Below, piece by piece: positions 1 through 64,000 of a stretch of 64,000 bases of DNA. The stretch comes from an uncultured Roseibium sp. (GTDB taxonomy: Bacteria > Pseudomonadota > Alphaproteobacteria > Rhizobiales > Stappiaceae): contig NZ_CANMNP010000005.1 in NCBI RefSeq assembly GCF_947499295.1, forward strand, positions 186,001 to 250,000. The letters run 5' to 3'. A model generated the notes under the pieces. It was not told the origin of the DNA and did not search any database. It saw only the letters and a program-made list of their open reading frames with translations. Both the position numbers and the translations under genes were made by a program. The number at the start of each line of letters is the position of its first letter. The first letter of the stretch is position 1.

Positions 1-442
1 CGGCATGGCCGAAGACGGTGCACGCGAAATTGCAAAGCGGTCTCGCGGTACGCCGCGTATTGCAGGCCGGCTGCTTCGCCGCGTGCGGGACTTTGCCGTC
101 TTCGAAGGCACGGAAAGAGTTGATCGTGCGCTCGCCGACAAGGCGTTGCGTCAGCTGGAGGTCGACCAAGCGGGGTTGGACAGTCTTGACCGGCGCTACC
201 TCAATCAGATTGCCGTCAATTTTGGCGGTGGGCCCGTTGGGATCGAGACCATTGCGGCAGCTTTGTCGGAGCCAAGGGACGCTATTGAGGAGATTGTCGA
301 ACCATATCTGATTCAGAATGGTTTCCTGCAGCGAACACCGCGCGGGCGCGTTCTGACACCCATGGCATTCGAGCATCTAGGACTGGCTACGCCGTCCCGG
401 CCGAACGCTCCGCAAATGGGTTTGTTTCAGGACCCGGACTAG
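1..442 (+). CDS. ruvB: Holliday junction DNA helicase RuvB, C-terminal part (5' end outside window)
   Basis: This is the C-terminal 145 or so residues of RuvB, the hexameric AAA+ motor that drives branch migration of Holliday junctions together with RuvA. The visible part starts in the [20 protein letters not shown] stretch, with the sensor-2 type arginine region, and continues through the winged-helix DNA-binding domain ([40 protein letters not shown]). The Walker A and B motifs must lie upstream of the window. The frame is already open at base 2, so the ATG at 5 is internal. RuvB next to ybgC-tol is the usual alphaproteobacterial order, here interrupted by a chemoreceptor gene. Family assignment is secure. 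Confidence 0.95.
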
Positions 443-531
443 TTTTACGTGTGATTTTGAAAGTCAACTTATAGGTAATTTTATCGAACTAGCTCGACTT
501 TGATTAAACATTTATTGGCGAATCTCAACCT

Positions 532-560
532 ATGATCCCCCAAATTTGTGGGGGAATCAT
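532..560 (+). promoter_or_regulatory. Hairpin enclosing RBS and start codon of the chemoreceptor gene
   Basis: ATGATCCCCC (532-541) pairs with GGGGG-A-ATCAT (550-560), with one bulged A and an 8-base loop. The G-run is the only plausible Shine-Dalgarno sequence for the ATG at 559, so both RBS and start codon are inside the stem. No T-run follows, so it is not an intrinsic terminator for ruvB. The structure is seen in the sequence; translational control is inferred. Confidence 0.55.
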
Positions 561-2670
561 GCGTAAGCGGCTTTCATCAAAACTTGCTCTTATGTTTCTG
601 GCTGGCGCTCTGACCATGTGCGTCGCCATTGTTACCGTTACGTCCATGTTGTCCAGGGACGTTGCCAACGGACAGGCGGACAACGGGCTGGAAAGTGCCA
701 CCAAGGCAAAGCAGAAAGTGCTTGAAATGGCACTGGACCAAGTCACGTACAGCGCGAAGTTCTTCGTGTCTCTTGAAGAGGCCAAGGACAGCCTGATGAA
801 GACCCTGGTGGGTTGGAAAAACTTGAAAGAGGGTCAGAACGAGACGCTCCGCAAGATTTTCGTCACAGACAATCCGCATCCAGCTCACGAGCGTCATCTG
901 CTGGTTGAGCCGGCAGAATCCAACTACTACGTGAACAATCACAAGGTGGTGCATCCGATTTATCAGGATGTTATCGGCCAAGGCCTGTTCTCTGATGCTG
1001 CGCTTGCCAACCCGGACGGCTTCATCACCTACACTTATGGCAAGGGTGAGGAATTCGCCCATCACGTGGATGCTGCCGATATCCAGGGTCATCCTGTCCA
1101 GGCCGCATTCGGCAAACTGTTTGCCGCCGCAAAGGACGAAACCCTTGCCGGTGGGCAAATCTATTCGTCTGGGTTTGTCACCGGCGAAGATGGCACCGTG
1201 TCGCTGGTGCTTGCAGCACCTGTCTTCTATCTCGACCGTTTCTTTGGCGCTGTTGCCTTCTCTGCGAATATGCAGGCGCTGGCATCGCTGTTGAATGAAC
1301 CGACAGGACTTGCAGACAGCGAACGCTTCTTCCTGGTGGATGTTGCCGGAAAGGCTATCCAGCTGGACAATGCCGGTAAGGCAGAAGCCGTTCACATGCT
1401 GAGCGAAATTTCCGCGGGCGACCGTCTGATCAAACTGGACGGCAATGATTATCGTTTTGCTGAAGCCACCAACACCTATCAGGGAACGGTCTATGGTGTT
1501 GTGGATGCTGTTCAGCAGACTGAACTGTCCGCTGCTGCTGACCGGATCACATACGGCGCCGTCATTTCAGGATTTGCCTGCCTCGTGCCGATCGTTCTTC
1601 TGATCTGGTGGATCACGCGCCGCATGTTCTCTCCCATGGAGCGGCTATCGGTTGCGGCCCGCAAGATTGCGGATGGTGATCTGGAGGTGGCTGTCGAAGC
1701 AACCGAGCGTCATGATGAAATCGGTCGCATGGCGCGCTGCATCGAAGTGTTCAAGGACAATTCCGTTGAGCGCGAACGCATGGCGTCGGAACGCAAGGTT
1801 GGCCATATCGCCCGTGAAAAGCGCGAGAAGCTGATCGATTCCCTGATCGGCGACTTCCGGGCAGAGTCCCAGGCCGTACTGGAACTGGTTGAAACCAACA
1901 TTGCACGGGTCGAGGATGTTTCCTCGCAGCTCAGTCAGAGGTCTGCATCCGCCTCCGAGCAGGGTGAAGCCGCGGTGACGACGTCTGAAAACGCATCGTC
2001 CAATGTGCAGGCCGTTGCTTCTGCAACCGAAGAGCTGAATGCTTCGATCTCGGAGATTTCCCGTCAGGTGGAAACAACGGCATCGATCGTCAGCCAGACA
2101 ACGACCGCCGCCCAGAGCTCCAATTCGAAAATCTCTGGTCTCGCGGAAGCTGCCAACAAGATTGGCGACGTCGTGTCGCTGATTTCAGAGATTGCCGAAC
2201 AGACCAATCTATTGGCCCTGAACGCGACGATTGAGGCCGCACGTGCCGGAGATGCCGGCAAGGGCTTTGCGGTTGTTGCCTCGGAAGTAAAGTCGCTTGC
2301 CGGTCAAACGGCAAAGGCAACCGAAGAGATTTCGGCGCAGATCGCTGCGATCCAGGCGTCGACCACCGAAGCGGTGGAAGAAATCGCCCGGGTCTCGGAA
2401 TCGGTAGAGGAAGTCAATTCCTATACAACAACCATTTCCGATGCTGTTCAGCAGCAGGGCTCGGCAACGGGTGAGATTTCCCGAAACGTGGCGGAAGCCG
2501 CAGATGGCACACGCAGTGTCGCGTCGACAGTTGCATCGCTGAATGAAGGGGTTTCAGAAAACTCCTTGGCGGTCGATGACATGTTGACGGCAACTATCGA
2601 AATGAAACAGCAAGCCGAGCAACTTCGTGCCTCGGTGGAGAAATTCCTCTCCGAGGTTGCGGCGGCCTGA
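559..2670 (+). CDS. Methyl-accepting chemotaxis protein (Cache-like sensor, HAMP, MA domain)
   Basis: Transmembrane chemoreceptor of 703 residues that would control CheA activity from the inner membrane. TM1 lies near residues 8-28, followed by a periplasmic sensor region of about 300 residues of Cache-like character ([25 protein letters not shown]). TM2 is near 333-356, a HAMP linker follows, and then the coiled-coil signalling domain with the conserved hairpin tip [20 protein letters not shown] around 544-563. The C-terminus lacks a CheR/CheB-tethering pentapeptide. The ATG at 559 is preferred over the in-frame ATG at 532 because GGGGG lies a few bases ahead of it. Standing between ruvB and ybgC it looks like a single-gene insertion into a conserved neighbourhood; the che operon is about 33 kb away. 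Ligand unknown. Confidence 0.9.
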
Positions 2671-2704
2671 CGTCGAACCTAGGTAAGTGTTCAAGGCAAT
2701 GGAG

Positions 2705-2737
2705 GCCTCCCGGTCAGAAGATCGGGGGGCTTTTTTT
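2705..2737 (+). terminator. Intrinsic terminator after the chemoreceptor gene
   Basis: An 11-bp stem (GCCTCCCGGTC / GATCGGGGGGC, with G-U pairs) and an AGAA tetraloop are followed by seven T residues. It separates the chemoreceptor from ybgC. Confidence 0.85.
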
Positions 2738-2754
2738 AAGTGTCATGAAGGGGT

Positions 2755-3228
2755 GTGGATGTGACGGATTGGCCCGACCTTGCCGGCCGCCTGGAAGAAG
2801 GCGGTCATGTGCTTCCGGTACGCGTCTACTATGAAGACACTGATTTTACCGGGATCGTGTATCACGGGGCTTATGTACGCTTCTTCGAACGTGCACGGTC
2901 AGATTTTCTTCGTCTCGTGGGAATTCATCATGCCGAACTGGCAAAGGGCGTCCATGGCGTGTCTCTTGCGTTCGCAGTGCGGACCATGACACTCGACTTC
3001 CAAAGGCCCGCAAGGATCGACGATGTGCTGGAAGTGCACACGAGTATCGCAGAATACAGGGGCGCTCGATTGAAGCTGGACCAATTGATCCACAGAGGTG
3101 ACGAATTGATGATCTCGGCGGCCGTGACGGTTGCAATCATCACGAGTGAAGGCAAGCCAACCCGCTTACCCGTTGCTTTGGCAGAAAAACTTCAACGTCA
3201 TCTGCCGGATGAAACCTTCACCAGGTGA
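2755..3228 (+). CDS. ybgC: Tol-Pal associated acyl-CoA thioesterase YbgC
   Basis: Hot-dog fold thioesterase of 157 residues, the first gene of the tol-pal cluster. The 4-hydroxybenzoyl-CoA thioesterase signature with catalytic Asp is plain (RVYYEDTDFTGIVYHGAYVR, then FFERARSDFLR). Family members hydrolyse acyl-CoA or acyl-ACP and are linked to phospholipid metabolism at the inner membrane. The GTG at 2755 sits almost on top of the GAAGGGG ribosome site, so the GTG at 2761, two codons later and with about 7 bases spacing, may be the real start. A 265-base gap separates it from tolQ, so tolQ may have its own promoter. Confidence 0.9.
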   Translation: MDVTDWPDLAGRLEEGGHVLPVRVYYEDTDFTGIVYHGAYVRFFERARSDFLRLVGIHHAELAKGVHGVSLAFAVRTMTLDFQRPARIDDVLEVHTSIAEYRGARLKLDQLIHRGDELMISAAVTVAIITSEGKPTRLPVALAEKLQRHLPDETFTR

Positions 3229-3262
3229 TCGACTTGAGTGTGGTCTTGCGGGAACAGAAACC

Positions 3263-3291
3263 CTTACAAAGCAAAATACTTACAAAACAAA
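3263..3291 (+). repeat. Tandem 13-bp direct repeat in the ybgC-tolQ spacer
   Basis: CTTACAAAGCAAA (3263-3275) is repeated as CTTACAAAACAAA (3279-3291), period 16. The whole 3229-3493 spacer is AT-rich. It also has an imperfect CtrA-like site at 3300 (TTAA, seven bases, TTTA). I see no gene in it. It probably holds the tolQ promoter. Confidence 0.4.
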
Positions 3292-3493
3292 TCGCTTCGT
3301 TAATCTTGCATTTACCTTAATTGATTCCTTTAGAAAGGGGCTTAAAGGTTGGAAAAGTCCCAGTTTTGACAAATTCAAACGTCAGAGAGGCGACTGGTTA
3401 TTCGAGCTGGTTGTCTGATTCCGGTTCTCTGCTGTGGCTGCCGGTTCTTTTAAAGCGCAACAGCGTCAGACGGCCTAGAGGTCTAAGGAATAA

Positions 3494-4201
3494 ATGGAAA
3501 CACTCGTCCAATCCACTTTGGCAGCACCAGAACACGAGCTGTCGTTTTTTGCGTTGTTCTGGCAGGCGCATATCGTCGTCAAGATTGTCATGATCGGGTT
3601 GCTCGCTGCGTCGGTATGGTGCTGGGCGATCATAGTCGACAAGATTCTGCTGATTGGCCGCACACGGCGCCAGATGACACGGTTTGAAACGGTCTTCTGG
3701 TCAGGTCAGTCGCTTGAAGAGCTTTACAACACGCTCCACAACCGTGTGAACCATTCCATGGCTGCGTTGTTCGTTGCCGCCATGAGGGAATGGAAGCGCA
3801 GTCATGAAGGCCAGCGGCCGGCCATCGGTAGCCTGCAGCAACGCATTGACAGGGTCATGGACGTCACCATTCAGCGTGAAGCGGAGCGGCTGGAGAACAG
3901 GTTGCTGATCCTGGCAACGGTCGGGTCATCTGCTCCCTTTATCGGTCTGTTCGGCACCGTTTGGGGGATCATGACCGCCTTTCAGGCGATCGCAGCTTCC
4001 GAAAGCACCAATCTCGCCGTCGTGGCGCCGGGTATTGCCGAAGCTCTTTTTGCAACTGCGCTCGGATTGCTTGCCGCAATTCCGGCCGTGATTGCCTTCA
4101 ACAAATTCAATTCCGACGTTGGCAAGGCAGTTGCCCGGATGGAAGGTTTTGCGGATGAATTCTCCGCGATCCTTTCACGCCAGATCGACGAGAGAGGCTA
4201 A
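3494..4201 (+). CDS. tolQ: Tol-Pal proton channel subunit TolQ
   Basis: Inner-membrane protein of 235 residues, MotA/TolQ/ExbB family, which with TolR converts proton-motive force into movement of TolA during outer-membrane constriction. Three membrane segments are visible: near 28-48 ([18 protein letters not shown]), 137-160 ([19 protein letters not shown], the conserved TM2) and 180-200 ([19 protein letters not shown]). AAGGAA precedes the ATG at a good distance. tolR starts three bases after the stop, so the two are cotranscribed. Confidence 0.95.
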
Positions 4202-4204
4202 GGC

Positions 4205-4657
4205 ATGGCCATGCAGGTCGGATCCGCAGAAGAAGGTGGAGGGCGCAGAGGGCGTCGCCGCCGTCGGCACGCGCCCATGAGCGAAATCAACGTGACGCCC
4301 TTCGTCGACGTCATGCTGGTGCTTCTTATCATCTTCATGGTTGCCGCTCCGCTCCTGACGGTCGGCGTTCCCATTGACCTGCCGGAGACCCGCGCCAAGG
4401 CGCTGGAAGGTGACACGGAACCGATAACGATTTCGGTCAATTCGGCGGGTGAGATTTTCATTCAGGACACACCGATTGCCATCGACGAAATCGTGCCCAA
4501 ACTCGAGGCGATTGCGGAAAACGGATACGAGGAGCGCATATATGTGCGCGGAGATCAGGACGCCGATTACGGCACCATGATGCAACTCATGGGCCGGATC
4601 AATGCGGCTGGGTTTAAACGGCTCGGCCTTGTCACTCTGGAAGAACGGGACTCGTAA
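4205..4657 (+). CDS. tolR: Tol-Pal subunit TolR (ExbD family)
   Basis: Protein of 150 residues with an arginine-rich N-terminus, one transmembrane segment containing the conserved proton-path aspartate ([17 protein letters not shown], Asp35), and a periplasmic domain ending in [20 protein letters not shown], typical of ExbD/TolR. It pairs with TolQ as the stator-like channel. It is spaced three bases from tolQ and six from tolA. Confidence 0.95.
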
Positions 4658-4663
4658 CGCGTC

Positions 4664-5623
4664 ATGCGCGCAGGTCTCATCGCGTCATTAGCCGGTCACT
4701 CGGCCATTCTTTTCTGGGGCTTGTTGGCCTTTCCGGACGCGGAGAGTTTTTCTGTTCCACAGGTCGAATCCCTGCCGGTCGACCTGATACCCGTTGAAGA
4801 ATTTACCCGACTTCGCATTGGTGAGCGAACTGCCGAGGTCCGCGACGTGGCTGCAACTCAGCCGTCTGAAACCGAGGTGGAAGAGCCGCCACAACCGACT
4901 GACAGACCAGGTGAGAGCCAGGTTGAGCAGCCGACACCGCCGACGCCGTCACCCGCACCGACACCTGCTCCGGAACCTCAGCCCGTTGCTGATCCTGAAC
5001 CTGAACCAGAGCCGGAACCCGTCGCTGCACCCGAACCTGCGCCTGCGCCTCCACCTGAGCCTGCTGCCGATCCGGAACCGGCACCTGAACCAGCCCCGCA
5101 GCAGGAAGCAGCCCCTGCGCCACAACCGATCGTCACCAGCGTTGCTCCCCGCACCAAGCCTGCGCCGCCGCGCAGGACGCAGGAGCCGCCGAGAGAAGAC
5201 CTCAACACTGAAGAAATAGCGGCGCTGTTGAACAAGGTTGAACCTGAGAGACAGCAAGGAAACGCTTCGCAGGAACCAGCATCGCTGGGTTCGCGCAATG
5301 GTGCTCAGAATGTGCGCATGTCCCAGTCCGAACTGGATGCCCTGCGCGGTCAGGTGGCTGCCTGCTGGAACCCGCCTGTCGGTGCTGTCGGTGCCGAAGA
5401 GCTCAAAGTTAGAGTACAATTCAACCTGTCGCAAGATGGTCAGGTTTCAGGGAACCCACGGGTGCTCAATTCGAACGGGAACCCGGCCTTCGGAGCGGCG
5501 GCAAGCAGCGCTGTACGCGCAGTCATGCGCTGTCAGCCTTATTCTCTTCCAATTGCCAAGTATGACGCTTGGCAGGAAGTGATTATCAATTTTGACCCGA
5601 GAGAGATGATCATCGGGGGATAG
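4664..5623 (+). CDS. tolA: Tol-Pal periplasm-spanning protein TolA
   Basis: Protein of 319 residues with the TolA plan: an N-terminal membrane anchor (GLIASLAGHSAILFWGLLAF, residues 4-23), a long Pro/Glu/Ala-rich periplasmic linker (about 60-175, dominated by PEP and PAP repeats), and a globular C-terminal domain (QVAACWNPPVGAVGAEEL onward) that contacts TolB/Pal. The two cysteines of that domain (ACW and MRC) are in the usual places for a disulfide. The linker is proline-rich, unlike the Ala/Lys helix of enterobacterial TolA, as is common in alphaproteobacteria. The repetitive linker DNA leaves long open frames on the other strand, which I do not regard as genes. Confidence 0.92.
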   Translation: MRAGLIASLAGHSAILFWGLLAFPDAESFSVPQVESLPVDLIPVEEFTRLRIGERTAEVRDVAATQPSETEVEEPPQPTDRPGESQVEQPTPPTPSPAPTPAPEPQPVADPEPEPEPEPVAAPEPAPAPPPEPAADPEPAPEPAPQQEAAPAPQPIVTSVAPRTKPAPPRRTQEPPREDLNTEEIAALLNKVEPERQQGNASQEPASLGSRNGAQNVRMSQSELDALRGQVAACWNPPVGAVGAEELKVRVQFNLSQDGQVSGNPRVLNSNGNPAFGAAASSAVRAVMRCQPYSLPIAKYDAWQEVIINFDPREMIIGG

Positions 5624-5659
5624 TCCGGAAATCCGGACAATGTTGGTGAGGGAGCGATA

Positions 5660-7015
5660 TTGCTCATGCGTGGAATGTTGAAACGTCTTTCTGATCTCGT
5701 TGGCCACAAGGTCCCGGGGCTCGCATTGGTCGCCGCAGTCCTGATGACGCTGGCTCCTCAACCCGCGTCCGCATTGGTCGAGATTGATATCACGCAGGGC
5801 AATATCGAGCCGCTTCCCATTGCCTTGCCGTCCTTTTCCGCCGATGGCGGGGACAGCAAACTGGCTGCTGATATGACCAGCATCATTGCAGCGGATCTCA
5901 AACGTTCAGGGCTTTTCAACCCTCTGGACCCGGCAAGTTTCATCCAAAAAAACATGAGCGTGAATTCCACGCCACGCTTTGGCGACTGGCGTCAGATCAG
6001 TGCTCAGGCCCTGGTGACCGGCACAGTGATCAAACAGCCGGACGGCCGGCTCCGCGCCGAATTCCGTCTGTGGGATGTGTTTGCTGCCGAGCAAATGCTC
6101 GGACAGCAGTTTTACACGACCCCTGAAAACTGGCGGCGTCTGGCGCATATCATTGCGGACGCGATTTATGAGCGCCTGACTGGCGAAAAAGGCTACTTCG
6201 ACACGCGGATTGTCTATGTCGATGAAACCGGGCCTAAGGACAAACGGATCAAGCGTCTAGCCATCATGGATCAGGATGGCGCCAATGTGCGGTACCTGAC
6301 CCGGGGTGACGATCTGGTTCTGACCCCGCGCTTCTCGCCGACGAGCCAGGAAATCACCTACATGTCTTATGGTGGTGCTGACCCAAGTGTCTACTTGCTC
6401 AACATCGAAACAGGCCAGAGAGAGATTGTCGGCAATTTTCCGGGAATGACGTTTGCGCCGCGGTTTTCTCCTGATGGTCAAAACGTGATCATGAGCCTGC
6501 AGCAGGGCGGCAATGCCAACATCTTCCAAATGGATCTGCGGTCCCGCCGAACGACGCGCCTGACCAATACGGCGGCCATCGACACAAGCCCGTCTTATTC
6601 GCCCGACGGCCGCCGCATCGTGTTTGAATCGGATCGTGGGGGGACACAGCAACTTTATGTCATGGGTGCGAACGGCGGAAACGCGCAGCGCATCTCTTTT
6701 GGACCCGGCCGTTATTCAACACCTGTTTGGTCACCTCGCGGTGATTTGATCGCATTTACCAAGCAGCATCAGGGACGGTTCATGATCGGTGTTATGCGTC
6801 CGGATGGAAAAGGTGAGCGTATCCTCACCGAGGGCTACCACAACGAAGGGCCGGCATGGTCACCAAACGGCCGTGTTCTGGTGTTCTTCCGCGACACGCC
6901 GGGCGCGAATGGCGGTCCGCAAGTCTGGACCGTTGATCTGACGGGCTACAATGAGCTGAGACTGGATACGCCTGCCTTCGCTTCGGACCCGTCATGGTCG
7001 CCTCTCATAGACTAA
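5660..7015 (+). CDS. tolB: Tol-Pal periplasmic protein TolB
   Basis: Periplasmic protein of about 450 residues that docks between Pal and TolA. It has a signal peptide (hydrophobic [15 protein letters not shown], cleavage after PASA), the N-terminal TolB domain ([17 protein letters not shown]) and a six-bladed WD40-like propeller visible as repeated SPDG-type turns ([66 protein letters not shown]). The open frame begins at TTG 5660. An ATG two codons later (5666) is equally usable with the upstream GTGAGGGAG. Confidence 0.95.
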
Positions 7016-7044
7016 ACAACAGCAAAGTCTCTTCAGCGTTCGTG

Positions 7045-7063
7045 TTAAGTTACGATTAACCAT
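7045..7063 (+). promoter_or_regulatory. CtrA binding site upstream of pal
   Basis: TTAA (7045-7048), seven bases, TTAAC (7056-7060) is a perfect match to the full CtrA box. It is immediately continued as TTAACCAT (7056-7063), the known half-site form. It lies about 95 bases before the pal start in the tolB-pal gap. Match seen directly; binding inferred. Confidence 0.65.
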
Positions 7064-7155
7064 GTTTGCAAAGAGGCTTTTAACCAGCTTTGACTAGAAA
7101 GCGTTTACCAAGAACCGGGAGTCCCGGGAGTCGGGCTGGGGATTAGGAGACAGGA

Positions 7156-7641
7156 ATGTTCAAACGAGAATACGCCGGTCAGAGCGCGCGATGGATCGTG
7201 ATCTGTTTCGCCGTTCTTTTCGCGGCCGCATGTGCCCAGACCAAACCGGACGGGCTTTCAAGCAATGTGAAACCGGGAACCGGCCAGGATTTTGTCGTGA
7301 ATGTCGGCGACCGCGTGTTTTTTGAAGAAGACCAGTCGGTGCTGAACTCGCAAGGTCAGGCTACGCTTGCCAATCAGGCCAAGTGGCTCAATCGCTATTC
7401 CCAATACACCATCACGGTGGAAGGGCACGCGGATGAGCGTGGTACGCGGCAGTACAATATTGCGCTGGGTGCAAGACGTGCGCAGGCTGCGCGCGACTAT
7501 CTTGTCGGCCAGGGCGTGAGCGCGTCGCGGATCAAAACCATCTCATACGGCAAGGAACGCCCTGTTGCGGTCTGTAACGACAACAGTTGCTGGTCGCAGA
7601 ACCGTCGCGCGGTGACCGTGTTGAACAACGCGACCAATTGA
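7156..7641 (+). CDS. pal: Peptidoglycan-associated lipoprotein Pal
   Basis: Outer-membrane lipoprotein of 161 residues. The signal peptide ends in a lipobox (LFAAAC) with Cys26 as the acylated residue. The rest is an OmpA-type peptidoglycan-binding domain with NVGDRVFFEEDQSVL, VEGHADERGTRQYNIALG and RAQAARDYLVGQG, including the conserved Asp and Arg that bind diaminopimelate. Pal anchors the outer membrane to peptidoglycan and is released by TolB during constriction. The CtrA box upstream suggests cell-cycle control separate from tolB. A strong terminator follows. Confidence 0.96.
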   Translation: MFKREYAGQSARWIVICFAVLFAAACAQTKPDGLSSNVKPGTGQDFVVNVGDRVFFEEDQSVLNSQGQATLANQAKWLNRYSQYTITVEGHADERGTRQYNIALGARRAQAARDYLVGQGVSASRIKTISYGKERPVAVCNDNSCWSQNRRAVTVLNNATN

Positions 7642-7660
7642 TCGGACTGTAAAGTACAAG

Positions 7661-7690
7661 AAAAAGCCGGACCACGTGTCCGGCTTTTTT
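7661..7690 (+). terminator. Intrinsic terminator after pal
   Basis: AAAAAGCCGGAC / GTCCGGCTTTTTT stem with a CACGT loop; T-rich on + and A-flanked, so it could act in both directions. The following gap to cpoB also holds a 7-bp hairpin, GCATGTT / AACATGC (7791-7809), of unknown role. Confidence 0.9.
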
Positions 7691-7892
7691 CGTATTTGAC
7701 GGACTGAAACAGATTTCTCCCTGCCGATACCACGGACCGTCAAACTTTAGCCGAAGTCCGGGCGCTCTGTGCACTTGAGTAAAGAGCGGGGCATGTTAAG
7801 ACAACATGCGCGAGGAACTGTACTGCAAACGAAATCAGTCTGATGAAAAGACTTGACGACGGATGCTAACAGATCCCAACCCGGAGGAGCGA

Positions 7893-8858
7893 ATGCGACA
7901 TATGAAGGGCTTGGCAGGTTTCCTTTTGGCGATGGTTGTCATCGCAACTGCCACACCGTCCGAAGCACAGTTGTTCGGTCGGCGGAATGACGAATCGGCT
8001 GTCAGAATCAGCCAGCTGGAAGACCGGATCAGGGTTCTGACCGGCCAGCTGGAACAAATGTCTTTTCAGATGCGGGAACTGCAGGATCAGATCCGCCGCA
8101 TGCAGGAAGACAATGAATACCGTTTTCAGCAGTTGGAAGGCGGAACACCTGGCAAACGCTCGCAATTCGTGCCTCAGGGAGCTCCGGGCAGCACTGCCCC
8201 GGGGCTGGCTGCGGACGGATCGCCGCGAACAGGCACTCTGGCTGCTCCTAACGGCAGTGCAGCGGCACTGCCGGCTGATGGTTCCGGAGATGGCAACTGG
8301 GATCAGTCAGGCGGCTACGAGGGCAACGGGTTGTCGACTGATGGGCCGATTGATCTGTCAGCTCTTGCCAATGGTGGCCTTGATGGTTTGAACGGCCTTG
8401 GTGACGACTTGTCGACACCGGGGCCCGGGTTGGCGACTGATGACGATCAAATCGCTTCGGTTATTGGTAGCGGTGATCCGAACACCGACTACAATCAGGC
8501 CTATTCGCTGGCCGTGAACGGTGACTATCGGGGCGCGGAGCAAGGGTTTCGCAATTTTCTTGAGAATTACCCCAACAGCGACCTGACCGCACAGGCACAG
8601 TACTGGCTTGGGGAAAGCCTTCTGGCGCAGCAGAATTACCGCGAAGCAGCTGACGCATTTCTGAAGACCTATACAGATCATCCAGGCAACTCGAAAAGCC
8701 CGGATAGTTTGCTGAAACTTGGTGTTTCCCTGCGCGGTCTCGGTGAAGCCGAAGCTGCCTGTGCAACGTTTTCAGAACTTTTGAACAAATACCCGAACGC
8801 TGCTTCGGCGGTTTTGACACAGGCGCGGGACGAGCGCAGCCGTGCACAATGTTCCTGA
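7893..8858 (+). CDS. cpoB: Cell division coordinator CpoB (YbgF)
   Basis: Periplasmic protein of 321 residues that links Tol-Pal activity to peptidoglycan synthesis in characterised relatives. Signal peptide MRHMKGLAGFLLAMVV with cleavage near SEA, then a coiled coil (ISQLEDRIRVLTGQLEQMS, about 35-85), a Gly/Pro/Ser-rich disordered linker, and C-terminal TPR repeats (YNQAYSLAVNGDYRGAEQGF, AQYWLGESLLAQQNYREA, DSLLKLGVSLRGLGEAE). An in-frame ATG exists at 7863, but GGAGGAG directly precedes the ATG at 7893, and the signal peptide begins there. The end overlaps the start of tilS. Confidence 0.92.
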   Translation: MRHMKGLAGFLLAMVVIATATPSEAQLFGRRNDESAVRISQLEDRIRVLTGQLEQMSFQMRELQDQIRRMQEDNEYRFQQLEGGTPGKRSQFVPQGAPGSTAPGLAADGSPRTGTLAAPNGSAAALPADGSGDGNWDQSGGYEGNGLSTDGPIDLSALANGGLDGLNGLGDDLSTPGPGLATDDDQIASVIGSGDPNTDYNQAYSLAVNGDYRGAEQGFRNFLENYPNSDLTAQAQYWLGESLLAQQNYREAADAFLKTYTDHPGNSKSPDSLLKLGVSLRGLGEAEAACATFSELLNKYPNAASAVLTQARDERSRAQCS

Positions 8859-10218
8859 CGGACCGGTTGAGCCGCAAGGGCTCCCGGTCGAAGACGTCGA
8901 TTTCCTCTTTTCAAAACTGAATTCTTTTTCAAGCCTCGCACTTGCTGTATCCGGCGGCGCGGACTCGCTTTGCCTCATGGTGCTGTTTGATGAATGGCGT
9001 CAAAGGACCGGCTGGTCCGGATCCTCGGAAGTGGTAATTGTCGACCACGGATTGCGGTCCGAGAGCGCGGAAGAGGCCTCTTTTGTAGTCCAGGAAGCTG
9101 GGAAAAGGGGGTTGCCCGCGACTGTGCTGCGTTGGGTTGGAGCCAAACCCTTGGCCAATATTCAGGAAGAGGCACGCGTTGCGCGCTACCAACTTATTGC
9201 AAGCCGTCTGTCTGATGCCGGCGCTCAGGCGCTGTTGCTGGGCCATCATCTTGACGATCAGGCAGAGACGTTTTTGGATCGTCTGACCCGAGGCAGCGGT
9301 ATATCCGGATTAAGTGCCATGGCTGCTGACGAGCCGGATGGCCCGGAGGGACTGCGGCTTTTGCGTCCTTTTTTAAGTGTACGAAAGGCGCAGCTGGAAG
9401 CCAGCCTCAGGGAACGTGGACTGAGCTGGTGCTCAGATCCTTCCAACGGAGATGAGAAATACAAGAGAAGCCGGTTGCGGCGCATTTTGGGACTGTTGGA
9501 AACTGAAGGTTTGACGCCGGAGCGAATTTCTCAAACCAGTTTGCATGTTCGTCGAGCGCGCCAGGCTTTGGAAGTGTCCGTGCAGGAAATTGCCGAACGT
9601 CTCTTCGTTGAGCATCCCGCAGGGCCGGTCAAATTGCGTTTGCCTGCCTTTCGAGCTTTGGAGCAAGAGTTTCGGCTGCGGCTCTTGGGGTTGTTGCTGG
9701 ATCGGGTCAGCGGACGGCAGATCAAGCGCAGGTTTTCAAGCATTCAGGCGCTGGACAGTGGTCTGATGACGAAGGAAACGTTTCGGCAAACCCTGTCGGG
9801 GTGCCAGTTGGGGGCCAGCGAGGAGACAATCTGGTGTTGGCGAGAACCCGGTCGAAAAGTCCCCGCAACAATCGCTCCCTTTGTGGGGGGCGGGATCTGG
9901 GACAATCGATTTCGGTATAAAGTACCGGAAGCAAGCGAACGGGCCGGTTTTCAAGAGGGCTTTTTTCTTGGGCCTCTTTGCAAAGCGCCGATCGCCAGAA
10001 GCACAATTATTTGGCCGGATGGCTGGCCCCGTGAGGCTTTTGACTGTTCGCCCGTTATCTGGACAGGCAAGGGTATTGCGCTAAATCACGCTGCCAGTGT
10101 CAGTTTTGAGACTGTCAATTCCGACATGTGTGAGGATTTGGAATTGGAGCGGCTGCCAAAACGAGTTAAATTGCCGGGTAACCATTTCGACGAAGATGCC
10201 GAAAACGGGGAAATCTAG
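8842..10218 (+). CDS. tilS: tRNA(Ile)-lysidine synthase TilS
   Basis: Enzyme of 458 residues that attaches lysine to C34 of the CAU-anticodon isoleucine tRNA, using ATP. The N-type ATP pyrophosphatase P-loop SGGADS (residues 37-42) is clear, with the family motifs GHHLDDQAETFLDRL and LRPFLSVRKAQLEA. The C-terminal half is poorly conserved, as usual. The start is a GTG inside the last 17 bases of cpoB, which suggests translational coupling. TilS followed by FtsH is a conserved pair. Confidence 0.93.
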   Translation: MHNVPDGPVEPQGLPVEDVDFLFSKLNSFSSLALAVSGGADSLCLMVLFDEWRQRTGWSGSSEVVIVDHGLRSESAEEASFVVQEAGKRGLPATVLRWVGAKPLANIQEEARVARYQLIASRLSDAGAQALLLGHHLDDQAETFLDRLTRGSGISGLSAMAADEPDGPEGLRLLRPFLSVRKAQLEASLRERGLSWCSDPSNGDEKYKRSRLRRILGLLETEGLTPERISQTSLHVRRARQALEVSVQEIAERLFVEHPAGPVKLRLPAFRALEQEFRLRLLGLLLDRVSGRQIKRRFSSIQALDSGLMTKETFRQTLSGCQLGASEETIWCWREPGRKVPATIAPFVGGGIWDNRFRYKVPEASERAGFQEGFFLGPLCKAPIARSTIIWPDGWPREAFDCSPVIWTGKGIALNHAASVSFETVNSDMCEDLELERLPKRVKLPGNHFDEDAENGEI

Positions 10219-10299
10219 AGTTTTCCCCACTCGCAACATCTGATAGACGTCCTGGCTTAACAAAATAGTCAGTTCATCTGCGCAACTATGGCGCACCGC

Positions 10300-10329
10300 C
10301 TTGGCAGAGGGCTTTGGGCGACCTATCTT
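10300..10329 (+). promoter_or_regulatory. Candidate ftsH promoter (sigma-70 or sigma-32 type)
   Basis: CTTGGC at 10300, 17 bases, then CTATCT at 10323. This fits alphaproteobacterial heat-shock promoters (CTTG.. / CTAT.T) and also reads as TTGGCA-N17-TATCTT for the housekeeping factor. It lies about 60 bases before the ftsH ATG. FtsH is heat-inducible in many bacteria, so RpoH control is plausible but inferred. Confidence 0.45.
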
Positions 10330-10387
10330 CGCTGGAAGAGAAATAACCGCGTGCAGATAAGTCGCGTCGGGCGGTTAAGGGAACAAA

Positions 10388-12307
10388 ATGAACGCACATT
10401 TTCGCAACTTCGCTCTTTGGGTGATCATCGCCCTGCTTTTGATCGCATTGTTCCAGCTGTTTCAGAGTCCTGCGCAACAAGGCGCAACGAATGACATTGC
10501 TTATTCGGACTTCATGAAACAGGTCGACAATGGTGAGGTCAGATCCGTTGTCATTCAGGAACAGAAGATCACCGGCAACTACAATAGTGGTGGTGCCTTC
10601 CAGACCTATGCACCCGACGGTGCGCAGTATGTCGACGAACTCCGTGGAAAGGGCGTGTTGATCAAGGCAACGCCGCCTGCGGAAAGTTCACCGCTGCTTG
10701 GCGCACTGTTCTCGTGGCTGCCCATGCTGATTATACTGGGTATCTGGATATTCGTGATGCGCCAGATGCAAGGGTCCGGCGGTAAGGCAATGGGCTTTGG
10801 CAAATCCAAAGCCAAGCTGCTGACCGAAGCCCATGGCCGTGTGACGTTTGAAGACGTCGCAGGTATCGATGAAGCCAAGGAAGACCTTCAGGAGATCGTT
10901 GAGTTCCTGCGCGACCCGCAGAAGTTCCAGCGTCTCGGCGGCCGCATCCCGCGCGGCGTGTTGCTGGTTGGCCCTCCGGGTACCGGTAAGACGCTGACGG
11001 CGCGAGCAGTTGCAGGTGAAGCGAACGTTCCTTTCTTCACCATTTCCGGTTCCGACTTCGTGGAAATGTTCGTTGGTGTGGGTGCATCCCGTGTTCGCGA
11101 CATGTTTGAACAGGCGAAGAAGAACGCGCCCTGCATCATCTTCATCGACGAAATCGATGCGGTCGGCCGTCATCGCGGTGCCGGCCTTGGCGGCGGCAAT
11201 GATGAACGTGAGCAGACGCTCAACCAGTTGCTGGTCGAAATGGATGGATTTGAGCCAAATGAAGGCATCATTATCATCGCAGCGACCAACCGCCCCGATG
11301 TTCTTGATCCGGCGCTGTTGCGTCCGGGCCGTTTTGATCGTCAGATCGTTGTCCCGAACCCTGACATCACCGGCCGTGAGAAGATCCTGAAAGTGCATAT
11401 GCGCAAAGTGCCTCTGGCTCCGGATGTCGATGTGCGGACACTCGCACGTGGAACGCCCGGGTTCTCGGGTGCGGATTTGATGAACCTCGTCAACGAAGCC
11501 GCTCTTCTTGCCGCCCGACGTTCGAAGCGTCTGGTGACGATGGCTGAATTCGAGGATGCCAAAGACAAGGTCATGATGGGTGCAGAGCGCCGTACACTGG
11601 TCATGACTGAGGAAGAAAAGAAACTGACCGCTTATCACGAAGCGGGCCATGCGCTGGTTGCGCTGCATCAGGAAGCGTCTGATCCGATCCACAAGGCAAC
11701 AATCATCCCGCGGGGTCGCGCGCTCGGTATGGTGATGCGTCTGCCAGAAAAAGATCAGGTGTCCCTGACCCGCGCCAAGTGTAAGGCTGACCTTGCTGTG
11801 GCCATGGGCGGACGTGTCGCCGAAGAAATGATCTTTGGCTACGAGAAAGTCACTTCCGGCGCAACTGGCGACATCCAGATGGCAACCAAGCTGGCGCGTG
11901 CAATGGCGACCCAGTTCGGCATGTCGGACAAGCTCGGCCCGCTGCTTTATGGTGAAAATCAGGAAGAAGTTTTCCTTGGACACTCGGTCGCCAAGAACCA
12001 GAGCGTTTCTGACGAGACCCAGAAGATCGTGGATGCAGAAATCAAATCCTTCGTAAATCAAGGATATGAGACAGCAAACAAGATCCTTGGAGACCATGAG
12101 GACCAGCTTCACACGATCGCCAAAGGGCTCCTGGAGTATGAGACCTTGTCCGGTGACGAGATCAAGGATCTCTTGGACGGGAAGCCGCCGGTTCGCGATA
12201 CGGATGACGATCAACCCGTAGGCCGGTCATCCGCTGTACCGACAGCGGGAGCGAAGCGCGGTGGAGACGAGGCGAGTGGTGGCATGGAGCCTCAACCGCA
12301 GTCCTGA
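10388..12307 (+). CDS. ftsH: ATP-dependent zinc metalloprotease FtsH
   Basis: Membrane-bound AAA+ protease of 639 residues that degrades unneeded membrane proteins and regulators such as sigma-32. It has two TM segments (residues 7-24 and about 105-125, [19 protein letters not shown]), Walker A GPPGTGKT near 195, Walker [13 protein letters not shown], the second-region-of-homology [20 protein letters not shown], and the zinc site HEAGH near 417. The C-terminal tail is low-complexity and ends in the usual variable Pro/Gln stretch. Length is normal. A strong terminator follows. Confidence 0.97.
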
Positions 12308-12334
12308 TCCGTCAAACAGAGATCGCAAGTCGAG

Positions 12335-12360
12335 AATGCCCGGCATCGCCGGGCATTTTT
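12335..12360 (+). terminator. Intrinsic terminator after ftsH
   Basis: AATGCCCGGC / GCCGGGCATT perfect 10-bp stem, 3-base loop, then a T-run. Confidence 0.92.
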
Positions 12361-12480
12361 CATTTAGACGTTCCGAAGACTTGTTAGTGATTAGTAACAA
12401 TTGCTCACATATTTTGAAGCGCAGACGTTCCTGATTGCGTTACAAGGAACGCCAAACAAATAGTCAGACAGGCATGATTG

Positions 12481-13824
12481 ATGCGTAAATTCTTTGGCAC
12501 CGATGGTATTCGCGGCCAGGCCAATTGTTATCCCATGACCGCAGAAATGGCCTTGAAAGTCGGTATGGCCGCCGGTCTCGTTTTCAGAAACGGCGGACAC
12601 CGGCATCGTGTGGTCATCGGCAAGGACACCCGCCTTTCCGGGTATATGATCGAAAATGCTCTTGTTGCCGGATTTACCTCGGTTGGCATGGATGTCTTTC
12701 TGCTTGGCCCAATGCCGACACCATCGGTGGCGATGCTGACGAGATCACTCAGAACCGACCTTGGGGTCATGATTTCTGCCTCGCACAATCCTTTCCAGGA
12801 CAACGGCATCAAGTTTTTCGGGCCGGACGGATTCAAGCTGAGTGATGGCATAGAGAAGGATATCGAGGCTCTCGTTGAAAGCGATCTGACCTCTCGCCTT
12901 GCCGGCATGCGCGATCTTGGCCGCGCGAAACGAATTGATGGCGCACAGCAGCGCTATATCGAATTTGCAAAGCGCACTTTGCCAAGGGAAATGAACCTTG
13001 AAGGCCTTCGGGTCGTGATTGATTGCGCAAATGGAGCCGCCTACAAAGTGGCACCGGAGGCGTTGTGGGAACTGGGAGCAGATGTCATTTCCATGGGTGT
13101 TACGCCGGACGGGTTTAACATCAATCAGGATTGCGGTTCCACCTCGCCACAAGCACTCTCGCGCAAGGTTCACGAAGTGCGGGCGGATATCGGGATCGCG
13201 CTCGATGGCGACGCGGATCGCGTGATCATTGTCGATGAAAACGGGACGGTTGTTGATGGCGACCAGCTCATGGCTCTGGTGGCTCAGTCCTGGCAGGCCA
13301 ACAACCGGCTGTCAGCGCCCGGGATCGTGGCGACTGTCATGTCCAACCTTGGGCTGGAACGATACCTGGAAGATCTTGGTTTGGGGCTCGCACGAACAAA
13401 GGTGGGAGACCGCTATGTGGTCGAACACATGCGGGCCAACGGTTACAATGTCGGCGGTGAACAATCAGGTCACATTGTCCTATCCGATTTCGCTACAACG
13501 GGCGACGGCCTGATCGCTGCACTTCAGGTGCTGGCCTGTGTCAAGGATCAGAACAAGCCGGTTTCGGAAGTCTGCCGAAGGTTCGAGCCGGTGCCTCAGA
13601 TCCTAAAGAATGTCCGCTACAAGGGGGGCACTCCGCTGGAACAAGATAAGGTGAAAACGGCGATTGAGGATGGCGAGGCCAGACTTGGAAAAACCGGTCG
13701 TCTTGTCATTCGTGCATCCGGGACGGAGCCCTTGATCAGGGTGATGGCGGAAGGGGATGATGCTGATCTCGTAAACCAAGTAGTCAATGACATTGCCGGT
13801 GTGGTTGCTTCGGCTGCGGCCTGA
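12481..13824 (+). CDS. glmM: Phosphoglucosamine mutase GlmM
   Basis: Converts glucosamine-6-phosphate to glucosamine-1-phosphate, feeding UDP-GlcNAc for peptidoglycan and LPS. The 447 residues show the N-terminal FGTDGIRG, the phosphoserine loop [16 protein letters not shown] (active Ser101), the metal loop DGDADR and the C-terminal phosphate-binding [16 protein letters not shown] one codon upstream (12478) is in frame, but ATG at 12481 with CAGACAGG ahead is the likelier start. It follows ftsH behind a terminator, so it probably has its own promoter in the 170-base gap. Confidence 0.96.
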
Positions 13825-13853
13825 AGATCATCTTATGTTTATTTTCTGTATTC

Positions 13854-13879
13854 AAGCCGCCCGACTTGGACGGCTTTTT
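13854..13879 (+). terminator. Intrinsic terminator after glmM
   Basis: AAGCCGCCC / GGACGGCTT stem with one mismatch, ACTT-type loop, followed by TTTTT. Confidence 0.75.
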
Positions 13880-13906
13880 AATGAACCTTAAACAGTGTTA
13901 TTCTTG

Positions 13907-13964
13907 TTAAGGTTTCCTTAACGTAAAAAAACACGGTTAAAGAACAGAGTTAAGTCACAATTAA
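13907..13964 (+). promoter_or_regulatory. Two CtrA boxes upstream of the Omp25-like gene
   Basis: TTAAGGTTTCCTTAAC (13907-13922) and TTAAGTCACAATTAA (13950-13964) are both exact TTAA-N7-TTAA matches, 43 bases apart, in the 220-base region before the outer-membrane protein gene. The region also contains further scattered TTAA motifs. Matches are seen directly; CtrA binding is inferred. Confidence 0.7.
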
Positions 13965-14044
13965 TGAATTCCCGTCAGTATCCTCACAAGTTTGATGTGT
14001 CCGGCATTGGTTGAAGCGGGCGCTCACTGGAAGAGGACTAGGAC

Positions 14045-14845
14045 ATGGACAATTTCTTTAAGCGTTTGTCTTTGGCCGGATTTGCTGTTGTGCTTTCCTC
14101 CGCGGGCTACGCTGCGGATTTGCCAACCCCGGTCATCGAGCATATTCCCGCAGCGCCAGCACCCGCCGTTGGTGGTTTCTATCTGCGCGGCGATATTGGC
14201 TACAAGATCTACAATGCACCGGACATTAAATACGGCACCTTGGATTTCTTCGATGAAGATATGGACGGGACATTCATGTTGGGAGGTGGTGTTGGCTATA
14301 AATTCAACAATCACTTCCGCACGGATCTGACGCTTGACTACGAATTCCCTGCTGAAGTGAAGTCCAAGGCACCTTGTTTTGGTTGTTCCCCAGACTATTC
14401 AATTGAAAAAGCCGACATTGATGTTTGGACCGTTATGTTGAATGGATATGTCGACATTGGCACTTGGAACAAAATCACTCCCTACGTTGGCGCAGGTATT
14501 GGTGCTTCTTATGTTACTACGAGTGACATTCGCTTCCAGAATCCGAACGGTGCGAGTGGAACATATGAAGGTGATAGCAAGTGGAATTTCGCTTGGGCGC
14601 TTATGGCTGGCGCGTCATATGATATCACGCCGAATCTCGCTCTGGATGGTGGGTATAGGTATTTGAACATTGGCGACGCCCACTCTGCCAAGTTCAGCAC
14701 TGGTGGTCAAAACGCCCGAATCGAATACGAAGATCTCTCTGCTCACGAGTTCCGACTTGGTGCGCGCTACACATTCGGTGGCCGTGCTGCACCTGCCGCG
14801 CCGGTTTACTACGAACCGCAAGGGCCGATCAGCAGCAATTTCTAA
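14045..14845 (+). CDS. Outer-membrane beta-barrel protein (Omp25/Omp31-like)
   Basis: 266 residues with a signal peptide (LSLAGFAVVLSSAGYAA, cleavage near residue 20), then alternating amphipathic strands typical of the small OmpA-like barrels of Rhizobiales: GGFYLRGDIGYKIYNAPD near the start, repeated GVGYKFNNHFRTDLTLDYEF and ALMAGASYDITPNLALDGGY strands, and a C-terminal barrel strand FRLGARYTFG. The end is a terminal phenylalanine (SSNF), the usual outer-membrane insertion signal. Cysteines at PCFGCSP lie in an extracellular-loop position. Two CtrA boxes upstream point to cell-cycle control, as reported for Omp25 in Brucella. Confidence 0.85.
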   Translation: MDNFFKRLSLAGFAVVLSSAGYAADLPTPVIEHIPAAPAPAVGGFYLRGDIGYKIYNAPDIKYGTLDFFDEDMDGTFMLGGGVGYKFNNHFRTDLTLDYEFPAEVKSKAPCFGCSPDYSIEKADIDVWTVMLNGYVDIGTWNKITPYVGAGIGASYVTTSDIRFQNPNGASGTYEGDSKWNFAWALMAGASYDITPNLALDGGYRYLNIGDAHSAKFSTGGQNARIEYEDLSAHEFRLGARYTFGGRAAPAAPVYYEPQGPISSNF

Positions 14846-14869
14846 TTTGCGCATCGAACTTTTTCAAGA

Positions 14870-14896
14870 AAGGCCGGTCCTTGGACTGGCCTTTTT
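14870..14896 (+). terminator. Intrinsic terminator after the Omp25-like gene
   Basis: AAGGCCGGTCC / GGACTGGCCTT stem with a short TT loop, followed by TTTTTC. Confidence 0.88.
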
Positions 14897-15090
14897 CTAT
14901 TTGGGGCCCCGGCTCAATGGGGCCGTTCAGTCGCATGTTAACTTTCGCATGCAACGCAACGCAAAACGCTGTCCATGAGGCGCCAAGCCTCGAATTTTTG
15001 CATTCCTTCGTAGCTGCGGCAAGCAGGTGGCGGTCTTAGTGAAAGACCCGCTGCAAACAAACATGCCGCGATAACTTTCCCATTTTCCGT

Positions 15091-15177
15091 TGACCAGGCG
15101 TCAGGAACGCCTTATCCCCATAGGTGGGCCACCCCTCCCCAACGAGGGGCAACTATCTGCGAGGGTAGACAGATATG
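15091..15177 (+). promoter_or_regulatory. serC-type structured RNA leader
   Basis: Immediately before serC are successive stems: AGGCGT/ACGCCT (15096-15101/15107-15112), CCCA/TGGG (15117-15120/15125-15128), CCCCT/AGGGG (15132-15136/15145-15149) and TATCTG/CAGATA (15154-15159/15170-15175). The last encloses the GAGGG ribosome site. Position upstream of serC-serA in an alphaproteobacterium matches the described serC RNA motif, recalled from the literature and not searched. The CCCTC at 15133-15137 could instead pair with the GAGGG RBS at 15161-15165, giving a simple on/off alternative. From 14897 to 15090 I see no gene. Confidence 0.75.
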
Positions 15178-16353
15178 ACTGAACTTACTGCCAAGCCGGA
15201 CGTGCGTCCGGCCAATCCTAATTTTTCGTCAGGTCCTTGTTCCAAGCGCCCCGGTTGGTCCCTTGATCAACTGGCAGACGCACAGCTTGGACGGTCTCAC
15301 CGGGCCAAGCCCGGAAAGGCCAAACTGGCTGAAGCGTTAGACCTCACGCGCAAGATCCTGAGTGTTCCCGACGATTACCGCATCGGTATTGTGCCGGCTT
15401 CCGACACGGGCGCGGTCGAAATGGCGATGTGGTCGCTTCTCGGCGCGCGCGGCGTCGATTTGCTGGCCTGGGAGAGTTTTGGCGCGGGATGGGTGACCGA
15501 CGTGGTCAAACAACTCAAGCTGGACAATGCCAGGATCTTGAAAGCGCCATATGGCGCATTACCCGATCTGGGTGACGTCGATTTCGACAATGATGTTGTC
15601 TTTACTTGGAATGGAACGACGTCCGGTGTTCGGGTGCCCGATGGCAATTGGATCGCGGATGATCGTGCCGGTCTCACGATTTGCGATGCGACATCTGCCG
15701 CCTTTGCACAAACACTTCCTTTCGAAAAGCTCGATGTTGTCACCTTCTCCTGGCAGAAGGTGCTTGGCGGTGAAGCAGCGCATGGTGTGTTGATCCTCAG
15801 CCCGAGAGCTGTGGAACGCCTCGAGAGCTATACACCCGCGTGGCCGCTGCCCAAGATCTTCCGCCTCACCAAAGGCGGCAAGCTGATTGAAGGCATTTTC
15901 AAGGGCGAGACCATCAATACTCCTTCCATGTTGTGTGTTGAAGACTATCTCGATGCGTTGAAATGGGCGGACGGAATTGGCGGCTTGTCGGGCCTTTGTG
16001 CGCGTGCCGATGCCAATCTCAAGGCTCTTGCCGACTGGGTCGAGAAGACCGCGTGGGTAGATTTTCTGGCTGAAAATTCCGCAACGCGGTCGAATACATC
16101 CGTGTGTCTGAAGGTCACGGATCCAGGTGTTCTGGCATTGCAAGAAAATCAGCAGGCCGCATTTGCCAAGGCGCTCGTCTCCACACTCGATGCTGAAGGT
16201 GTCGCCTTCGATATCGGTGCCTATCGCGATGCACCTTCCGGTCTCAGAATATGGGCAGGGGCAACAGTTGAAACAGCTGACCTGCAGGCCCTGACGGTTT
16301 GGCTCGATTGGGCGTTCGCGCTCGAAAAAGGCAAGCTTCCTCAGGCGGCCTGA
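15175..16353 (+). CDS. serC: Phosphoserine aminotransferase SerC
   Basis: PLP enzyme of 392 residues that converts 3-phosphohydroxypyruvate to phosphoserine (and acts in pyridoxal phosphate synthesis in some bacteria). The N-terminus [15 protein letters not shown] is typical of the longer alphaproteobacterial form. The PLP lysine is in [14 protein letters not shown], with substrate-site residues in [19 protein letters not shown]. It is translated from the end of a structured leader, with GAGGG as RBS. serA follows after 76 bases that contain a hairpin. Confidence 0.95.
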
Positions 16354-16380
16354 GCATATCTCCAAAACACAGTGATACTG

Positions 16381-16400
16381 CCGGGCGGATTTCTGCCCGG
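16381..16400 (+). promoter_or_regulatory. serC-serA intercistronic hairpin
   Basis: CCGGGC (16381-16386) pairs with GCCCGG (16395-16400). There is no T-run, so it more likely adjusts mRNA stability or relative expression than terminates. Confidence 0.5.
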
Positions 16401-16429
16401 TCACGGCATTTATTCAAGGAGATGCTTTT

Positions 16430-18019
16430 ATGGCTCCCAAGGTATTGATTTCCGACAAACTTTCGCCCGCAGCAGTTCAGATTTTCAAGGATCGTGGCAT
16501 CGACGCCGATTTCCTGCCTGATGTTGGCAAAGACAAGGAAAAACTCCTCGAAATCATCGGTCAGTATGATGGGCTGGCCATTCGTTCCGCCACGAAGGTG
16601 ACGGAAAAGATCATTGCGGCAGCCGACAATCTCAAGGTGATCGGCCGGGCCGGTATCGGTGTCGACAATGTCGATATTCCCAAGGCGACTGCGCGCGGCA
16701 TCATTGTCATGAACACGCCGTTCGGCAATGCGATCACCACCGCTGAACATGCCATCTCAATGATGATGGCGGTCGCGCGGCAAATTCCGGCGGCTGACGC
16801 ATCGACACAGTCAGGCAAGTGGGAAAAGTCCCGTTTCATGGGCCGTGAAATTACCGACAAGACGCTTGGGCTGGTCGGCTGTGGCAATATTGGCTCCATC
16901 GTTGCAGACCGCGCCATCGGCCTAAAGATGCGCGTTCTCGCTTATGACCCGTTCCTGACACCAGAGCGTGCGATGTCGCTCGGTGTCGAAAAGGTTGAAT
17001 TGAACGATCTGCTTGAGCGCGCGGACTTTATCACGTTGCATACACCTCTTACCGAGAAGACTCGCAACATCATCAATGCGGATGCAATCGCGAAGATGAA
17101 GAAGGGGGCTTATCTCATCAACTGTGCGCGTGGCGGTCTGGCGGACGAAAAAGCCGTCAAGGCAGCGCTCGATGAGGGGAAACTCGGAGGTGCGGCTTTT
17201 GACGTTTTTGTTGAGGAGCCGGCCAAGGAGAACATCCTCTTCGGAACGTCCAATTTTGTATCGACACCGCATCTTGGTGCGTCAACGTCGGAAGCGCAGG
17301 AGAATGTCGCGCTTCAAGTCGCCGAACAGATGTGCGACTACCTTCTGCATGGCGCAGTGCGCAATGCGCTCAACATGCCTTCAATTTCAGCGGAAGAAGC
17401 ACCCAAGCTCGCACCTTTTGTTCGGCTCGCCGAGCAACTCGGTTCCTTCGCTGGTCAGTTAACGGAAACCGCGATCCAGGGCGTCAGGCTGGAATATGCA
17501 GGCGCTGTGTCGGAAATGAACGTTCAGGCGCTGACAGCGGCCGCGATCACCGGTCTGCTGACGCCGCTTTTACAAACCGTCAACATGGTGTCTGCACCCA
17601 TTCTGGCCAAGGAACGTGGTGTCAAGGTTGAGGAAATCCGGCGTGAAAAACAGGGTGCCTACGAAACCTACATCAGATTGACGGTGATCACTGAAAGACA
17701 GGAGAGGTCGGTGGCCGGTACGGTTTTCGCCGATGGCAAACCTCGGGTCATTCAGGTGAAGGGCATTAATATGGAGGCCGAACTTGGCCAGCATATGCTC
17801 TACATCACCAATGAAGACAAGCCAGGCTTCATTGGGCATCTGGGCATGGAACTTGGCAACAATGGCGTCAATATCGCGACGTTCAATCTGGGTCGCCTTG
17901 CGCCGGGTGATGATGCCATTTGTCTGGTCGAGGTTGATGGAAGAGTGCCTGAGGAAGTCATGTCCCGCCTAGAGGCCGTTTCGCATGTAAAACAGGTGAA
18001 AGCTCTCGAGTTTCAATAA
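16430..18019 (+). CDS. serA: D-3-phosphoglycerate dehydrogenase SerA
   Basis: First enzyme of serine synthesis, oxidising 3-phosphoglycerate with NAD. The 529 residues match the long form: substrate/NAD domains with GRAGIGVDNVDIPKAT, Rossmann motif GLVGCGNIGSIVADRA, the catalytic INCARGG and HLGASTSEAQENVA stretches, then the intervening domain and a C-terminal ACT domain (ITNEDKPGFIGHLGMELGNN), usually the serine feedback site. AAGGAG precedes the ATG. It forms an operon with serC. Confidence 0.96.
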   Translation: MAPKVLISDKLSPAAVQIFKDRGIDADFLPDVGKDKEKLLEIIGQYDGLAIRSATKVTEKIIAAADNLKVIGRAGIGVDNVDIPKATARGIIVMNTPFGNAITTAEHAISMMMAVARQIPAADASTQSGKWEKSRFMGREITDKTLGLVGCGNIGSIVADRAIGLKMRVLAYDPFLTPERAMSLGVEKVELNDLLERADFITLHTPLTEKTRNIINADAIAKMKKGAYLINCARGGLADEKAVKAALDEGKLGGAAFDVFVEEPAKENILFGTSNFVSTPHLGASTSEAQENVALQVAEQMCDYLLHGAVRNALNMPSISAEEAPKLAPFVRLAEQLGSFAGQLTETAIQGVRLEYAGAVSEMNVQALTAAAITGLLTPLLQTVNMVSAPILAKERGVKVEEIRREKQGAYETYIRLTVITERQERSVAGTVFADGKPRVIQVKGINMEAELGQHMLYITNEDKPGFIGHLGMELGNNGVNIATFNLGRLAPGDDAICLVEVDGRVPEEVMSRLEAVSHVKQVKALEFQ

Positions 18020-18026
18020 TGCAGCA

Positions 18027-18052
18027 GGAGGCGTTGGCAGCGCAGCGCCTCC
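18027..18052 (+). terminator. Probable terminator hairpin after serA
   Basis: GGAGGCG / CGCCTCC stem around a 12-base loop; only a short T3 follows, so efficiency is doubtful. It lies between the convergent serA and DMT-transporter genes. Confidence 0.45.
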
Positions 18053-18055
18053 GCT

Positions 18056-18958
18056 TTAAACGGTTTTTGCCTGCTTGCCGCGCATAACTCTGCCGTCAAG
18101 CACGACGAGTCCGATCAGGAGCACGCCGAAGCCGCTGAGTTGAAGTACACTCAGGTTTTCACCCAGAATGAGCCAGCCAAAGAAGAGCGCGCTCGCCGGC
18201 ACGATCAGTGTTACCAGTGAAGCGTTTGTGGCACCTGCGTTTGCCAGCAACTGAAAATAGATCAGATAGGCGAAGGCGGTCGCCAGGATGCTGAGGGCCA
18301 ACACGTTGAGCCATGCGGTTATGCCAGGGTCGCCTATAGACCAGCCGGCGCTTGTCAGAACCGCAACCGGCAGCATCAGCACACTCGACCCGATCAGTTG
18401 TCCGGTCGCAGCAACCTGCGGCGGCACATCCTTGAAGCGTTTCGCAAATGTTGCGGCAAAGGCATAGGAAACTGCGGCTCCAAGACAGCAGAGCTGCGCC
18501 CAGAGAGGATCGGTGGCAAGACCTGTGAGGCTGCTCGACAGCATGATTGCCACTCCGACAACACCCAGCACGACGCCGGCAACGCGGTTTGCCTGAAGTG
18601 GTTCCTGTTTCACGATCAAGCTTGCAACGATTACGGTGAAGACCGGTGTTGTTGCATTTAGAATTGATGCCAGCCCCGCGCCAATTTCCGTTTGCCCCAG
18701 AAACAAGAGGGAAAACGGAACGGCGTTGTTGAGGAAGCCCATTACCAGAAACGGCACGGCATATCGCCATTCCAGGTGCTTGATCAGGCCTTGGTGCCAA
18801 AGAACGAGGAGTAGAACGGCGCAGGCAATCGAAACTCGGAAAAAGACCAGTGTGAATGGCGGAATTTCTGCAACTGCGACCTTGGCAAAAAGAAAGGAAC
18901 CGCCCCAAATAGCGCCGAGAATAAACAACAGGATCCAGTTTCGAAGCGACATTGACAT
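18056..18958 (-). CDS. EamA/DMT-family transporter
   Basis: 300 residues with about ten transmembrane segments in two EamA repeats: the first begins at LRNWILLFILGAIWGGSFLF, the second with AQLCCLGAAVSYAFAATFAK. The conserved AAxWGG-like start and the NAVPFSLLFLGQTEIGAGLA stretch place it in the drug/metabolite transporter superfamily. Substrates of this family are usually amino acids, metabolites or drugs and cannot be read from sequence. It is convergent with serA and divergent from the MFS gene at 19058, with a 100-base shared promoter region. Confidence 0.85.
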   Translation of the reverse strand: MSMSLRNWILLFILGAIWGGSFLFAKVAVAEIPPFTLVFFRVSIACAVLLLVLWHQGLIKHLEWRYAVPFLVMGFLNNAVPFSLLFLGQTEIGAGLASILNATTPVFTVIVASLIVKQEPLQANRVAGVVLGVVGVAIMLSSSLTGLATDPLWAQLCCLGAAVSYAFAATFAKRFKDVPPQVAATGQLIGSSVLMLPVAVLTSAGWSIGDPGITAWLNVLALSILATAFAYLIYFQLLANAGATNASLVTLIVPASALFFGWLILGENLSVLQLSGFGVLLIGLVVLDGRVMRGKQAKTV

Positions 18959-19057
18959 TTCTCGTTGATTTGGAGTGACGTCTCTCGCCTACCATGCCGT
19001 AAGACGTGCGGACACCCGAAATCCGATTTGTGGAATAGGAAGAAAAGAAAGCCGACA

Positions 19058-20347
19058 ATGACACAGAGTTCGACCGCTGGAGAGGCGAGGCCGCTCGCAG
19101 GGCGCATATCGCCACTGTTGATTGCCGCTGCCTGTCTTTTGGGAGCAAACGGACTGGCGATGACCATGATCGCGGTTCGGGCGCGTGTCGAAGGGGTTTC
19201 TGACGCCAGCATCGGTCTGCTCGGTTCTCTTTATTATGCAGGTTTGATCTGCGGGGTTCTTCTGGCACCGTTCCTGATCGCACGCGCAGGACATATTCGC
19301 GTGTTTGCGGCGCTGGCGGCCATCAGCGCGATTGCCATACTCGCGATTGCCTTTGCACCTGCGGGTTGGCCCTGGATGATCGCGCGCTTTGTCAGCGGTG
19401 CAGCATTTTGCGGCACGGCCATGGTTCTGGAAAGCTGGTTGAACTCCATTGCATCCAACGCTTCGAGGGGGCGCATCCTTTCCGTTTACAGGATTGTTGA
19501 TCTGGCTGCCGTCATGGGTGGCCAATTCATGCTGCCGATCTTTGGAGCAACAGGAAGCGATATCCTGATCGTCTTGGCGATGCTGTTCGCGTTTGCACTT
19601 GTTCCCGTTGCCCTGACGCGAGAAAGCAATCCGGCTGCACCGCCGGCAAAAATCGTCAACCCCTTAGCGCTATGGCGGGTGTCTCCGGTTGCGATGGTCG
19701 GAATATTCACGATTGGTCTGACGAATGGCGCATTTCGTATGGTCGGGCCGGTTTACGCCGAGTCGATTGGCCTTGGGCTCGAAACCGTTGCGATCTTTAT
19801 CGCTCTTTGGGTCTTTGCGGGTGCGTTGTTTCAGTATCCGGCGGGCTGGATGTCCGACAGGGTCGACCGCAGATGGGTTCTCATCGGCTTCACGATTGCA
19901 GCTGGCCTTGCCTGTCTCTTCATATCGGGAACATCCAGCCAAACCGATTTGTTTATGGGGGTTTTTCTTTTTGGCGGTTTTGCCCTGCCTCTTTATTCGC
20001 TTGCCGCTGCGCATGCGAACGATCACGCAAAACCCGGGCAGTTTGTCGACATTGCTGCAGGTCTGACATTGTCATTTGGCTGCGGTGCGGTGCTTGGACC
20101 GTTTATTGCCTCATTGTTGATGGGCATGTTCGGTCCCGCCGCATTCTTCGTCTATACGGCAACCCTTCATCTGGCTTTGGTGCTTTTCGTCATCTTTAGG
20201 ATGTTCAGCCGGCAAGCGATTCCCGCCAACGAGCGTGAACGTTTTGTCTGGCTGCTCAGGACATCTCCGATGATCTATCGTTTGGCTGGGGGAGACAGGG
20301 AGGAGACCTCCGACAAGCCTTCGCCGGATGCTTCCGGGCCTGCCTAA
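19058..20347 (+). CDS. Major facilitator superfamily transporter (YcaD-like)
   Basis: 429 residues with twelve predicted membrane segments. Features include ISPLLIAAACLLGANGLAMT at TM1, the RAGHIRVFAALAAISA loop between TM2 and TM3, and a second half starting VSPVAMVGIFTIGLTNGAFR with GWMSDRVDRRWVLIG as the repeated loop motif. It resembles the YcaD-type MFS carriers of unknown substrate. The open frame reaches back to 18965, but hydrophobic sequence begins soon after the ATG at 19058, which I take as the start. Divergent from the DMT transporter. Confidence 0.8.
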   Translation: MTQSSTAGEARPLAGRISPLLIAAACLLGANGLAMTMIAVRARVEGVSDASIGLLGSLYYAGLICGVLLAPFLIARAGHIRVFAALAAISAIAILAIAFAPAGWPWMIARFVSGAAFCGTAMVLESWLNSIASNASRGRILSVYRIVDLAAVMGGQFMLPIFGATGSDILIVLAMLFAFALVPVALTRESNPAAPPAKIVNPLALWRVSPVAMVGIFTIGLTNGAFRMVGPVYAESIGLGLETVAIFIALWVFAGALFQYPAGWMSDRVDRRWVLIGFTIAAGLACLFISGTSSQTDLFMGVFLFGGFALPLYSLAAAHANDHAKPGQFVDIAAGLTLSFGCGAVLGPFIASLLMGMFGPAAFFVYTATLHLALVLFVIFRMFSRQAIPANERERFVWLLRTSPMIYRLAGGDREETSDKPSPDASGPA

Positions 20348-20464
20348 TTGTCGCCCTGAAAGATCCTATATGCCAGGCAGCTGAAAACCACGCGGACCGT
20401 ATGATTTATTTCGGTTCGAAGACTCGCAAGAGCATGGAAACCTGTCTATAGTCCGCGCCGTTTG

Positions 20465-20484
20465 CCCCGGTCCGGTCGCCGGGG
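20465..20484 (+). promoter_or_regulatory. GC-rich hairpin upstream of purA
   Basis: CCCCGG (20465-20470) pairs with CCGGGG (20479-20484), followed by TTTGTC. It could be a weak terminator of the MFS gene or a purA leader hairpin; the sequence does not decide. Confidence 0.4.
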
Positions 20485-20571
20485 TTTGTCATGTTGGCAC
20501 ATACCGGCCCCTATTGCGCAGCGCAAGTCAGGCGGTTCCGTGCGAAGACGCTTCAGGAGAGCAGAAACTAA

Positions 20572-21864
20572 ATGGCGAATGTGGTTGTTGTCGGTTCGCA
20601 GTGGGGAGACGAAGGCAAAGGCAAGATTGTCGACTGGTTGTCGGAACAAGCCGATGTCATCGTAAGGTTCCAGGGCGGACACAACGCCGGGCATACGCTG
20701 GTTATCGACGGTGTCAGCTACAAGCTGTCTCTTCTGCCCTCCGGCGTGGCGCGCGAAGGCAAGTTGTCCGTCATTGGAAATGGCGTTGTTTTGGACCCGC
20801 ATGCGCTTGCCGAGGAAGTTGAGCGTCTGAGCGCACAGGGTGTTGTCGTTACGCCTCAAAGCCTGCGCGTTGCTGAAAACGTGACCCTCATTCTGTCTCT
20901 TCACCGGGAGCTCGACGCCCTGCGTGAAAACTCCAACACCGGAACGCGTATCGGCACCACCAAGCGTGGCATAGGTCCAGCTTATGAAGATAAAGTCGGG
21001 CGGCGCGCAATCCGGTTGATGGATCTGAAGAACCTGACGACGCTGCCGGCCAAGATCGATCGTCTTTTGACGCACCACAACGCGCTGCGGCGCGGCCTGG
21101 GGCAAGAAGAAATTTCTGCTCAGGCCATCTACGATGAGCTGGCGAGCGTTGCTGACAAAGTGCTGCCTTATATGGACAAGGTCTGGTATCTGTTGGACGA
21201 GCAGCGCCGCCAGGGCAAGCGCATTCTGTTTGAAGGTGCACAAGGAGCATTGCTCGACATTGATCACGGTACCTATCCGTTCGTCACGTCTTCCAATACC
21301 GTCGCCGGCCAGGCTGCAACAGGTTGCGGGCTCGGCCCGGGCTCCGTCGATTATGTGCTTGGGATCACCAAGGCTTATACGACGCGGGTCGGTGAAGGAC
21401 CGTTCCCGACCGAACAGGAAAATGAGGTAGGTGAGTTTCTTGGAACACGTGGCCATGAATTTGGAACCGTAACGGGACGCCGCCGCCGTTGCGGCTGGTT
21501 CGATGCGGTTCTCGTACGCCAGACGGTTTGTACATCAGGCATCAATGGTATTGCATTGACGAAACTCGATGTTCTTGACGGCCTGGATGAAATCAAGATC
21601 TGCATTGGCTACGAGCTTGACGGCGAACGGATTGACTACTTGCCTGCTTCGCAGGGTGCTCAGGAGCGCGTCATTCCGATCTACGAATCACTGCCGGGAT
21701 GGAAAGAATCTACGGAAGGGGCTCGCAGCTGGGCGGATTTGCCAGCGCAGGCCGTTAAATATGTACGTCATGTGGAGGAGTTGATTGGCGCTCCTGTGGC
21801 GCTTCTTTCCACCAGCCCTGAGCGGGATGACACAATTCTTGTGCAGAATCCTTTCCAGGATTGA
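20572..21864 (+). CDS. purA: Adenylosuccinate synthetase PurA
   Basis: First committed step of AMP synthesis, joining IMP and aspartate with GTP. The 430 residues show the P-loop-like [16 protein letters not shown], the IMP-site [10 protein letters not shown], the [18 protein letters not shown] loop and the C-terminal GTP-binding [17 protein letters not shown] precedes the ATG. Length is normal. It stands alone between two gaps. Confidence 0.97.
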
Positions 21865-21944
21865 GATCTGTGTCTGGAAAAACACATTATTGAACGAGAT
21901 AGTGGCGTACTGCGAATCAGAACAAACAGTGCGTCCCGTCAAGG

Positions 21945-21960
21945 GACAGGCTAGCCTGTC
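21945..21960 (+). repeat. Perfect 16-bp palindrome between purA and the unknown gene at 22122
   Basis: GACAGGCTAGCCTGTC is an uninterrupted palindrome 160 bases before the next gene. It could be a protein operator or a cruciform-type site. The rest of 21865-22121 holds no gene that I can support. Confidence 0.5.
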
Positions 21961-22121
21961 TCTTGAACTTAGACAGTGGTAGAAAAGGTATTGTAGGCAA
22001 CTCGGTTGAAGCTTAGCGTGCGAAGATTGTCTCTTGGCTTCAAAAACTTGCTATAAGCCTGAGAAAGATCCGATATTCAGGCCCGCAGACGAGTCCCTGC
22101 AGTCGGCCGGTAGGCAGGAAG

Positions 22122-23894
22122 ATGGCTGATTACTATTCGATATTGAAGAAAACGATCGCGTCTTTGCCCGAGAACAACGGTGCTGCTCGCAGAAGCGTCT
22201 ACAGCCGTGCCCGCAATGCCATCGTCAATCAGTTGAAAGCGTACGAACCGCCTCTCGCGCCGTCCGAGATCACGGCTGAGCAACTTCGTCTTGAAGAGGC
22301 CATTCGCAAGGTTGAAGCCGAAGCGGCACGCGAAAGTCTTGGTCTCAGTCCAACGGGTGCTGCAGGCGGCGGGCAGGTGCCAAAGGCACAGGTGGCTGCA
22401 CCGGAACCGGTAGCAGAGACCCCGGTCCCGACACCTGAGGAACCTCCGAGAGTTGAGCCGGAAGCGCCTGCTCCCCAAGCGGAAGATACGCCTTCGCCGC
22501 TGAAAGATACCCTGGTGGAAGCTGAAGGTCTTGGCGTGGCCACAAGCCAGGCCGTGCAGCAGGCGAAGGAAGCCGTTGATCCGGCTGCCGCCGAGCAGGC
22601 TGCATCTCAGGTGGCTGCTGAACGCAAAGAACCGGCATTTGATGCTCCCGCGCCCCAAACGGCTGCCACGGAACCTGTCGCTGCTGAGCAAACTGGCGAA
22701 CCGGAATTGGCGGCGGACGCAGGGCTATATGCCGACGAACCTGCACAGGCTGCAAAGGAAGAACCTGCCAAGAAGGCCAAGCGCTCACGCAAGGATCGCC
22801 CGAAAGCCTCCGACGCTTTGCGTGGCGACGGCTCAGGAAAGCGGTGGTTGCCGATAGCGATAGCGGCTGTCCTGGCACTGGCTGTTGTCGGTGCAGGAGC
22901 TTATTTCCTGCTCCCAATCGGCGAACAGGGCTCAGAAGACCGTGTCGCAAGCCAAACTGAAAGCAACTCAAGCGCCGCTGTTGTGCAGCCAAGCACGGAT
23001 ACTCAGGTTCAGACAAGCGAAGTTCCTGCGGACGATAGCGATTCCTCAAAAATCTCAGACAGGTTGCTGGATGGCGGAGAAGGTGTCAGTGATGGAGACG
23101 TTGTGGCTCCGGACGCCAGAACCGTCACGACCACAACAATCACGCCGCAGGCTGACGAACCGGCACCAGCGCCTTCGCAGCCGTCGATTGTGACCAGCAT
23201 TGAAAGTGAACCGGCTCCGACACCACCGGCAGACGATGCTGCTCCGGTTCCCGGTATCGATGCGGCACCACCAGCCCCGGCTGACGATAATCTTGTGGCT
23301 GTTGCGCCGGAGGCACCGTCAAATTCTGAAACACGTGCGAGTCAGGACGATGGTATACAGCGCTCCATCCTCTACGAAGAAGGTGAAGACACCGGTGGCT
23401 CCGGAACAGCTGCACAGGGAGCAGTTGTCTGGAACATCGAAGAGGAAACCAATCTCGATGGCAGGTCGCAAGCCGTATTGAGCGCTGAAATCGAAATTCC
23501 CGAACGTGATGTCAAGGTTGATATTCGCATCAAGCCAAATGACGACACCTCGCTTCCGGCAAGTCATCTTGTTGAAATCAAATACGAATTTCCCGAAAAC
23601 TTTGCTGCCGGTGATGTTGTCAACGTCCCAGGCTTGGTGATGAAGCCGACTGAAGAAGCCCGCGGCGATGCGCTGATTGGCGCGTCGGTGAAAGTATCCC
23701 CTGGTTTCTTCTGGATTGCTCTTTCGAGCCTGCCCAATGAGCAGCAACGCAACATGGCTCTTCTCAGGGAGAGGGGCTGGATCGATATTCCGATGCTGTA
23801 TGAAAACGGCAAGCGCGGTATCCTGACACTCGAAAAAGGTGCGGCTGGCGAAGACGCTGTCGAAAAGGCAATTTCTTCCTGGCAAGCTGGCTAA
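22122..23894 (+). CDS. Membrane-anchored protein of unknown function with long disordered linkers
   Basis: I do not recognise a characterised family. The 590 residues divide into: an N-terminal cytoplasmic segment (ADYYSILKKTIASLPENN to about residue 70, ending EEAIRKVEAEAARE) that resembles a short module I recall from other Rhizobiales proteins; a Pro/Ala/Glu-rich linker; one membrane segment near 247-266 (WLPIAIAAVLALAVVGAG); a second Asp/Pro/Ser-rich linker outside; and a folded C-terminal domain of about 150 residues (GAVVWNIEEETNLDGRSQAV to EKAISSW) with alternating strands. The RBS region is unremarkable. It stands alone, with a palindrome upstream and the TPP riboswitch downstream. 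Confidence 0.75.
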   Translation: MADYYSILKKTIASLPENNGAARRSVYSRARNAIVNQLKAYEPPLAPSEITAEQLRLEEAIRKVEAEAARESLGLSPTGAAGGGQVPKAQVAAPEPVAETPVPTPEEPPRVEPEAPAPQAEDTPSPLKDTLVEAEGLGVATSQAVQQAKEAVDPAAAEQAASQVAAERKEPAFDAPAPQTAATEPVAAEQTGEPELAADAGLYADEPAQAAKEEPAKKAKRSRKDRPKASDALRGDGSGKRWLPIAIAAVLALAVVGAGAYFLLPIGEQGSEDRVASQTESNSSAAVVQPSTDTQVQTSEVPADDSDSSKISDRLLDGGEGVSDGDVVAPDARTVTTTTITPQADEPAPAPSQPSIVTSIESEPAPTPPADDAAPVPGIDAAPPAPADDNLVAVAPEAPSNSETRASQDDGIQRSILYEEGEDTGGSGTAAQGAVVWNIEEETNLDGRSQAVLSAEIEIPERDVKVDIRIKPNDDTSLPASHLVEIKYEFPENFAAGDVVNVPGLVMKPTEEARGDALIGASVKVSPGFFWIALSSLPNEQQRNMALLRERGWIDIPMLYENGKRGILTLEKGAAGEDAVEKAISSWQAG

Positions 23895-23967
23895 CGGCCA
23901 CGGCTTTTCCGAAAAATCAAAAACTGATCGTCCAATGTCTTGCCTTTTTCCAAAAGGTTAGGCATGG

Positions 23968-24065
23968 TCCGTCTCGGTCCGAGGGGTGTTCCGTATCGCG
24001 GAACTGAGATGGCAAGTTGCCGAACCCTTAGAACCTGATCCGGGTCATGCCGGCGAAGGGACGGA
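23968..24065 (+). promoter_or_regulatory. TPP riboswitch aptamer (THI element)
   Basis: All conserved THI-box blocks are present: GAGGGGTG (23981), P3 stem TTCCG/CGGAA (23989-23993/23999-24003), CTGAGATGGC, ACCCTTAGAACCTGATC, P4 stem CCGG/CCGG (24040-24043/24050-24053) and GCGAAGGGA. The closing P1 helix is TCCGTC (23968-23973) with GACGGA (24060-24065). It senses thiamine pyrophosphate and controls the transporter genes downstream. Confidence 0.95.
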
Positions 24066-24079
24066 ATCCTTAGCCAAAT

Positions 24080-24126
24080 CCCGGATCTCCAGTGTCAGTG
24101 TCGGTTTGTCCGACGACGGGAGATCC
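24080..24126 (+). promoter_or_regulatory. Expression platform of the TPP riboswitch (RBS sequestor and anti-sequestor)
   Basis: GGATCTCC (24083-24090) pairs perfectly with GGAGATCC (24119-24126), burying the GGGAGA ribosome site of the ORF at 24128; an inner GTCGG/CCGAC stem caps it. The overlapping CCCGGATC (24080-24087) pairs perfectly with GATCCGGG (24037-24044) inside the aptamer. The two helices exclude each other, so ligand binding at the aptamer should free the sequestor and block translation. Confidence 0.8.
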
Positions 24127-24127
24127 T

Positions 24128-24229
24128 ATGTCTATTTGCTTGAAAAAGCAGAGGTTTGATTATTTTTACAAGCCTCTGAATCATGAGCCGGCACCAGAGC
24201 CGTTGAACCGCCTCTTGGAGGCGGCATGA
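24128..24229 (+). CDS. Small ORF of 33 codons coupled to the thiamine-precursor permease
   Basis: An ORF starting MSICLKKQRFDYFY and ending NRLLEAA, with ribosome site GGGAGA four bases before its ATG. That RBS is the one masked by the riboswitch sequestor. Its stop TGA overlaps the permease start as ATGA, and GGAGG lies near its end at a proper distance to restart translation. I see no homology to a known protein. It may be a leader peptide that relays riboswitch control to the permease by coupling, or a remnant of an older first gene. Existence as a translated product is inferred. Confidence 0.5.
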   Translation: MSICLKKQRFDYFYKPLNHEPAPEPLNRLLEAA

Positions 24230-24981
24230 GTGCATTCCTGTCAGTTTGCGGTAAGTTTCTTGTGGGCGTCCTGGTCATATTTGGCATTTGGACTTTGTTG
24301 GTTGTGCTGTTTGAGCCGCCGTCTTTCATGCTTCCCGGACCGCTTGAGGTGCTGCAGTCGTTTCCAGCAAACGCACCCTTTTTGTTGCACCATGCCGGTA
24401 TCACCGCGCTTGAAACGGTGATCGGTTTTGTACTCGGCGTGAGTTGCGGGACAGCGCTTGCTGTTTGGATCTGGCTTTATCCGTTGGCGGGACGGGTCGT
24501 CATGCCAACCATCCTGGTGACACAGGCCCTGCCGGTCTTTGCCATTGCACCGGTTCTTGTTCTCTGGCTTGGATTTGGTATGTCGTCGAAGATCGTCATG
24601 GCCATCCTGGTGATTTTCTTTGCGGTCACTTCAACGGTTTATGACGGTCTGAGGCGGCTCGATTCCGGGCTTGTTGACCTTGCGCGCCTTTATAGAGTTC
24701 CGCGCTTTCGCGAACTTTACGTATTTCGCCTGCCGGCAGCATTGCCTGCTTTCGTATCGGGTATTCGTGTGGCCGCCGTTTTTGCACCGATTGGCGCTGT
24801 TGTTGGCGAATGGGCGGGCGCCAAAGGCGGCCTTGCCTTCATCATGCTTCAGGCGAATGCCCGCGGGAATGCCGATCTTCTGTTTTCCGCCGTCATCCTG
24901 CTCGCCCTCATGGTGCTCGCTCTGCGCTATGCAGTCGAGCATCTCAGCAGACTTCTTGTTCCATGGCAGGTCGAAGACTGA
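24226..24981 (+). CDS. thiX: ABC transporter permease for thiamine precursor (ThiX-like)
   Basis: 251 residues, binding-protein-dependent permease of the nitrate/sulfonate/HMP type, about six membrane segments: VCGKFLVGVLVIFGIWTLLV at the start, then EPPSFMLPGPLEVLQSF typical of this family, and the ATPase-contact EAA-like loop DLARLYRVPRFRELYVFRLP followed by ALPAFVSGIRVAAVFAPIGA. The TPP riboswitch and the adjacent HMP-type binding protein assign it to uptake of a thiamine pyrimidine precursor. Translation probably depends on the small upstream ORF. No ATPase gene follows. Confidence 0.85.
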   Translation: MSAFLSVCGKFLVGVLVIFGIWTLLVVLFEPPSFMLPGPLEVLQSFPANAPFLLHHAGITALETVIGFVLGVSCGTALAVWIWLYPLAGRVVMPTILVTQALPVFAIAPVLVLWLGFGMSSKIVMAILVIFFAVTSTVYDGLRRLDSGLVDLARLYRVPRFRELYVFRLPAALPAFVSGIRVAAVFAPIGAVVGEWAGAKGGLAFIMLQANARGNADLLFSAVILLALMVLALRYAVEHLSRLLVPWQVED

Positions 24982-25003
24982 CTGCCACAATCTGGAGGAT
25001 TGA

Positions 25004-25945
25004 ATGAAAAAAACACTCATGTCTTTGACTGTCGCTGCCGCCATGCTTTCAGCGGTGCCCGCGCAAGCCGCCGACAAGCTAACGGTGCTGCTGGACTGGT
25101 TTACCAATCCGGACCATGCACCGGTTATCACCGCTCAGACCAAGGGGTTTTTTGAAGCGGAAGGGTTGGAAGTTGAATTGATCGAACCTGCAGACCCTGC
25201 AATGCCGCCCAAGCTTGTGGCCGCAGGCCAGGGCGACATAGCAATTTCCTATCAGCCGACATTGCACGCGCATGTCGAAGAGGGTTTGCCGGTCGCTTGG
25301 ATTGGTACCCTGGTCGAAACGCCTCTGAATTCCCTGATTGTTCTCAAAGATGGACCGATCAAGGAAATTGCAGACCTCAAAGGCAAGACGATCGGCTTTT
25401 CGGTGTCCGGGTTTGAAGATGCCATGCTTGGACAAATGCTGCGTTCGGTAGGACTCAGCGTCGACGATGTTGAGCTTATCAACGTGAATTTCGCGCTGTC
25501 ACCTGCTTTGATGTCGGGACAGGTCGACGCCGTGATCGGCGCTTATCGCAATTTTGAGCTCACACAGATCGAGATTGAAGGCAAGGAAGGCAAAGCCTTT
25601 TTTCCCGAGGAGAATGGCGTTCCGGTTTTCGACGAGCTGATCTATGTCGTGAACAAGGATCAGGTTGAAGACCCGCGCTATGAGAAGTTTCTCGCGGCAG
25701 TCGAGGCTGCGACGGTCTATCTGACCAATCATCCTGACGAAGCCTGGAATGCCTTTATTGAGGCATATCCTCATTTGAATGATGAGCTTAACAAGCGCGC
25801 TTGGGCGGACACATTGCCAAGGTTTGCAAAGCGCCCGGCAGCCCTTGATGAGGGTCGCTATCAGCGCTTTGCAGAGTTCATGGCGGAAGCCGGACTGATC
25901 AGTAAGGTCGTTCCGGTGGAGACATACGCGGTCGAAATTCGCTAG
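25004..25945 (+). CDS. thiY: HMP/thiamine-precursor substrate-binding protein (ThiY-like, NMT1 family)
   Basis: Periplasmic binding protein of 313 residues. Signal peptide MKKTLMSLTVAAAMLSAV with cleavage after AQA. The mature start KLTVLLDWFTNPDHAPVI is characteristic of NMT1/THI5-like pyrimidine-binding proteins; LVAAGQGDIAISYQPTLHAH and DLKGKTIGFSVSGFED are further family stretches. It delivers the formyl-aminopyrimidine or hydroxymethylpyrimidine type ligand to the permease 22 bases upstream. Ligand choice is inferred from family and riboswitch. Confidence 0.88.
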   Translation: MKKTLMSLTVAAAMLSAVPAQAADKLTVLLDWFTNPDHAPVITAQTKGFFEAEGLEVELIEPADPAMPPKLVAAGQGDIAISYQPTLHAHVEEGLPVAWIGTLVETPLNSLIVLKDGPIKEIADLKGKTIGFSVSGFEDAMLGQMLRSVGLSVDDVELINVNFALSPALMSGQVDAVIGAYRNFELTQIEIEGKEGKAFFPEENGVPVFDELIYVVNKDQVEDPRYEKFLAAVEAATVYLTNHPDEAWNAFIEAYPHLNDELNKRAWADTLPRFAKRPAALDEGRYQRFAEFMAEAGLISKVVPVETYAVEIR

Positions 25946-25957
25946 GAGTCTCGGCGA

Positions 25958-25992
25958 GCCGGCAGCGCTGTCTATTGCGCGGCGCTGCTGGC
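25958..25992. terminator. Hairpin between convergent thiY and cyclase genes
   Basis: GCCGGCAGCGC (25958-25968) pairs with GCGCTGCTGGC (25982-25992) with one G-T pair. TTTT follows on the + strand. It overlaps the last codons of the cyclase gene and may terminate thiXY transcripts. Confidence 0.5.
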
Positions 25993-28203
25993 AGTTTTCG
26001 CGGTTTTGAGATTTTCCAACATGTCCTCAAAGCGGCCGTAAAAGTCCATCAGGGACGGGGCTAACAGCAGTGCGCTCTGCAGTGCGTCTTCTGCCGCCTG
26101 AATGTCGCTTACTGCGACGGCGCGGAGCAGGCGGGTGTGGGTTGCTTCCAGTTCTCTGAATTCTTCCGAGTTCCTTAAGCCTTCATCGCCCAGCAAGGCG
26201 AAGAGCTTGATCGGCTCGCTTTTGCCCTTCAGTTCAATTTCACCGGCCTCGAGATAGGCAAAGGTCGGAGCGGCTTTGCGCGTATCTTCAGATACAAGAA
26301 GCTCTGACCCAACTGTCTTGCAGCTTGATTCAATCCGTGAGGCCACGTTGACGGCGTCCCCAATGACCGAATAGTTGAACCTTCTGGCCGAGCCCATGTT
26401 GCCCACGCAGGCTTCGCCGCTGTTCAATCCGATGCCGATCTTGACCGATTGCGATTTCAGTTTTCTAGCCTTGAAACGGAACGCATCCCGCGCGTTCAGA
26501 TCATCGACGACCTTGAGCATAGCAAGGCTGGCACGGCAGGCCATCGCGGCGTGGTCCGGTGTGTGCAATGGAGCGTTCCAAAACGCCATGATGCTGTCGC
26601 CTATATACTTGTCGATCGTTCCGCCTTCGGCCTGGATGGCATCGGACAAGGGTGACAATAGTGTGTTCAGAAAACTCACCAGTTCTTCCGGTGTAAGTTG
26701 TTCCGATATCGGGGTGAAACCGCGAATGTCCATGAACAGGATGGTCATCGGTCTGATTTCACCGCCGAGTGTCAGCTGTTCCGGCGTTTGCTCCAATTGG
26801 TTCACCAGGTCGGGAGACAGATACTGGCTGAAAGCCTGTCTGACGAATTTTTTCTCCCGTTCGGTGAGGAAGTAAAGCAGCGCAGTCGCGGCGGTGAACA
26901 CGAGAAGAGCCGTGAGACTGGTATAGATCGGATCGATCAGCAGACCGTTGTTCCAGAAGAGATAGAAAGACCCGCCGATCAGCCCGGCCACCATCAAGCC
27001 GCCGAGGACCGCGGTTCCGATGCTGCCGATCGCAGGCATGGCCAGGATTATGATGGCACCTGCCAGAAATGTCGCGATGATCTCCAATCCATTGGCCCAA
27101 TCGGGCCGCGACAGATACTGATCGAAAATGATCTGCTCCAACGCCTGAGCGTGGATGGATACGCCAGGGACCTGTTCGCCCAGGGGAGTTGCCCTTATGT
27201 CGCGGAGACCGACGGCAGATGTGCCGACGAGTACGATTTGTCCTTCGAAAAAGGCAGCAAGCTCAGGTAGTTTCTCAGGTTTGTAAAGGTCGCGCGCAGA
27301 CACATACCGTTCCGGGAAATCCCTATCAGAAGTAAAATAGAGCCAGAGTTCGCCTGCAGCTGTTGTCGGGGGCGTGAAATCGCCGATCTTAATGGCGGTG
27401 ACAGCTGGATCACCGGTTGCGCTCTCTGAGCTGGAGCCGGTGGACCTCACGATGATCCCGCTGGCGCCCTGCGCGACCCGCAACGCTTCAGCCACGAGGC
27501 TCGGGTAAAGCTGCTCGCCGTCACTGACAATCAGAGGGACCCTGCGGACAATACCTTCTCTGTCATCCTCGGAAATCGAGATGGAGCCGATGCCGCTGGC
27601 TGACTTTTGCAAGACTTCAAGGTTCGTGACTGCCGCAGGAAACGGCGGAAGAAAGGATACCGGATCCTGGCCGCCAAATGCAGTTCCAGCGATTTTGACA
27701 GGTTTGCTTCCGGTTTCGTCCGGAGTTACGGCGAAGCCGAGCACGACCGGCGCCTCGGCAATGGTATCGGCGAACTGCTCGTCATGGTCGGGAAGGATCT
27801 CAAGGGCTTCCAGCACCTCTTTCGGTGTCGTCGCCGCAAGAGAGTTTTTAAGCTGGGCCGGCGACGTCCGGTCCGGTTCGGAAAAAACCACGTCAAAGAC
27901 AATCGTCGCGGCGCCGAGATCCGTCAGCACACGGACCATCTCCGCAATTTTTGTGCGTGGCCAGGGCCATTGTCCGATTTCGGCAATCGATGCTTCGTCG
28001 AGGTCGACGATGCGGATCGGTCCGGTTTGGTACTCTCTTGGATGCAGCCGCTGATACTGATCGAACGTCAGCTCCCGAATGGACTTCAGAAAGTCCGGAT
28101 CGGCGGTTCGAAGCCCGGTCATGAAAGCAAGAATAACGCAGGCAATCATGGCCACAAGGGCGCGCTTGGACGACAGTGTTTTGAGAACCCGGCGCATGGC
28201 CAT
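25972..28203 (-). CDS. CHASE2-domain adenylate/guanylate cyclase
   Basis: 743 residues with the standard order: N-terminal membrane segment (ALVAMIACVILAFMTGL), a large extracytoplasmic CHASE2 sensor (IRIVDLDEASIAEIGQWPWP is its hallmark start), three more membrane segments (about 375-450), and a class III cyclase domain. Catalytic landmarks are the metal aspartates in TILFMDIRGFTPISEQL and DKYIGDSIMAFWNAP and the later FNYSVIGDAVNVASRIE. It makes cyclic nucleotide, most likely cAMP, in response to an unknown external cue. It stands alone, convergent with thiY, with the rpoH terminator upstream. Confidence 0.9.
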   Translation of the reverse strand: MAMRRVLKTLSSKRALVAMIACVILAFMTGLRTADPDFLKSIRELTFDQYQRLHPREYQTGPIRIVDLDEASIAEIGQWPWPRTKIAEMVRVLTDLGAATIVFDVVFSEPDRTSPAQLKNSLAATTPKEVLEALEILPDHDEQFADTIAEAPVVLGFAVTPDETGSKPVKIAGTAFGGQDPVSFLPPFPAAVTNLEVLQKSASGIGSISISEDDREGIVRRVPLIVSDGEQLYPSLVAEALRVAQGASGIIVRSTGSSSESATGDPAVTAIKIGDFTPPTTAAGELWLYFTSDRDFPERYVSARDLYKPEKLPELAAFFEGQIVLVGTSAVGLRDIRATPLGEQVPGVSIHAQALEQIIFDQYLSRPDWANGLEIIATFLAGAIIILAMPAIGSIGTAVLGGLMVAGLIGGSFYLFWNNGLLIDPIYTSLTALLVFTAATALLYFLTEREKKFVRQAFSQYLSPDLVNQLEQTPEQLTLGGEIRPMTILFMDIRGFTPISEQLTPEELVSFLNTLLSPLSDAIQAEGGTIDKYIGDSIMAFWNAPLHTPDHAAMACRASLAMLKVVDDLNARDAFRFKARKLKSQSVKIGIGLNSGEACVGNMGSARRFNYSVIGDAVNVASRIESSCKTVGSELLVSEDTRKAAPTFAYLEAGEIELKGKSEPIKLFALLGDEGLRNSEEFRELEATHTRLLRAVAVSDIQAAEDALQSALLLAPSLMDFYGRFEDMLENLKTAKTASSAAQ

Positions 28204-28275
28204 CCATTTCGTTTAGACCTGGTCAGCCTAAATTCAGGCAGGAGGCTTCGCAAGCGAGAGGATGGGGCCGAACCA

Positions 28276-28310
28276 AAAAGAAAAACGCTGGAGCGGTGGC
28301 TCCAGCGTTC
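28276..28310 (-). terminator. Intrinsic terminator of rpoH
   Basis: On the minus strand AACGCTGGAGC / GCTCCAGCGTT forms a perfect 11-bp stem with a 4-base loop, followed by TTTTTC TTTTT. Confidence 0.93.
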
Positions 28311-28335
28311 TCGGATCGTTCGGAAGGATCAGACC

Positions 28336-29220
28336 TTAAGCGGCGGGCTGATCCTTGGCGCGCGCGCTGTTGCGAACGGCTTTCTGAACTTTTTCGAATG
28401 CGCGCACTTCGATCTGTCGAACGCGTTCGCGGCTGACCCCGAATTCCCCGGACAGGTCTTCAAGTGTCATCGGGTCCTCAGAAAGGCGGCGGGCCTCGAA
28501 AATCCGGCGTTCCCGGTCGTTCAGGACGTCCATGGCATCGCTCAGCATTTTGCGGCGCTGGTCCAGCTCTTCCTGATTGGCAAGCAGCGTTTCCTGGCTG
28601 TCGCTCTCGTCGACAAGCCAGTCCTGCCACTCACCCGCGTCTGCTTCCGCGCGCACCGGGGCGTTCAGGCTCGCGTCACCGCCCAGACGGCGGTTCATGG
28701 AAATCACCTCTTCCTCGGAGACACCAAGGCGGGTTGCGATTTCTGCTACCTGATGCGGCTTCAGATCGCCTTCGTCCAATGCCTGGATCTTGCCTTTCAG
28801 GCGGCGCAGGTTGAAGAAAAGGCGTTTCTGGTTGGCAGTGGTTCCCATTTTAACAAGGGACCATGAACGCAGAATGTATTCCTGTATGGCGGCCTTGATC
28901 CACCACATCGCATAGGTCGCCAGCCTGAAACCCTTGTCCGGCTCGAAGCGTTTCACCGCCTGCATGAGGCCGACATTCCCTTCGGAGACCACTTCTCCGA
29001 TGGGCAGGCCATAGCCGCGGTATCCCATAGCTATTTTTGCAACAAGGCGTAGGTGAGAATTGACCAGGCGTTCAGCAGCTGCGGGGTCTTCATGCTCTTT
29101 GTAGCGCTTGGCGAGCATGTATTCTTCCTGCGGCTGCAGCATCGGAAACTTGCGAATCTCATCCAGGTAGCGGCTCAGGCCACCTTCCCCTGCGGTGAGT
29201 GTCGGTACATTCTGGGCCAT
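28336..29220 (-). CDS. rpoH: Heat-shock RNA polymerase sigma factor RpoH (sigma-32)
   Basis: 294 residues. Region 2 is complete (LVNSHLRLVAKIAMGYRGYG, EGNVGLMQAVKRFEPDKGFR, LATYAMWWIKAAIQEYILRS) and the RpoH box QKRLFFNLRRLK distinguishes it from RpoD. Region 4.2 helix-turn-helix is LEDLSGEFGVSRERVRQIEV. It directs transcription of chaperone and protease genes; ftsH in this window has a candidate target promoter. AAGGGGG precedes the ATG. Lies downstream of rluD in the same direction, 175 bases away, a common alphaproteobacterial pair. Confidence 0.96.
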   Translation of the reverse strand: MAQNVPTLTAGEGGLSRYLDEIRKFPMLQPQEEYMLAKRYKEHEDPAAAERLVNSHLRLVAKIAMGYRGYGLPIGEVVSEGNVGLMQAVKRFEPDKGFRLATYAMWWIKAAIQEYILRSWSLVKMGTTANQKRLFFNLRRLKGKIQALDEGDLKPHQVAEIATRLGVSEEEVISMNRRLGGDASLNAPVRAEADAGEWQDWLVDESDSQETLLANQEELDQRRKMLSDAMDVLNDRERRIFEARRLSEDPMTLEDLSGEFGVSRERVRQIEVRAFEKVQKAVRNSARAKDQPAA

Positions 29221-29395
29221 GACATGCGCCCCCTTTCGTCAAGTCCACATCCGGCCTCTCCGGTTGCTCCGCTAAAGGCGCAAGCAAGAATTTTCGGGAG
29301 AAAACGGACGCAATATCGTGTCCATTACGGCACACAAGAGATTTTAATATAGGTAGATTTTAGGCGATTGCATGTGCGGAAAACAGAATTCATTC

Positions 29396-30421
29396 CTAAA
29401 ATTTTTGTAATCCGGACAAAAGTTTTGCGAAATCAGGTGGGTATGGGCTCTCAAAACGCAAAGTTTTACCGTTTACGGGGTGCTCGAAGGCAAGCAATCC
29501 TGCGTGCAGCGCCTGCCCGCTGAAGTCGCTCACAAGGGTTCTGAGCGGGTCTTCGAGCCGGTTAACCTTGGTTTTGAAACCGGACCCATAGTCATTGTCG
29601 CCAATAAGCGGATGGCTGATGTGGGCCATGTGAACGCGGATCTGGTGCGTGCGGCCGGTTTCCAGCCTGCACTCCATCAGGCTGGCAAGCGCCGGTTGAT
29701 CGTCATTTCCGAACCTTTCCTTTACTTGCCAGTGAGTTATGGCGCGGCGCCCCGATGTTTTCACCACGGCGATCTTCTGGCGGTTGGATTGTGACCGCGC
29801 AAGGTTCGCGTCGATCGTTCCCTTGAGGCTCGAAGGCGCTCCCCAGACAAGCGCCGCATAGGCCCGTTCGAGCGGCCCGGTGCGACCGTGATCTGCAAAT
29901 TGTGCTGCCAGTCCCTGATGGGCCTGGTCGGTTTTTGCCACGACAAGCAGGCCGGAAGTATCCTTGTCGATGCGGTGAACGATCCCCGGTCGTTTGATGC
30001 CACCGATGCCAGACAGGCTGTCGCCGCAATGATGGATCAGCGCGTTGACCAAAGTGCCTGTCCAGTTGCCCGCGCCCGGATGGACTACCAGGCCCGCTGG
30101 TTTGTCGACTACAATCAGGTGCTCGTCCTCAAAGACGACGTTTATCGGGATGTCTTCGCCTTGTGGTTCCGGATCCTCCGCTTCAGGTAAAGTCAGACAA
30201 AGTGCATCACCTTCATTGACCCGGTATTTAGGCTCCACTATTTTCGCGCCGCCGACGGTGACGTCTCCGGATTTGATCAGGGACTGGATCCTATTGCGGC
30301 TAAGAGCTTCCAGATGAGCTGCAAGCACTGCATCCAGACGCTTTCCGGCATCGGCTGCATCAACCGTTAAACTGAAATCCGGCTCCAGGTCAGCAGGATC
30401 TTCGTGGGAAATTTCTGTCAT
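29396..30421 (-). CDS. rluD: RluD-like 23S rRNA pseudouridine synthase (RluA family)
   Basis: 341 residues with an N-terminal S4 RNA-binding domain (KRLDAVLAAHLEALSRNRIQ, SLIKSGDVTVGG) and the RluA catalytic domain. The catalytic aspartate is in IVHRIDKDTSGLLVVAKTD. Family members isomerise uridines in helix 69 of 23S rRNA or related sites; the exact target is not certain from sequence. Its ATG shares two bases with the ATG of the divergent DUF6476 gene. Confidence 0.9.
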   Translation of the reverse strand: MTEISHEDPADLEPDFSLTVDAADAGKRLDAVLAAHLEALSRNRIQSLIKSGDVTVGGAKIVEPKYRVNEGDALCLTLPEAEDPEPQGEDIPINVVFEDEHLIVVDKPAGLVVHPGAGNWTGTLVNALIHHCGDSLSGIGGIKRPGIVHRIDKDTSGLLVVAKTDQAHQGLAAQFADHGRTGPLERAYAALVWGAPSSLKGTIDANLARSQSNRQKIAVVKTSGRRAITHWQVKERFGNDDQPALASLMECRLETGRTHQIRVHMAHISHPLIGDNDYGSGFKTKVNRLEDPLRTLVSDFSGQALHAGLLAFEHPVNGKTLRFESPYPPDFAKLLSGLQKF

Positions 30422-30773
30422 GACACAACCTGATTTTCGGGAAGACGCTGATGAGGCGCCGCTTGACCCGGCTGCCCAGAAGCTTCAGGTAAAACTGAGA
30501 CGCCTGCTGCTTGGCTCATCCCTGATTATGTTTGCCGGTCTGATCGCTGTCTTTGCAGCTATTCTTTACAAGATCAACACAAATGACGAAGGTCCGGTAG
30601 AAGGCGGTGTTGCAGCGACCGTCGCTGTTGGACCGGAGGCAGAGGTGCTGTCTGCAGATCTTTCCGACGGAATGCTGCTTGTGCTGGTACGCGAAGGCAC
30701 CAAGACAGCCTTGTTGCGCTTTGATGCCGTGACGGGAAAAAAGCTGGGCCGCACGGATTTTGTCTCACGTTGA
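30420..30773 (+). CDS. DUF6476-type single-pass membrane protein
   Basis: 117 residues: an acidic N-terminus, basic stretch KLRRLLLGSS, one membrane segment (LIMFAGLIAVFAAILYKI, about 34-52), and a small extracytoplasmic domain (GMLLVLVREGTKTALLRFDA) resembling one blade of a quinoprotein or YncE-like fold. Length and plan match an alphaproteobacterial family of unknown function that I recall as DUF6476, often beside rluD. The start codon overlaps that of rluD on the opposite strand, so the two genes must have promoters that reach into each other. Confidence 0.75.
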   Translation: MTQPDFREDADEAPLDPAAQKLQVKLRRLLLGSSLIMFAGLIAVFAAILYKINTNDEGPVEGGVAATVAVGPEAEVLSADLSDGMLLVLVREGTKTALLRFDAVTGKKLGRTDFVSR

Positions 30774-30849
30774 TCACATCTGGCTCGCATCAACTTTGAC
30801 ACTCTGTCGTTGATAAACTTCCAGGCGTGAAAAAATTGATCAAAAGGGG

Positions 30850-30878
30850 TTGCGTCCTGCTTTGCGCGGCCTTATACG
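30850..30878 (+). promoter_or_regulatory. Candidate promoter of tRNA-Glu
   Basis: TTGCGT (30850), 17 bases, TATACG (30873), about 40 bases before the mature tRNA end. Spacing and hexamers fit a housekeeping sigma factor promoter. Confidence 0.5.
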
Positions 30879-30917
30879 CACGGTCCTTGGCTTGAAGCTT
30901 TTGCCTTTGAGCCCCGC

Positions 30918-30993
30918 GCGCCCATCGTCTAGCGGTCTAGGACGCCGCCCTTTCACGGCGGAAACACGGGTTCGAGTCCCGTTGGGCGTGCCA
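30918..30993 (+). tRNA. tRNA-Glu (anticodon UUC)
   Basis: A full cloverleaf: acceptor GCGCCCA/TGGGCGT with a G-U first pair, D-arm with AGCGGTCTAGGAC, anticodon arm CCGCC/GGCGG with loop CTTTCAC (anticodon TTC), T-arm ACGGG/CCCGT with TTCGAGT, discriminator G and an encoded CCA (30991-30993). TTTT follows shortly after. Confidence 0.97.
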
Positions 30994-31067
30994 GCTTTTC
31001 TCGGAAAAACAGCAGATAAACGTGGGCCTGGCGGCTAAGCCTCGCTGTTTCTTGGGCCTTCAACCTA

Positions 31068-31889
31068 TCAAGCGAATTTTTCGGTCAGCTGACGGCCGGT
31101 TTCGATCATCTCCACCTCGGCTTCGCTGGCAATGCGTACAAACTCGGGATGGGGACAATGGTCAGTCACAAAGGTGGTTACCTGTGACAAGTGCCCGACC
31201 CGGACCGGGGCCGTGCGTTCGAACTTGGTGCTGTCGGCGGCCAGAATGACATGACGGGCATTGTCCATGATGGTCTTTGTAACCTTCACTTCCCGGTAGT
31301 CATAATCCAGCAGCGAGCCGTCGGCATCGATCGCCGAAGCGCCGATTACAGCGAAATCAACCTTGAACTGCCGCATGAAATCAACCGCGGCCTCACCGAC
31401 AATGCCGCCATCGGCGTGCCTTAACACCCCGCCTGCGATAACCACCTCGATCTGGGAGTAGCCACGCATCAGACTGGCGACGTTGATATTGTTTGTAATG
31501 ACCATCAGCCCGCGGTGTTGCAGCAAGGCCTGCGCAACGGCCTCTGTCGTCGTGCCGATGTTGATAAAGATCGAGGTGTTGTCGGGAATGAGCGCAGCCA
31601 CGCTTTCGCCTATGTCGGCCTTTTCCTTGCTGGAGATGATCCGCCTTGCTTCATAACCGACGTTCTCAATACCGGAAGAAAGCAGCGCACCACCGTGGGT
31701 TCTGGCCAGCAAGCGGCGCTCACACAGTTCGTTCAGGTCCTTGCGGATGGTTTGCGGGCTGACATCAAAGCGTTTGGCCAGGTCATCGACGCTGACACGG
31801 CCCAGTTGCCGGGCAAGTTCCAATATAGCGTTGTGACGTTCAATCAGCATCGGCAGGGCTCTTTTGCGGCGCTCAACGCGCCGTGTCAT
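31068..31889 (-). CDS. DeoR-family transcriptional regulator (possibly GlpR)
   Basis: N-terminal DeoR winged helix-turn-helix (RHNAILELARQLGRVSVDDL, then KRFDVSPQTIRKDLNEL) and a C-terminal DeoRC sugar-phosphate sensor domain with the IFINIGTTTEAVAQAL loop and VIGASAIDADGSLLDYD. The 273-residue frame starts at 31889, but the usual family start corresponds to the ATG at 31850 (MLIERHNAI). Close relatives with this C-terminal domain are annotated GlpR, the glycerol-3-phosphate repressor, and glpD-glpK lie 20 kb away. That link is inference. It stands alone downstream of tRNA-Glu, on the opposite strand. Confidence 0.88.
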   Translation of the reverse strand: MTRRVERRKRALPMLIERHNAILELARQLGRVSVDDLAKRFDVSPQTIRKDLNELCERRLLARTHGGALLSSGIENVGYEARRIISSKEKADIGESVAALIPDNTSIFINIGTTTEAVAQALLQHRGLMVITNNINVASLMRGYSQIEVVIAGGVLRHADGGIVGEAAVDFMRQFKVDFAVIGASAIDADGSLLDYDYREVKVTKTIMDNARHVILAADSTKFERTAPVRVGHLSQVTTFVTDHCPHPEFVRIASEAEVEMIETGRQLTEKFA

Positions 31890-31936
31890 CTTTGTTGAGC
31901 GTTTAAACCCTAGATGACCGGCCTAACCTTCCAAGA

Positions 31937-33259
31937 TCAAGCCACATCTTTCTTTTTTTGTTTGGTAGGTTTTGTTTCCTGGGGCGCATTTTCATCAGAA
32001 CGCTGGTTCGCTGCCACAGCTTCAGGCTCAACTGCCTTCGCGGGTCGAGCTCCTCTGTTGGAGGCAACGATGCGGCTGACGAGCGCTTCTGCAGCGGAAG
32101 CAATGTCGGTAGACTTGGCCGGCGTTTCCGCATCGGGTGCCGTCCGTTTGGCAGAACGTTTTTCTACCCCGGATGCGCCGTTCGCTGAGCGCTTGACGCG
32201 CCGTTTCGGCTTTGCCGCCAGTCCAGTTTCCTTTTCGGGTTCCGAAACGAGGGGCGTGAGGTCTGCCTGTGCAGAACCCTTGGTGACAAGAACCTTGTCC
32301 GCAGTGGCCACGCGGTCCGCTAACTTACGGAACTCTTTTCGGAGATCATTTAGAGCCGGAGCGCGGGCAAGGTCGTTTTGAAGCCTATTCACTTGTCCGG
32401 TCAGCCGAGCGAGCTGGCGTTCCCTGTTTTCCAGTTCTGACAGCCGCTTTGAACTTTCATTTGAAATCCGATCCAGCTGTTCTTTCAGATCGGTGTTCAT
32501 TTCGTCTTCCGCACTGCCGGAACTCTCGAGAACAAGTGACAGCCGGGTCACTTCGGCCTGAGCGGAAATATACTTGGATTCCGTGTCGACAAGTTGAGCT
32601 TCCAATTCGGCCAGCCGACCCTTGGCAGCTTCATCGCGTTCCGCCTGAACTTCACCTGCTACGGTCGGTTCGTACTTGGCCAGTTTTGCCTTCAGCGTTG
32701 CAACTTCTGCCTCAAGCCCGGTTATGGTCGCAAGCGCCATGGTGTCGCTGGCAGGCAGCCAACCGCCATCGTCCTTGGCGCTTGCCTCGATTTTGGAGGA
32801 AGAATTGTCTTCAGCTGATTTGGTCCAGCTTTCAGCAAGTGATTTTTCGGCCTCTGACAGTTTCTTCTTGAGAGTGGAAACTTCTTCGGACAGCAGATCA
32901 GCGGCCTTTTCGTCGCTTTCGATGCTGGCCTGCTTGGCATTCATCTCATCGGACTTTTCCTGGAGCGACCGCTCCAGTGCCTCGACCTCGCGTTTCATGC
33001 GAGTAGCTTCAAGATGGTGTTTGGAGGCCTTCTCGCGCTCGCTTTCAAGCTGTCGCTCAACCCGTCTCAGTTCGACTGCGTGGCGCGCGCGCGCCTGGTC
33101 TTGCGCAGCCCTGACTTCCGCATAGCTGGATGGGTTTACGGCGCGAAGCGCCTCTTCCGTCAGGCGCGCCGCTCGGCGGTAGAATGCAGGCAGGATCGCA
33201 AGGCCGATCAGACCGGCCGTACAAAATCCGAGTGCCACATACATCGCCGCTTCAATCAC
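31937..33259 (-). CDS. Membrane-anchored long coiled-coil protein of unknown function
   Basis: 440 residues beginning at a GTG preceded by AGGAG. One N-terminal membrane segment (MYVALGFCTAGLIGLAILPA), then an almost unbroken coiled coil from about 45 to 320 (ARHAVELRRVERQLESEREK, LEAEVATLKAKLAKYEP, LSELENRERQLARLTGQVNR), and a basic, disordered tail (AKPKRRVKRSANG, TKPTKQKKKDVA). The plan recalls envelope or division scaffold proteins but no family is evident. It precedes the DeoR gene in the same direction, with a 47-base gap. Confidence 0.75.
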   Translation of the reverse strand: MIEAAMYVALGFCTAGLIGLAILPAFYRRAARLTEEALRAVNPSSYAEVRAAQDQARARHAVELRRVERQLESEREKASKHHLEATRMKREVEALERSLQEKSDEMNAKQASIESDEKAADLLSEEVSTLKKKLSEAEKSLAESWTKSAEDNSSSKIEASAKDDGGWLPASDTMALATITGLEAEVATLKAKLAKYEPTVAGEVQAERDEAAKGRLAELEAQLVDTESKYISAQAEVTRLSLVLESSGSAEDEMNTDLKEQLDRISNESSKRLSELENRERQLARLTGQVNRLQNDLARAPALNDLRKEFRKLADRVATADKVLVTKGSAQADLTPLVSEPEKETGLAAKPKRRVKRSANGASGVEKRSAKRTAPDAETPAKSTDIASAAEALVSRIVASNRGARPAKAVEPEAVAANQRSDENAPQETKPTKQKKKDVA

Positions 33260-33337
33260 GTCAGGCTCCTGGTTCCTTTTCTCGGCGCAACCGTTCCATC
33301 ATTAGACGACCGAGGGCGCGCCGCCAAGTGTACTCAA

Positions 33338-33357
33338 AACAAGGTAAAAACCTTGTT
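33338..33357 (-). terminator. Probable terminator of eipA
   Basis: On the minus strand AACAAGGT / ACCTTGTT with a TTTT loop, then TTG; compact stem 28 bases after the eipA stop. Confidence 0.55.
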
Positions 33358-33385
33358 GCCATGCCTGGTTGCAGCGGGTTTGCCG

Positions 33386-33991
33386 TTAGAACGGGTTCCA
33401 GGTCGGCTTGTCCGTGAACTTCAGGTATCCAAGATTGAGCCCAAGACGAGCGCCGACACCAGCCCTAACAGGAACAAGCACGATCTCGTTTTTCAACAAA
33501 ACCGTCATGCCTGCACCGCCGACCAGGTAGGCAGACCCATTCACGCCCGCAAAACGCTGATAGACCGAGTTCACTGTCGGAAGGTTGTAAATGAGCATCA
33601 TGACCCTGGCGCCATCCGCGCCAAAATCCCATCCGACCGAGGGGCCTTGCCAGAATATTTTGTGGTTGCCGGCATTGCGTGTGTAAAGGTGACCTTCACC
33701 ATACCGTGCACCGGCGATGATCGCGCCGGACCCTTCCTCACCCAGAATATAGCCGTTGGGTTCGCCATATTGGGAAAAGGCACGTTCAACGACGGATGCA
33801 ATGCCGCCAGACACTGAGCCGAAAAACTGATGACCGGTTTTGACGATTTCATCTTCGCCATAGGTCTGGCCCGGCGGGATTGGTTCATCGCCACTGGACT
33901 GCGCTTGAGAGGGGAGGGGGACAGCAAACAAACACAAACACAGGAACGCAGCTGACAAGACAGACGCCACACGCCAGGATTTTTGTGTCAT
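33386..33991 (-). CDS. eipA: EipA-like envelope integrity protein (DUF1134)
   Basis: Periplasmic protein of 201 residues with a signal peptide (VASVLSAAFLCLCLFAVPLP, cleavage near SQA) and the DUF1134 domain: TYGEDEIVKTGHQFFGSVSG, EPNGYILGEEGSGAIIAGAR, KIFWQGPSVGWDFGADGA, RAGVGARLGLNLGYLKFTD. The Brucella member EipA has a small beta-barrel and is needed for envelope integrity; function here is by family. GAGGAG precedes the ATG. Divergent from the YHS gene. Confidence 0.88.
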   Translation of the reverse strand: MTQKSWRVASVLSAAFLCLCLFAVPLPSQAQSSGDEPIPPGQTYGEDEIVKTGHQFFGSVSGGIASVVERAFSQYGEPNGYILGEEGSGAIIAGARYGEGHLYTRNAGNHKIFWQGPSVGWDFGADGARVMMLIYNLPTVNSVYQRFAGVNGSAYLVGGAGMTVLLKNEIVLVPVRAGVGARLGLNLGYLKFTDKPTWNPF

Positions 33992-34117
33992 TCAACAACT
34001 CCTCTTTATAATGCCCCAGACGCTTCGATAGTTGCGGTCCGGCTGGAACGCGATGCTAAACTAGTGCAACGACATGCTGATTCGCATGAAATCGCGCACC
34101 TTACATAAGCCGAATCA

Positions 34118-34603
34118 ATGGAAAGCTGGCCTGAAAAAAAGACGAGGATGTGTCTTTCCCTGGTTTTGACAGTTCTTGTGTGTGTTTTCGCGGGGAATAG
34201 TATCGCGCGTCCCAAGACTTTCGTTCCAGATCCGATAACCGGGTATGCCATTGGCGGACACGACCCGGTCAGCTTTTTTGTCGATGGGCAGCCGCGCAAG
34301 GGAAAGCGCGAATACGAGCTGCAATGGGGCGGCGCAGAGTGGATTTTCGTCAATCAGGGCAATATGGCCGCCTTCGAGCGAGACCCTGAAGCCTACGCGC
34401 CTCTTTTTGCCGGTTGCGGCGGATTCGCTCTTTCTGAAGGTTTTGCGACAGCAGGCAATCCCTTTATCTATGCCATCGTCGAAGGGCGACTTGTCTTTTT
34501 TCATTCCGTGGTCAATCGCTTCCTATTTATTGTAAGCGGCGCTCAGTTGATGAAGGATGCGAAGGAAAATTCAACGCGCGTTGGTTGTGTTCCCGTGCGT
34601 TAG
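34118..34603 (+). CDS. Exported YHS-domain protein
   Basis: 161 residues. N-terminal export signal (MCLSLVLTVLVCVFAGNSIA), then a YHS-like domain: DPITGYAIGGHDPVSFFVDG, GKREYELQWGGAEWIFVNQG, NMAAFERDPEAYAPLFAGCG. YHS domains often bind metals or sit in metal-handling proteins. The signal peptide starts at the ATG at 34148, which is preceded by GACGAGG but very closely; the frame opens at ATG 34118. Either may be used. No operon partner is seen. Confidence 0.75.
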   Translation: MESWPEKKTRMCLSLVLTVLVCVFAGNSIARPKTFVPDPITGYAIGGHDPVSFFVDGQPRKGKREYELQWGGAEWIFVNQGNMAAFERDPEAYAPLFAGCGGFALSEGFATAGNPFIYAIVEGRLVFFHSVVNRFLFIVSGAQLMKDAKENSTRVGCVPVR

Positions 34604-34776
34604 ACCAGCAGAACGGGCGGAATCGTGCGCCTTTCTTGCATTGGTGCGAACTTTCATTTGGATGACCTGCCTTGCCTCCTGGCGTTGCCTTGGCAGCGGC
34701 TTTGCTGATGTGTAACGCTTGCCATCACATTCGCGAATCAGTTTTGCCGAGACCTACAGAAGAGCCCAGCACCACC

Positions 34777-35421
34777 ATGTCCGCACTCAAAGAGCTAACC
34801 TCGCTTGATCTGGCCGCTCTGGTGGCGAGCCGTGTCTGCCACGACATCATTTCACCCGTCGGTGCCATTACCAACGGTTTGGAAGTGTTGGACGAGGAAG
34901 GCTCTGAGGACATGCGTGACTTTGCGATGGATCTCATCCGCAAAAGTGCGCGCCAGGCATCCGCAAAGCTGCAATTCGCCCGGCTGGCATTCGGGGCAGC
35001 GGGATCAGCGGGTGCCGAGATCGATCTCGGAGATGCTCAAGTCGTTGCCACAGGGTTTATGGAAAACGAAAAATCCGACTTAAATTGGCAACTCGATCGG
35101 CATCTGATGCCGAAGAATAATGTCAAATTGCTCCTTAACCTTATCCTGATCGCAAATCAGTGCGTGCCGCGCGGCGGTGAGATCAAAGTTGAAATGACCG
35201 GTGAACCCGCTTCGCCGTCATTTACGCTACACGCCAAGGGCCTCAATCCGCGTATCCCCTTGGGAATGAAGGAAACTCTAGGCGGAGAAGAGCCTGAGCG
35301 CATCGATGCACATTCGGTTCAGCCGATCTACACTCTACTTCTCGCTCGTGAAGCCGCTATGGTATTAACGATAGATAAACAAGAAGACTTGGTAAAAATT
35401 ACGGCGTCTCCAGCAGAATAA
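34777..35421 (+). CDS. chpT: Histidine phosphotransferase ChpT-like protein
   Basis: 214 residues. DLAALVASRVCHDIISPVGA contains the phospho-accepting histidine and is characteristic of ChpT, which resembles a degenerate dimeric histidine kinase: a four-helix bundle followed by an ATPase-like fold that lacks nucleotide-binding motifs. In Caulobacter ChpT passes phosphate from CckA to CtrA and CpdR. The frame is open back to 34672, but homology starts at the ATG at 34777. It lies 132 bases before cheA on the same strand, and ctrA is 9 kb further on. Confidence 0.85.
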   Translation: MSALKELTSLDLAALVASRVCHDIISPVGAITNGLEVLDEEGSEDMRDFAMDLIRKSARQASAKLQFARLAFGAAGSAGAEIDLGDAQVVATGFMENEKSDLNWQLDRHLMPKNNVKLLLNLILIANQCVPRGGEIKVEMTGEPASPSFTLHAKGLNPRIPLGMKETLGGEEPERIDAHSVQPIYTLLLAREAAMVLTIDKQEDLVKITASPAE

Positions 35422-35553
35422 TCTGTCAGACAAAAGTCTCCATCTGTTTCAGCGTATCTTAACTGTTTCACGTCAACCTACTCTCATGGACTTTTCGGTC
35501 CAGACATCCTTTTCGGGATGCGGAACCAGTAACAAGTCGGGTGAGAGCAGGAC

Positions 35554-38370
35554 ATGGACGACCTCCTCAGGGAATTCATTACTGAGACGAACGAGAGTCT
35601 CGATGTTGTTGACGTTGAACTTGTCAAATTTGAACAAGAACCAAACAACGCGACCATCTTAGATAACATTTTCCGTCTGGTGCACACTATTAAGGGCACT
35701 TGCGGCTTCCTTGGCCTTCCCCGGCTGGAAGGAATTGCACACGCTGCGGAAACCCTTATGGGCAAGTTCCGTGACGGAGCACCGGTTACGCAAGAAGCTG
35801 TGTCCCTTATTCTAACGTCGATTGACCAGATCAAGGACATCCTTGGCGAGCTGGAAGCTGCCGGTGGTGAAGAACCGCAAGGCGACGACAGCGAGTTGAT
35901 CGGACATCTGGAAGTGATGTCTGCCAAGGCTGATGCTGCGATGGCAGGCGGCGGTGAAGAGGCTCCGGCCGAAGAAGCCGCCGGTGATGAGGCTTCCGAA
36001 GCGGAAGCAGACGCCGAAGCAAGTGATTCTGAAGACGAGAGTGACGCAGAAGCGGACCAGGCCCTTGAGCGTCCTTTGCGTCCCGGCGAAGTTTCGCTTG
36101 ATGAGCTTGAACGCGCCTTCCGCGAGACCGAAATCGAGGTAGAAGTTGCCGAAGCCTCGGCTACGGAAGCCGAAGAGGTCGCGGAAGAGGTCGAAGAGCC
36201 TGTCCCTGCACCGGCTGCCGTGAAGGTGGAACCGAAAGCGCCGGAGGCAAAGAACAAGACCGAAGGAAAAAGCGAGAAGAAAGCTGCTGGTGGTAGTGTA
36301 TCCAACCAGAGCATTCGCGTCGCTGTCGACACGCTTGAGCATTTGATGACGATGGTCTCTGAGCTCGTGCTGACTCGGAACCAGCTTCTGGAAATCGTTC
36401 GCCGTCACGAAGACAGTGAATTCAAGGTACCGCTGCAGCGCTTGTCAAACGTGACCGCCGAGCTGCAGGAAGGTGTCATGGCGACACGCATGCAGCCGAT
36501 CGGCAACGCCTGGCAGAAGCTGCCGCGTATTGTGCGTGACCTTAGCCAGGAACTGGAAAAGCCGATCGATCTGGAAATGATCGGGGCCGATACCGAGCTT
36601 GACCGACAAGTCCTTGAAATGATCAAGGACCCGCTCACCCACATGGTTCGCAACTCTGCAGACCACGGGCTGGAGCTGCCGGAAGACCGCCGGGCGGCCG
36701 GCAAGCCTGAAAAAGGTGTCATCACTCTGGCCGCGTATCATGAAGGCGGCCACATCATCATCGAAGTCCGCGACGACGGTAAGGGGATCGATGTTGACCG
36801 GGTGAAGGAAAAGATCCTGGAGCGTGGCCTTGCCACTGAAGCCGAAATCGAGAAGATGACGGATTCCCAGATCCACAAGTTCATCTTCCATGCAGGCTTC
36901 TCAACAGCCGCATCGGTGACAAGTGTTTCTGGCCGCGGTGTTGGCATGGATGTTGTGCGCAACAACATCGAGCTGATTGGCGGAACGGTCGATCTGCGCT
37001 CTACGACGGGCAAGGGGTCGAGCTTTATCATCAAGATCCCGCTGACACTGGCGATCGTATCGACGCTGATTGTCGAAGCCAGCGGCGATCGATTTGCCAT
37101 TCCGCAGCTTTCCGTGGTCGAACTGGTGCGCGTACAGACCAATTCGGAACACCGCATTGAGCGGATCAAGGATACGCCGGTTCTGAGGCTGCGCAACAAG
37201 CTGCTGCCACTGGTTCATCTGTCTCAACTCCTTGGTATTTATGAAGGCGAGGACGCAGACAAGGCCATCGACGCGGACAACGGCTTCATCGTTGTCATGC
37301 AGGTGGGCAGCCAGACCTTCGGTGTTGTTGTCGACGGTGTCTTCCACACGGAAGAAATCGTGGTCAAGCCGATGTCGACCATGCTGCGTAACCTCGATAT
37401 GTTCTCCGGCAACACCATTCTTGGCGACGGATCCGTGATCATGATCATCGACCCGAACGGCATCGCAAGCGCCATGGCAAGCCATGCTTCCAGCGCTGTG
37501 GCTGAAACCGAGGAAGACGAACAGGAAGATCTGGCACGCAGGGCCATCAGTGGCCAGAGCTCGATCTCGCTGCTTCTGTTCCGAGCCGGTGCGCCGGAGC
37601 CAAAGGCAGTGCCGTTGTCGCTGGTTACGCGCCTTGAGGAGTTCGAGGTCTCGAAGATCGAGCGCTCCAATGGACGCGACCTTGTGCAGTATCGCGGTGC
37701 GTTGATGCCGCTGGTCTACGTGAACGACGGGGACTGCCACAAGACAGAAGGCACCCAGCCGATGCTGGTGTTCTCCGACGCTGGTCGGTCCATGGGTCTC
37801 GTTGTCGACGAAATCGTCGATATTGTCGAAGACCGCATGCATATCGAGGTCGGCTCGGAACGCCCGGGTATCCTGGGCTCCGCGATCGTCAAGGAACGTG
37901 CCACCGAGATTATCGACCTCGGTTACTACCTGCCGCAGGCCTTCGAAGACTGGTTCATGCGCAAGGAGATGGATATCGAAGCGCTGACGAAGAAAGTGCT
38001 CTTCGTCGACGACAGTTCCTTCTTCCGCAACATGTTGACACCAGTGCTCAAGGCTGCGGGTTATGATGTCACGACCTGTAACGGTCCTCAGCATGCATTC
38101 GAGCTTCTGGAGAACGGTGACAAGTTCCATGCAATCGTCAGCGATATCGAAATGCCGGAAATAAACGGCTTCGAGTTCTGCGAAGCGATGCGCCGTGATC
38201 CACGCTTCCGTGACATTCCGATGTTGGCCCTGTCCTCGCTAGTGACACCGGCATCGATCGAACGCGGACGCCAGGCCGGCTTTGACGACTATGTCGCCAA
38301 ATTCGACCGTCCCGGCTTGATTGCCGCTCTGAAAGACGTCTTCTCCGGTGAAATGGGAGTAGCAGCATGA
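35554..38370 (+). CDS. cheA: Hybrid chemotaxis histidine kinase CheA with two CheW domains and a receiver
   Basis: 938 residues, longer than the usual 650-700. Hpt domain with phospho-His44 (RLVHTIKGTCGFLG); an acidic Glu/Ala-rich stretch (about 128-250) in place of a recognisable CheY-binding P2; dimerisation region (DTLEHLMTMVSELVLTRNQL); ATPase boxes HMVRNSADHGLE, DDGKGID and GRGVGMDVVR; a CheW-like domain (FAIPQLSVVELVRV to IMIIDPNG); a second, more divergent CheW-like domain (LLLFRAGAPEPKAVPLSL onward); and a C-terminal receiver (KVLFVDDSSFFRNML, phospho-Asp864 in SDIEMPE). The fused receiver may act as a phosphate sink or internal regulator. The stop overlaps the cheW start. Confidence 0.95.
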   Translation: MDDLLREFITETNESLDVVDVELVKFEQEPNNATILDNIFRLVHTIKGTCGFLGLPRLEGIAHAAETLMGKFRDGAPVTQEAVSLILTSIDQIKDILGELEAAGGEEPQGDDSELIGHLEVMSAKADAAMAGGGEEAPAEEAAGDEASEAEADAEASDSEDESDAEADQALERPLRPGEVSLDELERAFRETEIEVEVAEASATEAEEVAEEVEEPVPAPAAVKVEPKAPEAKNKTEGKSEKKAAGGSVSNQSIRVAVDTLEHLMTMVSELVLTRNQLLEIVRRHEDSEFKVPLQRLSNVTAELQEGVMATRMQPIGNAWQKLPRIVRDLSQELEKPIDLEMIGADTELDRQVLEMIKDPLTHMVRNSADHGLELPEDRRAAGKPEKGVITLAAYHEGGHIIIEVRDDGKGIDVDRVKEKILERGLATEAEIEKMTDSQIHKFIFHAGFSTAASVTSVSGRGVGMDVVRNNIELIGGTVDLRSTTGKGSSFIIKIPLTLAIVSTLIVEASGDRFAIPQLSVVELVRVQTNSEHRIERIKDTPVLRLRNKLLPLVHLSQLLGIYEGEDADKAIDADNGFIVVMQVGSQTFGVVVDGVFHTEEIVVKPMSTMLRNLDMFSGNTILGDGSVIMIIDPNGIASAMASHASSAVAETEEDEQEDLARRAISGQSSISLLLFRAGAPEPKAVPLSLVTRLEEFEVSKIERSNGRDLVQYRGALMPLVYVNDGDCHKTEGTQPMLVFSDAGRSMGLVVDEIVDIVEDRMHIEVGSERPGILGSAIVKERATEIIDLGYYLPQAFEDWFMRKEMDIEALTKKVLFVDDSSFFRNMLTPVLKAAGYDVTTCNGPQHAFELLENGDKFHAIVSDIEMPEINGFEFCEAMRRDPRFRDIPMLALSSLVTPASIERGRQAGFDDYVAKFDRPGLIAALKDVFSGEMGVAA

Positions 38371-38858
38371 GTGTGCTGGAACACAAACTCAACGAGGATC
38401 AGAACGCTGCAAGCGACATGATCCAGTACGTTACCGTGGTGATTGGAGGCCAGCTGTTTGGCCTCCCGATTTCCCAGGTGCATGATGTATTTGTACCCGA
38501 AAGCGTTACACGCGTGCCAATGTCCGCACCGGAAGTTCAGGGTGTTCTGAACCTGCGCGGCCGGATCGTGACCGCGATCAACATGCGACGCCGGCTCCAT
38601 CTTCCTCCGCTGGAGGATGAACAAATGATGGCCGTTGGTATCGAGTACAAACAGGAAAGCTACGGTCTCGTTATTGATACCGTGGGCGAAGTCCTGACGC
38701 TGCCGGCGGCTTCTGCGGAATCCAATCCGTCGAACCTTGATCGTCGCTGGGCCGAGATTTCCGGTGGTGTCCATCGCCTGGACGGTCAGCTGATGGTCAT
38801 TCTTGATGTGGACCGTTTGCTGGGTTCGATGTTCACAGAACCAATGGTTGCGGCATAA
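38367..38858 (+). CDS. cheW: Chemotaxis coupling protein CheW
   Basis: 163 residues, a single CheW domain (QYVTVVIGGQLFGLPISQVH, NLRGRIVTAINMRRRL, GLVIDTVGEVLTLP). It links receptors to CheA. The start codon overlaps the end of cheA as ATGA, so translation is probably coupled. Confidence 0.95.
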   Translation: MSVLEHKLNEDQNAASDMIQYVTVVIGGQLFGLPISQVHDVFVPESVTRVPMSAPEVQGVLNLRGRIVTAINMRRRLHLPPLEDEQMMAVGIEYKQESYGLVIDTVGEVLTLPAASAESNPSNLDRRWAEISGGVHRLDGQLMVILDVDRLLGSMFTEPMVAA

Positions 38859-38894
38859 CAAGGCCGAAACGGCTAATTAGTGGAGTAACGCCTG

Positions 38895-39260
38895 ATGAAA
38901 CAGTGCCTTGTAGTCGATGACTCAAGCGTCATCCGTAAGGTCGCCCGCCGGATTCTCGAAGATTTGAACTTCGAGATCACGGAAGCAGAGGATGGCCAGC
39001 AGGCGCTTGACGAGTGCAGGAAGACCATGCCGGATGCAATCCTGCTGGATTGGAATATGCCGGTGATGGACGGACTGGAGTTTCTGACCAGCCTCAGGGG
39101 TGAAGAAGGTGGAGAGAACCCCGTCGTGGTTTTCTGCACAACCGAAAACGATGTTGCGCATATCGCACGGGCCATTCGTGCCGGTGCCAACGAGTACATC
39201 ATGAAACCATTCGACCGCGAAATCGTCGAAGCCAAGTTTCAGGAAGTTGGTCTTATTTAG
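38895..39260 (+). CDS. cheY: Chemotaxis response regulator CheY
   Basis: Stand-alone receiver of 121 residues. Acidic pocket VVDDSS, phospho-Asp52 in LLDWNMPVMDG, conserved Thr region FCTTEND and Lys in IMKPFDRE. It would carry phosphate from CheA to the flagellar motor. Spaced 36 bases after cheW. Confidence 0.95.
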   Translation: MKQCLVVDDSSVIRKVARRILEDLNFEITEAEDGQQALDECRKTMPDAILLDWNMPVMDGLEFLTSLRGEEGGENPVVVFCTTENDVAHIARAIRAGANEYIMKPFDREIVEAKFQEVGLI

Positions 39261-39281
39261 TATTGAGTTGGGCAGTCTCTA

Positions 39282-40499
39282 ATGGCATTTGCGCAGAGAA
39301 GCGCTTCCGCGGGCACAAATCCCGGTAGCGATCCGATTAAGGTAATGGTCGTCGACGACGCCGTCGTCATTCGTGGGTTGTTGACCCGCTGGCTCGGCGA
39401 AGACAAGGGGCTGAATGTTGTCAGCTCACACCGGAACGGCAAACTCGCCGTCGAAGATATAGAAAAAAGCAATCCCGACGTCGTTGTGCTCGACATCGAA
39501 ATGCCCGAGATGGATGGCATGACCGCTTTGCCGTTGATGCTGGCAAAGAAACGCGATCTCGTGGTCATCATGGCCTCGACCCTGACACGCAGGAATGCCG
39601 AAATCAGTCTGAAGGCCCTGTCGCTTGGCGCGGCAGACTATGTGCCGAAGCCCGAATCCACTTCCGAAGTGACAACGTCCATCGATTTCCGTCGTGAATT
39701 GATCGAGAAGGTCAAGGCACTTGGTGCTCGCGCAGTGCGTATGCGCGGACCAGCACGGACCATGCGTGCTGAAACGCGGGCTGGTCGGACTTCGCAGCCG
39801 GTCAAACCCCTGGGGTCCCGTCCGGCAACAGACACGCGCGCAAGTTTTCGTCAGGCTGCTCAGCCTGCAGCTGCGGCCGCTCCACAGTTCAAGACAAGGC
39901 CGTATTCTTCAGCGCGGCCAAGGATCCTGGCAATCGGATCTTCCACCGGAGGCCCTCAGGCTCTTCAGGAAGTGATGAAGGAAGTCGGAACTGCAATGAA
40001 CGACGTACCGGTGGTCATTACCCAGCACATGCCGCCGACCTTCACCTCCATTTTGGCAGAGCACATGGGCAAAGCCGCTCTTCGTCCTGCCAAGGAGGGT
40101 GAACACGGGGAACTGCTCAAGCCGGGAAACATCTATGTTGCACCGGGTGGCAAACACATGGTGCTGGAAAAGGACGGCGGTGCGGTCAAAATTCGACTGA
40201 CCGACGATGAACCGGTCAATTTCTGTAAGCCGGCTGTCGATCCTCTGTTCGATAGCGTGGCCAAAGTTTACGGTTCGGCGACACTGGGTGTCATCCTCAC
40301 AGGCATGGGCCACGATGGTGCCGATGGTGTGAAGACGATCGCAGCCGGTGGCGGCAGTATCATCACCCAGGACGAGGCGACCAGTGTGGTCTGGGGAATG
40401 CCGGGTGCGGCAGCTCAGACCGGCGTGTGCTGTGACATTCTTCCCTTGAAGGAGATCGGTCCGAAGATCTCTCGCGTATTGAAGGGGAACACAAGATGA
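39282..40499 (+). CDS. cheB: Chemotaxis protein-glutamate methylesterase CheB
   Basis: 405 residues: receiver domain (VMVVDDAVVIRGLLTRWLGE, phosphoacceptor VVLDIEMPEMDG), a basic Ala/Pro/Arg-rich linker (about 155-205) and the methylesterase domain with catalytic Ser in AIGSSTGGPQALQEV, His in ITQHMPPTFT and Asp in GMGHDGADG. Removes methyl groups from receptors for adaptation. The stop overlaps the cheR start. Confidence 0.95.
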   Translation: MAFAQRSASAGTNPGSDPIKVMVVDDAVVIRGLLTRWLGEDKGLNVVSSHRNGKLAVEDIEKSNPDVVVLDIEMPEMDGMTALPLMLAKKRDLVVIMASTLTRRNAEISLKALSLGAADYVPKPESTSEVTTSIDFRRELIEKVKALGARAVRMRGPARTMRAETRAGRTSQPVKPLGSRPATDTRASFRQAAQPAAAAAPQFKTRPYSSARPRILAIGSSTGGPQALQEVMKEVGTAMNDVPVVITQHMPPTFTSILAEHMGKAALRPAKEGEHGELLKPGNIYVAPGGKHMVLEKDGGAVKIRLTDDEPVNFCKPAVDPLFDSVAKVYGSATLGVILTGMGHDGADGVKTIAAGGGSIITQDEATSVVWGMPGAAAQTGVCCDILPLKEIGPKISRVLKGNTR

Positions 40500-41374
40500 C
40501 GCCAAGCGAGTTTGATTTCCTCAAGAACTTTCTGAAGACCCGGTCCGGACTGGTCCTGTCAAATGACAAGCAGTACCTGGTGGAAAGCCGTCTACAGCCA
40601 GTTGCGCGCAGTTCGAAATTGGAAACCCTGAGTGCTGTTATTCAGCAGCTGCAACGGGGTGGCAACCGGGCGCTCGAAAACGAAGTCGTTGAAGCCATGA
40701 CGACGAACGAGTCGTTCTTCTTCCGTGACAAGACGCCGTTCGAGCATTTCAAGGACACGATGCTGCCCTCACTCTTGGAAAGCCGGGCGACGCGAAAACA
40801 GCTCAAGATCTGGTGCGCGGCTGCGTCCACCGGTCAAGAGCCCTATTCCTTGGCGATTTGCCTCAAGGAAGATGCGGCCAAAATGCCGGGCTGGCGGACG
40901 CGTATTCTCGGTACGGATCTTTCTCAGGAAGTGCTTGAAAAGGCCAAGACCGGTCTCTACAGCCAGTTCGAAGTCCAGCGTGGTTTGCCTATTCAGCTGC
41001 TGCTGAAATATTTTGAGCAGAAGGGCGATGTCTGGCAGATCAATCCCAACATGCGGGCCATGATCGAATGGAAGAAGTTCAATCTTCTTGAGAGCTTTAC
41101 GCATCTCGGCGAATTCGACATCATTTTCTGCCGAAATGTGCTGATCTATTTCGATCAGGCCACCAAGTCCGAGATCCTCGGACGGATGGCGAAATCCTTG
41201 CCGGACGACGGGTTCCTCGTGCTCGGAGCTGCGGAAACGGTTGTCGGCCTAACCGATGCCTTCAAGCCGGTGTCAGGAAAGCGTGGTCTGTTTCAGAAGA
41301 AACAGGTTGCTCAATCCGCCACAGGAGCAACGAGCCGCCCGCGGCTGGCGGTCGGTGGCGGGTTTCAGCGCTGA
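40496..41374 (+). CDS. cheR: Chemotaxis protein methyltransferase CheR
   Basis: 292 residues. N-terminal helical domain (FDFLKNFLKTRSGLVLSNDK, TTNESFFFRD) and SAM-binding domain (IWCAAASTGQEPYSLAI, ILGTDLSQEVLEKAK, FDIIFCRNVLIYFD). Methylates receptor glutamates using SAM. ATGA overlap with cheB; a bidirectional terminator follows and ends the operon. Confidence 0.95.
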   Translation: MTPSEFDFLKNFLKTRSGLVLSNDKQYLVESRLQPVARSSKLETLSAVIQQLQRGGNRALENEVVEAMTTNESFFFRDKTPFEHFKDTMLPSLLESRATRKQLKIWCAAASTGQEPYSLAICLKEDAAKMPGWRTRILGTDLSQEVLEKAKTGLYSQFEVQRGLPIQLLLKYFEQKGDVWQINPNMRAMIEWKKFNLLESFTHLGEFDIIFCRNVLIYFDQATKSEILGRMAKSLPDDGFLVLGAAETVVGLTDAFKPVSGKRGLFQKKQVAQSATGATSRPRLAVGGGFQR

Positions 41375-41402
41375 TCTGCGAAAATCCAGTTCAAATCATA
41401 TT

Positions 41403-41430
41403 AAAGGCGGTCAGTTGACCGCCTTTTTTT
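41403..41430. terminator. Bidirectional terminator between cheR and the LytTR gene
   Basis: AAAGGCGGTC / GACCGCCTTT perfect stem with AGTT loop, T-run on the + side and A-run on the other, placed between convergent genes. Confidence 0.9.
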
Positions 41431-42322
41431 GTGCGGTGGTCTCCTTGCCGAAACGGGCATCGACATCGTCGATGTATTTTCTGCTTACCGGGACTTTGGA
41501 GCCGTCTTTCAGATCAAGCCAAAGACGGCCGTTTTCGCGTGATTGGCCGACAACTGCCGCATATGCCACCCAGTGGCTTCGATGAACCTGCATGCCGTCA
41601 TTGCCTGGCAACTCCGCCACGATGTCATTGAAGCGATAGAGCACCATACGGCTGTCTGTCTCGCTAACGAGCCGCACATAGTGTTCCTGTGCTTCAACAC
41701 GCAGCAAGTCACCCTCAAGTGGGGTCTCCAAATGTCTTCCAAAGCCGGTGCCGTCGGCCACAAGGTTTGTGTCTTGCAGGTCAGGATTTTCCGTTGAATC
41801 AGCAACGTCGGCTGTGTCTTTTTGTGCTTCGGTCAACGCTTTGGTGCCGGTCTGGGTGTTGGTCGAAAACACAAACAGCTTTGGTGCGGTCAGCAGCAGA
41901 CAGAGCGCGAGGTGATTGTCAGACAGATAAATGACCTCAAGAAAAAAAGAGCCAATATGCGAAATCCCATTCGCGGTTGTCGCTGTTGAGGGAGCGGTTG
42001 GCAGGGCTGAAGCAGTGAGGCCGTCCAGTTCAGGTAGCCCAAGGATGAGATCGAGCGCCGTTATCGAAAGCGCAAACGGGAACAGGCTGACCACTGCTGC
42101 AGTCACTGCAACAGGCCACACTCGGGACTTTAGTCCGGGCACGCGGTCGATAACCTCAAAGAAGGCAATAAACAGGGTTGCCTCGATCAGAACCCTGATC
42201 AGCCAATAGCCATAAAGGCTGGCCAGCGTCCAACCTTCCGGTCGCATTGCCTGAGAAGCTGCCAACAGCAGAGCTGCTGTCAAACAAAGGAAGGTCACCT
42301 GAGCGATATAGGAACGGAGCAT
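41411..42322 (-). CDS. Membrane-embedded LytTR-domain DNA-binding protein
   Basis: 303 residues. The N-terminal half has about four membrane segments (AQVTFLCLTAALLLAAS, LIRVLIEATLFIAFFEVID, VWPVAVTAAVVSLFPFALS, HLALCLLLTAPKLFVFS). The C-terminal 100 residues form a LytTR domain (LRVEAQEHYVRLVSETDS, VLYRFNDIVAELPG, MQVHRSHWVAYAAVV, DLKDGSKVPVSRKYIDDV). Such proteins are thought to regulate transcription from the membrane, often their own operon. Target and signal are unknown. The last codons overlap the cheR terminator. Confidence 0.85.
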   Translation of the reverse strand: MLRSYIAQVTFLCLTAALLLAASQAMRPEGWTLASLYGYWLIRVLIEATLFIAFFEVIDRVPGLKSRVWPVAVTAAVVSLFPFALSITALDLILGLPELDGLTASALPTAPSTATTANGISHIGSFFLEVIYLSDNHLALCLLLTAPKLFVFSTNTQTGTKALTEAQKDTADVADSTENPDLQDTNLVADGTGFGRHLETPLEGDLLRVEAQEHYVRLVSETDSRMVLYRFNDIVAELPGNDGMQVHRSHWVAYAAVVGQSRENGRLWLDLKDGSKVPVSRKYIDDVDARFGKETTAQKKAVN

Positions 42323-42626
42323 GCGGGCGATCTCAATTCTGAGTTACCGCAAACTACGGTATTTTCGCCCTGTCATTCAAGAAGCATGAAAATCCAGGTA
42401 CATAACTCTTTGTAAGAACTATGTTTTTAACACTCTTTTTGGTGATCCAAGAATTGGTGAAATCTTCTGACTGCTTGTGAAGGCATGGCTTTTCTTCTCT
42501 GCGGGCTGCGCCAGATACTGACCTGACGGAACTGGTTTCTGTGATCGGTTCCATTGGCCAACTTGGCGAAAATGCACGGGCCCCATCACCGAGTGTTGAG
42601 CTGAAGAGCAGTTTGGGAGAACTTGA
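42323..42626. other. Intergenic region between divergent LytTR and metallo-hydrolase genes
   Basis: About 300 bases without a supportable gene. It must hold the promoters of both divergent genes. I see a loose GGAAC/GTTCC inverted repeat around 42530-42555 but no clear operator, riboswitch or terminator. Confidence 0.5.
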
Positions 42627-43598
42627 ATGACGATTGATGTGAAACTGACACGGCGAGCCGCACTGCTGGGCGCAGGCGGCGCGATTGCCGGTGCCGGTCT
42701 TGCCAGTACAACCGGAGCTGTCTTGGCAGCTGCAGACAAACAAGGGGCCATGGCAACGCCGGTGGCGCGATATTCCGTCGGTGAGTTTGAAGTCAACACC
42801 CTGTTGGATGGCGCTGTGACGGCATCGGAACCGCAAAAAACATTCGGGATGAATGTTGAAGCTGACGCGTTCAACAATTTTTCGGCGGAAAACTTCATTC
42901 CTGCTGATCAGTTCAGAGCCTTCTTCACGCCGACTCTGGTCAATACAGGCAACGAACTCATCCTGTTCGATACCGGTGTCGGTGAGGGTGGTCGGCCAGC
43001 TCGCGGTAACATGCGCGCGGCGATTGAAAGTGCAGGCTATGCGCCGGAGCAGGTAGACGTTGTTGTGATTACGCACATGCACCCAGACCATATCGGCGGC
43101 CTTATGGAGGGCGGTGCACCGGCCTTTGCAAATGCGCGATACGTGACGGGCCAGAAAGAGTATGACTTCTGGGCGGCTATGGATCCTGAGGCCAATGGTG
43201 TTACCAAACTGATGGCCAAAAATGTGAAGCCGCTTGCTGACAAGATGACATTCCTTGGTGATGGCGGCTCGGTAGCCTCCGGCGTTACCGCTGTTGCTGC
43301 GCACGGCCACACACCAGGACATATGCTTTACATGCTCGAAAACGGCGGTCAGCAGCTTCTTCTGGCAGCAGATACAGCCAATCACTATGTCTGGTCACTT
43401 GCCAAGCCGGAATGGGAAGTGCGCTTCGATATGGACAAAGAGGCGGCAGCCGCAACGCGGAAGAACATCTTCAGTATGCTTGCGGCCGACAAGGTACCGT
43501 TCGTCGGTTACCACATGCCTTTCCCGGCAGTCGGCTATGTTGCTGCCGATGGAGATGGGTTCCGGTATGTACCGGCCTCATATCAGATGCATCTCTGA
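42627..43598 (+). CDS. Tat-exported MBL-fold metallo-hydrolase
   Basis: 323 residues. Twin-arginine signal (TRRAALLGAGGAIAGAG, Arg9-Arg10) with cleavage near LAA. Metallo-beta-lactamase fold with the metal motif THMHPDHIGG, further ligands in AAHGHTPGHM and AADTANH, and a late His in FVGYHMPFPAVGY. Resembles the exported lactonase/quorum-quencher-like or phosphodiesterase-like MBL group; substrate unknown. GGGAGAAC precedes the ATG. Stands alone, with a strong terminator after. Confidence 0.87.
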   Translation: MTIDVKLTRRAALLGAGGAIAGAGLASTTGAVLAAADKQGAMATPVARYSVGEFEVNTLLDGAVTASEPQKTFGMNVEADAFNNFSAENFIPADQFRAFFTPTLVNTGNELILFDTGVGEGGRPARGNMRAAIESAGYAPEQVDVVVITHMHPDHIGGLMEGGAPAFANARYVTGQKEYDFWAAMDPEANGVTKLMAKNVKPLADKMTFLGDGGSVASGVTAVAAHGHTPGHMLYMLENGGQQLLLAADTANHYVWSLAKPEWEVRFDMDKEAAAATRKNIFSMLAADKVPFVGYHMPFPAVGYVAADGDGFRYVPASYQMHL

Positions 43599-43619
43599 TT
43601 CGATTTCAGAACTGCACAG

Positions 43620-43648
43620 GAGAAGCCGGCCTCTGCCGGCTTCTCGCG
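43620..43648 (+). terminator. Intrinsic terminator after the metallo-hydrolase gene
   Basis: GAGAAGCCGGC / GCCGGCTTCTC perfect 11-bp stem, CTCT loop, then GCGTTTT. Confidence 0.82.
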
Positions 43649-43660
43649 TTTTGGTGGTCC

Positions 43661-44137
43661 CTATCGAAACTCAGCGCCCCAACTGAAGCTTGCTGAGTCT
43701 TCATAGCAGGATGGCCAGTGGTCAAAATGCCTGGGGACGGATGCAGACCTGACAAGATCACTTGCCGGAAAATACGGTTTGATATCGATGACCGGTGTGT
43801 CCGATAGCGTGTCGATAAAGGGGGTCGTAATCACTCCGGCAGTTTCATCAACATTCAAAAGACGGACAATTGAGAAACAAACCGGATTGGGTCTCTGGGG
43901 GCTGCGAGTGGCAAACACTCCAACTGCTTCTTCCGTGGCAGTATAGGGAGACGGAAAAACCAGCGGATGCCGTGACCCGTCGTTGTCCGCCTCATGAGCG
44001 ATCCACAAAACGATCGCGTGGCTGAATTCCGCAAGCCCTTTCAAGCCAGGCACATAGTCTTTGTCGATGGCGATGCGAAATCCTTCCGCAAAAGGGCGCA
44101 CGGAACCGATCACCTTCAAGGTGGTGTTCATCATCAT
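43661..44137 (-). CDS. TsaA/TrmO-family tRNA methyltransferase-like protein
   Basis: About 158 residues with the TsaA (YaeB, TrmO) signature: KVIGSVRPFAEGF near the start, GLKGLAEFSHAIVLWIAHEA, and the SAM-contact GVFATRSPQRPNPVCFSIVR. TrmO methylates t6A37 of some tRNAs. This copy lacks the C-terminal extension of full-length TrmO, so activity on tRNA is uncertain. Three adjacent ATGs (44137, 44134, 44131) follow an AAGGA site; the frame is open further to 44206 but without family similarity. Convergent with the metallo-hydrolase gene. Confidence 0.8.
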   Translation of the reverse strand: MMMNTTLKVIGSVRPFAEGFRIAIDKDYVPGLKGLAEFSHAIVLWIAHEADNDGSRHPLVFPSPYTATEEAVGVFATRSPQRPNPVCFSIVRLLNVDETAGVITTPFIDTLSDTPVIDIKPYFPASDLVRSASVPRHFDHWPSCYEDSASFSWGAEFR

Positions 44138-44338
44138 ATTCCTTGGTTTGATTTGTGTTGCGCCGGGCCCGACATCGGCAAGCTGCTGATACTTTATGAA
44201 AAGCACAACAAAAAACGTCGGGTTAGGTGCTTTTACCGACCAGACCTGGTGTGAGTGCTGACGTGCAGGCCCTGTTCAGGAGAGTGTGGGACGCAACAAT
44301 CTGTCTGAAAATATGCAGAGCCTTGCAGGCAGACACAA

Positions 44339-44366
44339 AAAAAGCCCCGGTAATCCGGGGCTTTTT
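44339..44366. terminator. Terminator downstream of ctrA
   Basis: AAAAAGCCCCGG / CCGGGGCTTTTT perfect 12-bp stem with TAAT loop; symmetrical, so active in both directions. It ends ctrA transcripts. Confidence 0.93.
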
Positions 44367-44391
44367 GATCTTTAGCGATGTCTGGAGCTGA

Positions 44392-45084
44392 TTAAGCTGC
44401 AGCTTCGACTTCCGGTTCGCGAAGAACGTAGCCGCGTCCCCAAACCGTCTCGATATAGTTTTTACCGGATGTTGCTGCCGCCAGTTTCTTGCGGAGCTTA
44501 CAGATGAAGACGTCGATAATCTTCAGTTCCGGCTCGTCCATGCCACCGTAAAGGTGGTTCAAGAACATTTCCTTGGTGAGCGTCGTTCCCTTGCGCAGGG
44601 ACAGAAGCTCAAGCATCTGGTATTCCTTGCCGGTCAGATGCACACGCTGGCCGCCAACTTCGACGGTCTTGGTATCCAGATTGACCTTCAAGTCACCGGT
44701 GATGATCACCGATTGTGCATGGCCTTTGGAGCGGCGAACGATTGCGTGGATACGCGCGACAAGCTCATCCTTATGGAAGGGCTTGGTCATGTAATCGTCG
44801 GCGCCGAAGCCGAGGCCACGAACCTTGTCTTCAATTCCCGCGTTACCGGAGAGGATCAGGATCGGTGTCTTGACCTTCGAAACGCGGAGTGTCCGAAGAA
44901 CCTCGTATCCGGACATGTCCGGCAGGTTCAAATCCAACATGATGATGTCGTAGTCGTACAGTTTGCCGAGGTCGATACCTTCCTCGCCAAGATCTGTCGT
45001 GTAGACGTTGAAGTTCTCGGACTTCAGCATCAACTCGATGCTCTGCGCTGTGGCGCTATCATCCTCAATCAACAATACACGCAT
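44392..45084 (-). CDS. ctrA: Cell-cycle master response regulator CtrA
   Basis: OmpR-type regulator of 230 residues with the CtrA-specific sequence: [20 protein letters not shown], phospho-Asp51 in [33 protein letters not shown], and DNA-binding domain [54 protein letters not shown]. It binds TTAA-N7-TTAA and controls division, envelope and motility genes in alphaproteobacteria. The C-terminus ends in Ala-Ala, a usual ClpXP signal in CtrA. The frame is open to 45123 but the protein starts at 45084. The upstream region holds dense GANTC sites. Confidence 0.96.
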
Positions 45085-45455
45085 GCCAATCCCCTTGTTC
45101 TGCCTTTCCTGGGCAAGTCGCAACGGCTCTGTCGGTGCCTGCTACGAAGGACTGTGTTAACCCCGACTCAAAGCTATCGGTTAATGGTTAACAAAATATG
45201 ATTCGCAACGGCAAGCTTCGAAAAGAGGAAACTGTGAACAACGATCAACTTATTGAATCCCCAGAAAAAACCCAGATTCATAAGTCTTAATGTTGAACTT
45301 TAAGAAACGGGTCTAACCGATTCCGTTCAGATTCCTTTCAACAAAGCCGAAATGACTTCGAAATGGCTCTCGCTTGTCAGCCTTCCAAACGTTAAGATTA
45401 ACCAGAGTCGTAAACGATAGGTTACCAAAACCGTTAACGTGTGAAGGAATTTTCC
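45085..45455. promoter_or_regulatory. Divergent ctrA / fliI control region with GANTC cluster and CtrA-like sites
   Basis: Seven GANTC methylation sites occur at 45165, 45200, 45255, 45275, 45319, 45330 and 45405, against about one expected. CtrA-like sequences are TTAA-N7-TCAA at 45157-45171 (one mismatch, overlapping the first GANTC) and the half-site TTAACCAT on the minus strand at 45184-45191. No gene of its own is seen. In Caulobacter, CcrM methylation of GANTC and CtrA autoregulation set ctrA timing; the same logic is inferred here. Confidence 0.7.
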
Positions 45456-46781
45456 GTGAAGGCGCTTTTCGCCGAGATTGATTCGCTCATGTCGACCGAG
45501 ATTTATGGCCGGGTTACTGCGGTTCAGGGCCTTCTCGTGGAGATCGCGGGACCTATTCACGAGATGAGCGTCGGCTCGCGACTTTTAATCGATAATGGTG
45601 AGGATAACCCAAAGGTTCCCGCCGAAGTTGTCGGTTTCAGGGAAGGTCATGCTCTTTGCATGCCGTTTTCCGGCCTCGAAGGCGTGCGCATGGGCTGCAA
45701 AGCCGTCATAAAAGCCCGGGAGAGCGTGGTTCATCCAGGTAGCGAGTGGCTTGGTCGAGTCGTTAACGCACATGGTGAACCAATTGATGGTAAAGGAGAC
45801 CTTCCAAATGGCGGAGTGCCTCGCAAATTGCGAAGTTCACCGCCACCGGCTTCGGAACGCAAACGAGTCGGACCGCCGCTTGATCTGGGCGTCAGAGCAC
45901 TCAATACCTTCGTGACGTGCTGCGAAGGGCAGCGGATGGGCATCTTTGCCGGCTCCGGTGTGGGCAAATCGGTATTGATGTCGATGCTGGCTCGAAACAC
46001 CAATTGTGATGTTGCCGTTATTGGTCTGATCGGTGAACGCGGCCGGGAAGTGCAGGAGTTTATCGAAGACGATCTGGGCGAGGAGGGTCTGGCGCGCTCG
46101 GTGGTCGTCGTGGCGACCTCTGATGAGAGTGTATTAATGCGCCGTCAGGCTGCATATCTTTCAATGACCGTTGCTGAACACTTTCGGGACGAAGGCAATA
46201 ACGTCCTTTGCATGATGGATTCGATTACGCGATTCGCAATGGCGCAGAGAGAAATCGGCCTTTCAGTGGGCGAGCCGCCGACATCCAAAGGTTATACACC
46301 AACTGTTTTCACCGAACTGCCTCGGCTTCTGGAGCGAGCCGGTCCTGGTCTGGAGGGAACCGGATCGATCACTGGCCTGTTCACCGTTCTGGTTGAGGGC
46401 GACAACCACAATGAACCGGTTGCGGATGCCGTTCGCGGTATTCTGGATGGTCATGTGGTCATGGAGCGGGCCATTGCGGAGCGCGGACGATATCCGGCAA
46501 TCAATGTGCTAAAGTCTGTGTCCAGGACGATGCCGCGCTGCGTGCCGGAACAATCGCTGCCCGTGTTGCGCAAGGCGCGGCAGCTATTGTCGACCTATAC
46601 CGATATGGAAGAACTGATCCGTCTTGGTGCTTATCGCAAGGGATCCGATCCGGTCGTGGACGAGGCAATTCACAGGTTCGAGTTGATAGATACTTTTTTG
46701 AATCAGGAAAAAGACGAATCAACGTCACTTTCTGACGGTTATCTGCAACTTGCCAACCTTTTGGAAATGACTCAGGGGTAG
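45456..46781 (+). CDS. fliI: Flagellar export ATPase FliI
   Basis: 441 residues, F1-beta-like ATPase of the flagellar type III export apparatus. Walker [12 protein letters not shown], the [19 protein letters not shown] stretch, Walker [20 protein letters not shown] and the [20 protein letters not shown] block identify FliI. A GTG at 45441 is in frame but lacks an RBS. The GTG at 45456 is preceded by AAGGAA at six bases and is the better start. fliJ follows 28 bases after the stop. Divergent from ctrA, whose product controls early flagellar genes in relatives. Confidence 0.94.
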
Positions 46782-46809
46782 ACTGCCCGTGTTAGGGGAG
46801 TATTGAGTA

Positions 46810-47217
46810 ATGAAAACCCGAGACAGTTTGATCCGCTTGAAGCGGTTTCAAGTGGATGAAAAGCGGCGTCAGCTTGCCCAGATCGAGGGCATGATAGCCG
46901 AGTTCAATCGCATGGCCGATGAACTTGACGATCAGATCCGGTCCGAACAGGAACGGGTCGGTATTACCGATGTCACACATTTTGCATATCCGACATTCGC
47001 CAAAGCAGCCGCTGACCGGCGAGACAATCTGCGCAATTCCGCGCACGAACTCGACGACCAGCTGCAGCGAGCTCAAGACGAGCTCAGCGAGGCGATTGAA
47101 GAATTGAAGAAGTTCGAGCAACTTGAAGAGCGCGACCAGCAAAGGGAGCGCACCGCGCAAGAGATTGCCGAACAGGAACAGCTGGATGAAGTCGCTGCAC
47201 GTGCCCGCATGCGTTAG
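46810..47217 (+). CDS. fliJ: Flagellar export chaperone FliJ
   Basis: 135 residues, almost entirely helical coiled coil (LIRLKRFQVDEKRRQLAQIE, LDDQLQRAQDELSEAIEELK) as expected for FliJ, the central stalk-like partner of the FliI hexamer that also recycles export chaperones. Assignment rests on size, composition and position directly after fliI. An Rho-independent terminator follows. Confidence 0.88.
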   Translation: MKTRDSLIRLKRFQVDEKRRQLAQIEGMIAEFNRMADELDDQIRSEQERVGITDVTHFAYPTFAKAAADRRDNLRNSAHELDDQLQRAQDELSEAIEELKKFEQLEERDQQRERTAQEIAEQEQLDEVAARARMR

Positions 47218-47290
47218 GCAATGCACCTGAAGCTGCAAGCGCTTATTCTGTTTTTGAAGCGCGCAGCGACTAAAATATTTCCCCAATCAG

Positions 47291-47319
47291 CCTGATCGCC
47301 TTTGCGGCGGTCAGGTTTT
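47291..47319 (+). terminator. Intrinsic terminator after fliJ
   Basis: CCTGATCGCC / GGCGGTCAGG stem with one G-U pair and TTTGC loop, then TTTTG. Confidence 0.85.
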
Positions 47320-47425
47320 GTGCTTTGTGGCGGCGGTGGTATAGGCAAATGGTGCCGTCGATACCATCTGTTGACGGTCAACCAATCGCCCAGTCACAAC
47401 AAAGAGCCGGAGCTCGGCAAGATTA

Positions 47426-47860
47426 ATGCGACTATTTCTGGCTCTGCTGCTCCCGATCTCTACATTTTCCTTTGCACTTGGCCTTACGCAACCACTGATG
47501 CGCTTTGAACGGCTTTATTTTCTGGAAGACCGTCCAAGCCTTATCAGGATGATCACGGAGCTTTGGCAGGATGGCGATGCCGCGCTTGCGGGCATTGTCG
47601 CGCTCTTTTCTGTCGGGTTTCCTGCTCTCAAGATCCTTTTGATCCACATCGCGGTTTTGACCGGAGGAAAGTCCAGGTCCCTGGCGCTGCTCTCCATGGT
47701 CAGCAAATGGTCGATGCTGGATGTGATGCTGGTCGCTCTGGTGCTGTTTGCGGCCAAAACAAGTGGTCTGGCTGCTGCGGCCATTTTGCCCGGTCTTTGG
47801 TTCTATGCGGCCGCAACCCTGTCGACCGCGGTGGCGGCCAACCTTTGCGCAAGAGCCTGA
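47426..47860 (+). CDS. Paraquat-inducible protein A (PqiA) domain membrane protein
   Basis: 144 residues with about four membrane segments (LALLLPISTFSFALGLTQPL, GIVALFSVGFPALKILLIHI, MLDVMLVALVLFAAKTSGLA, LPGLWFYAAATLSTAVAA). The KWSMLDVMLVAL motif is the hallmark of PqiA domains. It has only one such domain and no partner pqiB (MCE-type) gene nearby, so its role is not clear; PqiA proteins take part in lipid transport between membranes. Convergent with the DUF2336 gene, 16 bases apart. Confidence 0.82.
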   Translation: MRLFLALLLPISTFSFALGLTQPLMRFERLYFLEDRPSLIRMITELWQDGDAALAGIVALFSVGFPALKILLIHIAVLTGGKSRSLALLSMVSKWSMLDVMLVALVLFAAKTSGLAAAAILPGLWFYAAATLSTAVAANLCARA

Positions 47861-47875
47861 TCGCCTGGAAGCAGA

Positions 47876-48991
47876 CTACATAGCCGCCAGACGGGATGCA
47901 CGTTCCCCGCCCGGTTTTGCCTTTTTTTCTTTGCGCTTGGCCTGAAAGTCGCCACACCTCGATTGACGAGCCGAGGCCGTGCTTTCGATGTGTTTCTTAT
48001 AGGCAACTGTCCACTCCGACGCGCGTGCAGACGGAATTTTCAGATGATCGCAGCGAACCTTGGCAAAGAGAGCGAAGGTCGATGTGTCGAGTTGAGCCTT
48101 GGCAGCTGTTTTCATAACGAGGTCGAGTTTGCCTTCATAGACAGCGTCTTTCAAAGCTTTTTGAGCGATGCGACCGCGTGCGCTGAGCAATTCGATCGTA
48201 TGATTGAACCGGCCATCCTGCAGAAGCAGGATCATCAATTCGCTAATCGAAATACCGTTGCGTTCGGCGTCCCTCCAGAGCAGCTCCATATCGGTTGTCG
48301 TGAGCGCATCGCCGAACTCTCGGCGCAACGCCTTAAGCCGGGCGATCTGATTGAGCTGATCTTGTGAAAGCGAACCCTCGATGATCCCGTGAAGCCGTTT
48401 TTTTGTTTCCTCGTTCACCAGCGGCAGCAACTGACGACAGACGGTGGGTGACAAATCGGTTCTCAAGCACAGGTCTTCCCGCAGAACCACGTCCTCCGTC
48501 GCCAGTTTGACGAATTTGAGCATTGTTTCACGAGATAGCTTGATTTCCCGATTGCCGGCCAGAATTCGTTGGACCGGGCGATCACCCCTCTCGGCGATGA
48601 CATCTGAAATTTGCGGCGAGAGGTCGGAGCGACGCGCAATTACCTGGAGATGAGAAGCGCTCAACCGTTCAACGAAATCCAGCAGGTCCTCCTGCGAAAA
48701 CACCGGGCAATTTGCAAGAACAGGCATGGCCACGTTGACATTGTCTTCTGCCAGACGTTTTGCAAGTTCAGATGGGGTGTTCGTTTGGGATGCCAGTCTT
48801 TTGGCCAGGCGCGCGCGATCTTTTGCGGATCCGACACCGTAAAGCTTGATGATGACTTCAGCGAAGATTGCCAGCTCCCGATCGGTGCGCTGGTCCAGGT
48901 TGGAAACCACAAGCTCGCTCACTTGCGCAAACAAGCGCTCGCGAGCTCCCTCGGTGTTATCCTGGGCCAGTTCGATCAGGGAATTCGACAT
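47876..48991 (-). CDS. DUF2336 domain protein
   Basis: 371 residues, no membrane segment or signal. The N-terminal two thirds match the alphaproteobacterial DUF2336 family: helical repeats with SELVVSNLDQRTDRELAIFA, LAKRLAEDNVNVAMPVLANC and VIARRSDLSPQISDVIAERG, reminiscent of HEAT-like repeats. Function unknown. The frame opens at 49009, but GAGGAGAG sits properly before the ATG at 48991. Convergent with the PqiA gene and divergent from the MscS gene, near but outside the flagellar pair. Confidence 0.82.
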   Translation of the reverse strand: MSNSLIELAQDNTEGARERLFAQVSELVVSNLDQRTDRELAIFAEVIIKLYGVGSAKDRARLAKRLASQTNTPSELAKRLAEDNVNVAMPVLANCPVFSQEDLLDFVERLSASHLQVIARRSDLSPQISDVIAERGDRPVQRILAGNREIKLSRETMLKFVKLATEDVVLREDLCLRTDLSPTVCRQLLPLVNEETKKRLHGIIEGSLSQDQLNQIARLKALRREFGDALTTTDMELLWRDAERNGISISELMILLLQDGRFNHTIELLSARGRIAQKALKDAVYEGKLDLVMKTAAKAQLDTSTFALFAKVRCDHLKIPSARASEWTVAYKKHIESTASARQSRCGDFQAKRKEKKAKPGGERASRLAAM

Positions 48992-49277
48992 CCACTCTCC
49001 TCTTCCCATCAGATTGACGTCTATATTGTTATTATTACGTTACCCGATGGATGAATGATCCCTTTTTACCTTACGTAAACTTGGTTTATTGTTGGCTGAC
49101 ACGGAAAGTCTGAAGGTTGAACTTAGTCGATGAAACGTTTCAACTCTCGTTTGCCAGTTTTCGTTGCGGTGCAAAAAGACTGATCGGCCTTCAAGCTCTC
49201 TTTCCTTTTCTGCAGGTTGTTTCCTATTGTTGTGCTTGAGACAGTGTTCGCACCCGCGTGCCGCAAGTACAGGAATT

Positions 49278-51587
49278 ATGATGAGAATTTTGGGCAACAT
49301 TCTGGTCGTCATCTTGGGGCTGATGGTGCTCGGGGAGACTTCGGGACTGGCGCAAGAAGCGCCGAGCCAGCAAGCGAGCGAACAGACTTCGCAGACGGCG
49401 GACGTCCAAAAAGCAAACGATGCTCTCATTAAAGTTCTCAACGATCCTGCCAGCCGTGAAGCCCTGATCAAGATGCTCAAGGAAAGCGCGTCCGAAGAGG
49501 GCGTGGGAGGCGACAGCAAGGCGCAGGCCGGAGAAGGTCAGGCGACGGGGGACACCGCGTCCGGCGATGAAGAAAGTGCCGGGCGTGGCTTCGTCATCCG
49601 AGTCGGCGAATACACAAAGACAATTGCAGACGAGATCGGAGTGGTCGTCGATCGATCGGTGCATTCGCTAAAGGGGCTTTTGCTCATTTTCAGCGGAGAA
49701 ATTCCGATCAAGTGGGATCGGGCAAAGGACGTGCTCACCCAGGTTGCGGTGGTCCTTGGTGCAGCCTATCTGGCCTTTTGGGCCGGCCAGGCGATCGCCC
49801 GGTTGATTTATCCGAAATTGTCCGTTCGTGCCCGCTATGGCGGTGGACTGACACGAAGTTTCATTCTTGTTCTGACTTCTATCATTGACGGGCTTACCGT
49901 CGCCGTTGGGCTTGGTGTCGGGTATCTGGTTGCGCTTCTTGCCTATGGCGGCTTTCAGGCCGGTGTGTCCCTCCAGGAGAGCCTGGCTCTCAACGCGTTT
50001 TTCATCACCGGTATGGCCAATGTTTCCCTCAGGTTTGTTTTTGCACCGCAGCGGCCGGAATTGCGTCTTCTGCCGTTTTCAAACGCAAGTGCCGACTACT
50101 GGTACGTCAAGCTGCGCTACTACATGTTCTGGGTCAACTATGGTGTTTTCCTGGCCGTTCCGGTGGCGAACATCGCCGTCTCCTTTGTTCTTGGCAATGC
50201 GCTGCGTTTTCTGATTGTTCTTATCGGGATGCTTTACCTGATGGTGCTGATCGCACGGAACCGGCTGAACGTCCGCAAAGGCACACGCGACTATGCGCAA
50301 ACGCTCCATAGTGGACTTGCCCAGAGCGCGCTCACCAATCTTGGCAACTTGTGGCATGTCGGCGCTTATGGCTACATCATCGCGATTTTTCTGGTCTGGG
50401 TCACGCGCCCCTTCGACGCAACAACAATCATCCTTAGGGCGACCGGTCTTTCAATCATTACCATAATGGCGGGCATGGCAATTTCGCTTGTGATGACACG
50501 GGCAATCAAGGGCGGCATTCGCATTCCGAACGAGCTTAGCGAAAAACTTCCGGCGCTTCAGTCCAGGCTCAACGCCTTCGTTCCAAGGTTGCTCAAACTC
50601 ATCAGAACTATCGTGTTCATCGGAACCATATTGCTGCTCTTCGACATTTGGGGTCTCTTGAGTGTCATTGACTGGATTTACAGCGAAACCGGTGCTCGCC
50701 TTGTCAGCAGCTATGGCGCGGCCTTTATGGTGCTGATTGTCGCTTTTGTTGTCTGGCTTGCTGTTATGTCCTGGGTGGATCTTCGCCTTCAGTCCCGGGC
50801 CGGCTACATCGTCACCGCACGGGAGCGGACACTTTTTCAGCTGTTTCGCAATGCCTTCACGGTCGTCATTATCGTTATGGCAATCCTGCTTTCACTTTCG
50901 GAAATCGGTGTTGATATCGGTCCGCTGATTGCCGGTGCCGGTGTTGTGGGTCTGGCGATTTCCTTTGGTGCGCAAACCCTGGTGAAAGACATCATCACCG
51001 GTGCTTTCATTCAGATTGAGAACGCGATCAACGAAGGCGACGTGGTGACCGTGGCAGGCATAACGGGAACGGTGGAAGGCATCACCGTGCGATCCGTCAG
51101 GATGCGGGATCTGGATGGCACCACCCATATCATTCCGTTTTCCTCTGTGGACATGGTGTCCAATTTCATGCGCGGCTTCTCTTATCATGTTGCCTTGATC
51201 GGTGTGTCTTACGACACGGATATCACCTACGCCAAAGACGCAATGGCGGAGGCTTTCCGGCGGTTGAACGAGACAGATTTCAAATCGAGCATTTTCGGTG
51301 ACCTCGAAATGCACGGAGTGACAAATTTTGGCGCCAGCTCAATCGATATCAGGGCGCGCATCAAGACAAGGCCCGGAGATCAATGGTCTGTCGGCAGGGC
51401 TTACAATGAATTTGTGAAACAGGTCTTTGACGAACGCGATATCGAGATTCCGTTCCCGCAGGTAACTTACCATGCGGCGACACCTCCTTATGCAACCGCT
51501 GCCGGGAAAGCGAAAGAGAAAGTGAAAACCGGTTCCCGAAAGTCGAAACCCGTAGATGATGCACCAGCAGATGATGGAGAACATTAG
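49278..51587 (+). CDS. Large MscS-family mechanosensitive channel
   Basis: 769 residues. Signal peptide (ILGNILVVILGLMVLGETSG, cleavage near LAQ), a periplasmic Gln/Glu/Ser-rich region of about 100 residues, then some nine to eleven membrane segments, of which the last carries the pore-lining helix (AGAGVVGLAISFGAQTLVKD). The cytoplasmic MscS beta domain follows (NAINEGDVVTVAGITGTVEG, SVRMRDLDGTTHIIPFSSV). Much larger than E. coli MscS and comparable to YbdG/YbiO-type channels. The frame opens at 49164; AGGA before ATG 49278, and the signal peptide there, set the start. Confidence 0.88.
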   Translation: MMRILGNILVVILGLMVLGETSGLAQEAPSQQASEQTSQTADVQKANDALIKVLNDPASREALIKMLKESASEEGVGGDSKAQAGEGQATGDTASGDEESAGRGFVIRVGEYTKTIADEIGVVVDRSVHSLKGLLLIFSGEIPIKWDRAKDVLTQVAVVLGAAYLAFWAGQAIARLIYPKLSVRARYGGGLTRSFILVLTSIIDGLTVAVGLGVGYLVALLAYGGFQAGVSLQESLALNAFFITGMANVSLRFVFAPQRPELRLLPFSNASADYWYVKLRYYMFWVNYGVFLAVPVANIAVSFVLGNALRFLIVLIGMLYLMVLIARNRLNVRKGTRDYAQTLHSGLAQSALTNLGNLWHVGAYGYIIAIFLVWVTRPFDATTIILRATGLSIITIMAGMAISLVMTRAIKGGIRIPNELSEKLPALQSRLNAFVPRLLKLIRTIVFIGTILLLFDIWGLLSVIDWIYSETGARLVSSYGAAFMVLIVAFVVWLAVMSWVDLRLQSRAGYIVTARERTLFQLFRNAFTVVIIVMAILLSLSEIGVDIGPLIAGAGVVGLAISFGAQTLVKDIITGAFIQIENAINEGDVVTVAGITGTVEGITVRSVRMRDLDGTTHIIPFSSVDMVSNFMRGFSYHVALIGVSYDTDITYAKDAMAEAFRRLNETDFKSSIFGDLEMHGVTNFGASSIDIRARIKTRPGDQWSVGRAYNEFVKQVFDERDIEIPFPQVTYHAATPPYATAAGKAKEKVKTGSRKSKPVDDAPADDGEH

Positions 51588-51663
51588 ATTTTTCAATAAT
51601 TTGTATGTTATCTCGTGGTGTTCTCTTTTGGAGAGTACTACCGGACGCTCGACAAGATAGTGG

Positions 51664-51726
51664 TTTCGTCATGTTCGGGAAATTGTTGATTGAATTTCGC
51701 TGAGTTTCGTTTTATTTTCATTTTCG
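51664..51726 (+). promoter_or_regulatory. TTTCG repeat cluster upstream of glpD (possible DeoR/GlpR operator)
   Basis: TTTCG occurs at 51664, 51695, 51705 and 51722, with TTTCA at 51716, all within 100 bases before the glpD start. Direct TTTCG-type repeats are a common operator form for DeoR-family repressors in alphaproteobacteria. A DeoR-family gene is at 31068. Binding is inferred. Confidence 0.45.
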
Positions 51727-51765
51727 GGTTGGCAACTGCAATTTCATATCAGCCGGAGACAGGTT

Positions 51766-53286
51766 ATGGCGGCGGAGTACGATCTTTTGGTCATTGGCGG
51801 AGGCATCAATGGCACGGGCATCACCCGTGATGCTGTCGGCCGCGGCGCCTCCGTGATGCTTGTGGAAATGGGTGATCTCGCCGGGGCGACGTCTTCGGCG
51901 TCGACAAAGCTTATTCATGGCGGCCTGCGCTACCTGGAATATTACGAGTTCAATCTGGTCAGGAAAGCGCTGAAGGAACGCGAAGTGCTTTGGCGGGCAG
52001 CGCCTCATATCGCCTGGCCGCTTCGTTTCATACTGCCTCACCACAAGGATCTTCGTCCCGCTTGGCTGCTCCGGTTGGGTCTGTTCATGTATGACCATCT
52101 GGGAGGGCGCGAACTTCTCCCGGCGACCAAAACAGTGCGCCTTGATCAGGCTCCTTTTTCTCAAGGTCTCAAAAACCTCTTCAAGAAGGGGTTCGAGTAT
52201 TCGGATTGCTGGGTGGATGATGCCCGGCTGGTTGTCCTGAACGCGCGCGATGCGGCGGACCGTGGTGCGGAGGTCCTTACGCGCACCAAATGCATCAGCG
52301 CGCGTCGGGACAATGATGTTTGGAATGTTGTTCTGAAAGATCAGGACACGGGAGAGGAGCGGACTGTTACCGCCAGTGTACTTGTCAATGCGGCGGGGCC
52401 CTGGGTGGCAGAAATGCTCAACGGTGTCGTTGGCGCGAACAACACCTCGGCCGTCCGTTTGGTCAAAGGCAGTCACATCATCGTTCCGCGCCAGTTTGAA
52501 CACGACCGCTGCTTCATCTTTCAGAATGGGGATGGACGCATCATTTTCGCCATTCCCTATGAAGACGATTTCACGCTGATCGGGACAACGGACGTCGATT
52601 ACCAGGACGATCTGGGCGACGTGCGCATCTCCGACGATGAGATCGCCTATCTTTGCAAATCCGCCAGCGAGTATCTGGCGGAGGCGATTGAGCCCAAAGA
52701 CGTGGTTCACACCTATTCTGGCGTGCGGCCTCTTTATGATGACGGCGCCAAGGATGCCAAGGCGGCAACCCGTGACTATGTGCTTGAGTTGGATGGTGGT
52801 GAAGACAAGCCTGCCCTTTTGTCGGTGTTCGGCGGCAAAATCACCACATATCGAAAACTGGCTGAAAACGTGCTGGCCAAACTGGAGCCGTATCTTCCCT
52901 TCAAGCGTGGTGTCTGGACGGCCTATGCTCCGCTGCCGGGTGGCGATTTCAGGGTGACGGAATTTGACCATCAAGTTGATCAACTTGTGCGGGACTATCC
53001 CTTTGTCGGGAAGCAGTTCGCCTCGCGCCTGATGCGCCACTACGGCACCGATGCCCGGCTTATGCTGGGCGATGCGGCGTCACTTGATGCGCTTGGCCCT
53101 TGTTTCGGTCACGACCTTTATGAAGTTGAAGTGAAATGGCTGATTGAACGTGAGTGGGCGCGAAGCGCAGACGATGTGCTCTGGCGCCGATCCAAGCTTG
53201 GTCTTCGGATCTCCAAGGAGGAGTCCCTTAGACTGGACGCGTTCATTTCAGACTATCTTGCGGACAGACCTGGCGCTGCTGCATAG
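51766..53286 (+). CDS. glpD: Aerobic glycerol-3-phosphate dehydrogenase GlpD
   Basis: Membrane-associated FAD enzyme of 506 residues that oxidises glycerol-3-phosphate to DHAP and passes electrons to ubiquinone. N-terminal FAD-binding GGGINGTGITRDAVGRG, family motif ATSSASTKLIHGGLRYLEYY, and the C-terminal GGKITTYRKLAE and VRPLYDD stretches. Followed after 73 bases by glpK, so an operon for glycerol use without an adjacent facilitator gene. Confidence 0.96.
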   Translation: MAAEYDLLVIGGGINGTGITRDAVGRGASVMLVEMGDLAGATSSASTKLIHGGLRYLEYYEFNLVRKALKEREVLWRAAPHIAWPLRFILPHHKDLRPAWLLRLGLFMYDHLGGRELLPATKTVRLDQAPFSQGLKNLFKKGFEYSDCWVDDARLVVLNARDAADRGAEVLTRTKCISARRDNDVWNVVLKDQDTGEERTVTASVLVNAAGPWVAEMLNGVVGANNTSAVRLVKGSHIIVPRQFEHDRCFIFQNGDGRIIFAIPYEDDFTLIGTTDVDYQDDLGDVRISDDEIAYLCKSASEYLAEAIEPKDVVHTYSGVRPLYDDGAKDAKAATRDYVLELDGGEDKPALLSVFGGKITTYRKLAENVLAKLEPYLPFKRGVWTAYAPLPGGDFRVTEFDHQVDQLVRDYPFVGKQFASRLMRHYGTDARLMLGDAASLDALGPCFGHDLYEVEVKWLIEREWARSADDVLWRRSKLGLRISKEESLRLDAFISDYLADRPGAAA

Positions 53287-53359
53287 TTTTCTCTAACCGA
53301 TGTAACTGACGGTCGAGCCGACAGTTTCTCGAACAAACAAAATCAATGGGAGGTGGGCC

Positions 53360-54847
53360 ATGGCAGGATGTGTGTTGGCAATAGACCAGGGCACAACGTC
53401 AAGCCGAGCGATCGTCTTTGGCGAAGACTATCAACCGCTTAGTGTCGGCCAGCAGGAGTTTCCGCAGCATTTCCCGAAGTCTGGTTGGGTGGAGCATTCG
53501 CCGACGGACATCTGGACAAGCACACTGCGTGTTTGCCGCGAAGCAATGGAAAAGGCACCGTCAGCGGGGGCGGATGTCGCCGCGATCGGTATTACCAACC
53601 AGCGGGAAACCACACTGATCTGGGATCGCTCAACCGGTGAGCCGGTTTACAACGCGATCGTGTGGCAAGACAGGCGAACCGCCGATTTTTGCGCTCAGCT
53701 GCGTGCCGATGGTCTGGAAGACAAATTTACGTCAAAGACCGGCCTGTTGCTTGACCCGTATTTCTCGGGAACGAAAATTGCCTGGATCCTTGACAATGTG
53801 GATGGCGTCCGGGCGCGGGCCGAACGCGGCGAGCTTGTTTTCGGAACTGTCGATACCTGGCTGATCTGGCAGCTAACCGGCGGTACGGTTCATGTGACCG
53901 ATGCAACAAATGCTGCGCGAACATTGATCTACAACATTCACGAAAACACCTGGGATGAAGAACTGTGCAGTCTGTTGAGGATCCCTCTCAACATGCTTCC
54001 AGAAGTGAAGGACAGTGCGGACGAGTTCGGTATGACAGTGGCCGATCTGTTCGGCCGCTCTATCCCGATACTCGGCGTTGCCGGTGATCAGCAAGCGGCG
54101 ACCGTCGGTCAGGCCTGCTTCAAGCCTGGTATGGTAAAGTCGACTTACGGGACCGGCTGTTTTGCGCTTATGAATACCGGTGATGCTCCGGTCAGGTCCA
54201 ACAACAGGATGTTGACCACCATCGCCTACCGCCTGGACGGCAAGACGACATACGCTCTGGAGGGGTCCATCTTCGTTGCAGGTGCCGCGGTTCAATGGTT
54301 GCGGGATGGCCTGGGCATCATTGAAAGCGCCGGCGAGACACAAGGTCTCGCCGAGCAGGCAGATGCCAATCAGGATATTTATCTGGTTCCGGCCTTTGTC
54401 GGTCTGGGCGCGCCGTACTGGGATGCGAACGCCAGAGGGGCGATGTTCGGGCTGACGCGAAATACAGGTCCGAAGGAAATCGCCCGCGCGGTGCTGCAAA
54501 GCGTTGGCTACCAGACCAGTGACTTGATCGACGCCATGCAGGCGGATTGGCCCGATGCCGAAAAGCCTGTCTTGAGAGTGGATGGCGGCATGACCGCATC
54601 CGACTGGACCATGCAGTTTCTGGCTGACATTCTTGGTGCGCCTGTCGATCGTCCAACAGTGGCCGAGACGACCGCTCTCGGCTCTGCCTGGCTTGCGGGC
54701 TCGAAAGCCGGTGTCTGGCCGGGGGCAGAATCCTTTTCCGCGCAATGGAAACTGGAAAAAAGGTTCGAACCAAGGCTGGATGAAGCGGAAAGACGCCGAT
54801 TGCTTTCAGGTTGGCAGGATGCGGTCAGGCGAACAAGTTCTACGTAA
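53360..54847 (+). CDS. glpK: Glycerol kinase GlpK
   Basis: FGGY-family sugar kinase of 495 residues that phosphorylates glycerol. N-terminal ATP motif [15 protein letters not shown], substrate-site stretch [13 protein letters not shown], the [14 protein letters not shown] and [13 protein letters not shown] motifs, and the C-terminal [24 protein letters not shown] precedes the ATG at 53360. A strong terminator closes the operon. Confidence 0.97.
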
Positions 54848-54863
54848 GGTTGCCAGATTTCCA

Positions 54864-54890
54864 AACTCCCGCCAAGGCGGGAGTTTTTTT
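54864..54890 (+). terminator. Intrinsic terminator after glpK
   Basis: AACTCCCGCC / GGCGGGAGTT perfect inverted repeat separated by AA, followed by a seven-base T-run. Confidence 0.92.
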
Positions 54891-55152
54891 GTTTTCAAGC
54901 ACTTATGCTAAGCGTAAAAAATAGTGCCGTAGCGGTATTTGTTTCCATTGAGCCTAGGGTCTTGCGTCAAAAATTTACGGCAGTATGGCTTACCTAGAAA
55001 AAAAATTTCAAAAAACAGGTGAAATTAGAAATATGTTGGCAGTTGATTTTCCGCCAAAAAAACGCCTTAGTTTGCGCTGGCTCGGGCTTAACTCCTTTGC
55101 ACGGTTCAACGATGCAGGGCCCTTGCTTCTTCATCAAGGGGAGAACAGTTTG
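54891..55152 (+). other. Upstream region of the peptide ABC transporter operon
   Basis: An AT-rich, 260-base leader. TTGCGT (54962), 16 bases, TATGGC (54984) is a possible promoter. A frame runs from 54985 into the binding protein, but the first 56 residues do not look like a signal peptide, so I do not count them as coding. No terminator or riboswitch was recognised. Confidence 0.4.
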
Positions 55153-56757
55153 ATGAATTTCCAAAAAACCTTGAAGGCTACCCTTCTTGGCGCCAGCCTT
55201 GCTGTGATCGCAGCAACCGGCGCGTCCGCAAAGACACTGGTTTATTGCTCTGAAGGTTCACCTGAAGGCTTCGACACCGCACTTTACACCGCCGGTACAA
55301 CTTTCGATGCTTCCTCCAAGCCGATCTACAACAGGCTTGTCGAGTTCAAGCGTGGCACGACAGAGGTTCTGCCAGGCCTTGCTGAAAGCTGGGAAGTTTC
55401 GGAAGACGGTTTGGAGTACACCTTCAAATTGCGTCAGGGTGTTAAGTATCACACCACCAGCTTCTTCACGCCGACCCGTGATTTCAACGCCGACGATGTC
55501 GTCTTCTCTTTCGAACGTCAGCTGAAGAAAGATCATCCGTGGCACGAGTATACACCGGGCACAGCCTGGGAATACTTCAACGGCATGTCCATGCCGGACC
55601 TGATCAAGGAAATTGTCAAGGTTGACGATCATACGGTCAAGTTCGTGCTGAACCGTCCGGAAGCTCCGATGATCGCGAACCTTGCCATGGATTTCGCGTC
55701 GGTCGTTTCTGCCGAGTATGCCGCGCAGCTTGAAGCTGCTGGCACCAAGGAACAGCTGAACCAGCAGCCGGTAGGCACTGGTCCGTTCGCATTTGTCGGC
55801 TATCAGAAAGATGCCGTGATCCGGTATCAGGCACATGCCGACTACTGGAACGGCAAGGAAAAGATCGACAACCTGATCTTCGCAATCACGCCGGATGCTG
55901 CCGTTCGGCTGCAGAAGCTCAAGGCCGGTGAATGTCATGTCATGCCTTATCCGGCACCGGCAGACATTGAGGATATCCGGGCTGACAGCAACCTGACGCT
56001 GATGGAACAGCAGGGTCTGAACGTCGGTTACCTTGCCTACAACACCAAAGTGGCTCCGTTCGACAAGAAAGAAGTCCGCAAGGCGCTTAACCACGCTGTG
56101 AACAAGCAGGCGATCCTCGACGCGGTTTTCCAGGGCTCCGGCCAGGCCGCCAAGAACCCGATTCCGCCAACCATGTGGTCCTACAACGAAGCGACCCAGG
56201 ACGACGATTACAATCCTGACCTTGCTAAGGAAATGCTGGCAGCCGCCGGTGTAGAAAAGCTTTCCATGAAGGTCTGGGCGATGCCAGTGCAGCGTCCTTA
56301 CAACCCGAATGCCCGCCGTATGGCGGAAGTCATTCAGGCTGATTTCGCCAATGTCGGTGTCAATGTTGAAATCGTCTCCTACGAATGGGGTGAGTACCTG
56401 TCCCGGTCCAAGGATGTTGATCGCGATGGTGCCGTTCTTCTCGGCTGGACCGGCGACAATGGCGATCCGGACAACTTCCTTGCCGTTTTGCTCGGCTGTG
56501 ACGGTGTTGGTGGTTCCAACCGTGCGCAGTGGTGCAACGACGAGTTTGAGGCTCTGATCCAGAAGGCCAAGACCGTAACGGACAAGGCGGAACGTACCAA
56601 GCTCTACGAAGAAGCACAGGCTGTCTTCAAGGAAGAAGCACCTTGGGCAACCATCGCGCACTCCGTCGTCTTCATGCCGATGTCTTCCAAAGTCACCGGC
56701 TATGTAATGGATCCGCTCGGCGGCCATTGGTTTGACGGCGTAGACATTGCGGAATAA
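55153..56757 (+). CDS. dppA: Peptide ABC transporter substrate-binding protein (DppA-like)
   Basis: Family 5 periplasmic binding protein of 534 residues. Signal peptide LKATLLGASLAVIAATGASA, mature start KTLVYCSEGSPEGFDTALYT typical of DppA, PGLAESWEVSEDGLEYTFKL, and the C-terminal DGAVLLGWTGDNGDPDNFLA region. A cysteine pair (YCSEGS and LGCDG/QWCN) is conserved in dipeptide/heme-binding members. The start is ATG 55153 (or TTG one codon earlier) after GGGGAGA. It leads a complete dpp-type operon and is separated from dppB by a stable hairpin. Dipeptide specificity is inferred from similarity. Confidence 0.9.
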   Translation: MNFQKTLKATLLGASLAVIAATGASAKTLVYCSEGSPEGFDTALYTAGTTFDASSKPIYNRLVEFKRGTTEVLPGLAESWEVSEDGLEYTFKLRQGVKYHTTSFFTPTRDFNADDVVFSFERQLKKDHPWHEYTPGTAWEYFNGMSMPDLIKEIVKVDDHTVKFVLNRPEAPMIANLAMDFASVVSAEYAAQLEAAGTKEQLNQQPVGTGPFAFVGYQKDAVIRYQAHADYWNGKEKIDNLIFAITPDAAVRLQKLKAGECHVMPYPAPADIEDIRADSNLTLMEQQGLNVGYLAYNTKVAPFDKKEVRKALNHAVNKQAILDAVFQGSGQAAKNPIPPTMWSYNEATQDDDYNPDLAKEMLAAAGVEKLSMKVWAMPVQRPYNPNARRMAEVIQADFANVGVNVEIVSYEWGEYLSRSKDVDRDGAVLLGWTGDNGDPDNFLAVLLGCDGVGGSNRAQWCNDEFEALIQKAKTVTDKAERTKLYEEAQAVFKEEAPWATIAHSVVFMPMSSKVTGYVMDPLGGHWFDGVDIAE

Positions 56758-56776
56758 ATCCGCCTAATCTCAAGGA

Positions 56777-56800
56777 GGCGCTGGCAGTAATGCCGGCGCC
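56777..56800 (+). promoter_or_regulatory. Intercistronic stem-loop between dppA and dppB
   Basis: GGCGC-T-GGCA (56777-56786) pairs with TGCC-G-GCGCC (56791-56800), ten continuous pairs counting one U-G, loop GTAA. No T-run. Such hairpins often protect the binding-protein mRNA and let it accumulate over the membrane components. Confidence 0.7.
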
Positions 56801-56875
56801 TTCAAGTATTATGACCGGCGGATGCTGCCGAAAGTATGGGCGGTTTCCGCTGGTTCTTCGTATCTGGAACCTGAC

Positions 56876-57883
56876 ATGCTCCGCTTTCTTCTAGGCCGTC
56901 TCGGCCTGTTGATTCCGACATTTATCGGCGTCACCTTTGTCGCCTTCACCTTCATCCGTCTTTTGCCCGGCGATCCGGCTGAACTCCTTGCCGGAGAACG
57001 CGGAATTTCGCCGGAACGCAAGGCAGAAGTCATGAGGCAACTGGGCTTTGACAAGCCCTACTGGCAACAGTATCTCGACTATATTCTCGGGATCTTCCAA
57101 GGTGATCTGGGAACGTCCTTTTCGTCCAAGAAGCCCGTGCTGGACGAGTTTATGACACTCTTTCCCGCCACAGCGGAGCTCGCGCTTTGCGCAATCATCC
57201 TGGCCGTTTGCATTGGAATTCCGGCAGGTATTTTTGCCGCGGTGAAACGCGGATCAATCGCGGATCAGGCGATCATGGGAACAGCGCTTGTCGGCTACTC
57301 CATGCCGATCTTCTGGTGGGGCCTGCTGCTGATCATCCTGTTTTCAGGAGTGTTGCAATGGACGCCGGTTTCCGGACGGATCTCGCTGCTTTACTTTTTC
57401 CCGCAGGTGACAGGTTTCATGCTGATCGACAGTTTGCTGTCCGGTGAAAAGGGCGCATTCCTGTCAGCGGTACGACATCTGATTTTGCCATCCATCGTGC
57501 TGGCGACCATTCCACTGGCGGTGATTGCCCGCCAGACCCGGTCGGCCATGCTTGAGGTCCTTGGCGAGGACTATGTGCGCACCGCGCGTGCGAAGGGCCT
57601 GGCGCCGAAGTCGGTGATAGGTCTCCACGCGCTTCGAAACGCACTTATCCCGGTTGTCACGACCATTGGTCTGCAGGTTGGGGTTCTGCTCGGCGGAGCG
57701 ATCCTGACAGAAACCATTTTCTCGTGGCCCGGCATCGGGAAATGGCTTTTCGACAGCATTTCACGCCGGGACTACTTCGTGGTCCAGGGTGGTCTGCTTC
57801 TGATTGCCGGCATCGTGATGATGGTCAATCTGATTGTGGACGTGCTCTACGGCCTGATCAATCCACGTATCCGACACAACTGA
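56876..57883 (+). CDS. dppB: Peptide ABC transporter permease (DppB-like)
   Basis: 335 residues with six membrane segments. FLLGRLGLLIPTFIGVTFVA is the usual DppB/OppB start, LLPGDPAELLAGERG the periplasmic motif, and the EAA loop is EDYVRTARAKGLAPKSVIGL. The frame opens at 56822, but the family start corresponds to ATG 56876. Followed by dppC after 15 bases. Confidence 0.93.
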   Translation: MLRFLLGRLGLLIPTFIGVTFVAFTFIRLLPGDPAELLAGERGISPERKAEVMRQLGFDKPYWQQYLDYILGIFQGDLGTSFSSKKPVLDEFMTLFPATAELALCAIILAVCIGIPAGIFAAVKRGSIADQAIMGTALVGYSMPIFWWGLLLIILFSGVLQWTPVSGRISLLYFFPQVTGFMLIDSLLSGEKGAFLSAVRHLILPSIVLATIPLAVIARQTRSAMLEVLGEDYVRTARAKGLAPKSVIGLHALRNALIPVVTTIGLQVGVLLGGAILTETIFSWPGIGKWLFDSISRRDYFVVQGGLLLIAGIVMMVNLIVDVLYGLINPRIRHN

Positions 57884-57898
57884 GCCGAGGGTTAGAAA

Positions 57899-58828
57899 AT
57901 GACAAATACCTCTCCGGCCACCGGTGCCGATACAGACAAGGTTCAGGCTGCCAGCCGAAGCGCCACCTGGGCCAATCTCGCCGAATTCTGGTACTACTTT
58001 TCGCGCAATAAAGGCGCGGTCATTGGCCTGTGCATCTTTGTTGCACTGGTCACAGTCGCGGTGCTGTCCCCCTGGATTTCACCGCACGATCCTGACATGC
58101 AATATCGGGACAGTTTCCTTGTTCCGCCCTTCTGGGAAGAAGGCGGCAAGTCCACCTTTATTCTGGGAACAGATGCTGTCGGGCGCGATATTCTCTCCCG
58201 TTTGATGCACGGTGCTGCATATTCGCTCTGGATCGGCGTCATCGTTGTCACCATCTCGCTTTGCGTGGGTATCGTGACGGGTCTGATCTCAGGCTATGCC
58301 GGCGGCACGGTCGATACTTTCATCATGCGACTGATGGATATCATCCTTGCGTTTCCGGCGCTCCTTCTGGCACTGGTTCTTGTCGCCATTCTTGGGCCTG
58401 GGCTTACAAATGCGATGATCGCCATTGCACTTGTTCTGCAGCCGCATTTCGTCAGACTGACACGTGCGGCCGTATTGGCCGAGCGGTCGCGTGATTATGT
58501 GGTTGCAGCACGCCTAGCAGGTGCAGGCCATTTTCGCTTGATGTTCAAGACAATATTGCCGAATTGTCTCGCACCGCTGATCGTTCAGGCAACGCTCTCG
58601 TTTTCCAATGCAATTCTGGATGCAGCCGCACTCGGCTTCCTCGGGATGGGCGCTCAACCGCCTGCCTCTGAATGGGGCACAATGCTTGCAGAGGCCCGGG
58701 AGTTCATCCTGAGCGCCTGGTGGGTGGTCACATTCCCAGGTCTGGCCATCCTGATCACCGTTATCGCCATCAATCTTGTAGGCGACGGTCTGCGCGATGC
58801 GCTTGACCCGAAACTGAAAAGGAGCTGA
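57899..58828 (+). CDS. dppC: Peptide ABC transporter permease (DppC-like)
   Basis: 309 residues, second permease. N-terminal OppC-type segment (FSRNKGAVIGLCIFVALVTV), FILGTDAVGRDILSRLMHGA (the standard OppC motif), and EAA loop SRDYVVAARLAGAGHFRLMF. Pairs with DppB as the channel. dppD starts four bases after its stop. Confidence 0.94.
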   Translation: MTNTSPATGADTDKVQAASRSATWANLAEFWYYFSRNKGAVIGLCIFVALVTVAVLSPWISPHDPDMQYRDSFLVPPFWEEGGKSTFILGTDAVGRDILSRLMHGAAYSLWIGVIVVTISLCVGIVTGLISGYAGGTVDTFIMRLMDIILAFPALLLALVLVAILGPGLTNAMIAIALVLQPHFVRLTRAAVLAERSRDYVVAARLAGAGHFRLMFKTILPNCLAPLIVQATLSFSNAILDAAALGFLGMGAQPPASEWGTMLAEAREFILSAWWVVTFPGLAILITVIAINLVGDGLRDALDPKLKRS

Positions 58829-58832
58829 TTGA

Positions 58833-59669
58833 ATGTCGCTTCTGGAAATCAGAAACCTTCGGGTTGAATTCGATACTGCCAAGGGGCCTTTTCGGGCCTT
58901 GGCCGGCGTCGACTACACGGTCGATGCGGGTGAAGTTCTGGCGATTGTCGGCGAATCCGGATCAGGCAAATCGGTCGCCATGCTGGCGACAATGGGCTTG
59001 CTGCCGGACAGCGCAACCATCACGGCCGACAAGATGGAATTCGAAGGCCTCGACCTTCGAACCTTGTCCGCCAAGGAACGCAGAAAGGTTATCGGAAAGG
59101 ATATTTCGATGATCTTTCAAGAGCCGATCGCCAGCCTGAATCCTTGTTTCACGGTCGGCTTCCAAATGAGCGAGACCCTCAAGACACACACGGGTCTGAA
59201 GGGCAAACAGATCAAGGATCGCGTGGTCGAGCTGTTTGAAGCTGTCGGTATTCCCGATCCGGCAGGGCGGCTCAACGCCTTTCCGCATCAGATGTCCGGC
59301 GGTCAGTGCCAGCGTGTGATGATTGCCATGGCAATTGCGTGTTCACCGAAACTGTTGATCGCGGACGAACCGACAACGGCGCTTGATGTGACCATTCAAA
59401 AGCAGATCCTGGATCTTTTGGTTCAAATCCAACAGGAACGCGGTATGGGCCTGATCATGATCACGCATGACATGGGCGTTGTCGCTGAAACAGCTGACCG
59501 GGTGATTGTTCAGTACCAGGGTCGCAAAATGGAGGAGGCTGATGTGCTTGCTCTGTTTGAAAACCCCCAAAATCCCTACACAAAAGCGCTGCTTTCAGCT
59601 CTGCCGGAAAATGCGACGGGCGATCGCCTGCCGACGGTCAGTGACTTTGCCCAAGCGGGAGGATTTTAA
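58833..59669 (+). CDS. dppD: Peptide ABC transporter ATPase (DppD-like)
   Basis: 278 residues, ABC ATPase. Walker [10 protein letters not shown]-loop [12 protein letters not shown], signature [16 protein letters not shown], Walker [13 protein letters not shown] and H-loop MITHDMGVV. The C-terminus stops shortly after [13 protein letters not shown], so it lacks the extended oligopeptide C-terminal domain with its cysteine cluster seen in many DppD proteins (about 330 residues). GTG of dppF follows directly after the stop. Confidence 0.93.
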
Positions 59670-60500
59670 GTGGCCGACGATATCATCCTCAAAGTCCGCG
59701 ACGTTTACCGCACCTACGATATCAAGGGTGGTCTCTTCAAAAAGGGGTCCCAACTGACAGCCGTCAAAGGTGTGAGCCTTGATGTTGAGCGCGGCTCGAC
59801 ACTGGCTGTTGTCGGAGAAAGCGGCTGCGGCAAGTCTACACTTGCCCGCATGCTCACCATGATCGATGCACAAACGTCCGGGTCAATAGAAATTGACGGA
59901 TTGCCAATCGACATTTCGAAAACCGGCATCTCCAAGGAGATGCGTCAGAAGGTGCAGATTGTATTCCAGAACCCGTATGGTTCACTGAACCCGCGCCAAA
60001 AAATAGGGCATGTTCTGGAAGAGCCGCTGCTTCTGAATACGGACATGCCGGCTGCCGAACGTCGCGATCTTGCACTCCAGATGCTGGAAAAGGTCGGGTT
60101 GCCGCCTGAGCACTACGGTCGGTACCCGCATATGTTTTCCGGCGGGCAGCGCCAGCGTATCGCGATTGCCCGCGCCATAATGATGAAGCCAAAACTTCTC
60201 GTGCTGGACGAGCCGGTCTCCGCGCTGGATCTTTCCGTTCAGGCCCAGATTCTGAACCTGCTTGCCGATTTGCAAGAAGAAATGAACCTGACTTACGTGT
60301 TCATTTCGCATGATCTGTCGGTGGTTCGTTACATTGCCGATAAGGTGATGGTGATGTATTTCGGCGAAGTTGTTGAATACGGCACTCGGGACGAGGTGTT
60401 CAACGATCCGCAGCACGACTACACCAAAACTCTGTTTGCCGCGACACCCCGGGCCGACGTTGAGAGCATCAAAAAGCGCCTGGCGGCAAAAGCCGCCTGA
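59670..60500 (+). CDS. dppF: Peptide ABC transporter ATPase (DppF-like)
   Basis: 276 residues, second ABC ATPase. Walker A GESGCGKS, FQNPYGSLNPRQ, signature FSGGQRQRIAIARAI, Walker B LLVLDEPVSALD, H-loop ISHDLSVVRYIAD. Starts at GTG with GGAGG placed inside the end of dppD, indicating coupled translation. Last gene of the operon; a terminator lies 50 bases on. Confidence 0.93.
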   Translation: MADDIILKVRDVYRTYDIKGGLFKKGSQLTAVKGVSLDVERGSTLAVVGESGCGKSTLARMLTMIDAQTSGSIEIDGLPIDISKTGISKEMRQKVQIVFQNPYGSLNPRQKIGHVLEEPLLLNTDMPAAERRDLALQMLEKVGLPPEHYGRYPHMFSGGQRQRIAIARAIMMKPKLLVLDEPVSALDLSVQAQILNLLADLQEEMNLTYVFISHDLSVVRYIADKVMVMYFGEVVEYGTRDEVFNDPQHDYTKTLFAATPRADVESIKKRLAAKAA

Positions 60501-60549
60501 TGTTGATTTGCAGCCTTTAGGCGGTGCACGCGCTCAGCTTGTTCATGTA

Positions 60550-60581
60550 GGCTCCTGAAGCTGGTCTTCGGGAGCCTTTTT
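60550..60581 (+). terminator. Terminator of the dpp operon that also masks the next gene's RBS
   Basis: GGCTCC-T-GAAG (60550-60560) pairs with CTTC-G-GGAGCC (60566-60576), 11 pairs, followed by TTTTT. The GGGAG of the 3' arm is the only Shine-Dalgarno candidate for the MFS ATG at 60583. Confidence 0.85.
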
Positions 60582-60582
60582 G

Positions 60583-61923
60583 ATGCAGGCAATTTCGGAT
60601 GCAAATCGAAAGTGGTGGCTCCTGGGTGCTGTCAGCTGCGTCCTGGGGCTTGTGCTTCTGGACGAAACGGTGGTTGGAATTGCCTTGCCGACCATCCAGA
60701 AGGAGCTCGGGCTCTCGAACAATGACGCCCATTGGGTGGTAAATGCCTATCTCCTAACCTTTGCCTGTTTTGTTGCGGTTGGCGGAAAAATTGCGGACCT
60801 GTTCGGTATTCTCCGCGTTTTCCTTTTTGGTCTGGCGCTTTTTGCCATTTGCTCGGTTGCCTGCGGGTTTGCTCCCTCAGGAGACGCGCTGATCGCAGCA
60901 AGGGCACTTCAGGGACTTGGTGCTGCGATCATTTTTCCCTTGTTCCTTGCCATGATCACAATGACCTTTCCAAAGGAAGTCAGAGGCGCAGCTTTGGCAA
61001 CAAGCGGGGCCGTTGGAACAACGTTTCTCGCGCTTGGGCCCCTGGTCGGCGGGCTCTTCACCGACTTCCTGTCCTGGCGATGGATTTTCTGGATCAATCC
61101 GTTTGTTGCCGTAGTCGTTGCTGTATTGGTGACGCTCACCTGGCGAGATGTGCCGCGACCTGCAGGGCGGCAAATTGACTGGATCGGATTGCTTCTGATG
61201 GCGGCGGCCATGTTCTGCATTGTCTTCGGTCTGATGGAGGCGAGTGACCTCGGATGGAGCAACCCCTTAATCCTTGCCTCGATGTTCCTTGGGCTGGTTC
61301 TATTCGGGCTTTTCTGGATGTTCGAACTTCGGCAAAGCATGCCCTTGATTGAAGTCGATCTGTTTTCGAGCCCCGTTTTTGCGGGCAGCAATCTTACGAT
61401 CTTCACGGCTCAATATGCCAAAATGCCACTCTTTGTCTTCGTTGCTCTTTATGCTCAGACCGATTTACACCTGACGCCTTTCCAGGCGGGGGTCGTTGTC
61501 ATGCTCGCACCGGCCCTGCAGCCTGTTACTGCTGTGGTCTGCGGGCGGTATACCGACAAGATCGCAAAGCGGTGGCAAGTGCTTTTCGGTCTCGGTGTTC
61601 TGACACTTGCCTTCCTCTGGCAAACCGTGACCTGGTCCTATGAGAATGTGCTTCTGTTCGTTCCAGGGCTCCTGATCGCCGGGTTGGCGTTTCCATTTCT
61701 GTTCACGCCGACACGGGCAGCGGTTTCGGAGGCATTGCCTGAGCACAAACACGGACAGGGTGGCGGGATTGCCATGACGTCCCAGATCGCTGGAGGCACC
61801 GTCGGGCTCGCAGTGTCCAGTGCTGCCTTTGCTCTTGGCGGGTTCGGGCTCGTTTTCGCTCTCACTGCTTTGCTCTCGGCCTTGGTATTCATATATGCCG
61901 CTTTTGCCTTTCGAGGTGCTTGA
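60583..61923 (+). CDS. MFS drug-type efflux transporter (DHA2-like)
   Basis: 446 residues, with twelve to fourteen membrane segments. LVLLDETVVGIALPTIQKEL and HWVVNAYLLTFACFVAVGGK are typical of the EmrB/QacA group, as is the acid in TM1 (LLDETVV). Motif C-like SGAVGTTFLALGPLVGGLF follows in TM5. Substrate unknown. A TTG at 60580 is in frame, but ATG 60583 is the better start. The RBS lies in the dpp terminator hairpin. The stop is 53 bases before arsR, so it could be a distant part of the arsenic cluster or an independent gene. Confidence 0.85.
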   Translation: MQAISDANRKWWLLGAVSCVLGLVLLDETVVGIALPTIQKELGLSNNDAHWVVNAYLLTFACFVAVGGKIADLFGILRVFLFGLALFAICSVACGFAPSGDALIAARALQGLGAAIIFPLFLAMITMTFPKEVRGAALATSGAVGTTFLALGPLVGGLFTDFLSWRWIFWINPFVAVVVAVLVTLTWRDVPRPAGRQIDWIGLLLMAAAMFCIVFGLMEASDLGWSNPLILASMFLGLVLFGLFWMFELRQSMPLIEVDLFSSPVFAGSNLTIFTAQYAKMPLFVFVALYAQTDLHLTPFQAGVVVMLAPALQPVTAVVCGRYTDKIAKRWQVLFGLGVLTLAFLWQTVTWSYENVLLFVPGLLIAGLAFPFLFTPTRAAVSEALPEHKHGQGGGIAMTSQIAGGTVGLAVSSAAFALGGFGLVFALTALLSALVFIYAAFAFRGA

Positions 61924-61955
61924 AGAGCATGCGGAAAAGAGGTTGCTTACTTCGT

Positions 61956-61977
61956 TATTTCGAGTATTCTCGAAATA
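61956..61977 (+). promoter_or_regulatory. Inverted repeat operator at the arsR start
   Basis: TATTTCGAG (61956-61964) and CTCGAAATA (61969-61977) are perfect inverted arms around TATT. The second arm ends on the A of the arsR ATG. Size and position fit an ArsR-family operator for autoregulation. No Shine-Dalgarno sequence is seen, so the message may be leaderless. Confidence 0.65.
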
Positions 61978-62330
61978 TGGAAAAAGAAAAAGCCCTTGAT
62001 GCATTGGCTGCCCTCGGACAGGAAACCCGCCTTGATGTCTTTCGCTTGTTGGTAAAGGCAGGCAAGGAAGGCATGACCGCTGGCGCTATTGCGGATGCGC
62101 TCAAAGTGCTTCCGAACACTTTGTCAGCGCACTTAAGTGCTTTGGCGCGCTCCGGTCTGGTCACCGCTGAACGAGATGGACGATCCATTCACTACACGGC
62201 CAGCTTAAGCACAATGCAGCTTCTGGTGACCTATCTGCTGGAAGATTGCTGTGGCGGGAATCCGGACCTTTGCGCTCCGATTGCCAATATCTTCACTTCC
62301 TGCACCTCGATTGAAGACGAGGTGACCTGA
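61977..62330 (+). CDS. arsR: ArsR-family metalloid-responsive repressor
   Basis: 117 residues, winged helix-turn-helix: ALGQETRLDVFRLLVKAGKE, recognition helix LPNTLSAHLSALARSGLVTA, wing ERDGRSIHYTAS. The C-terminal cysteines Cys91-Cys92 and Cys99 (DCCGGNPDLC) form a likely arsenite/antimonite site of the type described for ArsR proteins that use C-terminal cysteines rather than the alpha-3 CxC site. The frame opens at 61920, but homology begins at 61977. Leads arsC and aqpS. Confidence 0.92.
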   Translation: MEKEKALDALAALGQETRLDVFRLLVKAGKEGMTAGAIADALKVLPNTLSAHLSALARSGLVTAERDGRSIHYTASLSTMQLLVTYLLEDCCGGNPDLCAPIANIFTSCTSIEDEVT

Positions 62331-62360
62331 TTTCACGAACATGGTGGGGCATTTCTGAAA

Positions 62361-62852
62361 ATGCGTAATGTTTTATTCGTCTGCACGGCGAATTCCGCAC
62401 GCTCAGTTTTGGGCGAAGGCCTTCTTCGGCACTTGGGCAAAGGCAAGTTTGAAACCTATTCGGCAGGATCCACACCGCGCGGGTCAGTCAATCCCGACGC
62501 ATTGGCCTGCCTGGTGCGTCACGGTCTTCCTGCCGACGGTTTCCGCTCCAAGAGCTGGGAGGAATTTGCAGGACCGAATGCTCCTCGGATGGACCTTATC
62601 GTGACCGTTTGTGACAGTGCCGCCGGAGAGGCGTGTCCTGTCTGGCCAGGTCATCCACTGGTCGTTCACTGGGGTATTCCGGATCCGGCTTCAGTCGATG
62701 GCGATGACGCTGTGAGGGGCATGGCCTTTGACCAGGCTTATCAGCGTCTCAAACGCCGTATCGAAGCCATGCTTGCTCTTGGAGATGCTGTTTTCACCGC
62801 CGAAGACGGAAAACAAAAACTGGCAGCGATCAGTGCTGCAGCGGATGCATAG
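62361..62852 (+). CDS. arsC: Arsenate reductase, low-molecular-weight phosphatase type
   Basis: 163 residues. The CX5R nucleophile loop is CTANSARS (Cys8, Arg14), and Cys84 and Cys92 in VCDSAAGEACPVWPG match the two relay cysteines of thioredoxin-linked ArsC. HWGIPDPASVDGDD is the family stretch with the general-acid aspartate. Reduces arsenate to arsenite. Spaced 30 bases after arsR and 10 before aqpS. Confidence 0.92.
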   Translation: MRNVLFVCTANSARSVLGEGLLRHLGKGKFETYSAGSTPRGSVNPDALACLVRHGLPADGFRSKSWEEFAGPNAPRMDLIVTVCDSAAGEACPVWPGHPLVVHWGIPDPASVDGDDAVRGMAFDQAYQRLKRRIEAMLALGDAVFTAEDGKQKLAAISAAADA

Positions 62853-62862
62853 GATTTGAAAC

Positions 62863-63543
62863 ATGTCTGAATTCAGTCTGTCCCGGCGCCTCGTTGCCGA
62901 AGCGCTCGGAACCGCCATGCTTGTGGGGACCGTAGTCGGGTCGGGTATCATGGCGGACAAGCTTTCTGAAGATGTTGCTGTCTCGCTGCTCGGGAATACG
63001 ATCCCCACCGGTGCAATACTGGTGGTGTTGATCACAATGCTCGGCCCGATATCCGGTGCGCATTTCAATCCTGCCGTGACGTTTGTCTTCTGGCTCAAGC
63101 GTGAACTTGGTTTGGTGGTGGCAGCAGCTTACATCATCGCACAGATCCTTGGCGGCATCTCAGGCTCGTTGGTTGCGCATGTGATGTTTGAACTGCCGGT
63201 CCTGCAAGCATCGACAACCGTTCGCACAGGGGCGGGGCAGTGGGTTGCAGAAATTGTTGCAACATTCGGCCTGCTCGCAACCATTCTCGCGGGTATCCGT
63301 TTTCGAGAAGCAGCCGTGCCCTGGTTGGTCGGGCTCTATATCACGGCAGCTTACTGGTTCACGGCTTCGACGTCCTTTGCCAATCCGGCTGTCGCAATCT
63401 CGCGGGCCTTTACGGATACGTTTGCCGGCATCAGGCCGGTTGACCTGCCAGGATTTATCATCGCCGAAATTGCAGGCGCAACGCTTGCTTTAGCGCTCTT
63501 CTCCTGGCTGCTTAGATCCGAAAAGCGGACAGCAATTTCGTGA
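62863..63543 (+). CDS. aqpS: Aquaglyceroporin AqpS of the arsenic cluster
   Basis: 226 residues, MIP family, six membrane segments and two half-helices with NPA motifs: HFNPAVTFVFWL and FANPAVAISRAF. In Sinorhizobium meliloti AqpS, encoded in an ars operon, releases arsenite formed by ArsC. Here it takes the place of an arsB/acr3 pump. Selectivity residues cannot be judged without an alignment. Confidence 0.9.
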   Translation: MSEFSLSRRLVAEALGTAMLVGTVVGSGIMADKLSEDVAVSLLGNTIPTGAILVVLITMLGPISGAHFNPAVTFVFWLKRELGLVVAAAYIIAQILGGISGSLVAHVMFELPVLQASTTVRTGAGQWVAEIVATFGLLATILAGIRFREAAVPWLVGLYITAAYWFTASTSFANPAVAISRAFTDTFAGIRPVDLPGFIIAEIAGATLALALFSWLLRSEKRTAIS

Positions 63544-63617
63544 AGTTTGACCTGCCATAACAACGGGCGTGTAGCAGCCGGCTATCGAATTGTTGCCAGG
63601 CAAAAGCGACCGTTGGC

Positions 63618-64000
63618 CTAAAGCGCCTTCTTCATGAACCAACGGCAATGGTCCGCAGGATGCTCGGTTGCCCCATTCTCAAGCGTGCCAAATGTGTCGT
63701 AGCCGCGTTTGAGATAATAGGCGTAGGCCTCGGGGTTGGAGGTATCCAACCAGGCGCCATGGCACCCGAGCCGGCGTCCTTCGGTTTCCGCCGCGTTCAA
63801 GAGGTCCGACCCCAGCCCCAAGCCGCGGGCTGTTTCGTCAACCCAGAGGATTTTGACAAGCAACCAGCCATAGGACGTTGAAGCCGTTATGCCGCCAAGC
63901 AGCCGACCATCTTGTGACGTCGCCTTCAAGACAATGGTTTCATTGCGAGATTGCGTGTTCTGCTGTCGAAGCGAGCGAAGCAATTGGCGCTCGATTTCAT
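63618..64000 (-). CDS. GNAT family N-acetyltransferase (5' end outside window)
   Basis: C-terminal part of a GNAT acetyltransferase, about 127 residues visible and open to the window edge, so the true start is off the right side. Acetyl-CoA loop is VDETARGLGLGSDLLNAAE; DTSNPEAYAYYLKRGYDTFG is the typical end of the fold. Substrate unknown. Convergent with aqpS. Confidence 0.85.
   Translation of the reverse strand, partial: EIERQLLRSLRQQNTQSRNETIVLKATSQDGRLLGGITASTSYGWLLVKILWVDETARGLGLGSDLLNAAETEGRRLGCHGAWLDTSNPEAYAYYLKRGYDTFGTLENGATEHPADHCRWFMKKAL

Follow-up and report, generated by a model that had tools for sequence, protein, structure and literature searches.

A conserved cluster of GANTC sites, two of them inside predicted CtrA boxes, upstream of ctrA in Roseibium and other Hyphomicrobiales

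We analysed a 64,000-nt stretch of DNA (the window), which we take to be positions 186,001-250,000 of NZ_CANMNP010000005.1 (NCBI RefSeq assembly GCF_947499295.1) from an uncultured Roseibium sp. of the Stappiaceae. The host genome is Roseibium-like (Stappiaceae, Hyphomicrobiales), and the stretch lies on contig 5 of a 6.4-Mb assembly. In the window, ctrA and fliI diverge from an AT-rich gap of 371 bp (45085-45455; 44% GC), which extends from the ctrA ATG at 45084 on the minus strand to a fliI GTG at 45456 (Table 1). This GTG is kept in the family and is directly preceded by a stop codon in several congeners, which indicates that the gap coordinates, the same as those in the original prediction, are correct. 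A scan of 45050-45500 gave no match to the sigma-70 consensus or to terminators. The conservation of the ctrA leader in the genus exceeds the needs of a ribosome-binding site, and a leader RNA element or an sRNA target is possible there. The ctrA frame is open upstream to a TTG at 45123, which would allow an extension of 13 residues (45085-45123); the ATG at 45084 fits other CtrA proteins.

Table 1. Features in and around the ctrA-fliI gap (window coordinates; family counts refer to 84 gaps)
Feature	Position	Strand	Evidence
ctrA coding sequence	44392..45084	-	Response_reg and Trans_reg_C domains; 99% identity to Roseibium aggregatum CtrA
ctrA leader (5' untranslated region), strongly conserved	45085..45155	-	columns mostly invariant or nearly so in 45 congeners
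Predicted CtrA box B, TGA-N7-TTAAC, overlapping GANTC 45165	45156..45170	-	one mismatch from TAA-N7-TTAAC; minus-strand reading TGAGTCGGGGTTAAC
GANTC, family level, in box B	45165..45169		71/84 family gaps
Predicted CtrA box A, TCA-N7-TTAAC, overlapping GANTC 45200	45187..45201	-	one mismatch from TAA-N7-TTAAC
GANTC of the GAATCA...GTTAACCATT composite, order-wide	45200..45204		67/84 family gaps
GANTC, genus level	45255..45259		37/84, all 37 in the genus
GANTC, genus level	45275..45279		31/84, all 31 in the genus
GANTC pair element: GANTC 45330, GANTC 45319, then GGTTAG and TTAA toward ctrA	45300..45334	-	conservation in family and order
GANTC pair members	45319, 45330		65/84 and 69/84 family gaps
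GANTC, mostly genus level	45405..45409		35/84; 32/45 in the genus, 3/39 other gaps
CtrA-box block assigned to the distal ctrA promoter (P1), GGTAACCTATCGTTTACG toward ctrA; box 45410-45424	45409..45426	-	family, named loci, order sample
fliI, divergent neighbour of ctrA	45456..46781	+	ATP-synt_ab and T3SS_ATPase_C domains; start set by family comparison

The gap contains seven GANTC sites, and an eighth is found at 45480 within fliI. Under a first-order Markov model for the gap, with 356 bp used, 1.40 sites are expected and the probability of at least seven is 0.0004. The rate in the own genome was 1.02 per kb (1290 sites in 63 stretches of 20 kb, which cover 1.26 Mb of 6.4 Mb), and the expectation from this rate was 0.38 (Poisson P = 1.6e-7). 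Elsewhere in this sample the maximum per 371-bp stretch was six, reached at four places, and among 979 sampled segments with a GC content of 48% or less it was five. GANTC is depleted across the window as a whole (87 sites versus 310 expected by shuffling), and 356-bp stretches with at least five sites occur there only in the ctrA-fliI region. The claim of the original prediction that seven sites lie where about one is expected was thus confirmed, and the cluster is not a product of chance by local composition.

The family search found CtrA at the cut-off in 86 of 87 genomes. After exclusion of the genome without CtrA (G089), one with an incomplete start (G088), and one locus without a recognised fliI start (L158/G046), 84 gaps were compared. 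All 84 contained GANTC, with at least one site within 300 bp. The 45 gaps of the genus, own genome included, are 370-375 bp long and contained four to nine sites (mean 6.96), a density of 18.7 per kb versus 3.3 per kb in the adjoining coding DNA on the fliI side. Other palindromic pentanucleotides of the same make-up averaged at most 1.7 in the gap comparison and the best non-palindromic one reached 3.0 with both strands counted, so that the GANTC excess tops every other pentanucleotide of this make-up. Four of the seven sites keep a fixed geometry beyond the genus, namely the GANTC pair, the GANTC linked to the CtrA half-site GAATCAGAnTTTGTTAACCATT, and the family-level site in the second CtrA box. 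YGAKTCG, the extended form reported for GcrA activation in Caulobacter, is matched in this gap at 45165 (minus strand) and 45200 (plus strand). In the family, 70 of the 71 sites at 45165 have this form, pointing toward ctrA; at 45200 it is found on either strand in 47 of 67. The pair members have it in 13 of 65 (45319) and 6 of 69 (45330) cases, and the sites at 45255, 45275, and 45405 in none. The extended form was reported to be dispensable in Brevundimonas (PMC7987155).

With the S. meliloti consensus TAA-N7-TTAAC as reference and one mismatch allowed, three CtrA boxes were predicted in the gap, whereas the window's own rate gives 0.12 per 371 bp. One box by the looser TTAA-N7-TTAA rule is unremarkable in the gap (P = 0.28). 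Boxes A and B each overlap a GANTC, with no GANTC between them, and the third box is free of such overlap. The box with an internal GANTC that the original prediction had pointed out does exist as box B; box A, which it did not mention, is the better conserved of the two. GANTC-N8-TTAAC was present in most family gaps (67 of 84) and in about half of the named loci (27 of 51); in an order sample of 60 genomes, 24 had it. The composite of GANTC and CtrA half-site is GAATCAgaNTTTGTTAACCATT, and in the 24 order-sample genomes it reads cGAATCAga-TtTGTTAACCATT. Since the TCA-N7-TTAAC part is only one mismatch from the S. meliloti consensus, the GANTC forms the distal half of a predicted CtrA box. 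In the own genome GANTCA-N7-TTAAC has three occurrences, of which one is at ctrA, versus six for the backward pattern with both strands counted.

The GANTC pair sits about 235 bp before ctrA. In the family its members are separated by N6 in 48 of 84 gaps (44 of 45 in Roseibium and four of five in one other genus) and by N4 in 17 of 84 (17 of 18 gaps of three other genera), whereas two genera, g17 (one gap) and g18 (15 gaps), lack the pair. Alignment of 28 loci of the order gave the consensus GAGTC-N4-GARTC-RSTTAg followed by TTTCTTAAnGTG, in which the central base of the second GANTC is A or G and the outer four bases are invariant. The N4 pair was present in 29 of 60 order genomes versus 0 of 60 for each of seven control motifs. 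The N6 pair was found in three of 60 versus up to two of 60 for control motifs, and the N4 pair alone is therefore distinctive in the order sample. The 11-bp pair was rejected as a general genome motif (eight GANTC-N6-GANTC sites in the own genome versus 20 backwards). The longer pattern GAGTCN4GARTCRSTTA had 82 matches in 75 of 249 genomes versus 10 for the backward pattern, as counted from the table of matches. Among the 40 matches in genomes whose ctrA place is known, 29 were at 200-250 bp before it and 11 elsewhere. The pattern also occurs away from ctrA: among 30 loci read, 18 were not ctrA, eight of these being from one family, and 12 were. In that family, f6 (L256-L263), a similar GAAAAAT-rich stretch follows the pattern at seven of the eight non-ctrA places.

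The comparison was extended to 80 named ctrA loci and to an order sample; the order samples are draws of at most 121 and 249 genomes rather than the whole order. A GANTC excess was common in the named Hyphomicrobiales loci, with six sites per 370 bp in Brucella tritici, six in Xanthobacter, and five to seven per 370 bp in four Bradyrhizobium loci. GANTC was weak (0-2) in five Rhodobacterales loci, and 0-1 was also found in some Hyphomicrobiales (L029, L044). Relative to the ATG, the pair lies at about 215-255 bp in the named loci and a GANTC exactly 14 bp before the half-site GTTAACC; in some loci, a GANTC is found 21-23 bp after this half-site. The order search found CtrA in 113 of 121 genomes, from which 60 were taken, the first per family outside the own family (46) and 14 chosen second ones. 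These 60 genomes averaged 4.08 GANTC per 370 bp, with at least one in 57, and a site within 300 bp of ctrA was present in 53 of 60 (39 of 46 when one per family was counted) and missing in seven. A published survey gave this 300-bp feature for half of Rhizobiales ctrA promoters, in a sample that differs from ours (PMC8116508). Fixed geometry was absent in most of the 46 families. The 9-bp (N4) pair at 195-275 bp was found in 14 families versus 0.31 by random placement (at most four in 2000 trials), and the 14-bp link between GANTC and half-site in 13 families versus 0.41 (at most four). The check proposed by the original prediction, how dense GANTC is in this gap across relatives, thus came out positive.

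Of the 84 family gaps, 74 contain the GGTAACCTATCGTTTACG block on the fliI side; it also occurs in 10 of the 51 named loci and in 10 of the 60 genomes of the order sample. It lies about 320-345 bp before the ctrA ATG and is present in this gap as in the rhizobial two-promoter type. In eight named loci (Rhizobium, Sinorhizobium fredii, Shinella, Mesorhizobium, and other Rhizobiales), the block is located about 320-330 bp upstream of ctrA and fliI was not found next to ctrA. The distal ctrA start of S. meliloti has a 291-nt leader and a CtrA site upstream (PMC3616915). Because the block is shared with rhizobia that lack an adjacent fliI and the distal start of S. meliloti has its CtrA site upstream, we assigned the block to ctrA P1. 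The P1 start is predicted near 45387, which would place GANTC 45405 near -20; the start was transferred from S. meliloti via S. fredii, with a possible error of several bases.

The own genome encodes CcrM as a 385-aa frame (in L120) with N6_N4_Mtase (DNA methylase) and RAMA domains, the latter found in all 31 genomes searched. GcrA was detected in the own genome (E = 2.4e-56) and in all 87 family genomes, in 86 of them above the cut-off. The original prediction had named a missing CcrM homologue as evidence against methylation control; the homologue is present with both domains, and so is GcrA. In four genomes of one or two contigs (6.0-6.4 Mb), ctrA lies 0.76-0.99 Mb from hemE, which we take to be a neighbour of the replication origin. 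As to the activity of these proteins elsewhere, CcrM acts late in the cell cycle and GcrA favours fully or hemi-methylated GANTC (PMC8116508, PMC3667746). GcrA of B. abortus and S. meliloti can replace that of Caulobacter (PMC3667746), and GcrA peaks in B. abortus show 4.4-4.7-fold GANTC enrichment (PMC6813329).

The comparison thus shows the conserved sites in their fixed geometry, the genes for CcrM and GcrA, the CtrA-box matches, and similar GANTC numbers whether or not fliI is adjacent. Given this anatomy and the published facts on CcrM, GcrA, the competition of CcrM with CtrA on a synthetic promoter, and the gcrA promoter of A. tumefaciens, methylation-coupled control is the best reading: the gap is, somewhat more probably than otherwise, the region through which CcrM, GcrA, and CtrA control ctrA, and the GANTCs in the boxes would allow CtrA and CcrM to compete. 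Late in the cycle CcrM would methylate the GANTC sites; the replication fork would then turn them hemi-methylated, and they would stay so until CcrM acts again. This state would be recognised at GANTC near the ctrA promoters by GcrA together with the housekeeping sigma factor. The competition between CcrM and bound CtrA would take place near the proximal promoter, at the two GANTCs that lie in CtrA boxes. In this way CtrA may keep methylation away from its own promoter, which would become accessible again through replication and CtrA breakdown. Methylation of the sites, GcrA binding, CtrA/CcrM competition, an effect on timing, and the promoter positions are what we infer from sequence comparison and published work, and the putative competition at boxes A and B is the distinctive part. 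More tentatively, many Hyphomicrobiales may share an old methylation-sensing switch with a box GANTC at the proximal promoter and a pair upstream, in which CtrA and CcrM compete at the ctrA promoter; we regard this as possible rather than probable. Of the methylation control that the original prediction proposed, the machinery, the non-chance cluster, and the density in relatives are supported, but the timing of fliI is not.

Where the CtrA boxes of a synthetic promoter contain GANTC, CtrA and CcrM have been reported to compete (PMC5172544), and methylation lowers the activity of the A. tumefaciens gcrA promoter (PMC11514494). Several published results speak against methylation-coupled control. 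A prediction of GcrA control over ctrA covered Caulobacterales and Sphingomonadales only (PMC7987155). In S. meliloti, CtrA was reported to have a weak effect on P1 and none on P2, and the authors invoked additional factors (PMC4433202). Cell-cycle gene promoters were described as not enriched in GANTC in Ensifer (PMC8725594), and in an earlier comparison promoter GANTC counts did not let methylation control be derived (PMC2877005). In our own comparison, the families without the geometry (most of the 46), the seven of 60 genomes that have no site within 300 bp of ctrA, and the lack of a sigma-70 consensus match in the gap also count against it. Caulobacter with an unmethylatable ctrA promoter was reported to have no abnormal phenotype (PMC3973325).

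This Caulobacter result also favours the alternative that GANTC is kept as part of promoter elements and CtrA boxes, with methylation incidental and GANTC otherwise depleted in coding DNA. Such an origin fits the four sites of seven that lie in conserved composite elements, where base conservation extends well beyond GANTC, and some methylatable bases in A. tumefaciens may be core promoter bases (PMC11514494). It accounts less well for the sites at 45255 and 45275, which lie outside recognised elements while the count in the genus stays at four to nine, for the second GANTC of the pair, which varies only at its centre, and for control pentanucleotides without a comparable excess. We consider this alternative rather unlikely, a little less probable than the shared switch. 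Chance or AT-richness, for which the base composition of the gap could be cited, was rejected as having a negligible probability by the local-composition model, the AT-rich segments with only up to five sites, the conservation in all 84 family gaps, and the pentanucleotide controls. It is also improbable that the array is a divergent device that times both ctrA and fliI, although it lies between the two genes with GANTCs at 45405 and, in fliI, at 45480, and the genes are neighbours in the family. In the named loci used for adjacency (L010-L060, the 51 loci that also served for the composite counts, minus the too short L027), fliI is adjacent to ctrA in 21 of 50. These 21 loci had a mean of 4.3 GANTC and the pair in 13, and the 29 loci without adjacent fliI had a mean of 3.7 and the pair in 16. 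The similar numbers, together with the P1 block shared with rhizobia and the GANTC nearest fliI (45405) being largely confined to the genus, leave the divergent device and the fliI timing of the original prediction unsupported. From the loci compared, the array belongs to ctrA, and fliI merely abuts its control region.

The pair may have a function of its own between P1 and P2, and could be a third promoter or a platform for GcrA. It was dropped as the core of the mapped P1 promoter because of the 291-nt leader of the distal S. meliloti start. A third, unrecognised ctrA promoter activated by GcrA would have the pair between -35 and -10, with GGTTAG as the -10 element and TTAA near the start. 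The order-wide consensus, in which RSTTAg is followed by TCTTAA in the 28 loci, and the 29 of 40 placed matches at 200-250 bp before ctrA are consistent with such a promoter. The ctrA gene of S. meliloti has 5' ends beyond the two main starts, which its authors suspect to be processing products (PMC3616915), and Caulobacter has a third ctrA promoter, with starts that carry GANTC between -35 and -10 forming one temporal class (PMC4287350). Against it, a -35 element is not visible and the sigma-70 scan gave no match, 11 of 40 placed matches are away from ctrA, the mapped distal start of S. meliloti is upstream of the pair, and no mapped start was found at the pair. A third promoter thus has a limited probability, about that of the shared switch, and it can coexist with methylation-coupled control.

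That GANTC occurs upstream of ctrA is already known, with counts by order (PMC8116508). The ctrA P1/P2 region of Caulobacter crescentus (PMC4287350, PMC8116508, PMC3667746) is similar in having GANTC upstream, CtrA boxes, CcrM and GcrA, and a ctrA gene in the origin-side part of the chromosome. Its single GANTC at P1 (about -28) and another downstream of the P2 start contrast with the seven here, which have four in a geometry fixed beyond the genus, a pair, and GANTC inside two CtrA boxes. The S. meliloti region has P1, P2, and five CtrA sites (PMC3616915, PMC4433202). It shares the distal CtrA-box block, as compared through S. fredii (L033), and the proximal GTTAACC box, the GANTC pair, and the box GANTC in the same order with similar spacing. 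It differs in that fliI is not adjacent and that the pair spacing is N4 in S. fredii and N6 here, and the available parts of both papers describe no role for GANTC. The synthetic promoter of PMC5172544 resembles the present gap in having two CtrA boxes that each overlap a GANTC. It is a man-made Caulobacter reporter with a third GANTC between the boxes, whereas the present arrangement is natural, is located at ctrA, lacks a GANTC between the boxes, and in its box A part extends across families. The gcrA promoter of A. tumefaciens has six GANTC in 250 bp before a cell-cycle master gene in the same order (PMC11514494), but that is another gene.

In the literature searched on GANTC with ctrA, CcrM, GcrA, Brucella, and Rhizobiales, we found no description of the pair or the composite, and overlap of CtrA box and GANTC appeared only in PMC5172544. 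The search covered openly available main texts, and a prior description is possible. If the shared switch exists, it would give the CtrA/CcrM competition, demonstrated until now on the synthetic promoter alone, a conserved natural counterpart. Methylation-coupled control would bear on the timing of ctrA transcription in rhizobia and their relatives. With GANTC within 300 bp of ctrA in 53 of 60 genomes, and with its position in many of them fixed relative to a CtrA box, a few point mutations would put such control in this order directly to the test.

The own ccrM and gcrA genes are without such an array, with one GANTC in the 371 bp before the listed ccrM start and one within 371 bp of the end of the GcrA domain match, which is not the exact start codon. 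As for the four other places with six GANTC in the own-genome sample, three are in L224 (C16:120001-140000) at about 13.9-14.5, 17.8-18.5, and 19.5-20.0 kb; they surround hemE and an mnmE-like gene (named by eye) and are perhaps near the replication origin. The fourth, in L219 (C7:100001-120000) at 13.0-13.6 kb, overlaps the start of a response-regulator-like gene and is upstream of a 1226-aa frame resembling a B12-dependent ribonucleotide reductase (names by eye).
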